From Emticicia sp. BO119 (GTDB taxonomy: Bacteria; Bacteroidota; Bacteroidia; Cytophagales; Spirosomataceae), in NCBI RefSeq assembly GCF_013912375.1, contig NZ_JACETV010000003.1:496001-560000 (forward strand): DNA of 64,000 bases. Reading direction: 5' to 3'. The notes under the pieces were generated by a model. It saw only the letters and a list, made by a program, of their open reading frames with translations. It ran no database searches and was not told the DNA's origin. Both the position numbers and the translations under genes were made by a program. Of the stretch, positions 1 through 64,000 are shown piece by piece (positions within the stretch are counted from its first letter, which is position 1; each line of letters begins with the position of its first letter).

Positions 1-329
1 AGCCAGTTTTCCTTATCCTCTTGTGCAAGAAACTCTCCACATAATACGTAGATCTTCTCATTACCAGTTGATAGCGTATAACCCGCTTTTACATGACGGA
101 AATCTATGGGAGTTGGATGCTTTTGTTTGCTAAAATCTATTGATGCAGAAGTGATTAAAAACTGAACGGTAGAGTCTGGTATTGCTTCACTGACCTCAGA
201 AGTAGCAGAAATCATGATTGAATCGCGCTTTTCTTCTTTTTTATTGCCGGCATCACAACTCAATAGTATAGATATGAAAAATGTAAAAACAAATACCTTT
301 AATAAGATCGAGAAATTGTGCTTTTTCAT
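1..329 (-). CDS. Lipoprotein, partial (C-terminus beyond window)
   Basis: An open frame starts at the ATG at 329 and runs off the left edge without a stop, so about 109 residues are visible. The start MKKHNFSILLK is followed by a hydrophobic stretch and the lipobox-like LLSC, then a charged linker with Lys/Glu runs. This is a classic signal-peptidase-II lipoprotein N-terminus, so the protein is probably anchored in the periplasm or outer membrane. The mature part contains no domain I recognise. It lies downstream of, and in the same orientation as, the propeller genes, and could be the last member of that cluster. Function unknown. Confidence 0.75.
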   Translation of the reverse strand, partial: MKKHNFSILLKVFVFTFFISILLSCDAGNKKEEKRDSIMISATSEVSEAIPDSTVQFLITSASIDFSKQKHPTPIDFRHVKAGYTLSTGNEKIYVLCGEFLAQEDKENW

Positions 330-453
330 AGTATAAATCAATTGATAGCTGTACTGGTTTTTTGTTTCAGATTAATAAATAATGTCTTTCCGCAGCAAAG
401 CTAACTAAAGTTCATATACTATGCCCCTGATAGTAAATTTTTATCGCCAGTTT

Positions 454-1554
454 TTATTTGTTCTGCGGGAAAAGAGAAATATCCGACTTTTCCGAAAAAG
501 CGATAAATCCTTTTCCGTCGTAACGGCTCAACCCTGTGTTCCTGGTACCTATCCAGAGATTTCCCTTTTTATCTTCCAGAATTGACCACACATCATTATT
601 GATTAGTCCGTCTTTTGTGGTAAAACAAGTGAAAGATTTTTCTTTCGCCATGTGCGAATCAGAATGAGGCGAGGCCGGAGCGTCGTAGCGGCAAATTCCG
701 CTATTACCACCTCCAAACCAAAGATTCCCTTTTCTGTCTTCAATGATTCTGGTAACAGCACCAGATAAACCATCTTCCTTAGTGAAACTGGTGAACGATT
801 TGCCATCATACCGATACGCTCCATTCCAATTGCTAAACCAGATGTATCCTTGTTTGTCTTCCAGAGCGGGCCAGGCCCAACTATCCCCATTGGGTTTAAG
901 ATTGGTGAGGGTTTTACCATCGTAATAAAATACACCTTTATTACCCCGCCCCCCAAACCAGATGTTACCCGATTTATCTTCCAGAATATATTCTACGTTA
1001 TTTTTTTCGTTCATGTATCCACTTACCCCCTCATTAACGGCGAAAGGAATAAAAGATTTGCCATCATAGACATATACACCATTAATTGTTGCAAACCATA
1101 ATTTCCCGCTTTTGGCCTGCATTATACTGAATACATCATGCTTGGTAGCTGGCGTATCAAATATTAGGGGGATTTTAACTTCAACAAAAGTTTTACCGTC
1201 AAAAAAGTAAGCCCCAGCCGCTGTGCCTATCCAGATTTTCCCATTTTTATCTTCCATAATATGATTAATCATATTACTTTTAAGTCCATTCGAGGCTGAA
1301 AATTGGCTGAACGATTTCCCATCATATTTATAAACACCTTCACCCGTAGTCCCAAACCAGAGGTTACTCGCTTTGTCTTGCAGACTACAATGCACATTGT
1401 CGGCAGGTTGTGAACCTTTAGTTTTTGTAAGTATTGGGTGTGTAACAGAAATAGTTGTATTCTCTTTTGGCAAGTTTGTTTTCACTTGTCCGGTGCAGGG
1501 AAAAACAGCCCCCCAAAACAGTGAGAGAAAAGTTAATTTGATTCTATTCATCAT
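454..1554 (-). CDS. Exported two-component-regulator-propeller (Reg_prop) repeat protein
   Basis: 366 aa. The N-terminal signal segment (MMNRIKLTFLSLFWGAVF) ends in a Cys (FPCTG) that could be lipidated. The rest is seven repeats of the Reg_prop type, each with a core like NLWFGT..GVYKYDGKSF and often ending in DGL. Seven repeats fit a single seven-bladed beta-propeller. In Bacteroidota such propellers are usually the periplasmic sensor of hybrid two-component systems (PF07494), but this protein has no transmembrane helix, Y_Y_Y domain or kinase after the propeller. It is the last complete gene of a tandem, same-strand array of relatives. Ligand unknown; a glycan or protein-binding surface propeller is inference. 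Confidence 0.85.
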   Translation of the reverse strand: MMNRIKLTFLSLFWGAVFPCTGQVKTNLPKENTTISVTHPILTKTKGSQPADNVHCSLQDKASNLWFGTTGEGVYKYDGKSFSQFSASNGLKSNMINHIMEDKNGKIWIGTAAGAYFFDGKTFVEVKIPLIFDTPATKHDVFSIMQAKSGKLWFATINGVYVYDGKSFIPFAVNEGVSGYMNEKNNVEYILEDKSGNIWFGGRGNKGVFYYDGKTLTNLKPNGDSWAWPALEDKQGYIWFSNWNGAYRYDGKSFTSFTKEDGLSGAVTRIIEDRKGNLWFGGGNSGICRYDAPASPHSDSHMAKEKSFTCFTTKDGLINNDVWSILEDKKGNLWIGTRNTGLSRYDGKGFIAFSEKSDISLFPQNK

Positions 1555-1583
1555 ATTGTCTCTAAGATTGTCTGCCCTCTGAA

Positions 1584-2669
1584 CTATTTATCCTTAAAAG
1601 CAGTAATAACTCTTTCTCCTGCCCTGAGCGGTGCCGCAGGGTCATACCGATACACCCCACCTAATGAGCCAAACCAGATGCTCCCGTCATTCGCTTCCAG
1701 AATCCCGAAAAGCATGTTTTTATAATCTTCATATCCTTGCATAATGTCGGTTGCTGTTGGCTTCGGGCTCAATAAAGTCTTTGCATCATAACGAGAAAGA
1801 GCCCATCTGTCACCTCCGTTGTAGCTATACTCTGGTTTTGAGCTCGTCCAGATATTGCTCTTTCTGTCTTCATAAACATATCCGGTAAAGTTGAGAGTAA
1901 AATTGGTAAAGGTACTGCCATTAACACGCCAGAGTCCGGGAGCTCCCGCAAGCCAGATATTCCCTTTTTTATCTTCCATAATCGTACGGACATTGATAAA
2001 GGGGTCACCATTATGGGTGAAAATGGTAAACTTTTTCCCATCATAGGTAAAGAGATTTCCTCTTGTAGCAATCCAGAATTTCCCTGTTTTGTCTTCAACA
2101 ATAGAGTTTATATCATTATCGTTAGGGTCTGCATTGGTCAGCCCTGCATTGGGCTTAAAAGTCCGAAACGATTTCCCGTCCCAAAGGCTTGCGCCACCTT
2201 CAGTACCAAACCAGACATTCCCGGATTTGTCTTCGTAGATATGAGGAACGCGGTCATTAGCAAGCCCTTCTTTGGTCGTAAAATGCTGAAAGGCATCCTT
2301 ATGTGTCTTGGAAGGGTTATAATAAAACACGCCTGACCCAATAGACGAAAACCAGAAATTCCCTTTTCTATCCTCTAACACATCAAAAAAACGGGCTTTG
2401 CTCACCTCACTCGTAATATTGGTAAAAGCCTTTCCTCCTATCTTCAACAAACCCGAAGGATCGTACCGGAAAATGCCATCAAATGCCGCAATCCAGATAT
2501 TTCCCTTTTTATCCTGCTTGATATTACGCGTGATACTCAGCGGCCCGTGTGAAGTGACTACTTCTTTAGTTTCTGGTTCGATCGGGTAATAACTTCTTTG
2601 TTGGTTTTGTGCGTTACAAACAGTACAAGAAGTAAATAGCAATAAAACATAGAAGTATAGGTGCTTCAT
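1584..2669 (-). CDS. Exported Reg_prop propeller lipoprotein
   Basis: About 361 aa from the ATG at 2669. A longer frame from 2696 adds nine residues ahead of a textbook signal peptide, so the internal start (MKHLYFYVLLLF) is preferred. The lipobox-like FTSC gives a likely lipid-modified Cys. Seven Reg_prop-type repeats follow (NIWIAAFDGIFRYD, NFWFSSIGSGVFYY, NVWFGTEGGASLWD and so on), the last ending near the C-terminus at SIWFGSLGGVYRYD. No kinase or membrane anchor follows. It is separated from the downstream propeller gene by only 29 bp, which suggests co-transcription. The family is clear; the ligand is unknown. Confidence 0.85.
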   Translation of the reverse strand: MKHLYFYVLLLFTSCTVCNAQNQQRSYYPIEPETKEVVTSHGPLSITRNIKQDKKGNIWIAAFDGIFRYDPSGLLKIGGKAFTNITSEVSKARFFDVLEDRKGNFWFSSIGSGVFYYNPSKTHKDAFQHFTTKEGLANDRVPHIYEDKSGNVWFGTEGGASLWDGKSFRTFKPNAGLTNADPNDNDINSIVEDKTGKFWIATRGNLFTYDGKKFTIFTHNGDPFINVRTIMEDKKGNIWLAGAPGLWRVNGSTFTNFTLNFTGYVYEDRKSNIWTSSKPEYSYNGGDRWALSRYDAKTLLSPKPTATDIMQGYEDYKNMLFGILEANDGSIWFGSLGGVYRYDPAAPLRAGERVITAFKDK

Positions 2670-2820
2670 GATCTTTTTAATAAGTAGTTTCAACAAAAAT
2701 AAATGTCTTTCTATCAGGCTTTTGTTAATGCCTTGTTAAAGGCAGATAATGAATTGTTAATTTATTTGAGACCACATACCACCAGAAAATAAATGCTGAT
2801 CTTTTTACTTTTAAAGTTCG

Positions 2821-2873
2821 TATAGCTCTTTCTGCCCTGAGCGAATAGGACTGACGCTCGGCTGAAAGGCTAT
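2821..2873. repeat. Imperfect long hairpin between propeller genes
   Basis: The two halves of this 53-nt segment pair in three blocks separated by small bulges: ATAGC with GCTAT, CTTTC with GAAAG, and GAGCG with CGCTC, around an 11-nt loop. It lies 33 bp downstream of the propeller-YceI gene and upstream of the next propeller gene. It could be a transcription terminator without a clear U-tract, an mRNA processing element or a REP-like sequence. Confidence 0.5.
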
Positions 2874-2906
2874 AGCCCCCTGGTTGAAATCTAATGGATT
2901 CAGCTA

Positions 2907-4523
2907 TTATTTTTTTGCTACGATGTGCATAAGGAGTTTAACGTCATCCAGAATGGCATCACCAGACTTAGGGAATTGTTTTTCTGAATTATAATTGATA
3001 CCCCAATCTGTTCGATCAATGATTAATGTGCCATTCACCTCTACAGTTCCGTCCATTCCATCCTTAAAATACATTTTAGCTGGAAAAGTAACAGCCTTCG
3101 TGATACCTTCAATAGTCAGGTTCCCTGTAACTTTTAAATTTCCTTCATTTCTTGAATTTCCATCACTCCATTTTTCAACCTTTGCAATAGTTAATGTAGA
3201 AACAGGGAATTTTTTGACATCAAAAAATGGAAGTAATTGATTGAGTGAACGTTGATCAACAAAATTTTCAATAGTATTCATGTCGACTTCAACTACACCA
3301 CTCAGCAGCTGACGGTTGTCAATCAACAACTCTCCTTTTAATATATCTACATCTCCGGTACTGGTACCATCACCAAGAAATTGAGTACCTTCCCATGCAC
3401 CAAGTAGCCTGGAGCCTTTCCATACTACAGCACTTTGCTTCGTATCTATGGCATATTTTTTCTGTCCATCTTTTCGATAATAGTCTGTGATGGTTTTCCC
3501 ATTGTAACTATACACTCCGGTTGCATCTCCAAACCAGATACTTCCATCGTTAGCTTCCAGAAGCCCGAAGAAGGCTCTTCCTGACATAATTTCGGTTAAA
3601 GTGGGATTATCACTATCTAATGTCTCTGCATCATAACGTGAAAGTGCCTGTACCGCCTGATTGGCCGGATTTACGGGGCCAGTTGTCCAGATGTTCCCTT
3701 TTTTATCCTCTATTATAGCATAAGCCCCTCTCTCCGACACCTTAGTAAAAGTACTGCCGTTATAGCGATAGAGGCCACCGGGTCTACGGCCTCCACTAAA
3801 GCCATTGTAACCACTGAGCCAGATAGTGCCTTTTCTATCTTCCATTATAGCCGTAACATGTAGAAAGGGTTCACCTTTATGAGTTAAAGTAGTGAATTTT
3901 TCTCCGTCATAAACAAAGGCGTCGCCCTTTGTGCCAACCCATAATTTCCCTGTTTTATCTTCAATGACTGTATTAATTTCATTATTCCAATGCCCTTCTT
4001 TATAAAAAAGCGGAGCGTTGGGAGATGTAAAATTCCGAAAAGATTTCCCACCTGCCTGGTTGGGATCGTAACGACTTATTCCAGCTCCGGTGCCAAACCA
4101 TATAATGCCGTCTTTATCTTCATAAACAGACTTAACCTGATTGTCGGCAAGACCATCTGTGGTTGTAAAATGTCGAAAGAATTTACCATCATAATGATAA
4201 ATACCTGAGTCAAGAGTTGTGACCCAGATATTTCCGTGTAGATCTTCCAGAACATCCCAGAATTTGTGCTGACCTATTTTATTGGTCAGATTAGTAAAAG
4301 ATTTACCATCGTATCGGAAAACATCACCAAATGATGCGTTGTTCGGGCCAGCAATCAGAATGGTGCCATTTCTGCCTTTTTTTATATTGCGAGCCATTAG
4401 GTTAGGCCCAATGTCTTTTACTTCTAACTTGATACTATCTTTTGGTACGTTTGTTTGTTTTTGTCCACAGGAAGTACAAAAAACAAACACCAGGTACAAA
4501 GCATATATGTGTATGTATTTCAT
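2907..4523 (-). CDS. Reg_prop propeller lipoprotein fused to a YceI domain
   Basis: 538 aa. Signal peptide MKYIHIYALYLVFVF with lipobox CTSC and mature start CGQ. Seven Reg_prop repeats span about residues 45-345 (NIWVTTLDSGIYHYDGKFF, IIWFGTGAGISRYD, SIWFGDATGVYSYNGKTI). Residues 357-538 form a complete YceI-like domain: YAIDTKQSAVVWKG at the start, NLKVTGNLTIEGITK and IDRTDWGINY near the end. YceI domains (PF04264) form a lipocalin-like barrel that binds isoprenoid or other amphiphilic ligands. Joining one to a secreted propeller on a lipoprotein is unusual. The array around it suggests a shared envelope role; the actual substrate cannot be told from sequence. Confidence 0.88.
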   Translation of the reverse strand: MKYIHIYALYLVFVFCTSCGQKQTNVPKDSIKLEVKDIGPNLMARNIKKGRNGTILIAGPNNASFGDVFRYDGKSFTNLTNKIGQHKFWDVLEDLHGNIWVTTLDSGIYHYDGKFFRHFTTTDGLADNQVKSVYEDKDGIIWFGTGAGISRYDPNQAGGKSFRNFTSPNAPLFYKEGHWNNEINTVIEDKTGKLWVGTKGDAFVYDGEKFTTLTHKGEPFLHVTAIMEDRKGTIWLSGYNGFSGGRRPGGLYRYNGSTFTKVSERGAYAIIEDKKGNIWTTGPVNPANQAVQALSRYDAETLDSDNPTLTEIMSGRAFFGLLEANDGSIWFGDATGVYSYNGKTITDYYRKDGQKKYAIDTKQSAVVWKGSRLLGAWEGTQFLGDGTSTGDVDILKGELLIDNRQLLSGVVEVDMNTIENFVDQRSLNQLLPFFDVKKFPVSTLTIAKVEKWSDGNSRNEGNLKVTGNLTIEGITKAVTFPAKMYFKDGMDGTVEVNGTLIIDRTDWGINYNSEKQFPKSGDAILDDVKLLMHIVAKK

Positions 4524-4552
4524 GATTAATACTCATTGACAAATGATTTTAA

Positions 4553-4578
4553 ACTCAGCAATACCATTATTGCTGAGT
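4553..4578 (-). terminator. Perfect 11-bp inverted repeat, candidate terminator
   Basis: ACTCAGCAATA at 4553-4563 is perfectly complemented by TATTGCTGAGT at 4568-4578 across a 4-nt loop. It lies just after the stop of the Asp-box gene (ends 4588) and ahead of the propeller-YceI gene start. On the minus strand the stem is followed by a short T-containing run (TTTAAAATC), so an intrinsic terminator is plausible. An operator is the alternative. Confidence 0.5.
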
Positions 4579-4587
4579 CTGGCGTTT

Positions 4588-5691
4588 TCAACATCCTTTA
4601 TTGGGTAGGATATACATCACATTGCCCGAAACAGATAAATTGAAGCCAAAATTTTCTATAGCCGGAAGTGATAGTTTTTGCCATGTTTTGCCCATGTCAG
4701 CTGACCGGAATATACCATCTGCGCGACCACATAATAAATATTTACCCATTTGTTTGATAGATAAAATATCAGATGAAGATTTAACTAAGCCGACTTTTCT
4801 CATAAATAAATGACTCCAGGAAGGCTGAAGGTCTTCACCTATGGTATTCCAGGTTTTTCCATTATCCTGTGAAATGTGTATTGTGTTTGTTTTGGTTATT
4901 GTATTGTTTACTATAGCGGCAAATCCTCCATCGATACGTTCTATAGCGATGCCATACCCCCCTTCGCTAATCGCGCGATCCCAGTTCTGACCCTCATCAG
5001 TAGATCTTAATATCCCTTCTTTGTCGATAGCTAAAAGTACACCCTCTGACTCTATCAATTTCATTAACCCACCACCAATCTGCACTCGTTCCCAGGTTTT
5101 TCCTTTGTCAGCAGATCTGAAAAGGCTGTTGCCTGCACCGATGAAAACTGTGCCTTGGGCGGTTTCAAAAACGCTGCATACTTGTCTCGCTTTATAATTC
5201 TTGTACATCCAATCTATCGTCGGGTCTAATCGTACGGCTTGCTCCTGAAAATTCGTGTACATGGGAGTCCAATCATTGGTTCCATTTATTTTTTGTAAAA
5301 ACTGACCCCTGAAATCATAAGCAAATATCCCATTCTTGCCAGCGGTAATATTACGTTGTTTACCAGGGAAAGTCTCTTTTGTCCAGAAAGAAGTGGTGGA
5401 ATTTGGTTCACTATGATAAACCCCATCGCCAGCACGTAAATAGAGACCATTGTCAGTTGCCATTAAACCTTCTCTCCACACACCTTCTCTCTGCAATTTT
5501 TCAGGTAGCCCTTTGCTAATGTCCTGCCAGGTTTGTCCGCCATCATCAGATTTAAAAATGATGCTGGCAATATCCGATGATTTACCCTTTTTTACTAGTG
5601 TCTTTTTTGCTTCCTTTTCTTTCAGCACAAAAGAATTCAGTAGAAATAATACCAGCACAATAGCCGGAACAAATACAAATAACTTTTTCAT
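4588..5691 (-). CDS. Exported Asp-box (BNR/sialidase-like repeat) protein
   Basis: 367 aa from the ATG at 5691. A longer frame from 5715 adds eight residues before a normal export signal, so MKKLFVFVPAIVLVLFLL is taken as the start. The signal segment has no lipobox Cys. Five Asp-box motifs of the S-x-D-x-G-x-T-W kind are visible: SDDGGQTW, SADKGKTW, STDEGQNW, SQDNGKTW and SADMGKTW. Asp-boxes sit on beta-propeller blades of sialidases, VPS10-like and photosystem-assembly proteins. No sialidase catalytic arginine motif is obvious, so enzyme activity is not claimed. The gene lies inside the propeller lipoprotein array, in the same orientation. Confidence 0.85.
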   Translation of the reverse strand: MKKLFVFVPAIVLVLFLLNSFVLKEKEAKKTLVKKGKSSDIASIIFKSDDGGQTWQDISKGLPEKLQREGVWREGLMATDNGLYLRAGDGVYHSEPNSTTSFWTKETFPGKQRNITAGKNGIFAYDFRGQFLQKINGTNDWTPMYTNFQEQAVRLDPTIDWMYKNYKARQVCSVFETAQGTVFIGAGNSLFRSADKGKTWERVQIGGGLMKLIESEGVLLAIDKEGILRSTDEGQNWDRAISEGGYGIAIERIDGGFAAIVNNTITKTNTIHISQDNGKTWNTIGEDLQPSWSHLFMRKVGLVKSSSDILSIKQMGKYLLCGRADGIFRSADMGKTWQKLSLPAIENFGFNLSVSGNVMYILPNKGC

Positions 5692-5761
5692 ATTTTTAGA
5701 TTTAAAGTAAAACATATTGAATATTAATTTTTAGTGGAAAGTAGCAGGCCGGCACTACACA

Positions 5762-6862
5762 TTATTTCTGACCCTCTTTAAAGTCTGTGATGGTTTTTCC
5801 ATCATAACGATATACGCCACCACCAGAGCCAAACCAGATATTTCCTTCAGCGTCTTCTAAAATCCCCAAAAGCATTACAGGCTGTGACATAATTTCGGTT
5901 ACTGTGGGCTCTTTATCGTACAGGGTCTTTGAATCATAACGGGAAAGTGCCCATATGTTCCCATTAGGATTTACGCCACCAGTAGTCCAGATGTTGCCTT
6001 TTTTATCCTGGATGATAGCATAAGCCCCCCTATCCGACACTTTAGTAAAGGTGCTGCCGTCAAATCGCCAAAGACCATCGGCACCAAACCAGATGTTTCC
6101 TTTTTTATCTTCGATTATTGACCAAACGTTGTTAAATGGTTTGCCATCTTTGTTTTTTAAAACGGTAAATGCTTTTCCACCAGCCGCTGAAGGATCATAA
6201 ACGAACATATCTTCTCCTTGTGCACAAAACCAAAGCTTACCGGTTTTGTCTTCAAGGAGCAAACGAATACTGTTAGTAGGGAAGCCATCTTCTGTGGTAA
6301 AATTTCGAAAATATTTCCCATCTGCCCTCACCGGAGTATCTGCCGTTGCGGTCGAATCGGACCGCCGAGCGGGATCGTAACGGCTTGCTCCGAACCAGAT
6401 ATAACCTGCTTTATCTTCATAAATATGAAGAACCATATTACTGGCAAGCCCATCCTTTGTTGTAAAATGCTGAAAGGCTTCCCCACCCACCTGTTTGGGA
6501 TTGTAATAATAGACACCTGAATCTCTGGAACCGAACCAAAGATTTCCTTTTCGATCTTCCAGGACATCCCAGAAGCTGGAGAAACGGGGCGGACTTATTT
6601 TATTTGTCAGATTGGTAAACGATTTTCCATTATAACGGAACACCCCTAAGAAAGAAGCAATCAGAATGTCTCCATTTCTGGCTTGTTTTACATGCCGAAC
6701 CATACTCATAGGCACCCCTAAGGTTTCGGCTTCTTTAAGGTAAGCCTCAGTGTATAGTCCTTTACTTACATTGTCCGGTGGCGGATTAGTTTTGTTTTGT
6801 CCTACGCAGGAAGTGTAAGAAACAATTAACATTAAAGCATAGATGTGTAAGTACTTCGCCAT
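5762..6862 (-). CDS. Exported Reg_prop propeller lipoprotein (first of array)
   Basis: 366 aa. Signal peptide MAKYLHIYALMLIVS with lipobox YTSC and mature start CVGQ. Seven Reg_prop repeats can be counted, for example DILIASFLGVFRYNGKSF, NLWFGSRDSGVYYYN, NIWFGADGLWRFDGSTF and NIWFGSGGGVYRYDGKTI. The third blade (YIWFGASRYDPAR) is shortened. The repeats closely resemble those of the propeller-YceI protein, especially around DRGAYAII and the LSRYD blade, pointing to recent duplication. It is the most upstream gene of the minus-strand array, with only 46-70 bp to the next gene, and a promoter probably lies in 6863-7050. Confidence 0.86.
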   Translation of the reverse strand: MAKYLHIYALMLIVSYTSCVGQNKTNPPPDNVSKGLYTEAYLKEAETLGVPMSMVRHVKQARNGDILIASFLGVFRYNGKSFTNLTNKISPPRFSSFWDVLEDRKGNLWFGSRDSGVYYYNPKQVGGEAFQHFTTKDGLASNMVLHIYEDKAGYIWFGASRYDPARRSDSTATADTPVRADGKYFRNFTTEDGFPTNSIRLLLEDKTGKLWFCAQGEDMFVYDPSAAGGKAFTVLKNKDGKPFNNVWSIIEDKKGNIWFGADGLWRFDGSTFTKVSDRGAYAIIQDKKGNIWTTGGVNPNGNIWALSRYDSKTLYDKEPTVTEIMSQPVMLLGILEDAEGNIWFGSGGGVYRYDGKTITDFKEGQK

Positions 6863-7050
6863 TTTTCCAGGAGTTTAGACAAACTTACAAGGTTTTCCTC
6901 TGAGCTATGTGAATGGCTTGTAAAAAGATGTAAACAAAATGTAAATTTGTTTGGGAAAAGTACATGGCTGAGCCGTTAATGCACCTTTCATACATTTTTA
7001 CTACATCAACTTATTGTTATGTAGATAAAATTGTCATATTCCATAACCTT

Positions 7051-7073
7051 TAGTTATTGACACTCAATAACTA
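7051..7073. promoter_or_regulatory. Perfect 10-bp palindrome, candidate operator
   Basis: TAGTTATTGA (7051-7060) and its exact reverse complement TCAATAACTA (7064-7073) are separated by CAC. The dyad sits about 30 bp ahead of a promoter-like TACATTTG and 58 bp before the small membrane gene that precedes a LysR gene. Its size and spacing suit a dimeric regulator site. The regulator is unknown; autoregulation by the LysR protein is inference. Confidence 0.55.
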
Positions 7074-7081
7074 TCCTTTTA

Positions 7082-7108
7082 TTGGCATTAAGAAAAGGAA
7101 TACATTTG
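7082..7108 (+). promoter_or_regulatory. Bacteroidota-type promoter candidate
   Basis: TACATTTG at 7101-7108 matches the Bacteroidota -7 element TAnnTTTG exactly. TTG at 7082-7084 could be the -33 element, although the 16-nt spacer is shorter than usual. It would start a transcript just upstream of the ATG at 7131. Confidence 0.45.
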
Positions 7109-7130
7109 TTGTATTAAATATGATGTCACA

Positions 7131-7337
7131 ATGGAATCAATCGAACATACAAACAGCGAACAAACCTTACTCATCAGATACATGACAATCTTGTTTTTGC
7201 TTGTTTCATTTTTATCAATATTAGGTTTGTTTCTGTTATCGAATATATACTGGAAAGATACTGCTTTGGCTGAAACTCAAAAAGGCAGCATGAGTTGGAA
7301 ACCTGTGGATAGTGATTTATGCCACAATGCGCACTAA
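7131..7337 (+). CDS. Small single-pass membrane protein, hypothetical
   Basis: 68 aa. A polar N-terminus (MESIEHTNSEQTLLIRYM) is followed by one strong hydrophobic helix at about residues 19-40 (TILFLLVSFLSILGLFLL) and a short polar tail. The topology looks like a single-pass inner-membrane protein. It has a plausible promoter and palindrome upstream and lies about 95 bp ahead of the LysR gene. I do not recognise a family. Small size and lack of homology in view make it uncertain, but the transmembrane segment and promoter favour a real gene. Confidence 0.45.
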   Translation: MESIEHTNSEQTLLIRYMTILFLLVSFLSILGLFLLSNIYWKDTALAETQKGSMSWKPVDSDLCHNAH

Positions 7338-7370
7338 GTTGCCAAGTGTTACAAAATTTGATAAAGCTCT

Positions 7371-7416
7371 ATTGTGTTACATTGAGGTTCCTTGTGTACA
7401 TTGTGGCAATTTCTTT
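7371..7416 (+). repeat. Dispersed intergenic repeat copy A
   Basis: ATTGTGTTACATTG, then an 8-9 nt insert, then TGTGTACATTGTGGCAAT followed by TTCTTT. The same two blocks, each with one mismatch and without the insert, occur on the opposite strand at 41565-41599. It is non-coding and occupies the false upstream extension of the LysR reading frame. Confidence 0.6.
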
Positions 7417-7432
7417 AGATACACCAAATTCT

Positions 7433-8356
7433 ATGATTGCCATTGATTTCAAAATATCGGTTTTTATTGCGGCGGCAAGGCATCTCAATTTTACCAAGGC
7501 TGCACAGGAGCTGAATATCTCTCAGCCTGCTATCAGTAAAAATATCCATGAACTGGAAATACAGACCAGGCGCAACCTTTTTGAGCGAAACGGCAACCGG
7601 TTGATGCTCACAGAGACCGGACAGTTACTATTGAATTATGCCCAACAATTACAAGGGATTTATGATCAATTAAACGAAAATTTAGATATTCTTGACGGTC
7701 GAACCGCCGGAGAGTTGCGTCTGGGGGCAAGTACTACTATCTCCCATTATATTATTCCTGAAATCCTGGCCGATTTTCATACACAATATCCTTCAATAAA
7801 GATTAAGACACTGCATGGTAACTCAAGGCAGGTAGAAGAATGGTTACAGCAGAAAGAGATAGATCTGGGCATTGTAGAGGGGTTGTCAGATAATGCTTCT
7901 ATGAAATATGAGGAGTTTCTGAAAGACGAACTGGTGCTGGTTACCCGCCAGAGGAATCCGTTGATTACTGTTGGGAAAGCCGTTAAACCTGAACAGTTGA
8001 AAGAGGTAGGTTTTGTACTACGTGAGCAAGGGTCAGGTACTAATGAGGTTATCAGAAAAGCCCTGATGAAAATAGGAATAGGCCTCCACGAACTAAATGT
8101 AAAAGTAGTGTTAGCCAGCACAGAAAGCATCAAGAATTTTCTGCTAACTACCAATTGCTTTTCTTTTCTGTCGGTTCATGCTATTACCAAAGAACTGAAA
8201 AATGATGAACTACAGATAGTAGAGCTGAATGATTTTGATATAGAGCGTTATTTCTTCTTTGTTCACCCGCAAGGCGTAATAGGCCGGTTGCCAGATAGTT
8301 TTCGTAGGTTTGCTATGAAGAGGCATACGCCTGGTCGCACAGCGAACCTTCCCTGA
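7433..8356 (+). CDS. LysR-family transcriptional regulator (CysB/CysL-like)
   Basis: 307 aa from the ATG at 7433. The frame is open back to 7319, but those 38 residues come from a dispersed intergenic repeat and precede the normal LysR N-terminus. The winged helix-turn-helix is at residues 5-60 (RHLNFTKAAQELNISQPA, ISKNIHELE). A LysR substrate domain follows, with typical elements GELRLGASTTI and IDLGIVEG. The domain resembles the CysB/CysL type that senses small sulfur or nitrogen metabolites, but the effector is unknown. A perfect palindrome at 7051-7073 is a candidate binding site. Confidence 0.92.
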   Translation: MIAIDFKISVFIAAARHLNFTKAAQELNISQPAISKNIHELEIQTRRNLFERNGNRLMLTETGQLLLNYAQQLQGIYDQLNENLDILDGRTAGELRLGASTTISHYIIPEILADFHTQYPSIKIKTLHGNSRQVEEWLQQKEIDLGIVEGLSDNASMKYEEFLKDELVLVTRQRNPLITVGKAVKPEQLKEVGFVLREQGSGTNEVIRKALMKIGIGLHELNVKVVLASTESIKNFLLTTNCFSFLSVHAITKELKNDELQIVELNDFDIERYFFFVHPQGVIGRLPDSFRRFAMKRHTPGRTANLP

Positions 8357-8380
8357 AGGAGAACTGAACACAAATATGTG

Positions 8381-8405
8381 CAGGGGTTCAAAATTCTGAA
8401 CCCCC
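8381..8405. terminator. Hairpin between convergent genes
   Basis: AGGGGTTCA (8382-8390) pairs with TGAACCCC (8397-8404) across a 6-nt loop. It lies 25 bp after the LysR stop and about 70 bp from the converging Kelch gene. There is no clear T-run on either side, so it may be a bidirectional or weak terminator. Confidence 0.5.
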
Positions 8406-8471
8406 TGTCGGGCGTCCCCAACTACGACCCAACCTTCACTTCATTTAACCCTATAATTTATATCTGATGTA

Positions 8472-9953
8472 TCAATCTGCCGTCCGGAATGAAATCCCAT
8501 CCAGACTCAAAAAAGTATTTACGCCACTATAAAACTGTACATTTCCGTTGGGTAATACGTCTATCCTGCCGAAGGTTCCCTCGCCACTTGGGACAGCAAA
8601 AACCTTGATCTCTGCCGGCCGATACCCTGTGGGAAGGCTGAATATCACAGCATTTTTAACAGCAGTACCATCTTTAATCATGCCTTTCAGATGCACCACC
8701 GATTCATTGTCTTTATAATACCCAATGGTTGAATACCCATTATTTAAATGCACCCAGTTATTCTGTAATACCCCCCCTATAAAATTCGGAATGGGTCTGT
8801 TCACCTTTCCGCCTACATTTACATCCCCACTGATAATCATATTGGTCAGGTTGGGGTTATACTCCCAGAAATCATACATATACCCTCCATTATTACCCGT
8901 TCCGACATATCCCTTATTGCCTATAGCAAACCCGACGCCTTCTATGCGGGCAGAGCTTGGATGACCGAAATTGCTTTTTTTTGTCCAGGTATCATTGCCT
9001 GCATTATACTCCCACATATCATTGCGAGCCGTTCCATCTGTTCCGGTTCCTACATATCCTTTTCCACCAATCGAAAACCCGACTGCATGAGACCGTGCGT
9101 TACCTGCAAAGTCTGCTTTCTGGCTCCAGGTATCTGTCTTAGGGTCATACTCCCTGAAGTCGGCCTTTCGTGTGCTTCCGTTAATGCCGGTTCCGATATA
9201 GCCTTTGTTTCTGATTGAAAAGCCAACCGCTCCAGACCTGGCACCACCACTAACATTGGCCTTCTGTGTCCAGGCATTGGCTGTGGAGTCATATTCCCAG
9301 AAATCTTCCTTATTAGTACCTGCACCAATATACCCTTTGTTACCTATAGAAAATCCAACTGCGCTGACTCTGTTTCCTCCTCCGACACTTGCTTTCTGCG
9401 TCCAGATATTAGTAACAGGATTATACTCCCAGAAATCATCTCCGGCTGTCCCACCATCACCTGTTCCTACATATCCTTTATTACCAATTGCAAAACCAAC
9501 TGCATTTCTTCTTACCCCCCCGCCGAAATTTGCTTTCTGGGTCCAGACATTGGTAGCAGGGTTAAACTCCCAGAACTCACTCGTGGTTGGATTAATAGGT
9601 GACCCCTGTATAACACCTGTTCCGATATAACCTTTGTCACCAATAGAAAACCCAACGGCATATTGTCGGCCGGTGCTAAGGTCAGCTTTTCTTGTCCAGT
9701 CGTCCGAAGTGGTCATTTCTAATCCTGAACCACAGAGATTTTGCCAGTCTCCATTCTGAAACACATTAAAACATTCCTCGTTGGTATTATAAATCATTTG
9801 TCCGTTAACCGGAGCAGTGATAGCATTACGCTGAACAGTTGACATCCGCGGAACGTACACTCCGTCGGTTGCCAGTGTACCCGATTGAGCAAATAAATCA
9901 TTGATTCCAAAAAGCGGGAAGAGTATAAAGGCGGTCAGTATAATTCTAATCAT
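8472..9953 (-). CDS. Exported Kelch-repeat protein
   Basis: 493 aa. Signal peptide MIRIILTAFILFPLFGINDLFAQ. Residues about 25-75 form a short module (GQMIYNTNEECFNVFQNGDW) also found at the start of three other surface proteins in this window. Residues about 85-370 carry six or more Kelch-type repeats with the pattern AVGFSIGNKGYVGTG...DFWEYNP..N.WTQKA. These normally build a beta-propeller. The C-terminal ~120 residues look like a compact beta domain (VHLKGMIKDGTAVKNAVIF) resembling tail-fibre or C1q-like trimerising heads. The start codon overlaps the upstream DUF4907 gene by ATGA, so the pair is translationally coupled. Likely surface adhesion; inference. Confidence 0.88.
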   Translation of the reverse strand: MIRIILTAFILFPLFGINDLFAQSGTLATDGVYVPRMSTVQRNAITAPVNGQMIYNTNEECFNVFQNGDWQNLCGSGLEMTTSDDWTRKADLSTGRQYAVGFSIGDKGYIGTGVIQGSPINPTTSEFWEFNPATNVWTQKANFGGGVRRNAVGFAIGNKGYVGTGDGGTAGDDFWEYNPVTNIWTQKASVGGGNRVSAVGFSIGNKGYIGAGTNKEDFWEYDSTANAWTQKANVSGGARSGAVGFSIRNKGYIGTGINGSTRKADFREYDPKTDTWSQKADFAGNARSHAVGFSIGGKGYVGTGTDGTARNDMWEYNAGNDTWTKKSNFGHPSSARIEGVGFAIGNKGYVGTGNNGGYMYDFWEYNPNLTNMIISGDVNVGGKVNRPIPNFIGGVLQNNWVHLNNGYSTIGYYKDNESVVHLKGMIKDGTAVKNAVIFSLPTGYRPAEIKVFAVPSGEGTFGRIDVLPNGNVQFYSGVNTFLSLDGISFRTAD

Positions 9954-10309
9954 TTTAATCTGAGGTTTAGTTCGTTCTCGATTTCTTCTATACTAAGTGT
10001 TGGTGGCAGATACCCCTGAGTAATTTTTGAAGATGCCAGTTCTGCGATTTTCCTGGCATGAGTCTGGGTTTTAAAGGGTTGGTTGCCCGATAAGGCAGGT
10101 ATATTGGGCTGATTGACAATCAATTTATAACGTATATATATACGGTAACCCCACCCGCCTGATAGTGGATGGGTTTCGAATTGAAGGCTATCATTGTAGT
10201 AATACAAGATGCCGTAATCGTTGTTTTTTAAGTGAGGTTTTTCAGGGGTCTGCACCAATGATACAGACACTAACCAACTATACAACAGTAAAAAACCGAA
10301 TACTTTCAT
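9950..10309 (-). CDS. DUF4907-like exported protein
   Basis: 119 aa with an N-terminal hydrophobic signal (MKVFGFLLLYSWLVSVSL). The body has the pattern GGWGYRIYIRYKLIVNQPNIPA, split as GGWGYRI and NQPNIPALSG, then FKTQTHARKIAELASSKI and PPTLS. This is the conserved layout of DUF4907, which often neighbours Kelch-repeat genes in Bacteroidota. The stop overlaps the Kelch start by 4 bp (ATGA), so they form an operon. Biochemical role unknown; partnership with the Kelch protein at the cell surface is inferred from coupling. Confidence 0.85.
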   Translation of the reverse strand: MKVFGFLLLYSWLVSVSLVQTPEKPHLKNNDYGILYYYNDSLQFETHPLSGGWGYRIYIRYKLIVNQPNIPALSGNQPFKTQTHARKIAELASSKITQGYLPPTLSIEEIENELNLRLK

Positions 10310-10358
10310 TAGGGTGAGGATAAAGACAGGTTTACAGGCTACTCATACTTATGCAAAG

Positions 10359-10402
10359 TACAGTGTTAAACTGTATCTGTTCAATACGGCAATTGCCGTA
10401 TA
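10359..10402. promoter_or_regulatory. Two adjacent palindromes upstream of the DUF4907-Kelch operon
   Basis: TACAGT (10359-10364) and ACTGTA (10370-10375) form one dyad. ATACGGCAA-TTGCCGTAT at 10385-10402 is an 18-bp perfect palindrome. On the minus strand a near-consensus promoter, TTG-N21-TACTTTG (one base short of TAnnTTTG), overlaps the first dyad. The layout suggests one or two operators controlling the operon. Confidence 0.45.
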
Positions 10403-10731
10403 ATTACTACCAAAAAAGTGCATTTGCCCTATTATTTTAAATAAGCGCTGCGGGTTGTCAGGAAGAGTAAAATGAGGTGCAAAAACACTTTTACAGGGCA
10501 GATAGGACGTAAAAAAAGAGAAGTACTACTATAATGAAGTTTTTTTAATGAAATTCTAATTTGTTTATGATTTGCTTGTGTACTAAGTTTGAAAACTTTT
10601 TTAGTCACAGCAAAACATTTTGGAATAAAGCCACCATTGGTGGCATTTATTTTATCATTTACCTGGCAACATTTAATTGGTCAACATTGCTACAGTTGTT
10701 TCCAAGCTAACATTCGGGTATCACAATGGCT
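10403..10731. other. Intergenic stretch without a gene
   Basis: No convincing reading frame on either strand. The only structure seen is GCCACC-ATT-GGTGGC at about 10630-10644. On the minus strand this is followed by TTTAT and may be a weak terminator for the NAD synthetase gene that ends at 10732. Confidence 0.4.
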
Positions 10732-12759
10732 TTAAAATCCAATTCTTCCTTTCGCCTTTTTTCTTTCTCCTTTCGCTATATATTCTCTCATATCTTCTAA
10801 TTCTTTTTCAAAACCTCCACTGAGAATCGGGAAACGACACCAGCTACGGGGATCGAGGTTATGGCTATCCAGATGAAAACTCGGCGCGTAGCGTTCGCGT
10901 TTCCATTGGTTGCGGCTCCAGAGTCTGAAAAACCGCTCTATCCATGCCGCTAATGTCGCACGATCGAAACGCTCAGCAAATTGAGCTTCCATAAATAACA
11001 GACACTCTAAAGGTGGTTTTTTATCTCTTACAGCCACTTTTTCTATCTCGTTCAGCACTTCATAAGGCATCAGGTCTTTTTCATCGGTCTGCTTTTTATC
11101 TAATGGGCGTAGCTCTGCTGTTGGTTGCAGGCTATTTACTTTATGCAACCCTTCTATTTTAATATGTTTGCCTTTTACGTCGCAGCCAACTGTTTCTAAC
11201 CACACCAACCATTGTTTAAGCCAGAATTTGTCTATACCTGCAATGGGGTTGATACTTCCGGCGGTGTCGCCGTCCATAGTGCAGTAACCCACCGCTACTT
11301 CCGAGCGGTTTGAGGTTGCCAGAAGCAGGTGATTATACAGGTTTGTCAATAACCATACACCCGGGGCGCGTACCCGTGCCTGAATATTCTGTAAAGGCAA
11401 ATCGTCGGTTTCCCAGGTCAGATTACGGCCGATCTGGTCTTCAATGAGCCCTTTATAGGTTTCTACCAGCCCATTGATGTTGATATTATAAAAGGTTGCT
11501 CCGATTGATTGAGCCAGGGTCTCTGCCGATTCATAGGTATCTGCCGAACTATTTTCTGTGCCCTGATAAATACTGTGAATCAGTTCTGTGGTTAGTTCTT
11601 CTACGGTGTTACAATTCTGTATTTTTTTGATATAAGAGAGTTTTTGCTTGAACGCACCTAAACCAATACTCTCATCGGCCAGCCGGATCATTAACCCACA
11701 CAAAGCTACACACGCGCAGGAATCTGCTCCACCCGATAATGAAACGGTAAAACCCTGAGAGCGTGATTTCCGAAGATAATCGAATAAAGCTAATGAGACC
11801 GCACGGGCAAATTCTTCTTCTTTCAGGTAGCCTCCTCTTTCAAACTTCTCTAATTCGGCATATTGATTGGCAACTGGTTTAATCTCAGGGAAATCAAACA
11901 GAAGAGCTACTTTCCAGGTACTTGCCAGAATCGGCGATTTAATTTGGGAATGGTTGACCTTTGGTGCTTCAATATCAATAGTGGCACTGGTTACATAAAA
12001 ATCATTATAACCGAAACGAGGCGATGAAACCAACAGATTACCATCAGAGGCAATCATGGCATCACCATCAAAAATAAGGCGACCCGATTCATTACCCAAT
12101 AGATTGGTATAGATATAACTACAAGCAAACGAACGGCTGCCATCAATGACAAATCGTTCACGTGTCATGAATTTTGAAAATGAAAACGGGCTTGCACTTG
12201 GGTTGAGAATAATATCAACGGCTCTATCGAACAATACTCTACCCGGACGATTAGCTACCCAGGCGTCTTCACAAATCTCAAAGCCGATGCGTACACCACT
12301 CAAGTCAAACACTAAATCTCCAATCGGATATTTGAATTCATCAATTTCAATTTCGTCTCGCAAGCCAGTTTGCCAGCGATGAAACCATCGGTCTTCGTAA
12401 AATACCCCATAGTTGGGCAGGTGCTGTTTGCACACAAAGCCCAGAATACGCTTGTTGGCTATCAGGCAGGAAGTATTGAAAATTTTGTTATTAAACCGAA
12501 TTGGCAAACCTACTGATACAATCATACCCGAAGTGTGTTGCACGATTTCGAAGAGACTTTCTTTTGCCTGTTCGGCAACATCAAACGAATAAAACGCATC
12601 TTCACAACCATAACCTGTGATACATAATTCGGGCAGGCATAACAGGCTCACATCTTGTTTATCGGCTTCTTTGATGCAGTCAATAATATTTTTGCGGTTC
12701 TGTTCCCAGGCCAATGGTGTCTGGTTCAATGTTCCGGCAGCTACTTTAATCAGTTTCAT
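10732..12759 (-). CDS. nadE: Glutamine-dependent NAD+ synthetase
   Basis: 675 aa, the normal size for the two-domain enzyme. The N-terminal nitrilase-type glutaminase has its Glu-Lys-Cys triad visible: E44 in CLPELCITGYG, K111 in CKQHLPNYG and C163 in GFEICEDAW. The C-terminal synthetase has the ATP-pyrophosphatase loop SGGADS at 342-347. It converts nicotinic acid adenine dinucleotide, ATP and glutamine to NAD+ in the cytoplasm, using ammonia channelled between the domains. The start MKLIKVAAGTLNQTPLAWEQ is typical. A lipoprotein gene ends 36 bp upstream, so they may be co-transcribed. Confidence 0.97.
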   Translation of the reverse strand: MKLIKVAAGTLNQTPLAWEQNRKNIIDCIKEADKQDVSLLCLPELCITGYGCEDAFYSFDVAEQAKESLFEIVQHTSGMIVSVGLPIRFNNKIFNTSCLIANKRILGFVCKQHLPNYGVFYEDRWFHRWQTGLRDEIEIDEFKYPIGDLVFDLSGVRIGFEICEDAWVANRPGRVLFDRAVDIILNPSASPFSFSKFMTRERFVIDGSRSFACSYIYTNLLGNESGRLIFDGDAMIASDGNLLVSSPRFGYNDFYVTSATIDIEAPKVNHSQIKSPILASTWKVALLFDFPEIKPVANQYAELEKFERGGYLKEEEFARAVSLALFDYLRKSRSQGFTVSLSGGADSCACVALCGLMIRLADESIGLGAFKQKLSYIKKIQNCNTVEELTTELIHSIYQGTENSSADTYESAETLAQSIGATFYNININGLVETYKGLIEDQIGRNLTWETDDLPLQNIQARVRAPGVWLLTNLYNHLLLATSNRSEVAVGYCTMDGDTAGSINPIAGIDKFWLKQWLVWLETVGCDVKGKHIKIEGLHKVNSLQPTAELRPLDKKQTDEKDLMPYEVLNEIEKVAVRDKKPPLECLLFMEAQFAERFDRATLAAWIERFFRLWSRNQWKRERYAPSFHLDSHNLDPRSWCRFPILSGGFEKELEDMREYIAKGERKKAKGRIGF

Positions 12760-12795
12760 TCTATACTATTTATAATTTCTTCTAAATGTTCTTAC

Positions 12796-13443
12796 TCAAT
12801 TAAATGGCAAAACGGGCTCTAACTGGTGAGCTATCAGGTCTCGGAATAACGTGGGTGAATAGATTTTCTGTCTGTCAACAGTACTTTTTCCTTTCCAGAC
12901 TATGTCATTTGTTATGCTGCTATAAATCTCCACTGTTAGGTCAACTACATACTTTTTCCCCTCGTTTGCGCGCAAAACACTCTTCTTATCTGCTGTATTT
13001 ATAGTTTCGGTCTTAAAAAAGAAATCCAGATAAATGACAGCATCTACCTGCAAAGCTTTCGCTATTTCTGGTTTTGATAGTTGACCAATGTCCTGAATAC
13101 TGATATTTTTTTCTTTCAATAGCTGATTTGTCAGCTTATCGTCAAGCCAGTCTGTTTTCTTATTGACTCTGTACAATTCTTCGTAAATAATATGCTGAAA
13201 CTTATAGGCTTTCTGTTCCTGCCTGACAAACGGGTCTGTATTGCCGTCGATCAGTTTTTCTACCGCATCTTTACTATCACTATCAGCTACATAATTGACA
13301 GGCAAAACAGCTACTTTTTTATGAGTAGCTTTTATTTCATAGGCCGGATATTCTTCTTTTATAGTGAATAGCTGTTTAGTGTCAATACATGAAAGTTGTA
13401 AGAATGCTAATAATAGTAAGACTATTTCCTTCATGTTTAACAT
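12796..13443 (-). CDS. Putative lipoprotein, CsgG/DUF799-like
   Basis: 215 aa. N-terminal signal MKEIVLLLLAFLQLSC (M4 start also possible) has a lipobox ending in LSC. The mature part contains KVAVLPVNY near residue 43, then LLKEKNISIQDIGQLSKPEI and ALQVDAVIYLDF, a pattern like periplasmic lipoproteins of the CsgG/DUF799/GNA1162 group, which form an alpha/beta sandwich. A second half IYSSITNDIVWKGKSTVDRQ also fits. The family assignment is by pattern only. It would sit in the inner leaflet of the outer membrane; function unknown. Confidence 0.6.
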   Translation of the reverse strand: MLNMKEIVLLLLAFLQLSCIDTKQLFTIKEEYPAYEIKATHKKVAVLPVNYVADSDSKDAVEKLIDGNTDPFVRQEQKAYKFQHIIYEELYRVNKKTDWLDDKLTNQLLKEKNISIQDIGQLSKPEIAKALQVDAVIYLDFFFKTETINTADKKSVLRANEGKKYVVDLTVEIYSSITNDIVWKGKSTVDRQKIYSPTLFRDLIAHQLEPVLPFN

Positions 13444-13494
13444 ACACTAGTCGAAATTTATTCTTGATATTATCTATTTGAAATGAGTCCAAAA

Positions 13495-13659
13495 TTATCC
13501 AGATATTTCTATACCTATTAATTCATCGTTTTCATCAAAATCTAAATAAACTGGAATGCCTTTATATCCTTCGATAACGTCCTTTAGTGAAATCGATTTC
13601 TTAACGACCCCTGAAATAAGAGTTTTAGGGTGCTTGTTGAGATATAAATACCCTACCAC
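13495..13659 (-). pseudogene. DUF2283-like protein remnant
   Basis: A frame read from 13659 gives about 54 residues, including GYLYLNKHPKTLISGVV, KKSISLKDV and, at the end, IPVYLDFDENDELIGIEI before a stop at 13495-13497. The ending D-x-D-x-x-x-x-(I/V)-x-G-I-E-I is the signature of DUF2283 proteins, which are about 65-120 aa. The usual N-terminus is missing, and an in-frame stop (TAA) precedes a GTG. An ATG upstream in another frame ends in NNPW-stop, so a frameshift or internal deletion is likely. DUF2283 genes are often linked to toxin-like partners; none is present here. Confidence 0.5.
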
Positions 13660-13769
13660 GGATTATTGCTGCTTGTTTTGAATAATATTTTTTCTTGTTT
13701 CATGGATGTTATGCTTGTTTTCTCTAATCTATAATGATTTTGCTCTAAATTTAACCACGATACTGTGGG

Positions 13770-14375
13770 TCACCAGATTTTCAATACTTTATCTGGATTT
13801 ATGCTTTTGTAAGATTCTTCATAAAAGTTATCAAAATTTATTCTTAAAACTTCTTTTGCTAATACCTCATTACACAATGTCTCATTTCTATGCAGATAAT
13901 AGTCTGTGAAAGAAGAGAACTCCCAGTCTTCCAACTTCGATACCAACAAAGCAACATAAGGATTCTGATGAATATAATGAAAACAAGTGACAGGATATTC
14001 CCAGTCAACAGGTGCGGGGGTTAAATCTTTTACTTTTGTGTTTTGTGTAAATAACGAACCCGTCCGTCTTTCCTGTTTATTAATAGCTAATGAATACGAA
14101 CTCAACATATTCCTTAATGCCTCCGATATAACATTTCTCTCCTCGTCTTTTATCTTAACAGTTTTTATTGATTTTTCGTTAGCTCGAATCTGAAAATGGA
14201 AATGATTTGGCATTAGGCAATACGATAAGATGTCACAATGAGGTTGTAGGAATCTTCTCATTTTCTCTAAAAAGAATAAATAATTGTTTCTCTTAAAGAA
14301 AAGCTTTTGTCGGTTATTACCTCGGTTGTAAATATGGTAGATATGGTTTATCTGATATTGCATTGTTTTAGGCAA
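13770..14375 (-). CDS. REP-associated tyrosine transposase (RAYT, Y1/HUH family)
   Basis: 201 aa. The start could be M1 or M5 (MQYQINHIYHIYNRGNN). The HUH metal-binding motif is in YCLMPNHFHFQIR. The downstream helix with the candidate catalytic tyrosine is YSLAINKQERRTGSLF, and then IHQNPYVALLVSKLEDWEFSS is typical of RAYTs. These single-copy transposases cut single-stranded REP palindromes and are usually not mobile themselves. Two GC-rich palindromic elements in inverted orientation lie within 300 bp upstream (14472-14667), consistent with RAYT-REP pairing. No tandem OrfB is present. Confidence 0.9.
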   Translation of the reverse strand: MPKTMQYQINHIYHIYNRGNNRQKLFFKRNNYLFFLEKMRRFLQPHCDILSYCLMPNHFHFQIRANEKSIKTVKIKDEERNVISEALRNMLSSYSLAINKQERRTGSLFTQNTKVKDLTPAPVDWEYPVTCFHYIHQNPYVALLVSKLEDWEFSSFTDYYLHRNETLCNEVLAKEVLRINFDNFYEESYKSINPDKVLKIW

Positions 14376-14471
14376 CAGTTTTGCAAAATACTTTTAATTT
14401 CAATGAAAGACAAAATATAGGTATTCTTTCTATTATTAAGTACCATGCTGTCCAGCGTAGTACAATATGGC

Positions 14472-14530
14472 CTCCGTGTCACGCGTCTACTCGTCCGCAA
14501 AAGGGCCGGACACCGCGTGGGTGGCACGGA
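14472..14530. repeat. REP-like palindromic element 1
   Basis: A GC-rich, imperfect palindrome in AT-rich DNA. TCCGTG...ACGCG at the left is mirrored by CGCGTG...CACGGA at the right, with an inner GTCCG/CGGAC stem. Its 14475-14492 segment, read on the minus strand, is GAGTAGACGCGTGACACG, shared with element 2. It lies about 100 bp from the RAYT gene. Confidence 0.6.
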
Positions 14531-14625
14531 TAAACTCAGCAGACCAACTATTATCTAATTACATATATCTCTTATAAGAATAGATGTTTAATATTTTCCT
14601 CTTCCCACCAATCACTCCTAATTAT

Positions 14626-14667
14626 GCGTGACACGCCCGTCTAATTCCGAGTAGAGGCGTGCCACGC
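14626..14667. repeat. REP-like palindromic element 2
   Basis: GCGTGACACGCC (14626-14637) pairs with GGCGTGCCACGC (14656-14667), with one mismatch, around an 18-nt loop. The segment 14649-14666 matches element 1 at 16 of 18 positions but in opposite orientation, so the two form an inverted pair like BIME units of RAYT systems. Confidence 0.65.
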
Positions 14668-14730
14668 GGTCCGTTTATCACCAAAAAACTGTTATTCATA
14701 AATAATTTACTATTTATTAGCATATATTTA

Positions 14731-14760
14731 TTGTTTATCGATAAATAATATATACCTTTG
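14731..14760 (+). promoter_or_regulatory. Promoter of DUF2975-XRE module with palindromic operator
   Basis: TTG at 14731-14733, a 19-nt spacer and TACCTTTG at 14753-14760 match the Bacteroidota TTG-N19-TAnnTTTG promoter. The perfect palindrome TTTATCGATAAA (14734-14745) fills the spacer, with flanking bases extending an imperfect dyad outward to about 14725-14754. A repressor bound here would block RNA polymerase; the XRE protein of the same module is the obvious candidate. Confidence 0.65.
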
Positions 14761-14792
14761 TCTTATCAAATCAATCAGAAACATAAACCTTT

Positions 14793-15317
14793 ATGAAAAC
14801 AAGAACACAAAATATACTAAGCGTTGTCAGAATTATTGCCCTGATAGGATACATAGGTGCCATTGTTGCCGGGCTCAGAATTGCGATTCCCTTTGTTATA
14901 GGGTTTATTACAGACAAACTCTCTTTTGATACCGGAACGGGCCTCGATAGCCTGCAAGAAACACATTTGCTATCTTACGTATTTATGATGTCTTTTATTA
15001 TAGTGCTGGCCATTATGAAAATTCAGGTTTGGGAAAAACTCAGAGAGATTCTGGAAGAAATAAATCTCAGTTCTCCTTTTTCAAACAAGATAGCATCGAT
15101 GTTAGAAAATATGAGCTATATTATTGCAGGTATTGGGTTGATTTATTTTATGGCTGATATTTATGCAAACAATCTTTCTAAAACCATTAGTATGATTGAC
15201 AAACATTATTTTAAAAGCGACTTCCAGTATCTATTTTCAGCCGGTGTAGTCTATGTAATGGCGCAAATCTTCAGGCGTGGTGTTGAAATACAGGAAGAAA
15301 ACGATTTAACCGTTTAA
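14793..15317 (+). CDS. DUF2975 membrane protein
   Basis: 174 aa. Four hydrophobic segments are visible: about residues 8-36 (VVRIIALIGYIGAIVAG), 63-78 (VFMMSFIIVLAIMKI), 107-122 (MSYIIAGIGLIYFMADI) and 149-163. The segment ...NLSSPFSNKIASMLENMSYI matches the conserved LSSPF motif of DUF2975 (YoaS-like) membrane proteins. These are commonly encoded next to a YozG-type XRE regulator, as here. Its neighbour at 15377 is a paralogue, so the pair is a tandem duplication. Biochemical role unknown. Confidence 0.88.
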   Translation: MKTRTQNILSVVRIIALIGYIGAIVAGLRIAIPFVIGFITDKLSFDTGTGLDSLQETHLLSYVFMMSFIIVLAIMKIQVWEKLREILEEINLSSPFSNKIASMLENMSYIIAGIGLIYFMADIYANNLSKTISMIDKHYFKSDFQYLFSAGVVYVMAQIFRRGVEIQEENDLTV

Positions 15318-15376
15318 AAAACGCTATATGGTATCTGTCAAATTAGTTATACAAAAATCACTCACTAAATAAATCA

Positions 15377-15904
15377 ATGAAAACCAGAGCTCAACTAATA
15401 CTAAGCATAGCCCGCACGATTGCCCTGATTGGCTATATCGGTGCTGTTATTCATGCAGTTCGCATCGTTGTTCCTTTTGTTATCGGTTTTTTTACAGACA
15501 GATTTCCGGTTTCGACAGGAACAAATCTTGATCACCTGCGAGATAACCATAATTTATTCCCTTATATCTCACTCATTATTTTTGCTATTTCCATTGCGAT
15601 TATTCAGATTGAAATCTGGCAGATGTTGAGGAAAATTCTGGCAGAAATCGACCTCAGTTCTCCTTTCACAACCGACGTAGCTGTAATGATTGAAAAAATG
15701 AGTAGTATCATTTTAAGTTCATGGATTGTAAGCTACATAGCCGATTTCAGCCTGAACCAGTTTGCGAAAGTTGTGGATGGCATTCATGGCAATCCTTTCA
15801 AAACTGATTTTCAGTATCTGTTCTTTGCCGGAATCATTTATGTGGTTGCTCAAATCTTTAAACGTGGCGTTGAGCTACAGGAAGAAAGCGACCTGACAGT
15901 TTAA
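15377..15904 (+). CDS. DUF2975 membrane protein (tandem paralogue)
   Basis: 175 aa, four predicted membrane helices, about half identical by eye to the preceding gene (ARTIALIGYIGAVIHAVRI, DLSSPFTTDVAVMIEKMSSI, AQIFKRGVELQEESDLTV). The same LSSPF motif is kept. It is separated from its paralogue by 59 bp and followed by the XRE gene, so all three are probably one transcript from the promoter at 14731-14760. Members may form a complex in the membrane; that is inference. Confidence 0.88.
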   Translation: MKTRAQLILSIARTIALIGYIGAVIHAVRIVVPFVIGFFTDRFPVSTGTNLDHLRDNHNLFPYISLIIFAISIAIIQIEIWQMLRKILAEIDLSSPFTTDVAVMIEKMSSIILSSWIVSYIADFSLNQFAKVVDGIHGNPFKTDFQYLFFAGIIYVVAQIFKRGVELQEESDLTV

Positions 15905-16041
15905 GATACCTCACAGCTGACTTCAACTGTGAAATTGATTTGAAAGTATGCCCCCACAGTAGCAAATTTATGCATTAAAAGTGGGCTGATTACGACTGTA
16001 TAGCACCATGATGCCCATTCAACATTTAAAATTAATTAACA

Positions 16042-16263
16042 ATGCCAATAATAGTAAATTTAGATGTGATGCTCGCCAGAAGAAAAATGCCGCTTTCGGA
16101 TTTAGCAGAAAAAGTAGATATTACCCTACCCAATTTATCGATTCTGAAAACAGGAAAGGCCAAGGCCGTGCGTTTTTCGACCCTGGAGGCTATTTGTGAA
16201 GCACTCGATTGCCAGCCAGGAGATATACTGGAATTTGTATCTGAAAAAAAAAATCATAATTAA
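16042..16263 (+). CDS. XRE/Cro-type regulator (YozG-like)
   Basis: 73 aa, a single helix-turn-helix domain: VNLDVMLARRKMPLSDLAEK, VDITLPNLSILKTGKAKAVR and FSTLEAICEALDCQPGDIL. This is the YozG-type XRE family that accompanies DUF2975 membrane proteins. A frame beginning at 16008 overlaps it out of register and is ignored. A poly-A stretch near the end gives the basic tail SEKKNHN. The regulator probably binds the palindrome in the module promoter and may respond to its membrane partners. Confidence 0.92.
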   Translation: MPIIVNLDVMLARRKMPLSDLAEKVDITLPNLSILKTGKAKAVRFSTLEAICEALDCQPGDILEFVSEKKNHN

Positions 16264-16376
16264 GTGCAACCCAACTTTATATACTTGCATCTACAGAACA
16301 AAAGCAAGGTTTTGCCACTCATCATACTATTAAAACCACTTATGTAATATCAGTTACCTTGTATTACAAAGTACTA

Positions 16377-16476
16377 TAAGTTTGTATCAGAAAATTATGA
16401 AAAAGCTTACGACATTTAGTTTAGTTTAGGTTAATTTAAAGATTAAAACTGTCTCAGGCTTTAGAGGCAGTTTTTT
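16377..16476 (+). promoter_or_regulatory. Mini-gene/leader with strong intrinsic terminator
   Basis: TAAGTTTG at 16377-16384 fits the Bacteroidota -7 element. A 10-codon frame MKKLTTFSLV starts at 16397 and stops at 16429. AAAACTGTCTC (16445-16455) then pairs with GAGGCAGTTTT (16464-16474, one U-G wobble), followed by a T-run: a strong rho-independent terminator. The peptide looks like the beginning of a signal peptide, so this may be the scar of a deleted secreted-protein gene, or a leader/attenuator. Confidence 0.5.
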
Positions 16477-16485
16477 AAAAAACTT

Positions 16486-16517
16486 TGTAACCTCAACCCG
16501 GCTTTTACTATCTAATA
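16486..16517 (+). promoter_or_regulatory. Possible ECF-sigma-type promoter of the receptor gene
   Basis: TGTAACC at 16486-16492 and TATCTAAT around 16509-16516 resemble the GTAAC / CGTCTA-like elements seen before ECF-controlled outer-membrane receptor genes in Bacteroidota. It lies about 130 bp before the ATG. The -10 match is imperfect, so this is a weak call. Confidence 0.3.
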
Positions 16518-16642
16518 GGTAGTTAAAAGAAAACAGAAGAAAATTTTGAAAAAGCATTAATAAAAACAATATACCAACAGTGCATTTGCTTCACAAAAGC
16601 ATTCAAAACACAAAGCTATTACTAAGTAAATAATTAAATCTG

Positions 16643-19210
16643 ATGAAAAAGCTATTACTAACACTCCTGTTGGCAGGAGCGAGTCTACTTTCTTTTGCCC
16701 AATCGACCAAAGGAAAAATTTCAGGAAGCCTCTACGACGAAAAAAAACAAGCACTTCCGTTTGCTACCGTTTTATTGCTTAAAGCACAAGACTCTACATT
16801 AGTAAAGGGCAGTGTAAGTGATATGGAAGGAAAATTCGAAATCGAACAGTTTATCAGTGCCGGAGCCCAGAATCAGTTTATTGTATCTGTTTCGATGGTC
16901 GGCTATCGCAAATATTTCTCTCCAAAAATTGTACTAAGTGCCGAAAACCTTGAGGTTAAACTCTCTAATATTCAGTTGGAGCTGGACACCAAAAACCTCA
17001 AAGAGGTAACCGTAACCGCCAGAAAACCATTTATTGAGCAACAAGCTGATAAACTGGTGGTAAACGTTGAGGGAAGCATCGTAGCCAACGGTAATACAGC
17101 ACTGGAGGTGTTGCAGAAATCGCCGGGGGTAACTGTTGACAATAACGATAATATCAGTGTAAAGGGTAAACAAGGTGTGCTGATACTAATGGATGGTAAA
17201 CAAACCTATATGTCGCAAAGCGATCTGGCTAACTTGTTGAAAAACATGAACAGCGACCAGATTGAGAAAATCGAGATTGTATCGAACCCTTCATCACGTT
17301 ATGATGCAGCCGGAAAAGCGGTGATTAATATCGTAACGAAGAAAAACAAAAACTTTGGCACGAATGGTAGTGTATCTTTAGGAGGGTCGTTGAGCTTGCC
17401 CCCTTTTATAAAAACCGGGCTAAACAAAGACCTAACGGCCGTAGAAGAAAAGAAGCCCGGTATGATGCCAAAGTACTTTACAAGCCTGAATCTAAACAAC
17501 CGCCAAGGCAAATTCAATACGTTTACGAATCTTACGTTTTCTGATAACCAACGTTTTAATAACAATGCCTTTGTAAGAGACATGAGTGGCCAGATTTTTG
17601 AGCAATATGCCCACCGCTATCAGAATAACCAGAATCTTAGCTATAAATTAGGCGCAGACTATTACGCTACTAAAAAAACCACCGTAGGTGTTCTGATAAC
17701 AGGCAACGTAGGGGCATGGGAAAGTTCGAATCCTAACAAGAACATCACCTATATGCGCAAATCAAGCACAGCAATACCTGATTCAAGTCTGGTGACAACC
17801 TCAAGCAATATCAGAACATGGGTAAATACCACTTTCAATGCGAACCTGAAACATACGTTCGATTCGACAGGAAAAGAGATTACTGCTGACATTGATTATT
17901 CGGTTTACAACAATCAGGGAAAAGAAAGAGGGATGGTGTCAAGATTCTACCAATATGTTGATAAAGTAGAAACAGAATATGGTACACCGCTGAACATTAC
18001 CAGCAATACGCCGAACAAGTATAATATCTTTGCCGTAAAAGCAGATTATGTGAACCCATTAAAAGGTGGTGCAAAATTAGAATTTGGCGTAAAAAGTAGC
18101 TGGGTGACATCGGATAACGACATTCGCTTCTACCAGAATGGAACAGTAGACAAAGGACGTACCAACTACTTTATCTATACAGAGAACATTAACGCGGCTT
18201 ATGCCAACTTTAACAAAAAACTGAACAAGGCTTTTAACTTACAAGCGGGTTTACGTTTAGAACATACTCATTCAGAAGGTAAATCAGTAACCCTGAACGA
18301 GTCTCGTGAGCGTAATTATGTAAAGTTGTTTCCGAGTGTGTTCCTGACTCAAACAATTAACAAAAACAATCAGTTGACGTACTCGTATAGCCGTCGTATC
18401 GACCGTCCGGGATATAATTCATTGAATCCGTTCATTTATTTCCTTGACCCATACACGTATCAGTTGGGTAACGAATACCTGATGCCGCAATACAGCAACT
18501 CATTTGAATTGACTCATACCTATAAACAAGGGTTCGTAACCAGTGTAGGCTATACCGTTACCAATGATTATATGGCAGAGGTTATCAAGAATGCCGTAAA
18601 CGTGCCAGAAGTATTGGAGAAACTGAAAAAATACAACAATATCCAAGGTATTGACCCTGAGAAAATCACGTTTGCGACACAGGAAAACATTGCCAAATTC
18701 GAGAATCTGAATGTAAATTTCAGCATACCGATCCCGATTACGAAATGGTGGAATTCTCAGAACAACATCTCGTTTTATCATAACCAATACCAAGGGGTAG
18801 TATCAGATCAGAATCTGAGTGTGGGACAATGGGCTTATAACTTCTATACAAGTCAGAACTTTAAATTACCAAAAGACTTGTCGGCCGAAATCTCGATGTG
18901 GTACAACTCACCAAACGTGTATGGTATCATGCAAGGACGCTCTCAGTATGCAGTAAATGCAGGTTTACAAAAGAGCTTGTGGAAGAAGAAAGCAACGCTT
19001 CGTTTAAATATCAACGACATTTTCTTAACAAGCTTCTGGCGTGGCAAAACCGAATTTGCAGGTGTAAACATGACGCTGAACAACCGTTGGGATAGCAGAA
19101 TGGTACGTTTATCGTTCTCGTACAAATTCGGTAACCAGAACGTTAAAAATGCTCGTAACCGTAGCACAGCCACAGAAGCCGAACAACGCAGAACAGGCAG
19201 CGGAAACTAA
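16643..19210 (+). CDS. Outer-membrane beta-barrel family protein (TonB-receptor-like)
   Basis: 855 aa. Signal peptide MKKLLLTLLLAGASLLSFAQ. Residues about 25-115 form a carboxypeptidase-regulatory-like domain (GKISGSLYDEKKQALPFATV). A plug-like region follows (ALEVLQKSPGVTVDN, LILMDGKQTYMS, IEKIEIVSNPSSRYDAAGKA). The remaining ~600 residues are a beta-barrel of the OMP_b-brl_3 type, with strand patterns such as LTYSYSRRIDRPGYNSLNPF. Such proteins sit in the outer membrane and are related to TonB-dependent receptors, but lack an obvious TonB box. The ligand is unknown. The gene is monocistronic, bounded by a strong terminator at 19236. Confidence 0.93.
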   Translation: MKKLLLTLLLAGASLLSFAQSTKGKISGSLYDEKKQALPFATVLLLKAQDSTLVKGSVSDMEGKFEIEQFISAGAQNQFIVSVSMVGYRKYFSPKIVLSAENLEVKLSNIQLELDTKNLKEVTVTARKPFIEQQADKLVVNVEGSIVANGNTALEVLQKSPGVTVDNNDNISVKGKQGVLILMDGKQTYMSQSDLANLLKNMNSDQIEKIEIVSNPSSRYDAAGKAVINIVTKKNKNFGTNGSVSLGGSLSLPPFIKTGLNKDLTAVEEKKPGMMPKYFTSLNLNNRQGKFNTFTNLTFSDNQRFNNNAFVRDMSGQIFEQYAHRYQNNQNLSYKLGADYYATKKTTVGVLITGNVGAWESSNPNKNITYMRKSSTAIPDSSLVTTSSNIRTWVNTTFNANLKHTFDSTGKEITADIDYSVYNNQGKERGMVSRFYQYVDKVETEYGTPLNITSNTPNKYNIFAVKADYVNPLKGGAKLEFGVKSSWVTSDNDIRFYQNGTVDKGRTNYFIYTENINAAYANFNKKLNKAFNLQAGLRLEHTHSEGKSVTLNESRERNYVKLFPSVFLTQTINKNNQLTYSYSRRIDRPGYNSLNPFIYFLDPYTYQLGNEYLMPQYSNSFELTHTYKQGFVTSVGYTVTNDYMAEVIKNAVNVPEVLEKLKKYNNIQGIDPEKITFATQENIAKFENLNVNFSIPIPITKWWNSQNNISFYHNQYQGVVSDQNLSVGQWAYNFYTSQNFKLPKDLSAEISMWYNSPNVYGIMQGRSQYAVNAGLQKSLWKKKATLRLNINDIFLTSFWRGKTEFAGVNMTLNNRWDSRMVRLSFSYKFGNQNVKNARNRSTATEAEQRRTGSGN

Positions 19211-19235
19211 TTGTTAATACGTCTAAAATATGTGG

Positions 19236-19272
19236 AAACGCCTCGGAGATTGTCTTCGGGGCGTTTTTTTTT
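19236..19272 (+). terminator. Rho-independent terminator
   Basis: AAACGCC plus TCGGAGA (19236-19249) pairs throughout with TCTTCGG plus GGCGTTT (19253-19266), using two G-U wobbles, around a TTG loop and followed by nine T residues. It ends the receptor transcript 26 bp after its stop codon. Confidence 0.9.
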
Positions 19273-19285
19273 GTTTAATGTGCAG

Positions 19286-19322
19286 AGTTCTAAAATAGGT
19301 TTGAGGAACTTATTTTAGAACT
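19286..19322. repeat. Perfect 12-bp inverted repeat upstream of unknown gene
   Basis: AGTTCTAAAATA (19286-19297) and its exact complement TATTTTAGAACT (19311-19322) flank a 13-nt loop. TAGGTTTG, a TAnnTTTG promoter element, overlaps the left arm and loop (19296-19303). The dyad lies 86 bp before the gene at 19408, so it may be an operator, or a hairpin of the mobile-element region. Confidence 0.5.
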
Positions 19323-19407
19323 AAAGATTATTTTAATAGTACAGATTAATAAAAAGCACTGTAAAAGTTTCGCATATTTACAATACAATTATTGATTACT
19401 CTATATT

Positions 19408-20106
19408 ATGAAACTTTTCGACAGATATATAAATGGAGAAACAACAAAAGTTTACGACGAACTTTCGGCTCTAAGAGAGGGAGCGTTCAATTCAAACAAT
19501 TTTATTCAAACTGATTTGATTTTAAAGGAAACCTTTAGAAGAGTTAAATTCAATCTTGATATAATTTATAATGCGTTAAAAAATATTGACTATAAGTTTG
19601 TATCTACTATACAATATAACTGGCAGATACCTGTGCTGCCACCAGACCCAAATGTCGATTTACTATTATTTGAATTGAAATCGAAACTTAAGAACGCTGG
19701 ACATATCCCTTTGTCTTTGGAATATTTTTATAGAATTGTTGGCTCTTGCAATTTTTGTTGGGACTGGAAAGTTTATCCTGATATTCCTTGGGTAGGTGCT
19801 GACCCAATAGATATTCCACCAATTAGAACATTACTGACTGATTTGATTTATGACGACTATGATATAAATGAGATTCTATTGTCTGGCGATTATTTGCAAA
19901 AAGATAATATAAGTGGCTCTTGCTATAATCTTGAGTTAACTACTTCACCATCAATTGATAGTTTACTTATTGGTTGGGATATACCTTTTATTGATTATTT
20001 AAGGTTAACATTTAAAAATTGTGGATTTACGATGGCAGACCAATGTGAGTATGATACTTTGGCTGCATTTTGCAATTTTGTTAGACCACAAATGTTGGAA
20101 ATATAA
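19408..20106 (+). CDS. Hypothetical protein
   Basis: 232 aa, soluble, acidic, no signal peptide or membrane segment. It is rich in Asp, Ile and Tyr (LLTDLIYDDYDINEILLSGD). The region KNAGHIPLSLEYFYRIVGSC vaguely recalls SUKH/SMI1-KNR4 immunity proteins, but I cannot confirm this. The coding DNA is more AT-rich than the neighbouring receptor gene. It stands alone between a terminator and a transposase-hairpin cluster, which suggests accessory or acquired DNA. Immunity or defence protein is one possibility among many. Confidence 0.6.
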   Translation: MKLFDRYINGETTKVYDELSALREGAFNSNNFIQTDLILKETFRRVKFNLDIIYNALKNIDYKFVSTIQYNWQIPVLPPDPNVDLLLFELKSKLKNAGHIPLSLEYFYRIVGSCNFCWDWKVYPDIPWVGADPIDIPPIRTLLTDLIYDDYDINEILLSGDYLQKDNISGSCYNLELTTSPSIDSLLIGWDIPFIDYLRLTFKNCGFTMADQCEYDTLAAFCNFVRPQMLEI

Positions 20107-20184
20107 CTACATAGTTTAAGACTAATCAGATTGCATAAATCTTGTAAAACATCATTTATAGAAGTTCTGATTCATTACAAATAA

Positions 20185-20344
20185 TTTTGGCGAAAGCCAA
20201 TTAGGATGATTGCTTTATTGTTACCCCCATTTGAAAATGGGGGCTATTGAAAAATTGCTATTGAGAAAATTGTTTCCTATCTCAATAGCCCCCAGCTTTA
20301 GCTGGGGATACAGAATTAATACAGTCCTAATCGGCTTTAGCCGA
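20185..20344. repeat. Left hairpin cluster of IS200-like element
   Basis: Four hairpins lie before the transposase. They are TTGGC-GAAA-GCCAA (20187-20200), CCCCCATTT-GA-AAATGGGGG (20224-20243, perfect), CCCCAGC-TTTA-GCTGGGG (20290-20307) and TCGGC-TTTA-GCCGA (20331-20344). Recurrent flanking words are CAATAG before the CCCC hairpins and TTAGGA or CCTAATC beside the GGC hairpins. The set matches the hairpins on the other side of the transposase. Confidence 0.75.
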
Positions 20345-20452
20345 AACATTTGTCTTACTCAATATGAACAAAACTATTTAATTCTGAATATCTTTACACA
20401 AACCTATTTTAGATTAGACAATTAAAAATCAACCCAATTCTAACCCCACAAA

Positions 20453-20890
20453 ATGCCCTTCATTAAAGTCTACATCCATTTTGTCTGGAGTACGAAAAAC
20501 CGCGAACCATTGCTTGCTAACCAAGAAAAAAGGCATCTGGTCTGGCAACACATCAGAGAAAATGCGAGAGAAAAAGAAATTTTTATAGATACAATCAATG
20601 GTTACTCTGACCATTGCCATTGTCTTGTATCACTCGGAGTTGACCAGAGTATTCAGAAAGTTATCCAACTCATAAAGGGAGAAGCCTCATTCTGGATAAA
20701 TAAACAGAAAATAACAGAACAACAATTTGAATGGCAAGATGAATACTTTGCTGTGTCAGTATCAGAATCTATGATTGAAAAGGTAAGAAATTACATTAAG
20801 AACCAAGAAGAACATTATAAAACAAAAACATTTGCACAGGAATATGAGGAATTTATGTTGAGATATGGGTTTGAAAAATTTAAGGGTTGA
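20453..20890 (+). CDS. IS200-like Y1 (HUH) transposase
   Basis: 145 aa, typical TnpA length. It starts MPFIKVYIHFVWSTKNREPL. The HUH motif is DHCHCLVSL, with Cys between the histidines, and the catalytic-tyrosine helix is MIEKVRNYIKNQEEHY. IS200/IS605 TnpA proteins move single-stranded DNA by cutting at terminal hairpins. There is no TnpB/OrfB partner. Four hairpins lie on each side and are built from the same two stem families, resembling both IS200 ends and RAYT-REP arrays. The frame looks intact, so it may be active. Confidence 0.9.
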   Translation: MPFIKVYIHFVWSTKNREPLLANQEKRHLVWQHIRENAREKEIFIDTINGYSDHCHCLVSLGVDQSIQKVIQLIKGEASFWINKQKITEQQFEWQDEYFAVSVSESMIEKVRNYIKNQEEHYKTKTFAQEYEEFMLRYGFEKFKG

Positions 20891-20914
20891 ATAGATTTTG
20901 ATTAATTGTTTTAT

Positions 20915-21060
20915 TCAATAGCCCCCAGCTTTAGCTGGGGTATAATGAGAATAATTATGCCGATTGGCTTTAGCCAAAATCTTTGGACTAGCAATGTTTA
21001 TGATTTGGCTAAAGCCAATTAGGACTATATTCATTTACTATCCCCCAGCTAAAGCTGGAG
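20915..21060. repeat. Right hairpin cluster of IS200-like element
   Basis: Four hairpins follow the transposase: CCCCAGC-TTTA-GCTGGGG (20923-20940), TTGGC-TTTA-GCCAA (20964-20977), TTGGC-TAAA-GCCAA (21005-21018) and CCCCAGC-TAAA-GCTGGAG (21043-21060, one mismatch). The first two repeat the left-side sequences, and the last two carry the inverted loop TAAA, so copies point both ways. Confidence 0.75.
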
Positions 21061-21092
21061 GCAATTGATTAAATAGTGAAGTTTTCTCCCAA

Positions 21093-21497
21093 TCACCTCA
21101 CCACCTCACTAACCAAAATCACAGGAGCAACATTCGTATAATTTGCAAAATCTGCTCTTATTGCATCTCTGTTTGGGGCGATGGCTGCCTGATACTCACT
21201 CAGGCTTTTTACGTAAAAGGTGCCGATAGCCATATACGGTAGTGGTTGGTTAGGAATACCACTGGCAAGTCCTTTTTCAATGGTGTATTTTACCAGATTT
21301 GACCCTAAATACGCTGCCACCATGGGCATGTGTTTGGTTTCGTAGTAGGCCATATTAAAGGTTTTACCTTCGGCAAAAGGGTACATGACCGATATTTTAA
21401 TCAAGCCTTTTTCAGGTTTAGCAGATGGTTTTTCCTGACTAAATGCAGTAAATCCAATGGTCATTAGTAATAGCGATGTAATAAGTTTCAACTTCAT
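21093..21497 (-). CDS. Exported EthD-family protein
   Basis: 134 aa. Signal peptide MKLKLITSLLLMTIGFTAFSQ is followed by an EthD-type dimeric alpha/beta-barrel domain (PF07110): KISVMYPFAEGKTFNMAYYE, then TKHMPMVAAYLG and MAIGTFYVKSLSEYQAAIA. The YYETKHMP motif is characteristic. EthD proteins are usually cytoplasmic accessories of degradation pathways; a secreted version is less common. It is transcribed divergently from a LysR regulator, which probably controls it. Substrate unknown. Confidence 0.88.
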   Translation of the reverse strand: MKLKLITSLLLMTIGFTAFSQEKPSAKPEKGLIKISVMYPFAEGKTFNMAYYETKHMPMVAAYLGSNLVKYTIEKGLASGIPNQPLPYMAIGTFYVKSLSEYQAAIAPNRDAIRADFANYTNVAPVILVSEVVR

Positions 21498-21526
21498 GAT
21501 TGATATAAAATTAAGTTTTAAAATAC

Positions 21527-21574
21527 ACTATCTGAAATAGTATTCCACAAATATCATAACAGTGCCTATATTTG
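21527..21574. promoter_or_regulatory. Divergent EthD/LysR control region
   Basis: ACTAT-CTGAA-ATAGT (21527-21541) is a 15-bp dyad of the T-N11-A LysR-box type. TATATTTG at 21567-21574 fits the -7 promoter element for the plus-strand LysR gene, although no good -33 TTG is present. The dyad lies where a LysR regulator would control both promoters. Confidence 0.45.
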
Positions 21575-21623
21575 CAAAACGCTATTTTTCGATAAAATCA
21601 ATCGATAAAACCGATTTAGAAAT

Positions 21624-22505
21624 ATGGAGCTACGCCAACTCAGATACTTTTTAAAAGCGAAGGAATTATTAAATTTCACAGAAGCTGCAAAAGTGCTGAA
21701 TATCAGCCAGAGTACCCTATCTCAGCAAATCAAGCAGTTGGAAGATGAATTAAATGTACCTCTGTTTAACCGCGTCGGCAAAAGAATAACCTTAACCGAA
21801 GCCGGAGAGATATTTGGCGAATATGCTTTGCAGAGTATCAACAGAGCTAATGAAGGTTTATTGGTGCTGAAAGATTTGAAAAATCTCAATGCCGGAAAAA
21901 TCATTATCGGCGTGATTTACTCTATGCGGATACTCTTTGCCAAAACATTGATAGCGTTTGCCAGACAATACCCCAATATCAAAATCCAGGTGGTATTCGG
22001 CACTACCAAAGACCTGCTCGAAAAACTAAATTTATACCATTTTGATTTTATTATTACCTTCCATGAAGATGCTATAGAGTCGCATCTGAAATGTCAGACA
22101 CTTCTCAAAGCCAATATGGTATTGGTAACAGCTAAAAAATCGTCATTGGCTAAAAAAAACAGTATATCGCTTGATGAAGTTGCCCAACTGCCATTGGCAT
22201 TGCCTTTCAGTGGCTATAGCACTATTCAATTCTTTGTAGAATCATTCGGACAAGAAAACCTGAACCCGAATATCTGTATGGAAATCAACGATATCCCCAC
22301 TCTATTCGAAATCGTAAAAACAGGGCATTGGCATACCATATTGAGCGATACGAGTATAAACGACCCAGAAGTTGTAGGCATACACATCGACGGGAAAAAC
22401 ATGAAGCGCACGCTCATGATTCTATCGCTTAAAGAAGTCTATGAAAAGAAAGCCGTGCAAAAATTCTACGAGCTACTCAGAAGTATGCACACTGACATGC
22501 CCTGA
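21624..22505 (+). CDS. LysR-family transcriptional regulator
   Basis: 293 aa. The N-terminal HTH is at residues 2-60 (MELRQLRYFLKAKELLNFTE, ISQSTLSQQIKQLEDELNVP). The C-terminal substrate-binding domain runs from about residue 90 (GKIIIGVIYSMRILFAKTLI, FDFIITFHEDAI). The overall pattern fits CynR/CysL-like regulators. It is divergent from the EthD gene with a 126-bp spacer containing a LysR-box-like dyad, so EthD is the probable target. Effector unknown. Confidence 0.93.
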   Translation: MELRQLRYFLKAKELLNFTEAAKVLNISQSTLSQQIKQLEDELNVPLFNRVGKRITLTEAGEIFGEYALQSINRANEGLLVLKDLKNLNAGKIIIGVIYSMRILFAKTLIAFARQYPNIKIQVVFGTTKDLLEKLNLYHFDFIITFHEDAIESHLKCQTLLKANMVLVTAKKSSLAKKNSISLDEVAQLPLALPFSGYSTIQFFVESFGQENLNPNICMEINDIPTLFEIVKTGHWHTILSDTSINDPEVVGIHIDGKNMKRTLMILSLKEVYEKKAVQKFYELLRSMHTDMP

Positions 22506-22517
22506 AATAGCCACGAC

Positions 22518-22727
22518 TTATTCTAAAACTTTACACTGATAATTTTCTTTATTCAGTAGTTGAATAATTTTCTCTATTGCAATATCTTCTCCCTGCACTC
22601 TTAATATCTTTTCGCAATCGTTCAGGTCAAAATTTATTTTGTGTTTGGGAAACTGATTTGAAAGTTTTTGCAGAAGAAATATTGACTCCGAAGTCTCCTC
22701 TACGTTTGTTTTGAATATTTCGACCAT
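22518..22727 (-). CDS. Small HMA-like fold protein, conserved hypothetical
   Basis: 69 aa. The pattern MVEIFKTNVEETSESIFLLQ...NFDLNDCEKILRVQG...LLNKENYQCKVLE has the beta-alpha-beta-beta-alpha-beta layout of heavy-metal-associated (HMA) domains but lacks the CxxC metal site. Similar small proteins with FDLDDCDKILR-like motifs recur in Bacteroidota. The role is unknown. The stop lies 12 bp from the convergent LysR stop. Confidence 0.7.
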   Translation of the reverse strand: MVEIFKTNVEETSESIFLLQKLSNQFPKHKINFDLNDCEKILRVQGEDIAIEKIIQLLNKENYQCKVLE

Positions 22728-22814
22728 AACAAAGGAATGTTTGCGAAAATTGTTACGCGGGGTATCAACCCCTAAAAAATCCTCTTTGATTGCTCAAACA
22801 AATTATACCACCTC

Positions 22815-23246
22815 CTATTCGTGGTTCGGCAATTCAGCGCCATATTTTATGGCAGCTTCAAGTATGTCAATATTGATGTCTTTCACGGTTTTAAATCGGA
22901 TACAATACCCGGTTACACTCGCCTTACCAAGCTTTGCTCCATAGGTTCGGGGCAAAAAGGTTTTATCTTTTATACCCAATATATGCACAGAGATTCCGGT
23001 TGAGTTGGCGAGCAAACCAATCCGAAAAAAATCTCTGGTGGTTCCATTTACATAGTGTATAGTGTATAATCCATAACCAATTGTGGGATTAGTGATAACA
23101 CGGCCATCACTGTCTTTACCATCTGTAAACCACAATTTACCTTCTGGTAACAGCCTAAGTATAAGTTCATGCAACCCCTGCATCTCTTTACGTTTCGGTT
23201 CGGGCTGGCTGGCAATATAATCTTTGATTTGCTCTTCTATGTTCAT
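22815..23246 (-). CDS. DUF1801 domain protein
   Basis: 143 aa, cytoplasmic. The N-terminus MNIEEQIKDYIASQPEPKRKEM with LHELILRLLPEGKLWFTDGK is the standard beginning of DUF1801 (YdhG-like) proteins. The rest fits, with GYGLYTIHYVNGT, FRIGLLANSTGISVHILG and GKASVTGYCIRF. The fold is an alpha/beta small-ligand or iron-binding-like domain. No catalytic residues can be named. It is separated from the ArsR-SRPBCC operon by a perfect hairpin, so it is probably a separate transcript. Confidence 0.85.
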   Translation of the reverse strand: MNIEEQIKDYIASQPEPKRKEMQGLHELILRLLPEGKLWFTDGKDSDGRVITNPTIGYGLYTIHYVNGTTRDFFRIGLLANSTGISVHILGIKDKTFLPRTYGAKLGKASVTGYCIRFKTVKDINIDILEAAIKYGAELPNHE

Positions 23247-23266
23247 GTTAGATATTATTATAACAA

Positions 23267-23300
23267 ATCAATATGGCAGCCGAAGGGTTGCCATATTGAT
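23267..23300 (-). terminator. Perfect 12-bp hairpin after ArsR-SRPBCC operon
   Basis: ATCAATATGGCA (23267-23278) pairs perfectly with TGCCATATTGAT (23289-23300), loop 10 nt. It lies 12 bp after the SRPBCC stop on the minus strand and is followed by a T-containing run (TTTGTTAT), fitting an intrinsic terminator. Confidence 0.6.
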
Positions 23301-23311
23301 TAATTGGTATT

Positions 23312-23818
23312 TCAATTCTTCCCATTACCCAACAACTCATCCAGATTACCAAAACAAGCAGACATACCCTCTATAAATCCATTTTTCACTATAAATTCAA
23401 GCGTTTCTACACTTCCATACTGGGCATGAATTTTTACCAGTGTTTTACCATTCTCTTCTCTGAAATCATTTGTGGCAGTGGTACGCGCAAAATTTGGGTT
23501 AACAGTTCCGTTTGCATCACAGAATCCTCTCAACTCCACGATGGTCTTCTGAGGTTCAATCTTCTGATAATCATAACGGCTATAGCCAACTTTCTCATCT
23601 TGCGGGTTTATCATAGCATAGTGCCAGAAGCCACCCTCTCTGAAATCCATCGTCTGGGTCTCGGCTCTGAATGGTTTCGGAGCATACCATTTATCCAGAA
23701 TTTCGGGGTTTGTCCACGCTTCCCAAACCATGGCAAGGTCTGCATCAAACTCACGTTTAATGGTAATCGTTCTGTTGTCTTTATCAACAACAAAGTCGAA
23801 TAATAGGGCTGAGTTCAT
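23312..23818 (-). CDS. SRPBCC / AHSA1-like protein
   Basis: 168 aa. The START-like fold of the AHSA1 family is recognised from NRTITIKREFDADLAMVWEA, WTNPEILDKWYAPKPFRAE, FREGGFWHYAMINPQDEK and a C-terminal helix FIVKNGFIEGMSACFGNLDE. These proteins bind hydrophobic ligands. The start overlaps the upstream ArsR stop by ATGA, so they are translationally coupled. The ArsR-SRPBCC pair is a widespread two-gene arrangement; ligand unknown. Confidence 0.92.
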   Translation of the reverse strand: MNSALLFDFVVDKDNRTITIKREFDADLAMVWEAWTNPEILDKWYAPKPFRAETQTMDFREGGFWHYAMINPQDEKVGYSRYDYQKIEPQKTIVELRGFCDANGTVNPNFARTTATNDFREENGKTLVKIHAQYGSVETLEFIVKNGFIEGMSACFGNLDELLGNGKN

Positions 23819-24141
23819 TTTTTCAGGTTTTTAAGTGTTGCTAATACTTCATCCAATTGATTAAAGCGTGCCTCCCAAATCTCCCGGAATTGGGCCAGCC
23901 ATTGGTCAATTTCTTTCATTTTGTCTATTTCCAGTTGGTAAAAGATTTCTCTGCCTTGTTGTTTTTGTGTCACCAGTTCACATTCGGTCAGAATCCGCAA
24001 ATGTTTCGAAACAGCCTGCCGGGTGGTATCAAAATGTTCGGCTATAGCGTTGGGGGTCATTGCCTGTAAAGCAATGAGTGTAATAATCGCCCGTCTCGTC
24101 GGGTCGACTATCGCTTGAAATATATCTCGTCTGGTTTCCAT
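23815..24141 (-). CDS. ArsR-family repressor
   Basis: 108 aa from the ATG at 24141 (METRRDIFQAIVDPTRRAII). The longer frame from 24174 would run through the operator repeats, so the shorter start is chosen. The winged HTH is clear: MTPNAIAEHFDTTRQAVSKH and LRILTECELVTQKQQGREIF. No metal-binding cysteine cluster is present, so it is not a metal sensor; this type (SdpR-like) is paired with SRPBCC proteins. Two direct repeats immediately upstream are its likely operators. Confidence 0.92.
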   Translation of the reverse strand: METRRDIFQAIVDPTRRAIITLIALQAMTPNAIAEHFDTTRQAVSKHLRILTECELVTQKQQGREIFYQLEIDKMKEIDQWLAQFREIWEARFNQLDEVLATLKNLKK

Positions 24142-24144
24142 TAT

Positions 24145-24184
24145 GCAATTATCTGGTTGCAAATATATGCGCAACTATCTGGTT
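24145..24184. promoter_or_regulatory. Direct-repeat operator of ArsR-SRPBCC operon
   Basis: GCAATTATCTGGTT (24145-24158) and GCAACTATCTGGTT (24171-24184) differ at one position and start 26 bp apart, so they lie on roughly the same helix side. Each has partial dyad symmetry (GCAA...TTGC and AAC...GTT). They overlap the presumed start of the ArsR gene and lie upstream of the TlpA-like gene, so both directions could be controlled. Confidence 0.6.
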
Positions 24185-24310
24185 TCGCAAATTATTTTTT
24201 AAAAAAGTTTTATTGATTGATTCGCGCTAAAAAAGTTTACAGTTTATCCTGTGAAAATCGTTAATTCTGAAATAGCTTTACACAACCACAAGTACTTAAC
24301 CAAAATTATC

Positions 24311-25414
24311 ATGCGTGCCCGACTAAAAACGTTCATTCTCCTATCAATTCTGATACTTCCGTATCAACTACTGGCGCAGAAGAAATTCGCGGTTAAGATT
24401 AGTTTTCCACCGAAAGCAAACATTGGCAGTATCTCCATTCGCTATGATAATGGGCGAGATGCCAATAATGAATTAGCGAATGTTATAAAAGCCAATCAGT
24501 GTGTAATTGCAGGTGAGTTTTTTTCGAGATATGCTACAATCATCATTAGTTTTGAAGCTGATTCTCTATTCTACTATAGCCGTTTCTGGGTAACGGAAAA
24601 AACGGCTACTATCAGGTTTGTAAACAGAGGCGAAAAAAAACTAACTGATGCTATTGATTTAAAAACGGTTGAGGCCGAGAAATTCACTGCCTATGTTTCA
24701 GTTGAGCAAAAGGATTTAGACGATTTTTATGAAGAAAATTTTAAGAAAATCGCAGATAATGATTCTTTAAGGTACTTATATTCTCAGAAAATAGATCAAC
24801 TACAACAGAAACAACTCGCGTTTGTTAAGGCTAATAATAAAGACTATTATAGCTTATGGTTATACCGAGACCTTATCTATACCGATAACAGTTTAGACAG
24901 TCTTAATGCTATTTATAGAGCCTTTCCCGATAGTTTAAAAAATACCTATGAAGGAAAAACCATCGAACGGGTACTCTACAGCCGAACCATAAAAAGTGGC
25001 GTAAAAGCGCCTGATTTTATTACCAGAGACATCAAAGGCCGCGCGCTTTCGTTAGCAGATTTTAAAGGCAAGTATCTTTTGCTTAATTTCTGGGCTTCGT
25101 GGTGTGAGCCTTGTATCGCAGAACTACCAGCTATCAAGCTTATACACGATACTTATGCAAGTAATCAACTGGAAATTCTGGCAGTTACGCAGGATACGAA
25201 ATACAAGGCTTTTGAAACGGCTGTTAAAAAATACAACATGAACTGGCTACATGTTTTCAGAGATATGGAATTATTTAAATCATACGGTGACATGAGCCTC
25301 CCTAAAGTCTTTTTAATAGACCCGACCGGAACTATCATTTATGTACGGGATGAGCAAAATGATATTGATTTGAGTTTGCTTACTAAGTTGATGAGTGAGG
25401 AATTGAAGAAATAA
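24311..25414 (+). CDS. TlpA-like thioredoxin-fold protein with DUF4369 N-terminus
   Basis: 367 aa from the ATG at 24311. A longer frame starts at 24251, but MRARLKTFILLSILILPYQL begins a clean signal peptide. Residues about 25-125 look like the DUF4369 all-beta domain. The thioredoxin domain at about 240-367 has the active site FWASWCEPCIAELP (CxxC) and a cis-proline region SLPKVFLIDPTG. Such proteins reduce or rearrange disulfides in the periplasm, often in cytochrome maturation. No partner DsbD or Ccm genes are nearby. Confidence 0.92.
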   Translation: MRARLKTFILLSILILPYQLLAQKKFAVKISFPPKANIGSISIRYDNGRDANNELANVIKANQCVIAGEFFSRYATIIISFEADSLFYYSRFWVTEKTATIRFVNRGEKKLTDAIDLKTVEAEKFTAYVSVEQKDLDDFYEENFKKIADNDSLRYLYSQKIDQLQQKQLAFVKANNKDYYSLWLYRDLIYTDNSLDSLNAIYRAFPDSLKNTYEGKTIERVLYSRTIKSGVKAPDFITRDIKGRALSLADFKGKYLLLNFWASWCEPCIAELPAIKLIHDTYASNQLEILAVTQDTKYKAFETAVKKYNMNWLHVFRDMELFKSYGDMSLPKVFLIDPTGTIIYVRDEQNDIDLSLLTKLMSEELKK

Positions 25415-25492
25415 TATTAGTTCTTGTAATAGCCTTTGCTTGTTTGGATGAAACCTGTTAACTAACAGCAAAATCTTTTATAATAATATTTC

Positions 25493-25993
25493 ATGAAAAA
25501 GTTACTTTGTATTTTTCTCATCTTAGCTTCATGTACGCCAAATAAAGTAGAAAGAAAAGATTTGACCTTAAAAAACGGATTTTATTATAAAAACGACAAT
25601 CTGTTTACAGGAAAAGTAATTTTCAGACGTTCAGATAATTCGATTTCTTATGCAATGAATCTGGTTAATGGTGTACCTGAAGGGAAATCTGAATCTTTTG
25701 GTTATATAGAAGACGTGATTCAGGTAGAAAATTATTCAACTATACAAAATCCAACTATACAAAAGCAATTGAACCTGATAAGGATTTCGAAAGATGTATT
25801 TATTGAAGGAGATTTGCTGATAGGTCATTATATACATTTAATTACAAATGAAGATTCGGTTCAATTGAAGCGATTTGACAAAGCGTATGTAATAACTCTC
25901 CTTAAGCCCATTTTAGATGAAAAAGTAGAGAATCACATTATTTTTTCGAAGGGTGAATTAGAAGAGTCTACTTTAGAGTTTGAAGAATTTTAG
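25493..25993 (+). CDS. Lipoprotein, YwqK/MORN-like
   Basis: 166 aa. MKKLLCIFLILASCTPN gives a lipobox ASC and a lipid-anchored Cys. The mature N-terminal part, KNGFYYKNDNLFTGKVIFRR with NLVNGVPEGKSESF, resembles one MORN/YwqK-type turn (Y-x-G-x-x-x-x-x-N-G-x-x-x-G). The remainder is not recognised. Some YwqK-like proteins act as antitoxins, but no toxin is next to this gene. Function unknown. Confidence 0.7.
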   Translation: MKKLLCIFLILASCTPNKVERKDLTLKNGFYYKNDNLFTGKVIFRRSDNSISYAMNLVNGVPEGKSESFGYIEDVIQVENYSTIQNPTIQKQLNLIRISKDVFIEGDLLIGHYIHLITNEDSVQLKRFDKAYVITLLKPILDEKVENHIIFSKGELEESTLEFEEF

Positions 25994-26066
25994 TCAGCTC
26001 ATAATCATTTTTTGCCAACTATAGTTTGGCTCTTAGTCAATTATAAGGAGACTATATTAGAATACC

Positions 26067-26453
26067 CTACATATAAAACACATTAAACTTATGCCCGTCA
26101 GGATCAGCGAAAACAAAGCCGTAATAGCCTTCACCAAAAGCTTCAGGTTGTGAAACTAACTTTCCTCCGGCTTGTTGTATTTCTTCTGCCCAGGTATCAA
26201 CCTCTTCTTTGCTATTTGCCGAAAGAGTGAAGATGATTTCATTTCCGGTTTTAGTATCAATCAATTGCCCTTTTGTATTAGGTTCCAGAATCTCTTTTTT
26301 AAAAAAATGGATGATAAAATTTTCGTCACCAAAGAAGAAACTCGTTAATTGGTCAGATGCACCGTTGTGCTTGAAACCGAGTTGTTGGTAGAATTGTGTG
26401 GTTCGTGCTAAATCCTGCACTCCGAAATTAGCCCAGATTTTTTTGGTTTTCAT
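26067..26453 (-). CDS. VOC / glyoxalase-like protein
   Basis: 128 aa, one full vicinal-oxygen-chelate domain built of two beta-alpha-beta-beta-beta halves: WANFGVQDLARTTQFYQQLG, IIHFFKKEIL, then EIIFTLSANSKEEVDTWAEE and GYYGFVFADPDGHKFNVFYM. The C-terminal motif DPDGHKFNV is typical. Metal ligands cannot be fixed with confidence. Proteins of this size are often resistance or lyase-like enzymes of unknown substrate. Convergent with the lipoprotein gene. Confidence 0.92.
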   Translation of the reverse strand: MKTKKIWANFGVQDLARTTQFYQQLGFKHNGASDQLTSFFFGDENFIIHFFKKEILEPNTKGQLIDTKTGNEIIFTLSANSKEEVDTWAEEIQQAGGKLVSQPEAFGEGYYGFVFADPDGHKFNVFYM

Positions 26454-26732
26454 AGATAGAAAGTTTTCGAGATCAATAGTTTTTATTTTCGGTAATCATG
26501 AGTGCCCATTATCCGGCACGATTAATACAAACCGTAATATTACGAATACCAACCACTTAATACTAAAATTTGTTCAGATTTGTCTGTTTTGAAAAACCTT
26601 CTTTTACGCTACCATACTATGTTTTCGTCTGAAAACCAATGTTAACCAACGACTCAATTCTAAAAATTAACCATTCATTTCCAGCTTGTGGCCATTCGCC
26701 AAAGTAAATTTCCTATAACCCATGTTCAAATC
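26454..26732. other. Intergenic stretch without a gene
   Basis: Nothing convincing is coded here on either strand. TAATTTTG at 26733-26740 fits the TAnnTTTG -7 element but lacks a clear -33 TTG; it coincides with the dyad annotated at 26733-26762. Confidence 0.4.
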
Positions 26733-26762
26733 TAATTTTGGGAATCAAATCACCCAAAATTA
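26733..26762. promoter_or_regulatory. 10-bp perfect dyad before C1q-like gene
   Basis: TAATTTTGGG (26733-26742) and CCCAAAATTA (26753-26762) are exact reverse complements with a 10-bp spacer, about one helix turn. The left arm contains a TAnnTTTG promoter element, and the right arm is only 18 bp from the ATG at 26781. An operator for a dimeric regulator or a 5' UTR hairpin would fit. Confidence 0.5.
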
Positions 26763-26780
26763 TTAAAATGCTTTATAACC

Positions 26781-27659
26781 ATGAAATCAATACTCTTTTC
26801 TATAGCTTTTGTTGGCTGCATTTCAATAGGCTTTGCCCAATCTATCAGTCTTGACCCCAATAGTTTACAATTACCTCGAGTAGCTGCAAATCCGGCTTGT
26901 GCGGTGGCAGATAAAGGCAAGCTGATTTATAATACTACACAGAATAAAGTATTATTCTGCAATGGCTCTGCCTGGGTTGACCCTTCAACCGCCGCTGCTC
27001 CAAGTAATTGGGTAAACTCTGGTAACAATGCTGTATTACTCAACGGCCGCGTGGGTATTGGTACTGAAGCCCCAACTACCACGCTTGATATTAATGGAAA
27101 CCTGAGAGTGAGGGGCAATTTCCCGGTGAAAGGTTCAACACTCGTAAGTATTGATAATAATGGCACGCTCAACTGGCAAAAACCTTATGCTTTCAGGGCT
27201 GAGGGGCTGGAAGGAGAAGCTAATATGACAGTTGGCGCAAATCAGACCGTCCAATTGATGTTTACTTATCCAGATTATAATATTGGACAAATGTATTCGG
27301 TTAATTCGGGGAAATTTACAGCCCCGGTGAGAGGAATTTATCATATTGAAACACATGTAGCCAGCTACAAAAAAACACAAGGACCAAACAGCGGTTATGC
27401 ACCCTATGTGAGTCTGGTAAGAAAAAGAATTGGAGATCCTGTAAACAGAACCATACAATATACAAAATTTGGAATTTATACCGAAGATGGGTCTGATATA
27501 TTTGGCCCGACAGTGCATCATACAATTAGTGGAGATTTTATGTTGGAAGTAGGAGACGTACTCTGGATTGACCTAAATGCAGAAATTGTGGCACAATTAA
27601 TTGATGGTGGAAAAAACCAGATTTCTTTCAGTGGCCGATTGGTGATGCAGATTTTTTAA
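26781..27659 (+). CDS. Exported C1q-like domain surface protein
   Basis: 292 aa. Signal peptide MKSILFSIAFVGCISIGFAQ. The N-terminal module around 40-65 (KLIYNTTQNKVLFCNGSAWV) is shared with other surface proteins here. A linker with NAVLLNGRVGIGTEAPTTTL, typical of tail-fibre-like proteins, follows. The last ~140 residues form a C1q/TNF-like jelly roll (FRAEGLEGEANMTVGANQTV, FTAPVRGIYHIETHV, ISFSGRLVMQIF), which normally trimerises. Likely a cell-surface adhesin or structural protein; ligand unknown. Confidence 0.88.
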   Translation: MKSILFSIAFVGCISIGFAQSISLDPNSLQLPRVAANPACAVADKGKLIYNTTQNKVLFCNGSAWVDPSTAAAPSNWVNSGNNAVLLNGRVGIGTEAPTTTLDINGNLRVRGNFPVKGSTLVSIDNNGTLNWQKPYAFRAEGLEGEANMTVGANQTVQLMFTYPDYNIGQMYSVNSGKFTAPVRGIYHIETHVASYKKTQGPNSGYAPYVSLVRKRIGDPVNRTIQYTKFGIYTEDGSDIFGPTVHHTISGDFMLEVGDVLWIDLNAEIVAQLIDGGKNQISFSGRLVMQIF

Positions 27660-27685
27660 GAGAAGTGTTTTTAATCGTATCTATA

Positions 27686-27717
27686 CCTGAAACAGGTTTG
27701 TATGAGTCTGTTTCAGG
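27686..27717. terminator. Hairpin downstream of C1q-like gene
   Basis: CCTGAAACAG (27686-27695) and CTGTTTCAGG (27708-27717) pair perfectly across 12 nt. It sits between the convergent stops at 27659 and 27732. No T-run follows, so it may work as a weak bidirectional terminator. Confidence 0.5.
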
Positions 27718-27731
27718 GATAACCGATTCTC

Positions 27732-28208
27732 TCAACGTCCTTTCTTTGGCGGGTCATTAAAGAAAAGCGCCCGGTGGCTATCCATACTAAAAGGGATCGC
27801 AACTGAATATAAAAAAGTACCCTCTTCCTGAATATCAAAAATGAATAATGCCCAATGATTGATAGCCATATTCAGTTGATTTTCTGAGAACACATGTTCC
27901 ATGTATTCCATGTTTCCATCAGCTATTATCTGCCTGATGTCATCATACGATGTGCTTCTATCGACTTCTATTGAGTTAAATTTGAAAGTAAAACTTTGCT
28001 TAAAGCTGAAATCTATCTTTATATAGTCTAAAATATCATGGGTGTAAGATAGCTGAATAGTATCAATCCTGAAAATGATAATGCTGTGCTTCTTCGATTC
28101 ATAGGTGTCGTAGGGCGGAGGATATTTCTCATAAAAAAGAGAAACATGGCTATGCATAGGTAACTCTAAAAAGTCTTCCGGGGCCGTAGGTATGTTTATT
28201 ATCTCCAT
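27732..28208 (-). CDS. Hypothetical protein
   Basis: 158 aa, soluble, no signal peptide (MEIINIPTAPEDFLELPMHS). It is rich in aromatic residues, with a basic C-terminal tip (NDPPKKGR). Alternating hydrophobic/polar stretches such as SIIIFRIDTIQLSYTHDI suggest a mixed alpha/beta fold. I recognise no family. It stands alone between two terminator-like hairpins. Confidence 0.6.
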   Translation of the reverse strand: MEIINIPTAPEDFLELPMHSHVSLFYEKYPPPYDTYESKKHSIIIFRIDTIQLSYTHDILDYIKIDFSFKQSFTFKFNSIEVDRSTSYDDIRQIIADGNMEYMEHVFSENQLNMAINHWALFIFDIQEEGTFLYSVAIPFSMDSHRALFFNDPPKKGR

Positions 28209-28249
28209 TAGATAATTAAATCTCTTTTTCGTGTCACTAACAAAAGGTA

Positions 28250-28300
28250 AATGTCTGGTTATGAAAAAATTAATATAAATCTATTTCAAAACCAGACATT
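28250..28300. repeat. 11-bp inverted repeat after the DUF1080 gene
   Basis: AATGTCTGGTT (28250-28260) and AACCAGACATT (28290-28300) are perfect complements separated by 29 AT-rich bases. It lies just after the DUF1080 stop on the minus strand and ahead of the unknown gene. A terminator (weak T-run TTTACCTTTTG) or a regulatory dyad are both possible. Confidence 0.5.
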
Positions 28301-28319
28301 CAGTATAAAACCTTCTCAA

Positions 28320-29267
28320 TTATTTCGCAGGAGTAATCACGATATTACGATACTCAATCGGGCCATGGTCTCCCTGGAAGAAGATCGGACCCGGCTCACC
28401 TTCATTACTATCTAATGCGCCACCTGTAATGCCCGGAATCTCGTTTTTGTAGATAATCGTTTTGCCATTCAATACTACTGTTACTACTCTTCCCACTAAA
28501 GTAATATCAAAACTCTGCCATTCTCCGGCAGATTTTGCTGGCATTTCCAATGGAGCAATAAAACCATAAACCGCCCCTAACTGGTCTTTCAAAGGGTCTC
28601 TGCCTTTGCTGTCTGTCACTTGTACTTCATAACGACCTCTTAAATACACTCCACTATTGCTTTCTTCAGGGTATCTGAACTCTACATGCAGTTTAAAATC
28701 GTTGAAAGTCTTAACGGTACGAAGATTAGACCCTGATTTCGGGCTTTTTAACACGCCATTTTCTACAATCCATTGATTGGTTGCTCCGGTAGCTTCCCAG
28801 CCATCAAGGTTTTTACCGTTAAATAACTTAATCGGTGTGCCCCACACAGGTGTTTTGGTGCTGTTCAATTTAGGGGCCCGAACTCCTGTCCAACTCACCA
28901 TTTCACCGCTGGGGGTGTGCATAGTTCCGGTTAGTTTATCGCCATTCAAAGTGGCTTCTACTACTAAATCCTTATCGATATTTTCCCATTGTGGTGGAAT
29001 TGAAAATGACATTTTATCTCCTTCAAATGTGATACGCGAGATTGGCCTGGCACTACCACCACTGCCCACAAAGTACCCGTTCAGGTATTTTACACCTGAG
29101 TGATTCACTTCTAACCACGACGGTGAGGTTTTACCATCTTTATTAGTTATGGTAATATCCCAGCGGCCTTCGATATGCTTAATGGGTGCTAATTGCGCCG
29201 ATACGGTTTGGCCTAAAATAAAAATAAAGCTGAAAATGCCGGCAATTTTTTGAAATCGAGTAGTCAT
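28320..29267 (-). CDS. Exported DUF1080 (3-keto-disaccharide hydrolase-like) protein
   Basis: 315 aa. Signal peptide MTTRFQKIAGIFSFIFILGQTVSA is followed at 30-130 by a beta-rich domain (IEGRWDITITNKDGKTSPSW). The C-terminal ~185 residues match DUF1080, a LamG-like jelly roll: IKLFNGKNLDGWEATG, EFRYPEESNSGVYLRGRYEV, FFQGDHGPIEYRNIVITP. Family members cleave 3-keto-glycosides or bind glycans in the periplasm of Bacteroidota and Planctomycetes. No other genes of a 3-keto-glucose pathway are adjacent, so substrate is open. Confidence 0.9.
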   Translation of the reverse strand: MTTRFQKIAGIFSFIFILGQTVSAQLAPIKHIEGRWDITITNKDGKTSPSWLEVNHSGVKYLNGYFVGSGGSARPISRITFEGDKMSFSIPPQWENIDKDLVVEATLNGDKLTGTMHTPSGEMVSWTGVRAPKLNSTKTPVWGTPIKLFNGKNLDGWEATGATNQWIVENGVLKSPKSGSNLRTVKTFNDFKLHVEFRYPEESNSGVYLRGRYEVQVTDSKGRDPLKDQLGAVYGFIAPLEMPAKSAGEWQSFDITLVGRVVTVVLNGKTIIYKNEIPGITGGALDSNEGEPGPIFFQGDHGPIEYRNIVITPAK

Positions 29268-29315
29268 TTCTGGTATTTTTTAGGTTGAATTAAAAGTTAA
29301 AGTAATAAATTTAAT

Positions 29316-29336
29316 TCATCGATAGTGTATCGATGA
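29316..29336. promoter_or_regulatory. Palindrome upstream of DUF1080 gene
   Basis: TCATCGATA (29316-29324), gtg, TATCGATGA (29328-29336) is a perfect 9-bp dyad, 49 bp before the minus-strand start. The ATCGAT core resembles the palindrome in the DUF2975 promoter at 14734, although the flanks differ. A candidate operator for the DUF1080 gene. Confidence 0.45.
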
Positions 29337-29407
29337 TTTCTACTGGCAAAATAGCAATAAAAGTGGCAGTTTTTCATCAATAAACAGGGTTTATTTTTAT
29401 CCATGCT

Positions 29408-31099
29408 TTAATTACAACCGGAAAGATCTGCGCTGAAAACTGCCCCGTTTGCTACCTGAAACCCTGGCATTAACTCAATTTTATTAACTGATTGATAGCT
29501 TACACCTGTGGTATTCGGGATACTGCTGATAGAATAGATATTCTGAGAACTTTTAAATTGGGTTAAACCATCAGGGGGTGTACCATATAGCCGATAACTG
29601 AATGGACAAGGCTGAGACTCATAGGCTCCGATATCTATGGTGCTGCTTTTCCGGGTATTTCCATCAAAATCATTGTTTCCGGCTTTATTGTCAATAGAGA
29701 CCCAGCCTGCATTTAAGGCCGGAGAGTTACTCTTCAGATGCAATTCAGGTTGAGGGAACACTGGGTTCAGTAACTGGGGGTCTGTTGTAACAGCGTTTGA
29801 ATCATAGCCTAAAGATAGATAATGGTTATATGAAAAAACATTATCAGACCCGCCAATATGCTTGACCAATATCAACGAATTAACTCCGTTATCATTATAA
29901 TACAGATTATAGTTAATTGTCATATTTGTTAAATCAACCGGATTAGTCCACTTCATGAATACTGCATTGCTTGCCTGATAGCGCACAAAACACAGGTTGT
30001 TCATAATTGACGAGTTTCTTACTTTTTGCAGCAACAGCTCACCGAAATTCCCATAATATGTTCCATCAAAATAACGATTATTCTTAAAAAGTGTATTGTT
30101 CAGCACTGCAGAGTTTTCAACAAAGCCTATATCTCCGCCAACACCAATCCCCCATTTTTCATTATCATATACCAGGTTGTTTCGCAGGGTATCATTACTG
30201 GCGGTTTTCCCTTCATTTTCACACCCCAATTGCATACCTACCTGACATCTGAAAACCCTGTTCTGTTCGGCAATAATATTATGCCCTCCATCAATATAGA
30301 TGCCCGATGCACTTGAATTAACTGATAATTCGGGAAATACACAATTATATACCACATTCGCCCGGATGATTCCGTTTTGGGCTACTCCTGGGCAAAAATT
30401 CGCGTATTGCCCTGCTGCCACAATGCCAATATTACTTATGTCGTGCACAGAATTATTGCTTATCAGAAAGCCATTCACATTGCCACTTACCGAAAGCCCC
30501 TCGCTACAGCCAGTCTGGCAATCAAAAATTTCATTGCCATCAATAATTATATCTGTAATAGCTGTCGGGCTACTTCCGCAAACCTTAAGTGGTAAGGCAT
30601 TTATTAAATTGCATCTTGAAATATTTTCAACCAGTTCATTGGTTTTTATATCACTGATTTTACAATCCCTGATTTCGATATGGTGCGAGCTTCCATCAAT
30701 ATTGAGGCCGTAGGCATTGCGTCCTTTACTGTTTCTAAAATGGACACCCACTATTTTTATATAACTCTGTGACGTAATATTCAGCATTTTCTGGCTTGTA
30801 GCAGCACCCCCATCAATTATTACGGTTTCGTTCTGATAATTTTTAAGTGTCAGGTAGTTTAAAGCCGTGCCCGACCGTACTATGTTGAGGTTTGTAGCAG
30901 AATAAACACCTCCTCTGATATTTATAATATCTTTATCTATCATTACCATGAATGCCTTTTGTATGGTTTTAAAAGGAGTATTGAGCGTCAACCCATCGTT
31001 ACCTGCGTCATTTCCACTGGTGGCGTCTACATAGATATTTCGTTGGGCAACAAGTTGGTAGCTGAAAAAAAGCAGCATTAAGGTAAGTTCTTTTTTCAT
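29408..31099 (-). CDS. Right-handed parallel beta-helix protein with 3-coathanger C-terminal domain
   Basis: 563 aa. Signal peptide MKKELTLMLLFFSYQLVAQ. A parallel beta-helix of about 440 residues begins at NIYVDATSGNDAGNDG and TPFKTIQKAF, and its coils recur with N-rich turns (NVVYNCVFPEL, NNLVYDNEKWGI, NNTLFKNNRYFDG). The helix is typical of polysaccharide lyases and surface adhesins. A DIGAYES motif marks the helix end. The last ~70 residues, with IELMPGFQVANGAVFSADLS, match a 3-coathanger stack domain, a surface-attachment module of Cytophagales. No lyase catalytic residues can be named. Confidence 0.9.
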   Translation of the reverse strand: MKKELTLMLLFFSYQLVAQRNIYVDATSGNDAGNDGLTLNTPFKTIQKAFMVMIDKDIINIRGGVYSATNLNIVRSGTALNYLTLKNYQNETVIIDGGAATSQKMLNITSQSYIKIVGVHFRNSKGRNAYGLNIDGSSHHIEIRDCKISDIKTNELVENISRCNLINALPLKVCGSSPTAITDIIIDGNEIFDCQTGCSEGLSVSGNVNGFLISNNSVHDISNIGIVAAGQYANFCPGVAQNGIIRANVVYNCVFPELSVNSSASGIYIDGGHNIIAEQNRVFRCQVGMQLGCENEGKTASNDTLRNNLVYDNEKWGIGVGGDIGFVENSAVLNNTLFKNNRYFDGTYYGNFGELLLQKVRNSSIMNNLCFVRYQASNAVFMKWTNPVDLTNMTINYNLYYNDNGVNSLILVKHIGGSDNVFSYNHYLSLGYDSNAVTTDPQLLNPVFPQPELHLKSNSPALNAGWVSIDNKAGNNDFDGNTRKSSTIDIGAYESQPCPFSYRLYGTPPDGLTQFKSSQNIYSISSIPNTTGVSYQSVNKIELMPGFQVANGAVFSADLSGCN

Positions 31100-31351
31100 A
31101 GCACAGTCAATTGATAAGATTTAGTTAAGATACAATTTTACAAATAATCCGTAATAATAAAAATATAATACCTTAAAATAAATTATAATTTAATCTGATT
31201 AAACCAACCCACAATTGTTTTAAAGTATTATGTATCAATTTGCCCGAATTAAAATTCAAATCCCTGATCGAAAACCCTTTCCGAAATAAACTATTCTCCA
31301 TATCTTCCCGAAATTTTTAATTGCGTTGATTAACATTACACCTAAACATCT

Positions 31352-32758
31352 ATGAGTATGGAATTTAAGCAAAAAGATGGCACTAAGAGTGTCCTGAAAG
31401 GCTATGCCTATATGGCAGCAAGCTCAAATGCAGAAAACTACAAGCCCTCGTCAAATCTGAAGAAAAGTGACCTCCCACAAAAAGTTGACCTACGCCCGTA
31501 CATGACAAAGGTCGAAAACCAGAAACATCTCAGTAGCTGTACAGCTAACGCTACTGCCGGAGCTTATGAGTATCTGGCAAAAAAACATCTGAAAAACAGA
31601 GCCTTCGAAGTAAGCCGCTTATTTGTGTATTACAATGCCCGCCTCCGTGCCAGTAGCAATATTCAGGATAAAGGCAGCTATATTCAGTATGCAATTGAGA
31701 GTTTACACAAATTAGGAGCCTGTACCGAAGAAACCTGGCCATATGATACTAAAAAAGTAAATGAAAAACCACATTCTGATACATATTCAGAAGCGGCAAA
31801 TTTTAAGGTACAGGAAACAAAATATGTACCTACCGACCTGAAAGCCTGGAAACAATGTCTGGCAGAGGGATACCCGATTATCTTTGGTATAGCCCTTTTT
31901 AAAGGATTCGATAGCTGCAATCAGAACAAGGGTATTGTTCCCATGCCGTCGCCAGATGAAGCCGGTCGCCAGGCGCACGGGCTTCATGCCATGCTTTGTG
32001 TGGGGTATTCAGAGGTTGATAAAATGTTTATTGTACGTAATTCGTGGGGAGAGCAATGGGGTGATAAAGGATATTGTTATATGCCTTATGACTATGTAAT
32101 AAACACTAAACTGAATATGGGAGATAGCTGGATGATTGCACGTACAGCTCCTATACCGGATTATGAAGATACATGGAAAGAAGACAAGAAATCGGTAATA
32201 GACGGTGGAAAAGGTTATGACCGCAACGATTTTGTAGTCTATACAGAAGATGATTATGATGATTTTGATGTATTTGACACCATTGAAATAGTTGAGTATG
32301 AAGAAGACGGTCCTGAAGAATATGAAGAGTTAGAAGAATATGATGAGGAGGAGTACGAAGAGGAGGAAAGTGATGAGGAAGAAGAAGACGAGGAAGAGGG
32401 GTATGACGAGGAAAGCGAAGAGGAAGAAGAAGACGAGGAAGAGGGGTATGACGAGGAAAGCGAAGAGGAAGAAGAAGACGAGGAAGAGGGGTATGACGAG
32501 GAAGAGGAGTATGACGAGGAAAGCGAAGAGGAAGAAGAAGACGAGGATGAAGAGTACGATGAGGAAAGTGATGAGGAAGAAGAAGACGAGGATGAAGAGT
32601 ACGATGAGGAAAGTGATGAGGAAGAAGAAGACGAGGATGAAGAGTACGATGAGGAAAGTGATGAGGAAGAAGAAGACGAGGAAGAGGAGTATGACGAGGA
32701 AAGTGATGAGGAAGAAGAAGAGGATGAAGGAGAAGAAGATGATGATGAAGAAGAATAG
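31352..32758 (+). CDS. C1 papain-family peptidase with hyperacidic repeat tail
   Basis: 468 aa. Residues 41-270 form a papain-like protease. The oxyanion Gln57 and catalytic Cys63 are in VENQKHLSSCTANATAGAYE, the catalytic His212 in HGLHAMLCVGYS and Asn230 in RNSWGEQWGDKGY, so all catalytic residues are intact. There is no signal peptide and no obvious propeptide, so it may act in the cytoplasm or leave by another route. Residues 322-468 are almost only Glu, Asp, Tyr, Ser and Gly, in tandem ~15-residue units (DEEYDEESDEEEE). Such a tail could bind calcium, keep the protease soluble or target basic proteins. The substrate is unknown. Confidence 0.9.
   Translation: MSMEFKQKDGTKSVLKGYAYMAASSNAENYKPSSNLKKSDLPQKVDLRPYMTKVENQKHLSSCTANATAGAYEYLAKKHLKNRAFEVSRLFVYYNARLRASSNIQDKGSYIQYAIESLHKLGACTEETWPYDTKKVNEKPHSDTYSEAANFKVQETKYVPTDLKAWKQCLAEGYPIIFGIALFKGFDSCNQNKGIVPMPSPDEAGRQAHGLHAMLCVGYSEVDKMFIVRNSWGEQWGDKGYCYMPYDYVINTKLNMGDSWMIARTAPIPDYEDTWKEDKKSVIDGGKGYDRNDFVVYTEDDYDDFDVFDTIEIVEYEEDGPEEYEELEEYDEEEYEEEESDEEEEDEEEGYDEESEEEEEDEEEGYDEESEEEEEDEEEGYDEEEEYDEESEEEEEDEDEEYDEESDEEEEDEDEEYDEESDEEEEDEDEEYDEESDEEEEDEEEEYDEESDEEEEEDEGEEDDDEEE
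32340..32757 (+). repeat. 45-bp tandem minisatellite coding the acidic tail
   Basis: Purine-only DNA made of about eight imperfect 45-bp units; GAGGAAGAAGAAGACGAGGA recurs. Two unit types occur: EEGYDEESEEEEEDE first, EEYDEESDEEEEDED later. Near-identical neighbouring units imply recent slippage, so length should vary between strains. The reverse strand has a long but spurious frame. Confidence 0.85.
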
Positions 32759-32799
32759 CAAAAGTGTTAATCCATGCAAATTCTTTTTCATGTATAAAT

Positions 32800-32834
32800 A
32801 AAAACGTTTTAGAGAATAAATCTAAGGCGTTTTT
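32800..32834 (+). terminator. Rho-independent terminator
   Basis: AAAAACGTTTTAGA (32800-32813) pairs with TCTAAGGCGTTTTT (32821-32834), with two wobbles, around a 7-nt loop and ending in a T-run, 42 bp after the protease stop. Confidence 0.8.
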
Positions 32835-33202
32835 ATTTATACGTATATCTATTAGAGTTAAACACCTTAAGAATCACAAGGCAAGGTTTGTTTTCATTTT
32901 TTTTAACAATTACTCTTCAATGAATTTTTCATTTGACGATTAATTTGTGTCAGTTTTTTTGAATAAAATCCCGTTTAATAAAATTATTTGACAAATGCCT
33001 GCAAAATAGCTAAATTAGTTCTTTAGTCAAAAAGCAAAATGTTTTGAGATAAGGGCTACCTTTTGGGTGGCTCATTATTTTTTAGCAGAATATGCTTTGC
33101 ACCTACAGCCACCCGATAATAAAATTATAGTGTTTGTATTATTTATTTTGAGAATAAAAGCTTTAAAAATATTTTCAAGGGTTTTGTTCAATGGTTTTCT
33201 GG
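32835..33202. other. Intergenic stretch without a gene
   Basis: AT-rich. A 62-codon frame at 33067-33255 runs antisense into the SBBP gene and lacks any family-like pattern, so I treat the stretch as non-coding. No hairpin or promoter stands out. Confidence 0.4.
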
Positions 33203-34735
33203 TTACTGGTCAAGCCGGACAACAAAAATATCCTTATCTGCTTGAGCTGTTTTAGATGTTTGGCCAAATTTGGCAGTACCCCTGTAGTTACCGACAACAT
33301 ATACATTTCCGGTAGTATCAACAGCTATATCTGTTCCTTCGTCTCTTTCTGTGCCACCTGCTGTTTGTACCCATATAAAATTACCAGTAGATTTGTTATA
33401 CTTAGCTATCAGAATATCATATTCATAACTCTCAGGAGTGATAATTTTTGAACTAAATGAAACTGTGCTTGAGTAATGCCCTGTGATATAGACACCTGTA
33501 TCATCAACAGCTATGCCTACACTACCCTCTGTTGATGTTCCACCTGCTGATTTCACCCAAATTATATTACCATTGCCATCATACTTAGTTATAAAGAAAT
33601 CTCGCCCGCCCTGCGAAGCAATAGAAGTTGTACCAAAAGTGATAGTACCAAAAAAAGTACCCGTTATATAAATATTGCCGTCGCCATCAATAGCCAGATT
33701 CTGTCCAATATCATAGTCAGACGCTCCTGCTGTTTGTACCCACTGAAAGTTGCCATTGTTGTCATACTTAGTAAAAAAAATATCACCCCCTCCGTTAGAC
33801 GTTTTTTGTATTTCTCCAAATGTAGCCATTCCTGTAAAATAGCCTGTTACATACACGTTTCCACTATTATCAATGCCAATACCTGACCCGGATTCATTGC
33901 CACCACCACCTGCCGACTGCACCCAATCAAAAGCACCATTGCTATCATACTTAGCTATAAAAATATCATATGTAAAAGACTGTGAAGTAATTGACGTTGC
34001 CCCAAATGTTGCTGTATTAGCATAATTACCCGTGACATATACATTATTACTCTCATCAATTGCTATACTTGTTCCCATTGCATCACCTGCACCACCTACC
34101 TGCTGCACCCAAAGTAAAACACCATTATTAGTATATCCGGCTATAAATACATCATTATTACCTCCGGAAGTAATACTCGATGTGCCAAAAGTAGCTGTTC
34201 CCGAAAAACCGCCTGTGATATAGATATTGCCGCTGGCATCGACCGCTATATCTGATCCATACTCTCCGGCCGTACCTCCTGCCGACTGTGCCCATTGCAC
34301 AACACCGGCTTTATTATACTTGGCTATAAAAATATCACTATGCCCTGATGAGGTTAAAGTAGTGGCTCCAAATGTAACACTCCCCGAATACATACCAACG
34401 ACGTAGAAATTACCGCTACCATCTACAGCTATTGATGGGGTAGAATCAAATAATGACCCTTTTATTGATACCAAAGGTGTTAGATTAGGTGTATAATTGT
34501 TTGGATTCTGATAGCTGCACAACCATTTGCCGTTGGCATAGATACGTAAACATTTAAAGGTAGTATCATAGGCCAGGTCTCCCTCTTGAGGAGAAGGCAG
34601 AGCCAGAATAGCATCATAACTGATCCGGGGGTGAGAGATAACAGGAGTAATGCCCGCAGGTGTAATTGTTACATGCTGGGCTTGTACTTTAGTCAATAAA
34701 CCAATCAGTACACAGCAATAGATGATTTTTTTCAT
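33203..34735 (-). CDS. Exported SBBP-type beta-propeller protein
   Basis: 510 aa. Signal peptide MKKIIYCCVLIGLLTKVQA. The N-terminal module around 40-80 (GDLAYDTTFKCLRIYANGKW) is shared with other surface proteins in the window. From about residue 100 there are eight similar repeats of about 52 residues with the pattern IAVDGSGNVYVTGYFSGTATFG, then a block such as DIFIAKYNKAGVVQWAQSAGG. This is the SBBP (seven-bladed beta-propeller) repeat. Such proteins are typical extracellular T9SS-type cargo or adhesins, but no T9SS C-terminal domain is visible here. Confidence 0.9.
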   Translation of the reverse strand: MKKIIYCCVLIGLLTKVQAQHVTITPAGITPVISHPRISYDAILALPSPQEGDLAYDTTFKCLRIYANGKWLCSYQNPNNYTPNLTPLVSIKGSLFDSTPSIAVDGSGNFYVVGMYSGSVTFGATTLTSSGHSDIFIAKYNKAGVVQWAQSAGGTAGEYGSDIAVDASGNIYITGGFSGTATFGTSSITSGGNNDVFIAGYTNNGVLLWVQQVGGAGDAMGTSIAIDESNNVYVTGNYANTATFGATSITSQSFTYDIFIAKYDSNGAFDWVQSAGGGGNESGSGIGIDNSGNVYVTGYFTGMATFGEIQKTSNGGGDIFFTKYDNNGNFQWVQTAGASDYDIGQNLAIDGDGNIYITGTFFGTITFGTTSIASQGGRDFFITKYDGNGNIIWVKSAGGTSTEGSVGIAVDDTGVYITGHYSSTVSFSSKIITPESYEYDILIAKYNKSTGNFIWVQTAGGTERDEGTDIAVDTTGNVYVVGNYRGTAKFGQTSKTAQADKDIFVVRLDQ

Positions 34736-34960
34736 GCGTTTAATGGTTTGTTTTTAAGTCTGTGAAATGAGAAAACTATAATCAGTACATTAATTTTAGC
34801 AACAAGAATCCTGTAACAGCAATATTAACTCACTGTCAATTGTATGATAAAAAAAAGTCTTGAATACTAATTTAGTCTTGTGGGGTTCGCGCTGCACCCA
34901 TTTCCTGGCACATAATCAGTCACAAAATTATCATAGGAGTCACTTATTTACTCATCGAGC

Positions 34961-36472
34961 CTACCTCAACAAACTAACACCCATATTCAGTCCAAAGCCT
35001 GTAGTGCGATACATAAACAGGTTTTCTAAGGCATGGTGTGAAGATAAAGATACCGATACGGTTGGTTCAAGCCATAAAGCCCAGTGTTCGGCAATGGCTT
35101 TGCTTACCCTGTATCCTAAGCGCGCTTGTAGCAAAGGCTTATTTATAGCGGAAGTCTGAAGACCGAATTTCATTCCTAACGAAAGTGCGTGCATTTTCTT
35201 TACCTCGTAGAGCACATCGCTTTGCAGTTCGAAATACTGCCAGTTTCTGTTTTCATCTTTAGTTGACCTCCCCGGGTTTATCTGAACCGAATTATCATTC
35301 AGAACGGTTACACTTTTCTGAGAATTATCAGTAATACCATAACTGATACGCGATTTCCCTTGAAAATAGCTCATTCCTGTACGTAAATCCATCTTTTTGG
35401 CTAATGGATATACAAACCCCAGTTGCGCCGCAAAACCTAAACGCTGCGAAGAACTGCTAAAGTTATTGACCAGTATCTGGTCTCCCTTATTAGGCGAAAA
35501 CATATAATAACTAAGCGTGGATGATACATTGGCGAATATCTCTGTTGGGGGTATAAACACCAGTCTTCGTTTTTCTTCTTCGGCCACAGATAATTCAGCC
35601 ACAGGTAATTCCGGGGCTTCTAATGGCCTGGCTGTTACGGCTAATTGTTGTACCTCTTTTCCATTAAGGGTATTGATATTCGGAAACAAGGTATCCTTTA
35701 CTACTAACACCGGGTTTGCTTCATTTGCTAAAGCATCCGCACTACCCACAGGTTGATCTGGAACAGGATTAACCGCCAATTTAGGTTCACCTGTTTTCTC
35801 TTCTGCAATAGTTTTAGCTGTTTCTTTTGCCTGCCTATCGTCATTGTGTGCCAATACTGCTTTCTCTGTTTCATATGGCTTTGTCTCTGTTATAACAGAT
35901 TTCTCAGTTCCTGATTCCTGAGTAACAGGGTTCACAGCAATAATCGGTTTGTTTTCTTCCTGATTCTTTTTTTCAACAGATACTTTAGCTATTGTTTCTT
36001 GGGTATCTGTTGTTGCTAACTGTGTTTTTTTCAGACCTGGTGTCTGTGCGGCAACCCTGTTCTTTTGGTTGCCAATCGTTTCTGTTGAGGCTAATGGCTT
36101 TGGTTCATTATTCACAGGATTTCCTGTTTTGATACCAGTTGCGGTGTTTGAAGCAACAGTATTATCTTTTTGGGTTAAGTCTGGCTTTCTGGGTTGCGAT
36201 GTAATCTCATTCGGTTGCTTAGGCAAATCACCTGTCCGGACAGTATGATCCGGTTGTATGAAAAAATAGACCCCCAATAGCAAGCCTAACAAGACAGTTG
36301 CTGCAATGCCCACAGGACCGCGCATATTGCTCCACCATACAATAAAAGGCCGTTCCTTTTCAGGTTTTATGCGCGCCTGAATCTTTTCCCATAGCATATC
36401 GTCAGGCATTTCGTCAAAATTCCCGAAACGCTTCCGATACTCATTTTCCAAGTTTTCATCAAAATTTTCCAT
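34961..36472 (-). CDS. Anti-sigma-like protein with C-terminal outer-membrane-barrel-like domain
   Basis: 503 aa. Residues 1-50 form an acidic cytoplasmic segment (RKRFGNFDEMPDDMLWEKIQ), followed by a single transmembrane helix at 51-72 (GPVGIAATVLLGLLLGVYFF). A long Pro/Thr/Lys/Glu-rich linker runs from about 75 to 310. The last ~190 residues alternate like beta-barrel strands (SSTLSYYMFSPNKGD, LGFAAQLGFVYPLAKKMDLR). The gene is 11 bp downstream of an ECF sigma gene, so the N-terminal part is the probable anti-sigma factor. Joining it to a periplasm-spanning linker and barrel is unusual and suggests envelope sensing. Confidence 0.75.
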   Translation of the reverse strand: MENFDENLENEYRKRFGNFDEMPDDMLWEKIQARIKPEKERPFIVWWSNMRGPVGIAATVLLGLLLGVYFFIQPDHTVRTGDLPKQPNEITSQPRKPDLTQKDNTVASNTATGIKTGNPVNNEPKPLASTETIGNQKNRVAAQTPGLKKTQLATTDTQETIAKVSVEKKNQEENKPIIAVNPVTQESGTEKSVITETKPYETEKAVLAHNDDRQAKETAKTIAEEKTGEPKLAVNPVPDQPVGSADALANEANPVLVVKDTLFPNINTLNGKEVQQLAVTARPLEAPELPVAELSVAEEEKRRLVFIPPTEIFANVSSTLSYYMFSPNKGDQILVNNFSSSSQRLGFAAQLGFVYPLAKKMDLRTGMSYFQGKSRISYGITDNSQKSVTVLNDNSVQINPGRSTKDENRNWQYFELQSDVLYEVKKMHALSLGMKFGLQTSAINKPLLQARLGYRVSKAIAEHWALWLEPTVSVSLSSHHALENLFMYRTTGFGLNMGVSLLR

Positions 36473-36483
36473 CTTTTATCTGG

Positions 36484-37032
36484 CTAATCAATGGCTACTC
36501 CAATGGTCTGTAATTTTTTTTTAAGCACTTTCTTTGCAAAGAATAGTTGAGACTTAGAAGTGCCTTCTGAAATCTTCATCATCTCTGCTATTTCCTGATG
36601 GCTATAGCCATCAATAACATATAGGTTAAACACCATACGAGCCCCGTCTGGCAGTTCGTTCACCGCACTCAATAGTTCCTGATTACTCATCTGCGAAATC
36701 ACCGATTCACTCTGCCAGTCTGACGGCATGGCTTCGGGTATTTCGCTTATATCCACCAGGTTGACCTTCTTGTGGTAATAGTCAATGCACACATTTACTA
36801 CTACCCGGCGGATCCATGCACTTAGCTGGTCTGCACTACGCAATTCTTTCAGGTTAAGGAATATCTTTACGAAAGCGTCCTGAAAAATATCTTCGGCATC
36901 TTCTTTATTTTGTGCATACCTTCGGCAAATGCCAAAAAAGCGACCCTTATACTGGTGGTAAAGAGCCGCCTGTGCTTTAGAATCTCTTCTTAAGCACCCT
37001 TCTAAGAGTTCAAGGTCACTTTTTGTTTGCAC
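36484..37032 (-). CDS. ECF-type RNA polymerase sigma factor
   Basis: 182 aa, full ECF size. Region 2 is visible as LYHQYKGRFFGICRRYAQNK with EDIFQDAFVKIFLNL, and the -10-binding segment as LSAWIRRVVVNVCIDYYHKK. Region 4 is LPDGARMVFNLYVIDGYSHQ with HTH EIAEMMKISEGTSKSQLFFA. It is transcribed with the membrane-anchored protein immediately downstream, the usual sigma/anti-sigma order in Bacteroidota. Its regulon probably covers envelope functions; target promoters are unknown. Confidence 0.95.
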   Translation of the reverse strand: MQTKSDLELLEGCLRRDSKAQAALYHQYKGRFFGICRRYAQNKEDAEDIFQDAFVKIFLNLKELRSADQLSAWIRRVVVNVCIDYYHKKVNLVDISEIPEAMPSDWQSESVISQMSNQELLSAVNELPDGARMVFNLYVIDGYSHQEIAEMMKISEGTSKSQLFFAKKVLKKKLQTIGVAID

Positions 37033-37107
37033 AAAAGCTGGTAAAAATCGAGGCTAATAATAATTTATTTAGATGGCCGCTAAGCAGTGTGAAATATGAA
37101 TGAGGAT

Positions 37108-37174
37108 TGACGAATTAGCGAATAATTCTTATTGCTTTGAGAGATTTGCTAATTCACAATTCACTAATTCGTCA
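37108..37174. repeat. 16-bp inverted repeat with repeated GAATTAG words
   Basis: TGACGAATTAGCGAAT (37108-37123) mirrors ATTCACTAATTCGTCA (37159-37174) with one mismatch. The loop also contains GCTAATTC, so several ATTCRCTAATTCGT-like words lie in a 70-bp stretch between two minus-strand genes. A terminator or REP-like element are possible. Confidence 0.5.
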
Positions 37175-37181
37175 TTCACTA

Positions 37182-38129
37182 TTAATTAAAATTCACTGTA
37201 ACTTTCGCTTTGATAAAAAGTCTTTCAGAGCGATACAAAGCATATTCAAAACTTTGCTGGCCTTTATAAGGCTCTGTTAATTTATACATAATCATTGGGC
37301 GTGTACCCAACGTTTTGTCGATTCTGAGTGTCCCGACAGCCGGATTGGTCAGAATCCTCAACTCGGCATCTTTATACAAGCTACATAACCTGTCGTTCTG
37401 TAATACATCCAATTGTAATTCTGAATTAGGCGTATAGCTCAGGATATTAATAATATCGTCAATGATACCATTCATACACTCTGCCGACTCAGCTATTTTC
37501 AGGTCAACCGAAGCCACAGGGTTCTTTTTAGTATTGATCCCTACCCGATAGAACAAAATGTCATCTCCTGCATAATCTTTGTTGGGTGTGTAGACAATGC
37601 GCTGATTCACTACTTCTGCCTTACCGTTTTTTGGAGGAATCTCAATTACCAACGAGTTATCTGCAATTGAGCTACAGGTTTTGTCATTCAGCATGACATT
37701 GATTTCAATGCTCTTTTCAGACTCCACCTTCGCATTATCCCCTAAGGCCCCTGCATAGCAAGGTAAATCTGAGGGATTGCTGACAAAGTTGATTTTTACT
37801 TCTTCTGTGATGCTTCCTCCGGTAGGGGTTTTACCTTCCACAGAGAAAGCATCAGAGGTAGCCAGCCTGTTGGTTGGGCGATAGAAAATGAATCCGTTTT
37901 CTATAAATTTCGCTTCACCATTTTTGGGCAACTGGCTAATCGAAAGAGAAGTAGCTTCCTTTAGTTCAGCAAACGCAGTGGGGTCTATGGTAAGATTATT
38001 CTCCTGCAATGTAAAGAAAGTGTTAGCCGGATTTTCGTCTTCGAGTGTCGGGCCTATTGCATCTTCCTTAGCGATATCGCAAGAAATTACTGTCACCAAT
38101 AATATAAGTATATATAATTTCCGAAGCAT
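37182..38129 (-). CDS. Ig-like/cadherin-like lipoprotein
   Basis: 315 aa. The lipobox (MLRKLYILILLVTVISC) gives a lipidated Cys. The mature protein has three repeats of about 90 residues with the pattern DVLQNDRLC..., NGKAEVVNQRIVYTPNKDYA and GDDILFYRVGINTK, like the bacterial Ig-like/cadherin-like tandem domains (VNDxxxT...YTPNxxFxGxDxFxY). Likely outer-membrane-attached adhesin or structural lipoprotein. Paired Cys residues (C133, C158) may form disulfides. Independent of the sigma gene, separated by a hairpin. Confidence 0.85.
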   Translation of the reverse strand: MLRKLYILILLVTVISCDIAKEDAIGPTLEDENPANTFFTLQENNLTIDPTAFAELKEATSLSISQLPKNGEAKFIENGFIFYRPTNRLATSDAFSVEGKTPTGGSITEEVKINFVSNPSDLPCYAGALGDNAKVESEKSIEINVMLNDKTCSSIADNSLVIEIPPKNGKAEVVNQRIVYTPNKDYAGDDILFYRVGINTKKNPVASVDLKIAESAECMNGIIDDIINILSYTPNSELQLDVLQNDRLCSLYKDAELRILTNPAVGTLRIDKTLGTRPMIMYKLTEPYKGQQSFEYALYRSERLFIKAKVTVNFN

Positions 38130-38474
38130 TTTTCTGGTTAATTACAGTCTTGACTGCCAAGGTCTTGAAAAGGTTGTAATGAATGTAAAAAAAAATTATG
38201 TTTATTTAAAATTTAGTGCTGGATATATTTAATAAAAGAAACCTTAACAATGCCCGCTCAAAATTGTTATATTTAAATTATACTGTTCAGGAATTTCGAT
38301 GTATATTCAATCATTTGTCAAATTCCTTTCCATTTTTTGTTTTCTGTTGTAAAGAAAGTGCTTTCCGCTGGGGTTATCTAACTGCCTGTTTATAATAAGC
38401 CCTGTTTAATTAATCAGTTTTTTACCTAATATCTGATAAGTCCATTATTCATGAGTTCATAAACCGCATCAGCC
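38130..38474. other. Intergenic stretch between divergent genes
   Basis: No gene seen. A TAnnTTTG element is not obvious for either neighbour. The minus strand has AACC and AGTC separated by about 18 bp before the Ig-like gene, a weak resemblance to ECF promoters. Confidence 0.35.
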
Positions 38475-40139
38475 ATGAAAAAAACATTTTTACTTATTCT
38501 TTGCTTACTGGTTTTTAGTCAGTTAGTTATTGCACAGACTGTCACATTGGCTACCACAACAGCTAACCCTACAAAGGGTACAGTTTACTTCAATAACAGC
38601 ACCAATCAACTCCAATACTGGAATGGCACAGCCTGGCTTTCCATTACAAATGCCGCCTCTGCCACTGGCTGGGCACTGAACGGAACTAATATTTATAAAA
38701 CCAATACTGGTAATGTGGGCATTGGTACATCAACACCTGGCAGACCACTAACAGTGGTAAGTAGTGGGATAGGAATAAGCCAGGAAACCGCCGATGGAGA
38801 GACCAGAGTTGGTTTTTATACAAGTTCAGGTGGTGCTTATGTTCAGACACATACGCCTCATGATCTGAAATTTGCCACTGATAATTCCAGCACAAAAATG
38901 ATTTTACAACATAGTACGGGCAATTTTGGTGTAGGTACTTCAAGTCCTACCAACAAATTACAAGTCGGGTCAGTAGGCCCAACCGGATTTGCCGGAAATC
39001 ATATTGCCTTTGGTAATGGAACACATGCCGGAGCATTTTACCAATCAAGTACCACAAGTGCATGGGTCTCTTCGGTTGATATTGTTCTGCGGCCGCGCTA
39101 TCCTTCAGGTGGCTATGTCGGTATCAATGTAGCAAACCCTGCTAACTTATTACAAATCGGTTCAATGGGTTCAACCGGCTATGCAGGCAATGATATTGCC
39201 TTTGGCAATGGCACAAATGCCGCTGGCATTTCTCAGTCAAACGGAGGGCTTTCAATAGCTTCAACCACTGACATTCTTTTCAGAGCTAACAATAATAGTA
39301 CTGTAGTAGGTATAGGCGGTGGTCGGGTTGGCATAAACACCCTTACCCCAAGAGGCCCATTGGATGTGATAGGTTCGTCTTCTGTTCAACCACCTTTTAT
39401 ATACTTAAAGCGTAATTCTAATACAGGTAGCTATACATTAACCAATTCTTCCAGTGATGCAGCTGCTATTTCAATTTATGCGGAGTGGGGTGTTTGTGCC
39501 ATACAATTTGTGGCTATATCAGATGCACGTATCAAAAACGTTGTCGGTATCAGCAATTCAGAAAAGGATTTAGCCACCATCAGAGCCTTGGAGATAACAG
39601 ATTATACCATGAAAGACTATCTACAACATGGTAATAAGGTGTATAAAAAAGTGATAGCACAACAGGTAGAAAAGGTATATCCGCAAGCAGTCAGTAAAGA
39701 CAAAGATATTATTCCTGATATTTATACATTGGCTCAGAATGTTGTTTTTGACCAAACAAACAAGACACTTAAATGTACATTGGCAAAGCCATACGCTATA
39801 AAGGTTGGTGAAAAACTCCAGTTTATTCACCCTGAAAAAGGCAAGCTCAAAGCCGAAGTGATTGAAGTTTCGGGCAATGGTTTTACTGTAAAAGACTGGG
39901 AACACCCCACTGATAATATATTTGTATATGGCAGAGAAGTAACCGATTTCCGTAGTGTGGATTACGAAGCTATTTCGATGTTGGGTATCAGTGCCATTCA
40001 GCAACTGGCTAAAGAAAATGACGAATTAAAAACTAAGAATAAAGAAACCGACAAGCGAATTGAGCTATTAACTGCCCGAATGGAAGCACTTGAGGCAGCC
40101 CTTGGAGCGCAGTTGGGGAAAGCACCGACAGGGAAATAA
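38475..40139 (+). CDS. Exported tail-fibre-like protein with S74 chaperone domain
   Basis: 554 aa. Signal peptide MKKTFLLILCLLVFSQLVIA. The N-terminal module (KGTVYFNNSTNQLQYWNGTA) is shared with other surface proteins. Repeated IGTSTPGRPLTV/IGSMGSTGYAGNDIAFGNGT turns form a tail-fibre-like shaft. At about 350-420 the intramolecular chaperone (peptidase S74) domain appears as SDARIKNVVGISNSEKDLAT with the conserved Gln-rich IAQQVEKVYPQAV. A coiled coil closes the protein (LKTKNKETDKRIELLTARME). These domains trimerise and self-cleave in phage fibres; here the gene has no phage neighbours, so it is a cellular surface protein. Confidence 0.9.
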   Translation: MKKTFLLILCLLVFSQLVIAQTVTLATTTANPTKGTVYFNNSTNQLQYWNGTAWLSITNAASATGWALNGTNIYKTNTGNVGIGTSTPGRPLTVVSSGIGISQETADGETRVGFYTSSGGAYVQTHTPHDLKFATDNSSTKMILQHSTGNFGVGTSSPTNKLQVGSVGPTGFAGNHIAFGNGTHAGAFYQSSTTSAWVSSVDIVLRPRYPSGGYVGINVANPANLLQIGSMGSTGYAGNDIAFGNGTNAAGISQSNGGLSIASTTDILFRANNNSTVVGIGGGRVGINTLTPRGPLDVIGSSSVQPPFIYLKRNSNTGSYTLTNSSSDAAAISIYAEWGVCAIQFVAISDARIKNVVGISNSEKDLATIRALEITDYTMKDYLQHGNKVYKKVIAQQVEKVYPQAVSKDKDIIPDIYTLAQNVVFDQTNKTLKCTLAKPYAIKVGEKLQFIHPEKGKLKAEVIEVSGNGFTVKDWEHPTDNIFVYGREVTDFRSVDYEAISMLGISAIQQLAKENDELKTKNKETDKRIELLTARMEALEAALGAQLGKAPTGK

Positions 40140-40250
40140 GAATTGTGTGTATTGCTCTTGTACTGCTTTTGGCCAAACGGCTGGCCCTCTGTTCAAACAG
40201 TGGGCTATGCCGAAACCAATCATATACACATTCACTCAGTTTCGTCACTA

Positions 40251-40282
40251 TTGGCAAATGTAACATTTCAATCGTACCTTTG
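40251..40282 (+). promoter_or_regulatory. Promoter of polytopic membrane protein gene
   Basis: TTG at 40251-40253, a 21-nt spacer and TACCTTTG at 40275-40282 match the Bacteroidota -33/-7 consensus. The ATG at 40307 is 24 bp downstream, implying a very short leader. Confidence 0.6.
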
Positions 40283-40306
40283 CGAACCAAATAAAAAACA
40301 ATACCG

Positions 40307-41548
40307 ATGTCTGTAGTTTTAGGGAAAGTATCTATCTCTCTTTTGTTAAGTCTTTTTACTATTATTTTACTCTACAAAAAAGAAAAAATTAATGGTTTTT
40401 TATCAGTAAATAGTCATTTAGCTATCATCGGTGCCTGGTTTGGGTTGCGTTTGCTGCCTTTTTGTATGGTTTATGTTTTTCTGAATTTTAGTGTAAAGTC
40501 TGACGTCATCTTTTTTTATGACACCGCCCGACAAGCCCTAAAAGGAATGGTAGTCTACCGTGATTTCTGGCAACCCTACTCTCCTCTGTTCCCCTATCTG
40601 AATGCCGTCACTTTAGCCATTGTCGACTCTCCTAAATCTATCATTTTTCTGATGATGATCTACGAATTGATCGCTATCTATCTTACCAAAGCCATGTTTA
40701 GTAATAAATACACTGTTTTTTATATAGTGCTTTACCTGGCTCTACCCGCACCATTTATCTTTCTGTTATTTGGCGGACAGGAAGACATATTTCTGTGGCT
40801 ATTTATTGCCTGGGGCATCTGGTATTATAAAAAATCTGGCAATGCGATTCATATCGGATTTATATTAGGTCTGGGTATATTATGCACAAAAATACTGCTT
40901 ATTATTCCTATAGCCCTTTTGTTGATTTTTTCCAGACTCAGAGGCAAGATTTTAACCGGTCTTTTAATTGTTGGTATTCCTTCTGTTGCTATTATGCTAT
41001 ATCTGGTTGGAGAAAAAATCCTGGCTCCGCTTCAGTTAGGCGATTTGCCCTTTGCTCCTAATCTGGTGAGTATCCTGAGTCCGGTTATTGGCGGTGTACA
41101 GCCCCAAAGTAAACTGCTTAACTGGGGGGGGCTGTTGATTATTCTGGCGGGGGCTTTCTATTACCTCAAAAATCTTAAACCTTATAGCGAAACCCGTTTA
41201 CTGGTTTTTGCTTTTATACTTACCAATATGATTACGATTATCGTACATAAAAATTCATTACCGAATTATTTATATACGATTCTGCTACCAGTTATTTATT
41301 TCTTTGGGGAGTCGTTTAAAACCAGACAATGGGTATTGATGATACTCCTGAATATCATTGGGGCTGTTCACCCCTCTTTATGGTATTATTTAGGCGGGAA
41401 ATACTATGATTCGTTCATTGGATGGAATATGCTTAATGTGCTGGAATACCTCTTGCAGATTGTGTACTTAGGGCTATGCATCTATTTTGTATATTTCCTG
41501 AGCCAGTTGTCATCAGGAAAAATCAAAACGCCATCGATTGGGGAGTAA
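40307..41548 (+). CDS. Polytopic membrane protein, GT87/DUF2029-like
   Basis: 413 aa, about 11-12 membrane helices. Beyond the first helix the loop DTARQALKGMVVYRDFWQPY looks like the first periplasmic loop of C-type glycosyltransferases (DUF2029/GT87), where an Asp is catalytic. QPYSPLFPYLNAVTL follows. Such enzymes use polyprenyl-phospho-sugars to build surface glycans. It has its own promoter and ends at a long hairpin shared with a convergent GT2 gene, suggesting a glycan locus. Substrate unknown. Confidence 0.75.
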   Translation: MSVVLGKVSISLLLSLFTIILLYKKEKINGFLSVNSHLAIIGAWFGLRLLPFCMVYVFLNFSVKSDVIFFYDTARQALKGMVVYRDFWQPYSPLFPYLNAVTLAIVDSPKSIIFLMMIYELIAIYLTKAMFSNKYTVFYIVLYLALPAPFIFLLFGGQEDIFLWLFIAWGIWYYKKSGNAIHIGFILGLGILCTKILLIIPIALLLIFSRLRGKILTGLLIVGIPSVAIMLYLVGEKILAPLQLGDLPFAPNLVSILSPVIGGVQPQSKLLNWGGLLIILAGAFYYLKNLKPYSETRLLVFAFILTNMITIIVHKNSLPNYLYTILLPVIYFFGESFKTRQWVLMILLNIIGAVHPSLWYYLGGKYYDSFIGWNMLNVLEYLLQIVYLGLCIYFVYFLSQLSSGKIKTPSIGE

Positions 41549-41550
41549 AG

Positions 41551-41640
41551 TATATTTTGCAACAAAGAAATTGCCACCATGTACACAATGTTACACAATC
41601 AGTTGATATAGTCAAATTGTGTACATTGTTGCAAAATATA
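41551..41640. terminator. 90-nt long hairpin between convergent genes
   Basis: Outer arms TATATTTTGCAACAA (41551-41565) and TTGTTGCAAAATATA (41626-41640) pair perfectly over 15 bp, and inner arms TGTACACAAT (41580-41589) and ATTGTGTACA (41616-41625) over 10 bp. Placed between the GT87-like and GT2 stops, it probably terminates both. The left half also contains the dispersed repeat (41565-41599). Confidence 0.7.
41565..41599 (-). repeat. Dispersed intergenic repeat copy B
   Basis: On the minus strand it reads ATTGTGTAACATTG, then TGTACATGGTGGCAATTTCT and TTG. It matches copy A (7371-7416) with one mismatch in each block. It lies within the left arm and inner stem of the long hairpin. Confidence 0.6.
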
Positions 41641-41644
41641 TAGA

Positions 41645-42505
41645 TTACTTTCTCTTCTCCTTCCGCTCCATTTCATTGATTTTAGCATCTACTAAAAACC
41701 TGAACCAGAAACCTTGCAGATAGTGAAAGGTACGGCCGGAGGTAGTTTCTAAAAAGCCTAAACGGATAACAAAACGATAGAAGAAATAAATCATAGGTCT
41801 GACAAAAAGCGGCATATTCCACCATATTTTCTTGAAAATGGCTTTTCTTTCATCTGGACTTCCAAATAGATTAGGTTTCAGGGTTTGTCCTCTTAATCCT
41901 TTTTTACGCTGAAACTCTTCTTGTGCTGTCAGGTTGCTGTACCGGATCTGTTTATGTAGCCAGAAATCCAGATCATGTTCTTTCAGGTTATCTTCTATCA
42001 GTATTTCGTCTTTCCAGATAATGGCTTTGCCTTCTATCACAAAGCGGTGATCCATGTTTTCGTTCAGGTCAGACCAGCCCTTACCTGTGCGGAACATCTT
42101 GAGCATATAAAAATTTCTATAGCCGCCATACTTTAATCTTTCGCCCTGAAAATAGTTATGCCGGTTCAGATAAATCCCATTCACATCGGCCGGAACAGCG
42201 GCATCTGAAAAAGAGCCGAGTTTTTTCAGTAATTCTTCTGATGGATACTGGTCGGCATCTAAACCTACTATCCAGGGTGTAGTAATAGGGCAGTTTTTTA
42301 AGGCAAAATCCCATTGCTTGGGATGATTTTCAAACTTGTTCACTTTTACAGTAGCACCATATTGCCCGGCAATAGCCACAGTATCGTCTGTACTACCTGA
42401 GTCAACAATGAATATGGGCGCATGCAATCCGGCAATTTTAGACAATAATCTTTTGATGTGTACAGACTCGTTGTAGGTCAGAATAACTATAGAAATATCA
42501 CTCAT
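41645..42505 (-). CDS. Family 2 glycosyltransferase
   Basis: 286 aa. GT-A fold: ISIVILTYNESVHIKRLL at the start, IFIVDSGSTDDTVAIAGQYG for the nucleotide-sugar site, and the DxD motif in VGLDADQYPSEELL. The C-terminal third (PMIYFFYRFVIRLGFLE) is amphipathic or membrane-associated. This resembles the WaaE/KdtX type that adds a hexose to LPS core or similar surface glycans. Convergent with a GT87-like gene; likely acceptor is a lipid-linked glycan, inference. Confidence 0.92.
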   Translation of the reverse strand: MSDISIVILTYNESVHIKRLLSKIAGLHAPIFIVDSGSTDDTVAIAGQYGATVKVNKFENHPKQWDFALKNCPITTPWIVGLDADQYPSEELLKKLGSFSDAAVPADVNGIYLNRHNYFQGERLKYGGYRNFYMLKMFRTGKGWSDLNENMDHRFVIEGKAIIWKDEILIEDNLKEHDLDFWLHKQIRYSNLTAQEEFQRKKGLRGQTLKPNLFGSPDERKAIFKKIWWNMPLFVRPMIYFFYRFVIRLGFLETTSGRTFHYLQGFWFRFLVDAKINEMERKEKRK

Positions 42506-42634
42506 GATAATTGAATACGGAGAATGGGCTATAAAAGGTCGCTATTGGAAATCAGGTGTAAAATTAGTAAATATCGATTGTGTATTTGTATAAAGAGAAG
42601 AATAATGTTTAATAAAAGGCTATGTACCAAAGCG

Positions 42635-44494
42635 TTAATTCCTCTTTACCACTCTCCTGACTATCCGCTGCTCCCCTATATCGAAAGTCAGCAGATATAC
42701 GCCAGCAGGCAACTCTTTTAATTCTAAATTGTACTTATTTCTTATTTTCCAGCTTTTAATAAGCTTTCCGGCCATGTCTGTCAGCTTTATTTCTGTACCT
42801 GTATTAACCCAAGCAGGTAATTCAATTGAAACCGATTCATTGAAAGGATTCGGATAAACCTTAACCTGTATATCTGTGTCGGGTTCTTCCGAAAGCAGAT
42901 TTTCAACCACAATACTGACAGGCTCTGAAATAGCCATACAACCCGATTTCTCAATCCGCAACCGATATGTGCCACTCTGCTTTATCTCAAATTCAGCCTG
43001 ATTGGCTCCTGCAATTGGTTCGGTATCTTTCAGCCATTGAAAACTGACATTCGTACAGCCATTGGCTCTGATAAAACTCTGTTCATTTACAAATACTGTG
43101 GTTTTATCCGTCGTAAGCATAGGCGGATTAAGCATCAGAAACTTATTGGAAGTATCGGCAGTGCACCCTTTTAAAGTTATAGCATTGGTTTCATAAATAC
43201 AGCCGTCACTCTTATTGATTATCGCTTTATAAATCCCTTTATCTCTGATAAACAATTCATTGGTATGTTCATTTTTAAGCAATGTATCATTCTTTGTCCA
43301 GTTATAGCTGAAAGCCTTGTTGAGCTCCACAAATACTTTGAACGAATCTACTACACAACCCGAACCCGCATAGGCATATCCTAAGTTAAGGTCGGATGAA
43401 GGTTTTTTAGCAAAATCAATAAACGAATTATAGGTACATTCGTAAGAATCTGATCCTACTAAATATTTAACCGAAAAAGTATAGTAGCCATTTTTAGTTG
43501 CTTTATAATAGGGCAAGGTTTCATTGGGTATATCCTGCCCGTTCAATCGCCATACAATACTCTTAAACTGGTACTTCTGCATAAAAGCATCGTCAACTTT
43601 CAGCAGGGCATCGCCGGTACAGGCATTGTCTATTCTGTTAATGGGTAATGATTTGGGGAAATCGGCCGGAACTAACCTATATTTACCCGACAGGTAGGTT
43701 CGGTTTCGGTTCGGGATATGTACACTTACCTGATAGTCTCCGGTAGTAACCGGATTAAAATGGCTATTGGTTGAGTCTTTTACCGGAATACCGTTAAGAA
43801 ACCACTGGTATTCTACTGGAATGTCAGACCCAAAAGTACATTTCAGGTAAGGCCCGGGGCGGCAGGGGTCGTCTAACTGCAAAAAGGTATTTTTAACTAT
43901 TTCAATGGCAACTCCTGTGTTTAATACCAATTCATTCGATTCCTTGTTGATGTTCTGATAATGCTCTATTACTTTATAGATTCCATCTGCTTCATAATTA
44001 ATCGCAGTTGAGGTCTCTCCTGCAAGTAGCTGATTATTTTTATACCATTCAAGGCTACTACCTGCTATAGTGGGTATAACAGTCAGTTTATTCCTGTTAT
44101 AATCAATAAAAAGCACAAGAGAGGCATCAGTTGCCGGGGTATAAAGACCGATGAAATTGGCAGAGGCACTGGTACACTCAGAATTGCTTTTACTTGTCAA
44201 CTGTAGAGTATAGTATCCTGTCTCTGTTGCCTGAATAGTCTTTCTTGCACCATCAGGTATTCTATCACCATTTCTATACCATTGGTAGTTAAAGTCATTT
44301 TCTGATAACAATGAATCTGTGGTTTTTGTAGGTCTTAGTATATTTCCCGATTTTTCAATTTTAAACGACCCGATAATACAGGTATCTATGCTGGTTTTTT
44401 GTATCCCTATTCCCTTTTCAGATTCGACATTCCATCCAAACGCTGCCTGGCACCAATACACAGAAAAAAATATGTAGCATAGTATATTCTTCAT
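42635..44494 (-). CDS. T9SS-secreted Ig-like repeat protein
   Basis: About 619 aa from the ATG at 44494, where MKNILCYIFFSVYWCQAAFG begins a signal peptide. The frame stays open to 44692, but those 66 residues have no signal character. The body is a set of Ig-like/SprB-like segments, with repeats of the type W-x-(K/L)-(D/N)-x-x-x-(I/L) and N-G, for example QWYRNGDRIPDGARKTIQAT and QWLKDTEPIAGANQAEFEIK. The last ~80 residues form a T9SS type-A sorting domain: VKVYPNPFNESVSIELP, AGKLIKSW and LPAGVYLLTFDIGEQ. It is paralogous to the C-terminal half of the next gene, a tandem pair. Extracellular; ligand unknown. Confidence 0.88.
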   Translation of the reverse strand: MKNILCYIFFSVYWCQAAFGWNVESEKGIGIQKTSIDTCIIGSFKIEKSGNILRPTKTTDSLLSENDFNYQWYRNGDRIPDGARKTIQATETGYYTLQLTSKSNSECTSASANFIGLYTPATDASLVLFIDYNRNKLTVIPTIAGSSLEWYKNNQLLAGETSTAINYEADGIYKVIEHYQNINKESNELVLNTGVAIEIVKNTFLQLDDPCRPGPYLKCTFGSDIPVEYQWFLNGIPVKDSTNSHFNPVTTGDYQVSVHIPNRNRTYLSGKYRLVPADFPKSLPINRIDNACTGDALLKVDDAFMQKYQFKSIVWRLNGQDIPNETLPYYKATKNGYYTFSVKYLVGSDSYECTYNSFIDFAKKPSSDLNLGYAYAGSGCVVDSFKVFVELNKAFSYNWTKNDTLLKNEHTNELFIRDKGIYKAIINKSDGCIYETNAITLKGCTADTSNKFLMLNPPMLTTDKTTVFVNEQSFIRANGCTNVSFQWLKDTEPIAGANQAEFEIKQSGTYRLRIEKSGCMAISEPVSIVVENLLSEEPDTDIQVKVYPNPFNESVSIELPAWVNTGTEIKLTDMAGKLIKSWKIRNKYNLELKELPAGVYLLTFDIGEQRIVRRVVKRN

Positions 44495-44708
44495 AAAGAC
44501 CGACAGGTTACTCTTAAGGGTAAAAAAGTTTGGTATCTGAAATTTTGTGGAGATTTTATCAGTAAAATTACTCATTATCAGACTCATTTCAGCTAAAAAA
44601 ATTATAAGTATTGACTGAAACGAGTCGATATGGTTGTATGCAGCAAGAAAAATATATATACGTAAGAAGGAGTCTTTATAATACAGCAACAAATTGCAAT
44701 CACCCTAC

Positions 44709-47700
44709 TTACTTCTTCACAATCTTCTTTACAAAACGCTGCTTATCGGTTTCGATGGTAAGCAGGTAAACACCTTCAGATAAATCTTTTAAATTTATGG
44801 TGGTGGTTTGTGTAAAAGAAGCTTTTCTCAGAGTTTCGCCTTTGCTATTTTGCAAGGTTATAGAACTATTGCCAACACTCGCGACAGGAATAACGATTTG
44901 TAGTGTTTCAGTAGCAGGATTCGGGAAAGCCCTGATTTCAATTTCAGCTGTTCCCTCTTCAGATAAGATGCTTTCAACTATAATATCAATCGTATTTGAT
45001 ACGTTCTTGCACCCAAATTTTTCAATCTGCAAAGCATAAGAACCCGTTTGCCGGAGTTCGAGCGCCGGTTCATTTGCACCTGTCAGTGGTATTTCATCTT
45101 TCAACCACTGGAAATTCACATCCGTACAACCCTCTGCCTTGATAAAACTTTTCTCATTGGCTAAAATCGTTTTTTTCTCTGCACTGATTACCGGCGGATT
45201 AAGCATTACAAATTGCGCAAAAGCATCAGACGCACAACCCGACAGGCTTATTTCGTCTGTTTCTTTAATACAACCATCACCTCTGTCCACATATGCTCTG
45301 TAAATGCTTTTATCTTTTACAAATAACTCGTTAGAAGTCTGATTGTTAAGTAGGGTATCGTTTCTTGCCCATTGATATTTATATGCCTGATTGGCTTCCA
45401 CAAATACTTTAAAAGAATCTACCTTACAGCCCGACCCCGCATAACCATACCCAATGTTTACATTAAAATCAGGTTTCTTTTCAAAATGTGTAAAGGAATT
45501 ATAATTACACGAGGTCTTTTCAGAATAAAAAGTTGTGTATCTCACCGAAGAGGTATAATCACCACTGGCGGTGGCTCTGATAAACAGATTTTTCTCATTG
45601 GGTAATTCCTGTCCGTTTAGTTTCCAGGTTATATCTTCAATCAGGTATTTGGTGGCAAAAGCATCATCTATTTTAATAACTGCCGCTGTGCCACAACCAT
45701 TGTCTACCTTTGAGAGTGGCAATGCCTGTAAATAATCTTTGCGGTCTAACCTATACTTACGTGAAGCATACACTTTGCCCGTATTGAGGTTAATAATACT
45801 GGCGTGATAATCACCTGAGGCAACAGCCATCAGGTGGGTTTCTGTAGAGTCTGGAATCAACTGGTCATTCAGAAACCATCGGTACAGTAATCCTTCTCCG
45901 GTAATATTAGTTGAGATTCTGAAATAAGGGAACGGCTCACAATGATTGCCGAGGCCGTCAATGGTTTCTTTATGGAGTTCAATCCCATAGCCATCCTGTA
46001 TGATAATTTCTTTCGATTCGACTGTTACACTACAACCAGGTACGGTTCTTTTAATTTTATAGACACCGTCTGGTGGATTCGTCAGCATATTTCCCTGAAC
46101 ATTGATTAGCTGATTATCCTGATACCACTGGTCGGTATCACTATTGGTAGATAGTCTGTAATTATCCGGGTCATAATGAAAAACTATATCGGTAGTCCGG
46201 TGTGCATATAATTCTTTTGAGGACACTAATACATTATTGGCCGATTTGACCTCACAACTTTTATCGGCCTTATTAATTAGTTTTAAGCTATAATATCCCT
46301 CCTCCATAGCCTGATAGCTTGGTTCTGTGGCTCGTCTGATTATTTCACCATCTTTATACCATTGAAAAGCGAAATCGTTATGGGGTATAATTACATTCTC
46401 GGAGAGTTTCATGGCCTGGCCTGCACAACTCTCCTGATTGGCAATTATTACACTTGTAGAGGTGCAGTTTTGAATATCCAACTCCGTCTTTCTTTTGAGA
46501 ATAGAGTAGGTAAAATTATTGAAATTGTAAAAATTGGTAAGGAAGATATTATTTCGGCTATCTAAAGCCATTGAAGTTGCATAACCAAACTGGTCGAAAA
46601 TCGATTCTTTATCTACATAACTCACTTTTCCATCGGCCGAATATTTAGCTAAAAAAATAAATCGCTGGTTAGGCTGTGATAACTTGATTTTATCATTAAA
46701 AGTCAGTTCGGTTCCTTCGGCAAAGCCTAACAGATAAGGTTCTCCGGCTTTATTCACTGTCAGATCATTTACCAGAAGGAAGTCTGGAAGTTTATCAGTA
46801 TTTGTAGTCACAGAATTGCTCCAAACCGTAACTCCATCCGTTTCACTCGCTTTCAACAAGAAGATACTTCTTTGCCCTGCATTATCCGAGCTCTGACCTG
46901 ATACAAATACATAGCCGTAGTTATCCAGAGTAATATCATTACACCTATCAGTAGCTATGCCTCCAATTTGTTTTACCCATATTATCCCACCATTCTGCTC
47001 GCATTGAGCATAAAATACATCATCCTCTCCTTTTGATGTAAGTATATTGCAGGCTCCGAAATCTCTTGATTCACTAAAGGTTCCGCTTATAAAAATTTTA
47101 GACTGCCGATTCACCTCAACTGCGTTTACTATTATTCCGGTATCGTCAAATTTATGAATCCAGACCAGTTTACCATTTCTATCCAATTTTAGTAGGAACG
47201 ATTTCCTCCACCCGTCCATGTCTACTATTGAGTTGTTACCCTCAGCTTGAAAATTTCCTTGAAACCGACCTACTATAAAGAGATTCCCGTCTTTATCAAT
47301 AGTTGGCTTTCCAATTGATTCGTCAGAAATACTGCCGAATCTTTTTATCCATTTCAGTTGCCCTGTGGCTGTATATTTTGCTACGAATATCTCTTTATCC
47401 AGTCCACCGAGAAAAGTCGATTTACCGTCAAAATCAAGAAATCGCTCATACACCCCTATCATATACACATTACTGCTATCATCACTCAGAAGCGTAATTT
47501 CAGGAGTATTATAACTACGGATATAATGAAACCATTGAACAGACTTTTCAGGATTAAATTTCACAATAAAACTTGCCCCCTCTTTAGGCACTACAAACCT
47601 CCTCGACTCAATAATCAGATCGCTCTCAATATGGTCTTTCCTATAATTGCCACTGGCTATGAGGTTATCCTGTGCATCAACAATGGCATAATCAACCATT

Positions 47701-47798
47701 ACTTTTTCGCCTATGCCAAAAGTAATATTACTACCATCTTGTGCAAAGCTGGTAAAACAGATACTTATTAATATGCTAAGCAGAACTATTATTCTCAT
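44709..47798 (-). CDS. Large T9SS-secreted protein with SBBP-like and Ig-like regions
   Basis: 1029 aa. Signal peptide MRIIVLLSILISICFTSFAQ. Residues about 70-440 hold SBBP-like propeller repeats (EIFVAKYTATGQLKWIKRFG, ISGTFSESRDFGACNILTSK). About residues 445-940 are Ig-like repeats such as FQWYKDGEIIRRATEPSYQA and YQWARNDTLLNNQTSNELFV, shared with the neighbouring paralogue. The C-terminal ~85 residues are a T9SS sorting domain (IEIRAFPNPATETLQIVIP, LSEGVYLLTIETDKQ). Secreted to the surface by T9SS in Bacteroidota. Adhesion or gliding-related roles are guesses from the family. Confidence 0.9.
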   Translation of the reverse strand: MRIIVLLSILISICFTSFAQDGSNITFGIGEKVMVDYAIVDAQDNLIASGNYRKDHIESDLIIESRRFVVPKEGASFIVKFNPEKSVQWFHYIRSYNTPEITLLSDDSSNVYMIGVYERFLDFDGKSTFLGGLDKEIFVAKYTATGQLKWIKRFGSISDESIGKPTIDKDGNLFIVGRFQGNFQAEGNNSIVDMDGWRKSFLLKLDRNGKLVWIHKFDDTGIIVNAVEVNRQSKIFISGTFSESRDFGACNILTSKGEDDVFYAQCEQNGGIIWVKQIGGIATDRCNDITLDNYGYVFVSGQSSDNAGQRSIFLLKASETDGVTVWSNSVTTNTDKLPDFLLVNDLTVNKAGEPYLLGFAEGTELTFNDKIKLSQPNQRFIFLAKYSADGKVSYVDKESIFDQFGYATSMALDSRNNIFLTNFYNFNNFTYSILKRKTELDIQNCTSTSVIIANQESCAGQAMKLSENVIIPHNDFAFQWYKDGEIIRRATEPSYQAMEEGYYSLKLINKADKSCEVKSANNVLVSSKELYAHRTTDIVFHYDPDNYRLSTNSDTDQWYQDNQLINVQGNMLTNPPDGVYKIKRTVPGCSVTVESKEIIIQDGYGIELHKETIDGLGNHCEPFPYFRISTNITGEGLLYRWFLNDQLIPDSTETHLMAVASGDYHASIINLNTGKVYASRKYRLDRKDYLQALPLSKVDNGCGTAAVIKIDDAFATKYLIEDITWKLNGQELPNEKNLFIRATASGDYTSSVRYTTFYSEKTSCNYNSFTHFEKKPDFNVNIGYGYAGSGCKVDSFKVFVEANQAYKYQWARNDTLLNNQTSNELFVKDKSIYRAYVDRGDGCIKETDEISLSGCASDAFAQFVMLNPPVISAEKKTILANEKSFIKAEGCTDVNFQWLKDEIPLTGANEPALELRQTGSYALQIEKFGCKNVSNTIDIIVESILSEEGTAEIEIRAFPNPATETLQIVIPVASVGNSSITLQNSKGETLRKASFTQTTTINLKDLSEGVYLLTIETDKQRFVKKIVKK

Positions 47799-47866
47799 AT
47801 ATATATAACTACTCCCTTAACATCTTCCACGCCACAAACTGAGTCTGAAGCTGAGACAGGTAAACA

Positions 47867-48994
47867 CTACGGAAACGAAACAGGAATTAATAAATTAATA
47901 AAAGCAATTACTATAACCAAAGCCTTTAGCTGCACTGAGTTTATCCGCTCTTTGATAATTATCAGGGATATAAGCCAGAAAATAAAAGTAAAAGAGAGTG
48001 TTCTTACAGTGTCTCCAACCAGAAAACTAACGGCAACCATTGGCAACCAACTGCCCAGAGCCAGTAATATTTTAAGATACTGTTTGTCGCGATACAAAAT
48101 AATAAATACCATCATAATCACTAAAGCAAATCCTTCTACTGAAACCGAACTACGTTTGCCATACCACAAACTCGTGAATTTAATGAAATAGATGTAACGG
48201 TCTAAACTGAAATGTTCTACATCTTCGGAGGCTAAATGATATGTATTTGATAAATAGACTCTTATTACCAGATACAATAGTACGTTGGTGGCAACTAATG
48301 CTAAAGCCTTTATGGAATCTTTTTTGCGGAGGTGATAATAGCAATGATGGAATAACCACAAACCAATGGCCATAAGCACGCTGCGTTCATCACACCAGAA
48401 AGCTAACTGACAAAATAACGTCATAATCATTGGTTGCCTGATTATTAACGCACATAGCATAAAGAAAAATGTATAGCCATCGCCATGTCCGAAACAATTA
48501 AAGAAAAAACATGACCCCACATACACATTCACAAAGGCAAAGAACAGATAAAAAGTCAGTAATTTATCATCAAAAATCTTTGCCAGCAGGTTCACTAATA
48601 AATACAGAAAACCTACCCCTAATATTACCTGTAAAAGATACAACCCCAGGCTGTTCAGATGAAAATAATGTGCGATCAGCGGAATCGTGAGCCTGAAAAT
48701 ACGATTTGCTTCATGTGAACCGGATTCGTATTGATGGCTGACAAGCGGCGCTTCTCCCTGCGCTATAATACTGTTCCAGAAAAAGAAAGGCTGCGGATTA
48801 TGCAGAAGTACATCAGCATAAAAACTTCTGAAATTTTCATAGATATATCCTCTGTTAAAAACAAATAACCAGGCAAAACTAAAAAGACAGGAAAACAGCA
48901 CCACCCTGACTTTCCAGTATTTGCTACTCAGGATTGATTTTTCTAAAAATGATTCTAATGGGTTAAACAGCGACCATAAATTAATTGTTTCCAT
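47867..48994 (-). CDS. Polytopic membrane protein, EpsG/oligosaccharide-related
   Basis: 375 aa from the ATG at 48994 (METINLWSLFNPLESF); an earlier ATG at 49015 is possible but adds only seven residues. There are roughly nine membrane helices, with hydrophobic blocks VRVVLFSCLFSFAWLFVF, LQVILGVGFLYLLVNLLAKI and TFYLFFAFVNVYVGSCFFF. Residues FGHGDGYTFFFMLCALIIR and FWCDERSVLMAIGLWLFHH contain conserved-looking charged residues. The layout resembles membrane proteins of exopolysaccharide loci. Identity unproven. Confidence 0.7.
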   Translation of the reverse strand: METINLWSLFNPLESFLEKSILSSKYWKVRVVLFSCLFSFAWLFVFNRGYIYENFRSFYADVLLHNPQPFFFWNSIIAQGEAPLVSHQYESGSHEANRIFRLTIPLIAHYFHLNSLGLYLLQVILGVGFLYLLVNLLAKIFDDKLLTFYLFFAFVNVYVGSCFFFNCFGHGDGYTFFFMLCALIIRQPMIMTLFCQLAFWCDERSVLMAIGLWLFHHCYYHLRKKDSIKALALVATNVLLYLVIRVYLSNTYHLASEDVEHFSLDRYIYFIKFTSLWYGKRSSVSVEGFALVIMMVFIILYRDKQYLKILLALGSWLPMVAVSFLVGDTVRTLSFTFIFWLISLIIIKERINSVQLKALVIVIAFINLLIPVSFP

Positions 48995-49233
48995 ACTCTT
49001 TCTTTCTGTATGCACAGCGTTTGCAATTCAATATACCACATTGACTGGCTATACGTTTGAAAGGTTGGATTGATGAAGAGAAAAATAAAGATGTTTTTTA
49101 TGCTGTAAAGACGAAACAACTGACGCCAGCATGGGTTCTGGGTACAGATAAATTATCTGCTATTTTTTATGTGTCAAATTGCATTTATTGAAACGGATAA
49201 TTCAATGAGGTTAACATATATTGTATCACTGCG

Positions 49234-49264
49234 AAACAAAAAAGCCCCTGATTTCTCAGGGGCT
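49234..49264 (-). terminator. Rho-independent terminator of the ribosomal operon
   Basis: AGCCCCTGA and TCAGGGGCT form a perfect 9-bp stem with a 4-nt loop. On the minus strand it is followed by six T residues, 23 bp after the rplQ stop, so it closes the long ribosomal transcript. Confidence 0.9.
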
Positions 49265-49286
49265 CTCTGCATGCGTATGTAAAAGC

Positions 49287-49892
49287 TTACGCTTCTTTTG
49301 TACCTTCTTCTTCTGAAGCCGGAGTTTCTTCTGCTGCCGGAGTAGCGTCTGCTACTTCTGTAGCTGGTTCAGCTTCAACAGCTGCTACAGGAGCTTCGTC
49401 TTCTACTACTTCTGCTGATGACTCGTCTGCTACTGCTACAGGAGTAACATCTGCATTACCTTCAGATTTCTTACCACCACGACGGCTACGACGAGTTTTA
49501 GTAGTTTTTTCTTCTACTGCTGTCGAGAATGCTTCGTTGTAATCAACCAACTCAATCAAAGCTACTTCTGCGTTATCACCAAAACGTGTACCTAATTTAA
49601 TGATACGGGTGTATCCACCATTACGGCTGGCTACTTTCTCAGCGATTTCTCCGAATAATGTTTTGATTGACTCTTTATCCTGCAAATAAGAGAATACTGT
49701 ACGGCGTGAGTGCGTAGTATCGTTTTTTGATTTGGTGATTAATGGCTCAACGAATTTGCGTAATTCTTTCGCTTTTGCCAGAGTAGTTTCAATACGTTTG
49801 TATTGAATCAACGAAATCGCCAGGTTTTTCAATAACGCATCTCTATGCGAATGTGTTCTGCCTAAATGATTGGTTTTGTTACCGTGTCTCAT
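49287..49892 (-). CDS. rplQ: 50S ribosomal protein L17, with long acidic tail
   Basis: 201 aa. Residues 1-122 are the normal L17 core ([40 protein letters not shown]). A basic patch ([17 protein letters not shown]) and an Ala/Val/Glu-rich tail ([18 protein letters not shown]) follow, giving nearly 80 extra residues compared with E. coli L17. The tail is probably disordered. It is the last gene of the operon, but a strong terminator between it and rpoA means it may be under separate control. Confidence 0.95.
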
Positions 49893-49999
49893 TGTAATAT
49901 TTTCGTAAGTAACGGTCAGAATCCCCTACGCAGTCTTGGGTACTCCACCTATTACGATTAGTAATTTATTTTACTCGAATACTGCGGTTTCGATTATAC

Positions 50000-50039
50000 A
50001 AAAAATTCCCCTCCGGTATGACTGTCATAAGGAGGGGAA
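50000..50039 (-). terminator. Strong hairpin/terminator between rpoA and rplQ
   Basis: TTCCCCTCC (50006-50014) and GGAGGGGAA (50031-50039) are perfect complements. The inner TATGAC-T-GTCATA also pairs, giving a 30+ nt stem. On the minus strand it is followed by six T residues. It starts 11 bp after the rpoA stop, inside what is otherwise one operon. Confidence 0.8.
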
Positions 50040-50049
50040 GAAATCAATA

Positions 50050-51039
50050 TCAATCTTCGTCTAATTTATACTTTTGCACATCCATTCCGAAATGCAAACC
50101 TTTATCAGCTACTAATTGCTCTAACTCGGTTAATGACTTTTTACCGAAATTGCGGAACTTCATCATATCGGCTACCTCTAATCTTGCAAGGTCGCCCAAT
50201 GTACGAATATCTGCCGACTTCAAACAGTTGTAAGCACGAACCGACAAATCAAGGTCTTGAAGAGAAGTTTTCAATAGCTTACGCATATGTAAGAATTCTT
50301 CATCAACAATATTATCTTCGTCATCTTTCTTGGTATCAAATACCATATTTTCGTCTGTAAACTTCAAGAAGTGCTGAATCAGAATATGAGCTGCTTCCTG
50401 CAAAGCTCTTTCAGGGTGGATCGAACCATCCGTTTTGATTTCAAGCAACAATTTTTCGTAGTCAGTACGTTGTTCTACACGGGTATTTTCAATGCTATAC
50501 TTCACATTTTTAATGGGTGTATAGATGGAGTCAACCGAAATAAAACCGATTGGCAGGTCGTTTGATTTATGCTCCTCTGCAGAAACATAACCACGGCCTT
50601 TATCTACTATAATTTCAATTTCGATTTCCTTCTGGTCGTCCAGACGGGCGATTACCAGTTCAGGATTCAAAATCTGGAAACTTTGTGTGAATTTACCGAG
50701 GTCGCCCGCAGTTAAAACACTTTGATTTTTTACTCTGACGGTGAACTTATTATCTACATAATCAGAAACTTTTTTGAAGCGAACCATTTTGAGATTCAAG
50801 ATGATTTCCGTCACATCATCTACAACCCCATCAATGCTCGAAAATTCGTGTAATACCCCCGGAAATCTTACCGACGTGATTGCATAACCTTCTAATGAAG
50901 ATAAAAGAATACGACGTAAGGCGTTCCCGATGGTCACACCATACCCTCTTTCAAGTGGCTTAAACTCGAAAAAGCCATGGAAGTCGTCAGCTTTTTCCAT
51001 GACGACCTTGTCAGGCATTTGAAATGCTAATATTGACAT
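50050..51039 (-). CDS. rpoA: RNA polymerase alpha subunit
   Basis: 329 aa. The N-terminal dimerisation domain is clear ([40 protein letters not shown]), a linker follows, and the C-terminal domain ([20 protein letters not shown] with [16 protein letters not shown]) binds promoter DNA and activators. Essential core RNA polymerase subunit. It is separated from rpsD by a 119-bp spacer with hairpins and from rplQ by a strong terminator. Confidence 0.98.
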
Positions 51040-51110
51040 ACGTATGCAGTGTGTTTGTTTTCGTTAACGAAAAAGGTGGTTAGCTATACCCACCAATAAA
51101 AAAACGTAGC

Positions 51111-51143
51111 TGTGCCACCACCGATTTTGTCGGCAATGGCACA
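51111..51143 (-). terminator. Hairpin between rpsD and rpoA
   Basis: TGTGCCA (51111-51117) pairs with TGGCACA (51137-51143), and CCGA/TCGG extends the stem within. On the minus strand it is followed a few bases later by a run of seven T residues. This resembles a weak intrinsic terminator or attenuator upstream of rpoA. Confidence 0.45.
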
Positions 51144-51158
51144 ACTAATAGACAAATA

Positions 51159-51764
51159 TTATTTGTTATATAACTCGACGATTGCTTGCTCGTTGAAGTT
51201 TTCAGGAATCTGATCACGCTCAGGGAAATTAATAAACTTACCTGCAAATTCTGCGCTATCCCACTCTAACCAGTTGTAACGTTTGGCATTACGAGCTTGT
51301 AAACTTGTGGTAATTGCTTCGAGGGCTTTCGATTTTTCACGAACACCTACAATCTGACCCGGTTTCAACACTAATGATGGAATGTTTAGAACTTCGCCAT
51401 CAACAGTGATATGACGGTGTGTAACCAACTGACGTGCAGCACGGCGTGTTGGAGCAATACCTAAACGATATACGGTATTATCTAAGCGGGCTTCGCACAA
51501 TTTCAACAGGTTTTCACCTGTACGTCCTTGTTTTACCGAAGCCATATGGAAAAAGCGAGCAAACTGACGCTCCAATATACCGTAAGTATATTTTACTTTT
51601 TGTTTTTCGATTAATTGTTGACCGTACTCCGATTTTTTACTTTTACGTCCTTTACCATGTTGGCCTGGAGCGTAATTCTTTTTACTTAATACTTTGCTTG
51701 GGCCCATTACCGGCTCGCCAAACTTTCTCGAAATTCTTACTTTCGGACCTGTGTATCTTGCCAT
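51159..51764 (-). CDS. rpsD: 30S ribosomal protein S4
   Basis: 201 aa from the ATG at 51764 ([20 protein letters not shown]). The longer frame from 51833 adds an atypical segment and is not used. The S4-type RNA-binding domain is recognised at [20 protein letters not shown] and [18 protein letters not shown]4 nucleates 30S assembly and, in many bacteria, represses its own operon. Here it lies between rpsK and rpoA, as usual for the alpha operon. Confidence 0.97.
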
Positions 51765-51989
51765 TTTTGTTTGATTTAGTGAAATAACGGATTGATTAGC
51801 CCCAATGTCCAAACTATCAATCTTATATAGCATCGCTGCTATGTGTTACTTCCGGTGCCTTTCTTAGAAGGACTTCTGGTTGATTATTAAAAATTAAGAA
51901 ACAGAAGAATGAAAACTTTAACTATCGTTGCCTAAATAAACGAAATTTATCCGGCATTAGTTTAATTTTTTCCACTCTTCTGCTTGCTA

Positions 51990-52385
51990 CTATACTCTTC
52001 TGCGTTTTGGAGGACGACAACCATTGTGCGGTAGAGGAGTTACATCGGTGATTGAAGTTACTTCAATACCTGTGCTTTGTACCGTACGGATGGCTGATTC
52101 ACGACCAGCACCAGGGCCTTTTACAAAAACTTCAGCTTTACGCATACCCGCATCATAAGCTACCTGTGCACAGTTCTGTGACGCCATTTGAGCAGCATAC
52201 GGAGTGTTTTTCTTAGAACCCTTGAATCCCATTTTACCTGCCGATCCCCAAGAGATTACTTGTCCCTGGCTGTTGGTAATGGAGATAATAATATTATTAA
52301 AAGATGCACGGATATGTACCTGACCTACCGGCTCTACGATTACTACTCTTTTTTTGGCTTTATCTTTTCTTTTAGCTTGTGCCAT
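51990..52385 (-). CDS. rpsK: 30S ribosomal protein S11
   Basis: 131 aa from the ATG at 52385 ([20 protein letters not shown]); a frame from 52415 is 10 residues longer and unneeded. The core [20 protein letters not shown] and [20 protein letters not shown], ending in [12 protein letters not shown], is diagnostic. S11 forms part of the 30S platform near the mRNA exit. Confidence 0.97.
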
Positions 52386-52496
52386 TGTAACAAAACAGTG
52401 TTTAATGATTGGCAATACAGAAATACCTGTATTCTGTTCGATTTTACTCCCGTGATTCGTAAAATCCTGTTTAGTATCTTAACCAGATACGCGGGA

Positions 52497-52871
52497 TTAC
52501 TTAGTAGCTTTCTTTTTGTTTGCTACAGTCTTACGCTTACCTTTACGAGTACGTGAATTGTTTTTGGTACGTTGACCACGAAGTGGTAAACCTTTACGAT
52601 GGCGAACGCCACGGTAGCAACCAATATCCATTAATCGTTTTATGGCAAGCTGCACTTCAGAACGCAACTGACCTTCTACGGTAAATTCTTCGCTGATAAT
52701 ACCGCGAATAGCATTCGCTTCAGCGTCGTTCCATTCGCCAGCTTTTTTATCCAAGCTAATGTTTGCTTTTTCTAAAATCTTTACTGACGCGCTACGACCA
52801 ATACCGTAGATGTACGTAAGGGCGATTTCGCCTCTTTTTTTGTCCGGGATGTCAACACCTGCAATCCTCAT
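52497..52871 (-). CDS. rpsM: 30S ribosomal protein S13
   Basis: 124 aa. [38 protein letters not shown] and the C-terminal [20 protein letters not shown] are typical. S13 sits at the head of the 30S subunit and contacts tRNA and the 50S. It has a basic extension ([14 protein letters not shown]) at the C-terminus. Confidence 0.97.
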
Positions 52872-52877
52872 AGATAA

Positions 52878-52994
52878 TTAACCTTGTCTTTGTTTAAACT
52901 TCGGATTTTTTTTGTTAATAACGTAAATTTTACCCTTACGACGGATAACTTTACATTCAGCACTACGCTTCTTTACTGACGCTTTAACTTTCAT
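52878..52994 (-). CDS. rpmJ: 50S ribosomal protein L36, zinc-free form
   Basis: 38 aa, [20 protein letters not shown] followed by [18 protein letters not shown]. Normal L36 binds zinc through three Cys and one His. This copy keeps only one Cys (C14); other positions are Ser, Asn and Phe, so it is the zinc-independent form. It stabilises 23S rRNA. It is too short for a gene finder with a 60-residue cut-off, but the sequence is diagnostic. Confidence 0.96.
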
Positions 52995-53000
52995 AATGCA

Positions 53001-53160
53001 AACCCCTAACCCCTAAAGGGGGACTTTTGTAAGAAGTTTTCATGCTTTGGGGTGTTTACACATGAAACTTTCATTATAAAACTATTAAATCATCGTCATT
53101 AGTTCCTTTACCTGCCTTAGCTCCCCTTTAGGGGCCACCGTGGAACGGTTGGGGGCGGTC
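53001..53160. repeat. Palindromic repeat insertions between rpmJ and infA
   Basis: Two GC-rich elements lie in this 168-bp gap. The first has CCCC-TAAA-GGGG(G) at 53010-53022, preceded by AACCCCTA. The second has CCCC-TTTA-GGGG at 53123-53134, followed by ACCGT-GGA-ACGGT (53137-53149) and a G-rich run. The second is the reversed arrangement of the first. Similar CCCCTAAAGGGG words recur as intergenic repeats in Bacteroidota; presence inside the alpha operon is unusual. Confidence 0.55.
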
Positions 53161-53163
53161 TTC

Positions 53164-53382
53164 TTACTTATAACGATAAGTAATTCTTGCTTTTGTTAAA
53201 TCGTACGGCGACATCTCCAGTCTCACCTTATCGCCTGGCAGAATACGAATATAATTCATTCTCATTTTGCCAGAGATATGGGCAATCAGCTCATGTTTGT
53301 TCTCCAGACGCACACGAAACATAGCGTTTGAAAGAGCTTCCGTAATGATGCCGTCTACTTCGATATTTGCTTGTTTTGCCAT
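53164..53382 (-). CDS. infA: Translation initiation factor IF-1
   Basis: 72 aa, one OB-fold: [40 protein letters not shown] and [22 protein letters not shown]-1 binds the 30S A site. It follows the usual order map-infA-rpmJ-rpsM, with a repeat-filled gap before rpmJ. Confidence 0.98.
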
Positions 53383-53438
53383 ATATTCTGTTACACAGAA
53401 AAATTGTTTTTAGTTTGTTGTCTCTCTGTGCTAAACTC

Positions 53439-54260
53439 CTATGCAATCACTAAATTTCTTTGAGCCAATACTGTTTCAATGTGCTCAAAAGTGGTTAGTA
53501 TTTCGCCGACTCCTTTTCTTACAACAATAGTATGTTCAAAGTGGGCTGCTGCTTTTCGGTCTTCAGTGCGTATGGTCCACTGGTCGTTTTCCTGTAATAC
53601 ACTTCTCCTGCCCAGCGTAATCATTGGTTCAATAGCTAAAACCATACCCTCCTGCAATTTCGGGCCATTGCCACGTTTGCCAAAGTTAGGTACTTCCGGC
53701 GGCTCGTGCAGATATTTTCCTACACCATGCCCTACCAATTCCCGTACAACGCCATACCCATGTTTTTCGGCGTGGTCTTGCACTGCAAAACTAATATCCC
53801 CAATCCGATTTCCTGTTTTTGCCTGTTCTATACCCTTGAAAAGCGATTCGTAGGTACATTTCAGTAAGTCAGCTACATCTTTGGCTATCTCGCCTACAGC
53901 ATAAGTATAAGCACTATCGGCATGATAACCATCTTTGTAAACACCACAGTCGATTGATACTATATCTCCTTCTTTCAATGTTCTATTACTTGGGATACCG
54001 TGCACCACGACATCGTTCACAGAAATACAAAGTGAAGCAGGAAACTTAAGCCCTCCGACATCATAGCCCAAAAAAGACGGATGCCCCTTCTGGTCTTTAA
54101 TGTATTCGTAAGCTATTTTGTCTAATTCTTTGGTAGTAATACCCGGAGCGATTACTTTTGCCACCTCTGCCTGAGCCTGGCCTAAAATCTGGCCATTGTT
54201 TCGGATAATTTCTAACTCCTCGTCCGACTTCAAATATATGATTCTATCCTTTTTGCTCAT
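53439..54260 (-). CDS. map: Methionine aminopeptidase (type I)
   Basis: 273 aa. The pita-bread fold is clear: HPSFLGYDVGGLKFPASLCI with NDVVVHGIPS, metal ligands in VSIDCGVYKDGYHADSAYT (Asp, Asp), GHGVGKYLHEPPEVPNFG (His), VLAIEPMITLG (Glu) and FEHTIVV (Glu region). It removes N-terminal Met from nascent proteins in the cytosol, using two divalent metals. Its C-terminus extends past the usual end with GEILTTFEHIETVLAQRNLV. Located after secY, its normal neighbour. Confidence 0.97.
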   Translation of the reverse strand: MSKKDRIIYLKSDEELEIIRNNGQILGQAQAEVAKVIAPGITTKELDKIAYEYIKDQKGHPSFLGYDVGGLKFPASLCISVNDVVVHGIPSNRTLKEGDIVSIDCGVYKDGYHADSAYTYAVGEIAKDVADLLKCTYESLFKGIEQAKTGNRIGDISFAVQDHAEKHGYGVVRELVGHGVGKYLHEPPEVPNFGKRGNGPKLQEGMVLAIEPMITLGRRSVLQENDQWTIRTEDRKAAAHFEHTIVVRKGVGEILTTFEHIETVLAQRNLVIA

Positions 54261-54275
54261 GGTACTACCTTTTGA

Positions 54276-55610
54276 TTAAATAGATACTGTTGATACCGTC
54301 TGGCGGCCTTGGATACGTCCTGATTGCATCAGGCCTTCATAACGTTTCATCAACAAGTAACTTTCAATTTGTTGTAATGTATCTAACACCACACCTACCA
54401 GAATTAACAACGACGTACCGCCGAAGAAAGAAGCAAAGTTTTGTGTCATTCCTAATAATCCGGCAAGGGCAGGTAAGATAGCAATTACTGCTAATAAGAT
54501 ACCACCCGGAAGTGTGATTCTGTCTAATATATTAGCGATATAATCAGAGGTTGGCTGACCAGGTTTGATACCTGGGATAAAACCACCACCACGTTTCATA
54601 TCATCTGCAATCTGATTTGGGTTAATCGAGATAGCCGTATAGAAAAACGTGAAACCAATAATTAATATGGCATAGATTAAACAATACTGCCAGGAGGTTG
54701 GACTATTCATGATAATTGCCCAATTCTGGAAAGTATCACTCTTAGTGCTTTCTGCCATGTATGTCAAGATCAAACCCGGAATAAACATCAATGCTTGTCC
54801 GAAGATGATCGGCATTACACCAGCAATATTCAGTTTCAAAGGCAGATACTGGCGTTGGCCTGTTACTACCTTGTTACCTACAATCTGTTTTGCGTATTGT
54901 ACTGGTATTCTACGGGTTGCCTGCGTAATAGCTACAGCAAACAATACTACCATAAATAAAGCTACGATTTCTATGATGAAGAACAGAATCTGACCGCTTC
55001 CGCCTCTTGAGTTTGCCTCACCAATGATAGCACCCGGAAATCTTGACACGATCCCGATCATGATCATCATTGAGATCCCGTTTCCGATACCTTTTTCGGT
55101 CATGCGCTCACCCATCCACATACACATCACTGTTCCTGCAATGATTAATACAACAGAGCTGATATAGAATAAGCCCTGGCTAATCATGATTGCGTCTGTT
55201 GGGATGGTTGTCTGAACATAGGTAAACCCTTGTGCAGCTGCTACGATGATTGTCAACCAGCGTGTAATCTGATTTAACTTTCTACGACCTGACTCGCCCT
55301 CTTTCTGCAATTTGCTAAAGTATGGCAAAGCCAATGTTAATAGCTGAATTGCGATAGAAGCAGAGATGTAAGGCATAATACCTAATGCCATGATAGAAGC
55401 ATTCTTGAACGCACCACCTACCAATGTATTCAAAAGACCTAACAGGCCATTGTTGGCTGTTAAATCCTTTAACTTCGCCACATCAACACCCGGTAAAACT
55501 ACGTGGGAACCGACACGAAAAATAAGAATTATCAAAAGAGTCTGAAGAATACGCTTCCTCAATTCCTCGATTGACCAGATGTTCTTGAGTGTTGTTATAA
55601 ATTTGTTCAT
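54276..55610 (-). CDS. secY: Protein translocase subunit SecY
   Basis: 444 aa with about ten transmembrane helices. Signature elements are VGSHVVLPGVDV, YFSKLQKEGESGRRKLNQIT, GNGISMMIMIGIVSRFPGAI, and near the end LEQIE-like region QQIESYLLMKRYEGLMQSGR. SecY forms the inner-membrane channel with SecE and SecG. The start MNKFITTLKNIWSIEELRKR is standard. Between rplO and map, as usual. Confidence 0.98.
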   Translation of the reverse strand: MNKFITTLKNIWSIEELRKRILQTLLIILIFRVGSHVVLPGVDVAKLKDLTANNGLLGLLNTLVGGAFKNASIMALGIMPYISASIAIQLLTLALPYFSKLQKEGESGRRKLNQITRWLTIIVAAAQGFTYVQTTIPTDAIMISQGLFYISSVVLIIAGTVMCMWMGERMTEKGIGNGISMMIMIGIVSRFPGAIIGEANSRGGSGQILFFIIEIVALFMVVLFAVAITQATRRIPVQYAKQIVGNKVVTGQRQYLPLKLNIAGVMPIIFGQALMFIPGLILTYMAESTKSDTFQNWAIIMNSPTSWQYCLIYAILIIGFTFFYTAISINPNQIADDMKRGGGFIPGIKPGQPTSDYIANILDRITLPGGILLAVIAILPALAGLLGMTQNFASFFGGTSLLILVGVVLDTLQQIESYLLMKRYEGLMQSGRIQGRQTVSTVSI

Positions 55611-55640
55611 TTTGTTAGGAAAAACAAGGGTTGGTTGAAA

Positions 55641-56486
55641 TTACTCAGCTCTACCTGCGTTAAGTTTATCCTGCAATTCTTTTAACTCATCTAACTTACC
55701 ATCACGAGCTAATTCCGCTTGTTCTGCCCAAGTAGTTGGGTCGTGCATTGCATAGTTTGAACCTGCTGCATCAAGAATTTCTTTCACTCTTTCTGCAGGT
55801 GTCGCTGCTAAATCTGCAAAGCTAACGATTCCTTCGTTAATAAGCAAATCGGCAATCTTCGGACCTATCCCTTCAATGATTTTCAAATCGTCTCCTTCTG
55901 CTGCTTTTTTCGCTTTTTTAGGTTTTGCTTCAACTGCAGTTTCTGCTACTGCGGGAGCTGCTACAACCTCTTGCGCTACTAATTTTTCAGCAGGTTTTCC
56001 TGTTTTAACCGCACCTGCCGAAGCAGAAGGGTCAAAAGTTGCATCAACTGTTGCCGAACCACCCGCTTTCTCGATAGCTGCAATAGCTGATGCCGAGAAT
56101 GCGTTAGCTTTTAAAGCAACCGCTGCTGTTAACTCACCACGACCTAAGATTTTCACACGGTCAGATTTTTGCGTCAAACCGTTGTTGTATAAGAAGCCTA
56201 AATCCATGCTATTAGCACCTGTTTTGTCGAACAATGCCTGAATAGTATCAAGGTTAATAGCTTTGTATTCTACTCTGTTAATATTTTTGAAACCAAACTT
56301 AGGCACACGACGTTGCAATGGCATCTGACCACCTTCAAAACCACGTTTCTGGCTATAACCAGAACGAGACTTTGCACCCTTATGACCACGTTTTGCAGTA
56401 CCACCACCGCCAGAACCATGTCCACGGCCTACTCTGTCATTTACTTTAACTGAACCTTTAGCAGGTTGTAATGAACTTAATTTCAT
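55641..56486 (-). CDS. rplO: 50S ribosomal protein L15 fused to a helix-hairpin-helix tail
   Basis: 281 aa, almost twice the usual ~148. Residues 1-148 are a normal L15 (MKLSSLQPAKGSVKVNDRVG, RGHGSGGGGTAKRGHKGAKS, EGGQMPLQRRVPKFGFKN). A low-complexity Ala/Lys/Glu linker (149-198) follows. Residues 199-281 carry a helix-hairpin-helix domain, DDLKIIEGIGPKIADLLINE with VSFADLAATPAERVKEILDA and YAMHDPTTWAEQAELARDG, like the tail found on L21 in some Bacteroidota. It may bind rRNA or a partner at the exit tunnel; role unproven. Confidence 0.95.
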   Translation of the reverse strand: MKLSSLQPAKGSVKVNDRVGRGHGSGGGGTAKRGHKGAKSRSGYSQKRGFEGGQMPLQRRVPKFGFKNINRVEYKAINLDTIQALFDKTGANSMDLGFLYNNGLTQKSDRVKILGRGELTAAVALKANAFSASAIAAIEKAGGSATVDATFDPSASAGAVKTGKPAEKLVAQEVVAAPAVAETAVEAKPKKAKKAAEGDDLKIIEGIGPKIADLLINEGIVSFADLAATPAERVKEILDAAGSNYAMHDPTTWAEQAELARDGKLDELKELQDKLNAGRAE

Positions 56487-56596
56487 TGTAATTCGATTAT
56501 TTTAATCGGTTAAACATACGCAATTCCGATTTTCGGAATCACTCGGCTATGCCTGGCTTGTGCCTACCCATTCACCCATAAAGGGTAAGAATTGGC

Positions 56597-56776
56597 TTAT
56601 GCTTCTTCGATAATCAACAAGTGTTGAACCTTGTTAATCATGCCTTGCATAGCTGGGTTTAATTCTTTTTCTACCGTACGGTTTAATTTGCCAAGACCCA
56701 AAGCCGCAATTGTGCGTTTTTGTACTTCTGGTCTGCCAATCGTACTTCTTACCTGAGTAATCTTTACCTTTGCCAT
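56597..56776 (-). CDS. rpmD: 50S ribosomal protein L30
   Basis: 59 aa: MAKVKITQVRSTIGRPEVQK, RTIAALGLGKLNRTVEKELN and a C-terminus MINKVQHLLIIEEA. It sits between rpsE and rplO, the conserved position in the spc operon, and is intact and full length. It is absent from ORF lists with a 60-residue cut-off, but the sequence is unmistakable. Confidence 0.97.
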   Translation of the reverse strand: MAKVKITQVRSTIGRPEVQKRTIAALGLGKLNRTVEKELNPAMQGMINKVQHLLIIEEA

Positions 56777-56862
56777 TGTTTTATGTAGGTATATTCCGTG
56801 TACTTAAAGGTTCCCACCACAAAGGTAACCTTTTGTGGCAATGACCTGAAGGCCGGAAGCTA

Positions 56863-57366
56863 TTATCCGTTAAATACTTTTGTCATTTTCACACTACGTT
56901 GGAACGCCACTGCATGTGGTGCACGCATCTGGCTTAAAGCATCGATAGTTGCTTTTACCACGTTGTGAGGGTTTGATGAACCTTTAGATTTTGCCAATAC
57001 ATTGTGGATACCGGCTGCTTCTAATACGGCACGCATCGCACCACCGGCAATAATACCAGTACCAGGGGCTGCTGGTTTTACAAACACAAAACCACCTGAG
57101 AATTTACCGTGAATTTCGTGAGGTACAGTATCGTTGATAACCGGAACAGATACCAGGTTTTTCTTAGCATCTTCGATAGCCTTTGCAATTGCATCGGTTA
57201 CTTCGTTTGCTTTACCTAAGCCTTGTCCAACTACACCTTTACCGTCGCCTAACACAACGATTGCCGAGAAACTAAAACGACGACCACCTTTCACCACTTT
57301 GGCTACACGGTTAATGGCTACAACTCTTTCTTTAAGTTCTGCCTCGTTTACTTTTGCTTTATTCAT
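56863..57366 (-). CDS. rpsE: 30S ribosomal protein S5
   Basis: 167 aa. The double-stranded-RNA-binding fold is seen in [20 protein letters not shown] and [20 protein letters not shown]. The C-terminal [20 protein letters not shown], then [19 protein letters not shown], is typical. S5 helps decoding fidelity. Confidence 0.98.
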
Positions 57367-57384
57367 TGATTGAGAATTGCAAGA

Positions 57385-57732
57385 TTAGAATTTCAAACCG
57401 CCTTCTCTGGCACCATCTGCCAAGGCTTTAATGTTACCATGATACAAATACCCGTTACGGTCAAACACACAGGCTTCGATACCTTTTTCAGAAGCAATCT
57501 CGGCAATTTTCTTACCTACTTCTTTAGAGTTATCAACTTTTACACCTTTCAAACCTAAGCCTGTAGTTGATGCTGAAGCTAAAGTAACGCCTTGGGTGTC
57601 GTCGATCAACTGAGCGTATATGGCTGTATTTGAGCGGAATACCGACAAGCGTGGTCTTTCAGGGGTTCCTGAAACCTTGCTGCGGATGCTCCACTTAATT
57701 TTTTGTCTTCTATCAGTTTTTACACTTGACAT
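57385..57732 (-). CDS. rplR: 50S ribosomal protein L18
   Basis: 115 aa from the ATG at 57732 ([20 protein letters not shown]). The longer frame from 57759 adds nine residues without family match. [20 protein letters not shown] and [20 protein letters not shown] identify it. L18 binds 5S rRNA. Confidence 0.97.
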
Positions 57733-57779
57733 TGTTGTAAATATTTTAAGACCTTGCAACGGGTCAGTATATCTAATGA

Positions 57780-58340
57780 TTATTTCTTCTTACCTGAAGT
57801 TTTACCAGCCTTACGACGCACAACTTCACCAACAAAACGAATACCTTTACCTTTGTAGGGTTCAACTTTACGCAGGCCTCTGATTTTTGAAGCTACCAGA
57901 CCAATCAGTTGTTTGTCTGTTCCTTCAAGGGTTACCAAAGGGTTCTTACCTTTTTCCATCGCAGTAGTTACTTTCAACTCAGATGGAACCACAAAATATA
58001 CGTTGTGAGAGAAACCTAAGCTTAGGTCTAATACGTTTCCGTTGTTAGAAGCTTTATAACCTACCCCTACAATTTCCATTGAAGTTTTGTATCCGGTACT
58101 TACGCCTATAACCATATTATTGATTAATGAGCGATATAAACCGTGCAAAGCTTTGTGGCGTTTTTGTTCGGTTGGTCTTTCTACTTTTAATTCGTTGTTT
58201 TCAACACCTACTTTGATATCGGAATCAACTTTCTGAGTGAGTTCTCCTTTCGGGCCTTTTACAGTTACAATGTTATGTTCATCAACTGTGATACTTACGC
58301 CGGCAGGAAGAGCAACTGGTTTTTTACCAATTCTTGACAT
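57780..58340 (-). CDS. rplF: 50S ribosomal protein L6
   Basis: 186 aa. [40 protein letters not shown] and [20 protein letters not shown] are characteristic. Two homologous RNA-binding halves. No Shine-Dalgarno before the ATG (A-rich AAAAAAA leader), typical of this phylum. Confidence 0.98.
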
Positions 58341-58464
58341 TTTTTTTGAGTTTAAGGCTTCAGGACACTTTCGTTGGGAAACGAGTTATCGAGAGCGGTC
58401 AACGATTCATTTAATTGTGTTGCAATGCTGCAACGAGAGATAAGCTATTAAAAGGTGTAACCTA

Positions 58465-58866
58465 TTAATAGATGTAGCACAATACTTCGCCACCTACTTT
58501 CAACGAACGGGCTTCTTTGTCTGTCATTACACCTTTAGAGGTAGAAACGATAGCAATACCTAATCCGTTTAATACACGTGGAATATCAGTTGTACCAGCG
58601 TATTTACGTAAACCTGGTTTAGAAACACGTTTCAATTCTACAATTGCCGATTGTTTCGTAACAGGATTGTACTTCAACGCAATTTTGATAACACCCTGTG
58701 GAGCTGTTTCCTCAAATTTATAGCTTTGAATAAAACCTTTATCGTACAGTACTTGTGTAATCGCTTTTTTGATGTTCGAAGCAGGAATTTCTACCACTCT
58801 ATGACGCGCCTTGATGGCATTTCTGATTCTGGTAAGGAAGTCTGCTATTGGATCCGTTGTAATCAT
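58465..58866 (-). CDS. rpsH: 30S ribosomal protein S8
   Basis: 133 aa. [20 protein letters not shown] at the start and [13 protein letters not shown]-like [20 protein letters not shown] near the end identify S8, a primary 16S-binding protein and, in E. coli, the spc operon regulator. A 192-bp gap to rpsN upstream contains a candidate internal promoter. Confidence 0.98.
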
Positions 58867-58938
58867 TTTGCTGTTTAATTTTGGATACCTAAGCCAACAT
58901 TGAGCAGTATCGTGAGCACGACTTTCTCAATTGGGCTG

Positions 58939-58946
58939 CAAAATTA
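58939..58946 (-). promoter_or_regulatory. Candidate internal promoter before rpsH
   Basis: On the minus strand TAATTTTG is an exact TAnnTTTG -7 element, followed by CAGCCC. The upstream 60 bp are highly AT-rich, with TATATATATA, although a clear TTG -33 at the right distance is missing. It lies in the largest gap of the spc section, 73 bp before the rpsH ATG. Confidence 0.45.
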
Positions 58947-58994
58947 GAAAATATTTTTAATAATAGTATATATATATGCAAATATTATTTAGCA

Positions 58995-59036
58995 GAATTT
59001 CTTATTCCTGATTAAATACCATTAATTCAGGAAATT
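58995..59036 (-). repeat. Hairpin downstream of rpsN
   Basis: AGAATTT pairs with AAATTCT at the outside, and CCTGATTAA with TTAATTCAGG inside, with a few bulged bases. The structure lies 23-64 bp after the rpsN stop, before the candidate internal promoter. It may slow or end part of the transcripts; no strong T-run follows. Confidence 0.45.
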
Positions 59037-59058
59037 CTCCTAAGCAATATCGCTTATC

Positions 59059-59328
59059 TTACCAAGATGCTTTAGTAACACCCGGAATCAAGCCTTTACC
59101 TGCCATTTCGCGGAAAGTAACACGGTTGATACCAAACTTACGCATATATCCTCTTGGACGGCCCGTCAGCTTACAACGGTTATGTAATCTAACCGGAGAA
59201 GCATTGCGAGGTAATTTGTCCAGTCCGATATAATCGTTGGCTTCTTTCAAAGCGGCACGTTTCGCTGCATATCTTGCTACCGTTGCCTCTTTTTTTCTAT
59301 CTCTTGCTTTTATTGATTCTTTTGCCAT
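59059..59328 (-). CDS. rpsN: 30S ribosomal protein S14, zinc-free form
   Basis: 89 aa, [20 protein letters not shown] to [11 protein letters not shown]. The zinc-binding S14 form is about 61 aa with CxxC-x12-CxxC. This one is the long form with one Cys ([20 protein letters not shown]), so it does not bind zinc. It sits in the head of the 30S subunit. Confidence 0.97.
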
Positions 59329-59356
59329 TGTATGACTTTATGATTAATTTCTAATC

Positions 59357-59914
59357 TTATGATTGTTTTTTGGCGCTACTTGCAAAGGGCATTCCCATTG
59401 CTTTTAATAATTCGTAAGCCTCGGCATCTGTTGGTGCTGATGTTACGAAAGTTATATCCATTCCCTGAATCTTAGAGATTTTATCAATCGAAATCTCAGG
59501 GAAAATAATTTGCTCTTTAATACCGAAGGTATAGTTTCCACGACCATCAAACCCTTTATCACTGATACCTTTGAAGTCTCTCACACGCGGAAGCGCAATT
59601 GATGTCAGACGATCCAGAAATTCGTACATTTTTTCTCCACGCAAAGTTACTTTTACACCAATCGGCATATTTTCACGAAGTTTGAAGTTTGATACGGCTT
59701 TCTTAGAAAGTGTTGCTACAGCTTTCTGACCTGTGATGTTTGTAATTTCTTCCAGACTGCTGTCAATCAATTTCTTGTCGCCAGTTGCAGCACCCACACC
59801 ACGGTTCACTACGATTTTTTGTAATACAGGAACCTGCATCACCGATTTGTATCCGAACTTGTCTTTCAAAGCCGGTACTACTTCTGTTGTATATTTGTCT
59901 CTTAAACGTGCCAT
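59357..59914 (-). CDS. rplE: 50S ribosomal protein L5
   Basis: 185 aa. [40 protein letters not shown] and [20 protein letters not shown] are diagnostic. L5 binds 5S rRNA and contacts P-site tRNA. Normal length. Confidence 0.98.
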
Positions 59915-59989
59915 TTTTTTAAATCGCTTTTGGGAGAGGATTTCCGACCCTCTTGAGTTGGTCTGGTTTCACAACCAGATTAATGTAAA

Positions 59990-60328
59990 TTAAATAAATT
60001 TACCAGTTTCTTTAGAGAAACGTTGTAATTTGCCTTTGTCGTTTTCTTTACGACCAGTACGGGTGGCTTTGCCTGTGGCAGGGTCTACCAACATAACGTT
60101 ACTGATGTGAATCGGACCTGCAAACTCACGGATTTCGCCTTGCGGGTTTTGTGCCGAAGGTTTTACGTGTTTTTTCTGAATGTTCACGCCTTCAACAACT
60201 ACCCGTTGTTTTTCAGCATTGATTTCAGTGATTTTACCACGTTTGCCTTTAGAGTTACCTGCAATTACCTCAACTGTATCGCCAGTGCGTACGTGTTGTT
60301 TCTTTTGCTTATTGAATTTTCTTTCCAT
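59990..60328 (-). CDS. rplX: 50S ribosomal protein L24
   Basis: 112 aa, KOW-type SH3 fold: KQHVRTGDTVEVIAGNSKGK, RGKITEINAEKQRVVVEGVN and AQNPQGEIREFAGPIHISNV. L24 is an early 50S assembly factor near the exit tunnel. Confidence 0.98.
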   Translation of the reverse strand: MERKFNKQKKQHVRTGDTVEVIAGNSKGKRGKITEINAEKQRVVVEGVNIQKKHVKPSAQNPQGEIREFAGPIHISNVMLVDPATGKATRTGRKENDKGKLQRFSKETGKFI

Positions 60329-60428
60329 TACTTTTAAATTTGAAAATTTGAATAGTTAAGCATCAGACAAAGCTGCGAGCAGCTCGTCTTGATGGCGGCA
60401 TAGGCTTTCCCTAATGGTCGCTTTCAAA

Positions 60429-60797
60429 TTAAAGAACTTCAGGAGCCAAAGAAACGATTTTCATGAATTGTTTCTCACGTAATTCACGTGCAACAGGTCC
60501 GAAAATACGAGTACCACGTGGCTCGTCTTGGTTGTTTAATAATACTACTGCGTTGTCTTCAAAACGTATATATGAGCCATCTTTGCGACGAACCTCCTTG
60601 GTGGTTCTCACTACAACAGCCTTAGATACTGTTCCTTTCTTCATGTTTGAAGAAGATAAGGCCGATTTTACGGATACGACAACTTTGTCACCAATAGAAG
60701 CATAACGTTTGCCTGTTCCGCCTAATACACGGATCACAAGCACTTCTTTTGCTCCACTATTATCGGCAACACCTGCTCTTGATTCTTGCTGTAACAT
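60429..60797 (-). CDS. rplN: 50S ribosomal protein L14
   Basis: 122 aa. [40 protein letters not shown]-type core ([20 protein letters not shown]) and [20 protein letters not shown] identify L14, at the subunit interface. Confidence 0.98.
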
Positions 60798-60849
60798 TGT
60801 CTTGATTTGTTGGCTATCAGCTATAAAGCTAACAGCTATTAGCTTTAAA

Positions 60850-61107
60850 TTACTTCGCTTTTTCTACGATTTCTACTAATCTCCAATTTTTATTCTTGCT
60901 CAATGGGCGAGTTTCCTGAATCTTCACGGTATCACCGATACCAGCTTCATTTTTCTCGTCATGGAACATGAATTTCTTGGTTTTGAGCATGAACTTTCCG
61001 TATTTCGGGTGTTTCAGTTTACGAACTACAGCTACCACTCCAGATTTATCCATCTTGTTGCTAACTACTGTTCCGATACGCTCTTTTCTAAGATTTCTTT
61101 CTTCCAT
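60850..61107 (-). CDS. rpsQ: 30S ribosomal protein S17
   Basis: 85 aa, OB-fold: [20 protein letters not shown] and [20 protein letters not shown], then [20 protein letters not shown]. Primary 16S-binding protein, with normal neighbours rpmC and rplN. Confidence 0.98.
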
Positions 61108-61148
61108 TGTATTTGTCTTAATGTCCTGTTGAACAGGGTATTTAAATA

Positions 61149-61331
61149 TTAACGGGCATTCAATTCTGTCAACATTTGAGCAATCAATCTACGAGACTGA
61201 CGGATACGCATCGGATTTTCGATAGGCGTGATAGCATGAGCAAACTTCAACTTGTTGATTCTGTCTTTCTCAACAGCGATATTTTGCTGTAACTGCTCAA
61301 CTGACAATGCTTGGATTTCTGACTTTTTCAT
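61149..61331 (-). CDS. rpmC: 50S ribosomal protein L29
   Basis: 60 aa helical hairpin: [20 protein letters not shown] and [20 protein letters not shown] with [14 protein letters not shown]. It lies at the exit tunnel rim and helps dock chaperones. Confidence 0.96.
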
Positions 61332-61408
61332 TTTGTTTTTGAATGAATGAATGAGTAAAAAATAAAGGTCTCATTCAGGTTACTTTCACAGGGCTTGTAC
61401 CTTATGAA

Positions 61409-61837
61409 TTATTCTGCATCTTCCTGATAATCTCTACGTACAATGAATTTTGTTTGTACTGGCAATTTTTGGGCTGCCAAACGTAGTGCTTCAGTAGCAA
61501 CTGCCAAAGGCACACCTGTTGCTTCGAATAGAATAGTACCTGGTTTTACACTTGCTACCCAATACTCAGGGGCACCTTTACCTTTACCCATACGTACTTC
61601 GAGTGGCTTTTTAGTGATAGGCTTATCAGGGAAGATACGAATCCATACCTGACCTTCACGTTTCATTGCACGGGTAACCCCGATACGAGCGGCTTCAATC
61701 TGACGAGCAGTGATACGGCCCGGCTCTAAAGATTTGATAGCGAATGTTCCGAAAGCAATCTCGTGTCCACGTGTTGCGAGACCTTTGATCCTGCCTTTTT
61801 GCTGCTTACGGAATTTGGTTCTTCTTGGTTGTAACAT
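61409..61837 (-). CDS. rplP: 50S ribosomal protein L16
   Basis: 142 aa. [40 protein letters not shown] and [20 protein letters not shown] are standard. It organises the A-site region of the 50S. Followed by rpmC, 77 bp downstream. Confidence 0.98.
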
Positions 61838-61947
61838 GACGCTATTATATTTTCAGCACTGCTGTGCTTAGTTTCATTTTTAAGATTCGTAAGTTTCAGG
61901 CATTAAATTCCAACAAGGAAACCTACGAACCTGAAACTCAAAACTTA

Positions 61948-62160
61948 TTATCTTCTATTATTATTACCTCTATTGTTATTGTTTCCGCCGCGATTGTTTC
62001 CGCCACGATTGTTGTTTCCGCCACGATTATTCGGCCCACGGTTATCTCCTCCTCTGTTATCATCACGTCCGCCGCCTCTTCTGTCGTCACGTCCACCGCC
62101 TCTGCGGTCATCACGTCCGCCACCTCTTCTATCGTCACGTCCACCACCTTCATTGCCTCT
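61948..62160 (-). repeat. 24-bp and short Asn/Gly/Arg tandem repeats coding the S3 tail
   Basis: The coding DNA for S3 residues 225-294 is made of four near-identical 24-bp units coding GGGRDDRR, then irregular 9-15 bp units coding NNRGG. Slippage-prone; copy number may differ between strains. Confidence 0.75.
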
Positions 62161-62832
62161 TTCGTTGCCTTGAGATTGTGCACCGCCAGCAGGTGTCAAA
62201 TCACGCTTACCAAATACTTCGCCTTTAAATACCCATACTTTAATACCGATTTTACCATATACTGTAAGGGCTTCTGATACTGCATAATCAATATCAGCAC
62301 GAAGTGTATGAAGCGGAATACGTCCTTCCTTATACATTTCATTACGTGCCATTTCGGCTCCGGCCAAACGACCACCCAGTTTCACCTTTATACCTTGTGC
62401 ACCTACACGAACGGCAGCCTGAATGGCTTGTTTCATGGCACGACGGTAAGAGATACGAGCCTCTAATTGCTGAGCAATTGACTCACCGATTAGTTTAGCA
62501 TCCAGTTCAGGACGTTTGATTTCATAGATGTTGATCTGAACGTCTTTACCGGTCAGTTTTTTCAACTCTTCTTTGATCTTATCTACTTCGTTACCACCTT
62601 TTCCGATAACCACACCCGGACGGGCCGTATGGATAGTAAGAGTGATACGCTTTAAGGTACGCTCGATAACTACTTTCGATATCGCTCCTTTTGGAATACG
62701 TGCTGCAACGTATTTACGGATTTCTTGGTCTTCGACAAGTTTTTCGGCAAATGTTTTGCCACCATACCAGTTAGATTCCCATCCTCTGATATAACCAAGT
62801 CTAAGACTGACAGGATTAACTTTTTGTCCCAT
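61948..62832 (-). CDS. rpsC: 30S ribosomal protein S3 with RGG/Asn-rich C-terminal tail
   Basis: 294 aa. Residues 1-217 are S3: [20 protein letters not shown], the KH-domain motif [20 protein letters not shown], and [18 protein letters not shown]. Residues 218-294 are a low-complexity tail with four GGGRDDRR units (229-261), then Asn/Gly/Arg repeats ([20 protein letters not shown]) ending NNNRR. This RGG-like, positively charged, disordered tail is longer than usual. Because S3 lies at the mRNA entry site with helicase activity, the tail may contact mRNA; that is inference. Confidence 0.97.
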
Positions 62833-62916
62833 TAGATATTATTTCTTGATTTTACGACGTCTTCGTCGTAGTAAATTTTAATGCGATACGAGTAGTATAT
62901 CGTTCGCTATGAATGA

Positions 62917-63261
62917 TTAAACTGCACTATCAACTACAATAGTAAGGTGATGCGAACGTTTACGGACTCTGTAAGCACGCCCTTGAGGTGCAGGTCTTAA
63001 ACGTTTGATCATACGGCCACCGTCAACGAAGATTGATTTCACCACTAATTCGGCATCTTCAATTTTCTGGTCTTCGTTTTTTTGTTGCCAGTTAGCAACT
63101 GCTGATAACAAGACCTTCTTGATAACAGGCGATGCGTGTTGCGGTTGGAAACTTAAAATTCCCAAGGCATAACTTACCTTTTTACCTCTGATCAGGTCTG
63201 CAACCAGTCTTGCCTTACGTGGCGAGGTAGGATAATCACTTAATTTTGCTACTGCTTCCAT
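62917..63261 (-). CDS. rplV: 50S ribosomal protein L22
   Basis: 114 aa. [40 protein letters not shown] and [20 protein letters not shown] with [13 protein letters not shown] are typical. L22 lines the exit tunnel, and its beta-hairpin contains the macrolide-contact region. Confidence 0.98.
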
Positions 63262-63281
63262 TTTTTACAAATGTACAATTA

Positions 63282-63560
63282 TTATCTTTTTCCTTTATCT
63301 TTCTTTGCTATGTGACCACGGAAGTTACGAGTCGGAGAGAATTCACCCAATTTGTGACCTACCATGTTATCAGTTACATATACCGGAATAAATTTATTAC
63401 CGTTATGTACTGCGAAAGTATGTCCAATGAAATCCGGAGAAATCATTGAGCGACGCGACCATGTTTTGATGACTGATTTTTTGCCAGAGTTGTTCATGTC
63501 AACAACTTTTTTGTCGAGGCGGTAATCAATATATGGTCCTTTTTTTAGTGAGCGTGCCAT
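63282..63560 (-). CDS. rpsS: 30S ribosomal protein S19
   Basis: 92 aa. [20 protein letters not shown] and [20 protein letters not shown], with [20 protein letters not shown], identify S19 at the 30S head. Spacing to rplV is 20 bp. Confidence 0.98.
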
Positions 63561-63588
63561 AAATACTTATCTATATTCTTTATTTTGA

Positions 63589-64000
63589 TTATTTACTTCT
63601 TCTTGAAACGATTAGCTTGGTTGACGGCTTGGTTTTGTCACGCGTTTTCTTACCTTTAGCTAATAAGCCATTACGAGAACGTGGGTGACCTCCTGAAGCA
63701 CGACCTTCACCACCACCCATCGGGTGATCAACCGGGTTCATAGCAACACCTCTTACACGTGGACGAACACCTAACCAACGTTTACGACCAGCTTTACCAT
63801 AAGTTACGTTCATATGGTCGGCGTTAGATACAGTACCTACTGTAGCAATACAAGTAGCCAATACCATTCTCATTTCGCCCGATGGCATTTTCAAGGTTAC
63901 ATATTTACCATCTTTGGCCAACACCTGAGCGTAAGTTCCGGCGCTACGTGCCATCTGAGCACCTTTACCAGGGTGTAGCTCGATATTGTGAACAATTGTA
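63589..64000 (-). CDS. rplB: 50S ribosomal protein L2, partial (N-terminus beyond window)
   Basis: The 3' part of L2 is present; the frame stays open to the right edge ([20 protein letters not shown]). Visible core: [20 protein letters not shown], then [19 protein letters not shown], the highly conserved peptidyl-transferase-centre segment. The C-terminus ends in [10 protein letters not shown]. An internal Met at 63954 is not the start. The gene continues to the right with rplW, rplD and rplC expected. Confidence 0.97.

Follow-up and report, generated by a model that had tools for sequence, protein, structure and literature searches.

Stand-alone Reg_prop proteins usually carry two-component-regulator names, and the locus considered here raises the question of what such proteins do when the signalling domains are missing. 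The window, a stretch of 64,000 nt from Emticicia sp. BO119 (assembly GCF_013912375.1, contig NZ_JACETV010000003.1, positions 496,001 to 560,000 of the forward strand), has four Reg_prop ORFs on its minus strand, at 454-1554 (R4), 1584-2669 (R3), 2907-4523 (R2) and 5762-6862 (R1), with Pfam Reg_prop E-values of 3.3e-36, 2.7e-29, 2.8e-23 and 4.9e-32, respectively. A preliminary description had treated these four one-strand genes as the complete array. The ORFs and their orientation stand, but a fifth gene had been overlooked: the array is five genes, with an exported BNR/Asp-box propeller gene (minus strand, 4588-5715) sitting inside it.

Domains of the array proteins

R1 (366 aa) and R3 (361 aa) are single Reg_prop propeller lipoproteins, and R4 (366 aa) is the most divergent of the single propellers. 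Exactly seven Reg_prop motifs were counted in each of the four proteins, as had been reported, the first of them being degenerate in R1 and R2. The earlier statement that most members have a lipobox also holds, since the motif is canonical in three of the four (YTSC in R1, CTSC in R2 and FTSC in R3) and only R4 has the non-canonical VFPC. AlphaFold models of two members, R2 and R4, are both propellers, with no unrelated fold; the R4 model has seven blades at a pTM of 0.75. A Pfam search at E ≤ 1 reported no kinase, Y_Y_Y, receiver or AraC/HTH domain in R1-R4, in agreement with their being stand-alone, kinase-less lipoproteins. Exposure on the cell surface, which had also been proposed, found no support: acidic residues at +2 to +6 constitute the surface-export rule, and two or more such residues were present at these positions in none of the 34 lipobox-bearing members (36 examined). 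The BNR protein (375 aa, start likely at 5691) is exported or N-terminally membrane-anchored and matches PF02012 at 46 bits against a cut-off of 27; at 1e-30 it was found in 16 of 291 genomes of the order including its own, with five others at 69-74% identity.

R2 (538 aa) had been taken for a plain propeller. Its propeller half (3459-4523) does contain the seven motifs; however, the C-terminal part (2907-3458, minus strand) had escaped attention and is a lipocalin-like YceI domain fused to the propeller (PF04264, residues 357-536, E 1.6e-23, 84.1 bits against a curated cut-off of 23.7). This domain gave a profile match to solved YceI proteins and Foldseek matches to TT1927b, PA0423 and BcnA. 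The Reg_prop-YceI fusion forms one clade and was placed at 30 named genome loci, from Cytophagales, Pedobacter, Chitinophaga and others. Flavobacteriales were dropped as a host order because the Flavobacterium sp. SUN052 record is 8.1 Mb in size and carries a fusion that clusters with those of Spirosoma and Rudanella. Carriage of the fusion by plasmids or phages was considered and discarded, the searches having returned no phage match and, on plasmids, three partial matches that each spanned less than 80% of the query. In the open-licence literature we found no paper that links Reg_prop lipoproteins with YceI and none that names an operator of the kind described below; a Burkholderia immunoproteome paper mentions YceI once and beta-propeller once (PMC7565204).

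By sequence as well as by fold, the best PDB matches are Reg_prop hybrid two-component sensors (BT4663, BT3049 and BT4673), whose propeller is homologous. In contrast to these sensors, the array proteins are lipoproteins with one propeller rather than two, have no Y_Y_Y, kinase, receiver or AraC domain, and are encoded by genes that apparently specify regulated output. Reg_prop-type repeats are likewise shared with PorZ of the type IX secretion system (fold match 5m11), but the array proteins have one propeller only and score 27-64 bits with NF052228, far under the 260-bit cut-off for PorZ membership. The C-terminal domain of R2 and several operator-linked genes belong to the YceI family of YceI/BcnA bacterial lipocalins, from which R2 differs in being lipid-anchored and fused to a propeller. 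The BcnA/LcoA lipocalin system is defined by a linked cytochrome b561 gene (PMC9113575).

A promoter signature and its candidate regulator

The promoters of R1 (6880-6957) and R3 (2694-2771), both on the minus strand, contain TTTAC-type half-sites at a spacing of ~10.7 bp, in register with a TAnnTTTG box. Measured from the -7 box, the half-sites lie upstream by 58, 47, 37 and 26 nt at R1 (box TAAGTTTG) and by 59, 38 and 27 nt at R3 (box TATTTTTG). The R3 start is the ATG of ORF 1584-2669; a listed TTG start at 2696 would overlap the promoter. Across 45 promoters, kept from 59 upstream regions (14 dropped), 142 of 145 half-sites are in register with the -7 box, the register bounds being drawn from the same counts. 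The whole 64-kb window has only two in-register sites, those of R1 and R3, and the null expectation per 64 kb from 20 resamplings is 0.0 for at least three half-sites and 0.4 for at least two. No own operator was found in the window for R2, BNR or R4. In the gap between BNR and R2, a perfect 11-bp hairpin (4553-4578, minus strand) can be read from the sequence, a possible terminator or attenuator that is absent among the six terminator-like sites of a separate terminator search.

A promoter profile was built from 19 training promoters, and 123 first-look candidates per genome were scored with it. Its matches at R1 (E 7.0e-18), R3 (E 3.8e-12) and the YceI gene of the same genome are circular, all three being in the training set. 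Among 38 genomes, however, 24 of the 35 matches at E ≤ 1e-4 lie outside training, 10 of them at the locus of the candidate regulator itself. The genes behind profile-matched promoters are BNR, YceI, serine-hydrolase and other exported genes together with a putative winged-helix membrane protein. Serine hydrolases stand behind the operator in genomes G008 and G013, a transpeptidase-like gene is second behind it in G014, and BNR homologs with an operator of their own occur in L195 and L204. YceI occurs in three settings: fused, beside regulator or Reg_prop genes, and sharing the promoter of R1. A plain search of the same genome for three TTWAC repeats was uninformative (11 matches against 9 in a reversed control); specificity came only from the -7-box register and the promoter profile. 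From these sequences we infer that the tandem TT(T/A)ACA half-sites are the operator for the membrane protein.

This candidate regulator has 295 residues in the genome of the window, with a winged helix at 217-291 (PF00486, E 1.6e-19); in four other copies the domain was detected at E 7.1e-20 to 2.5e-15. The alignment contains two hydrophobic stretches, read by eye as helices, that flank a conserved domain, which may reflect a membrane topology with a periplasmic domain. The middle domain had no match in Pfam or on plasmids; it may resemble the periplasmic domain of the RprX kinase. Like the ToxR/CadC-like transmembrane regulators, the protein would unite membrane anchoring and a DNA-binding domain in one chain. 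It differs in that its winged helix is C-terminal, following the second hydrophobic stretch, whereas that of ToxR and CadC is N-terminal; its middle domain without Pfam match and its putative propeller and YceI lipoprotein targets also set it apart. Transmembrane transcription regulators combine a membrane-anchored non-cytoplasmic domain and a DNA-binding domain in one protein, and one survey found the phylum Bacteroidota rich in membrane-anchored regulators (PMC10269533).

The full-length regulator is present exactly once in each of the 11 genus genomes; in the genome of the window, it and the array are on different contigs. All 11 regulator loci have 3-5 in-register half-sites on the divergent side, and nine of these promoters are outside the 45. 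In six genomes (G004, G005, G006, G007, G009 and G010), this promoter points towards Reg_prop genes, the 180-aa protein that accompanies them, or YceI. The regulator-locus promoter of the window's own genome was found by half-site register and is absent among the profile matches listed (to E ~0.35). The regulator was present in all 14 genomes with an operator match at E ≤ 1e-4 (13 whole, G027 in two pieces), and none of the 17 genomes without a full-length copy had a strong operator match (Fisher 1.7e-5, kinship ignored); seven of 21 regulator-bearing relatives had no operator match at 1e-4. Furthermore, all 25 fusion-carrying genomes searched by profile, drawn from 26 of the 30 loci, have the regulator, compared with 46 of 291 genomes (three partial) in the order sample, which was searched with a single query and with kinship ignored. 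At the untrained regulator loci of fusion genomes, an operator lies upstream on the regulator's strand in 8 of 20, and none was detected at E 0.5 in the other 12. In Chitinophaga barathri and Pedobacter frigidisoli, the regulator and the fusion are immediate divergent neighbours. G011 and G024, both without a full-length regulator, likewise encode stand-alone Reg_prop lipoproteins, and of the 29 genomes that have an R2-like match, 9 have no regulator at 1e-25. The P. panaciterrae regulator is 78% identical to a Chitinophaga copy and 50% identical to that of P. psychroterrae, so the description "resident" can be upheld for no more than the genus, and in Pedobacter and Chitinophaga the regulator may be mobile itself.

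Alternative readings

OmpR/PhoB-type regulators classically bind direct repeats that are one helical turn apart, and the same genomes encode further proteins in which a similar winged helix is the only part matched. The operator could accordingly be the target of a conventional response regulator of the OmpR family that is paired with a kinase of its own, the membrane protein being another regulon member or a modulator; however, in the association computed for the membrane protein, its presence in every operator-positive relative, the lack of strong operators where it is not full-length and its adjacency to the operator at every genus locus make this unlikely. A kinase partnership of another kind arises from the surroundings of the array. 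The claim that no kinase lies nearby fails past the window edge, where two 7TMR-DISM histidine kinases, a LytTR response regulator and a LytTR-only protein are found within ~6 kb of the array end, and the propellers might be periplasmic ligand-binding partners, or detached co-sensors, of these kinases. R3 orthologs adjoin the same block in G001 and G008, LytTR/7TMR-DISM genes neighbour arrays in three genus genomes, and some fusion loci have receiver, LytTR and kinase genes within 9 kb, with LytTR-type genes at 3 of the 30 (domain checked for one). Yet the block is convergent to the array, the array promoter signature was not found upstream of its kinase and LytTR genes, and the related kinases of G003, G004, G006 and G007 are located elsewhere. 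Moreover, the 117 genes within two steps of the 30 fusion loci include at most one of a histidine-kinase/HATPase family and six receiver genes (Pfam, 1e-5). Conservation of a kinase next to stand-alone homologs is not seen in these counts, and a co-sensor role, which had been among the original suggestions, appears very improbable.

It had also been suggested that repeated duplication reflects diversifying selection. Pairwise dN/dS is 0.13-0.36 in 15 of 16 pairs (one pair saturated), which contradicts such selection, and each array member is closer in the tree to genes of other genomes than to its array mates, which argues against recent tandem duplication, less surely for the long-branched R4. 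Local expansion, driven by diversifying selection, into surface decoys or lipoproteins of variable antigenicity would suit tandem paralogs on one strand (34-60% identity in the three pairs compared), but the dN/dS values, the grouping with other genomes and the absent acidic export signal largely refute this reading and leave it scarcely any credence. R1, BNR and R2 instead look horizontally acquired: dS is 0.43 for R2-C21, 0.56 for R2-Larkinella and 0.45 for R1-G027, whereas NAD synthase in the same comparisons gives 1.60, saturation and saturation. The nearest relative of R1, at 79-80% identity, is from another family of the order. As to function, the regulon could serve to defend the envelope, with YceI/BcnA-like and propeller lipoproteins trapping antibiotics or the products of lipid peroxidation on their way to the membrane. 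In its fold, the YceI domain resembles BcnA and further polyisoprenoid-binding lipocalins, BcnA is reported to capture antibiotics (PMC5350466) and to protect against lipid peroxyl radicals (PMC9113575), and the hydrolases and transpeptidase-like gene behind the operator would fit. However, the likeness to BcnA is one of fold only, and that to virginiamycin B lyase (target-normalised TM 0.70-0.76) is no more than any seven-bladed propeller would show at 11-15% identity, so that we regard envelope defence as possible but doubtful. Virginiamycin-lyase activity, suggested by the fold alone, was considered and set aside.

A proposed kinase-independent regulon

The preliminary description is thus partly confirmed in what it observed and partly supported in how it interpreted it. 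In our best overall explanation, the propeller lipoproteins are probably kinase-independent outputs of the regulon of one membrane one-component regulator. It draws on the computed folds of two members, the fusion, the promoter architecture and its spread, co-occurrence, adjacency and low synonymous divergence; DNA binding, activation, membrane topology, the periplasmic side and the ligand are inferred from these. Each of the four proteins would be one complete seven-bladed propeller that is exported as a lipoprotein, with a YceI lipocalin-like fusion in one of them. The chromosomal regulator is predicted to begin with a helix, followed by a periplasmic domain, another helix and, at the C-terminus, an OmpR-type winged helix. 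On sensing a signal in the envelope, it would bind the tandem half-sites on one face of the DNA at the expected position of the -33 element and switch on the genes for Reg_prop, BNR, YceI, serine-hydrolase and other exported proteins along with its own or a divergent operon. Small amphipathic or lipid-derived molecules in the periplasm are the most likely ligands of the products. R1, BNR and R2 would have entered this Emticicia lineage horizontally; R1 still has its operator and would therefore be pre-wired into the resident regulator, and R2 would have lost its operator and become dependent on the genes upstream.

More tentatively, and with greater doubt than confidence, we speculate that this is a circulating pre-wired regulon. 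Genes or gene pairs for exported capture proteins (propellers, lipocalins and hydrolases) might cross families and orders of Bacteroidota together with one standard type of operator-promoter, in some cases also with a standard leader peptide, plugging into a membrane-anchored regulator that is already present or moves with them. The propeller of the hybrid two-component sensors would then have been re-used as a kinase-free one-component output, possibly returning ligand to the periplasmic domain of the regulator.

For an entire subfamily of stand-alone Reg_prop proteins, the two-component name seems misleading, as its members look like regulated products. The array also offers an example of genes apparently moving with a promoter that fits the regulator of the recipient genome, and with a concrete operator, one candidate regulator and a list of targets in hand, the regulon is directly testable.

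Composition and surroundings of the array

The four Reg_prop open reading frames of the preliminary description were found in place, all on the minus strand and each with the seven Reg_prop motifs attributed to it (Pfam E-values span 2.8e-23 to 3.3e-36); however, a BNR/Asp-box propeller gene and a C-terminal YceI domain had been overlooked. In order of transcription, the genes are R1 (5762-6862), BNR (the Asp-box gene, 4588-5715), R2 (2907-4523), a fusion of propeller and YceI domain, R3 (1584-2669) and R4 (454-1554), and an 11-bp hairpin (4553-4578) stands between BNR and R2. Structures were predicted for R2 (pLDDT 75.9) and R4 (seven blades, pLDDT 73.0, pTM 0.75), and both models are propellers. 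The YceI domain, the lower-confidence part of the R2 model, matches the folds of TT1927b, PA0423 and BcnA. A further beta-propeller gene near the array encodes a Kelch-repeat protein (8472-9953) and is followed by one for a DUF4907 protein (9950-10309).

The window represents 64 kb of a 583-kb contig in a 6.57-Mb genome, whose genus is shared with Emticicia sp. C21. The claim that no kinase lies near the array fails just past the left edge of the window, where a LytTR response regulator, two 7TMR-DISM histidine kinases and a 116-aa LytTR-only protein (locus record L061, 6376-11755) are convergent with the array. This block also adjoins R3 in two relatives (G001 and G008). The promoter signature of the array is absent from it. 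Among the 117 genes within two steps of 30 fusion loci, a receiver domain was found in six, AraC in four and a histidine-kinase/HATPase family in at most one (1e-5; best 25 of 130 families by count).

Ancestry of the array members

Diversifying selection had been suggested for the array, but dN/dS was 0.13-0.36 in 15 of 16 pairwise comparisons, the sixteenth (R3-R4) being saturated. Recent local duplication is not supported either: in a tree of 66 propellers, R1 pairs with a gene of relative G027 (support 100), R3 with one of G008 (99) and R4, a long branch whose placement is less sure, with one of G007 (97). Because its members pair with genes of other genomes, the array unites lineages that predate the species. 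All 33 fusions in this quick tree fall on one side of a single branch (support 99). When genome contigs were scanned, 30 fusion loci matched almost the entire query, with best segments 64-82% identical, and there was one additional short match; the hosts are Emticicia, Larkinella, Spirosoma, Fibrella, Fibrivirga, Rudanella, Pedobacter, Chitinophaga, Flavihumibacter, an unclassified Cytophagales bin and one Flavobacterium-labelled record. The fusion of that record (Flavobacterium sp. SUN052, L110, 8.1 Mb) clusters with Spirosoma and Rudanella genes, and its organism label is probably wrong. Among 291 genomes of the order Cytophagales, 29 have an R2-like match at 1e-25, matches to longer proteins counted. 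A plasmid search for the fusion returned three partial matches and a phage search none.

Synonymous divergence was compared with that of one control gene, NAD synthase (10732-12759), in single-pair estimates. The control gave a dS of 1.60 against C21 and 1.18 against G008 and was saturated against Larkinella and G027. Of six genomes tried, those of Pedobacter frigidisoli and Chitinophaga chungangae yielded no copy and therefore provide no control. R2 gave 0.43 against C21, 0.56 against Larkinella rosea and 0.65 against P. frigidisoli; R1 gave 0.45 against G027, BNR 0.38 against C21, and R3 1.41 against C21 and 1.01 against G008. Judged by these values, R1, BNR and R2 look horizontally acquired and R3 looks vertically inherited. 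On the 5′ side, homology among fusion loci reaches beyond the start codon, with medians of 16-128 nt (at most 1053 nt, in a single pair with the candidate regulator gene in common); on the 3′ side it stops at about the stop codon (medians from -12 to 5 nt; a few pairs up to 217).

A shared promoter and its candidate regulator

Of 59 upstream regions inspected, 45 were retained (29 of fusions, 16 others); ten lying close behind a same-strand gene were left out, as were four in which no motif was seen (a Chitinophaga R3-like gene, the G001 YceI gene, a broken G027 copy and G155). The -7 box, the sole or first match in range save in four regions where it was placed by hand, has the consensus TAnnTT(T/C)(G/A). 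Half-sites TT(T/A/C)AC sit 26-27, 37-38, 47-50, 58-60 or 70-71 nt 5′ of it; 142 of 145 are in register, with bounds taken from these same counts. The nearest overlaps the -33 region, which would fit an activator-dependent promoter. On both strands of the window, such operators precede only R1 (four half-sites) and R3 (three), with none of their own before R2, BNR or R4; in 20 first-order resamplings, sites with at least two half-sites came to 0.4 per 64 kb, and none had three. The stand-alone YceI lipoprotein gene of this genome has a promoter almost identical to that of R1. In G027 and G013 (L196; L070, 11072-11419), a promoter and leader peptide similar to those of the Reg_prop genes precede proteins with different C-terminal parts, as if the two were a reusable cassette. 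The Bacteroidota promoter pattern TTTG-N17-23-TANNTTTG occurs 11 times in positions 1-64000, compared with 4.4 times on average in shuffled sequence.

In the candidate regulator (~300 aa), two hydrophobic stretches, the first of them N-terminal, flank a conserved domain that matches nothing in Pfam; the C-terminal part of the protein is a winged helix (PF00486, E 1.6e-19 for the copy of this genome). All 11 genus genomes carry a single full-length copy, adjoined in every case by a divergent promoter with 3-5 in-register half-sites (plus one out of register in G002); nine of these promoters lay outside the set of 45. The divergent promoters face a Reg_prop gene (G005, G009), a 180-aa gene (G004, G006, G010) or a YceI gene (G007) with Reg_prop genes behind, a 132-133-aa gene that precedes a YceI gene (BO119, G001, G008) or a 132-aa gene (G002); in G003 this side is truncated by the contig end. 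In two of the 30 fusion loci (Chitinophaga barathri and P. frigidisoli), the regulator is divergent from the fusion itself.

A profile built from the sequences of 19 promoters was run on 38 relatives, this genome among them, and 35 matches reached E <= 1e-4: 11 training sequences and 24 others. Ten of the 24 are at the regulator locus (G003, G004, G006, G012, G013, G014, G018, G021, G023, G027). Two precede fusions, two insertion-broken Reg_prop copies of G027, two BNR genes (one with YceI next) and three other exported or lipoprotein-like genes; single matches precede a serine hydrolase (PF00144), a 180-aa family found ahead of Reg_prop genes elsewhere, an FGE-type gene and DUF1573, and one is unassigned. 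The profile found the operator at eight of 20 untrained regulator loci, always upstream on the regulator's strand. Reg_prop lipoprotein copies split by transposase genes occur in G027 (L063, L064). Three small exported families without a Pfam match (136, 142 and ~180 aa; L206, 432-842 and 862-1290; L198, 5460-6026) turn up repeatedly, either within the operon of the regulator or in front of Reg_prop genes.

Distribution and proposed mode of action

The regulator is present in 21 of 38 relatives (20 whole; G027 in two pieces ~1 kb apart), and operator matches at 1e-4 occur in 14 of these 21 and in none of the 17 others. In the Cytophagales sample, it was found in 46 of 291 genomes at 1e-25 (three as partial matches): 20 of the 29 with an R2-like match versus 26 of the 262 others, kinship ignored; the genome samples share ancestry and overlap, G001 and the C21 record being apparently the same genome. 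A profile search that drew on 26 of the 30 fusion loci covered 25 named genomes with the fusion, and the regulator is present in all 25, in Spirosoma telluris as two adjacent pieces. Five of six Pedobacter-Chitinophaga copies compared share 71-78% identity across two orders, the P. psychroterrae copy being 46-50% identical to the other five; by sequence, the regulator itself may have moved within this group. Reg_prop lipoproteins are also present in G011 and G024, which have no full-length regulator, and some stand-alone Reg_prop proteins therefore lie outside this proposed regulon.

Adjacency and co-occurrence make the regulator-operator link a candidate one, and most likely a membrane regulator would activate the genes of exported lipoproteins without a kinase. 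Since no acidic export tract follows the lipid-bearing cysteine in 34 members with a lipobox, the periplasmic side would be the default location. YceI homology, together with the BcnA literature (PMC5350466, PMC9113575), suggests amphipathic compounds or products of lipid peroxidation as candidate ligands of the lipoproteins. Our guess is that the ligand-bound lipoprotein would feed back to the regulator.
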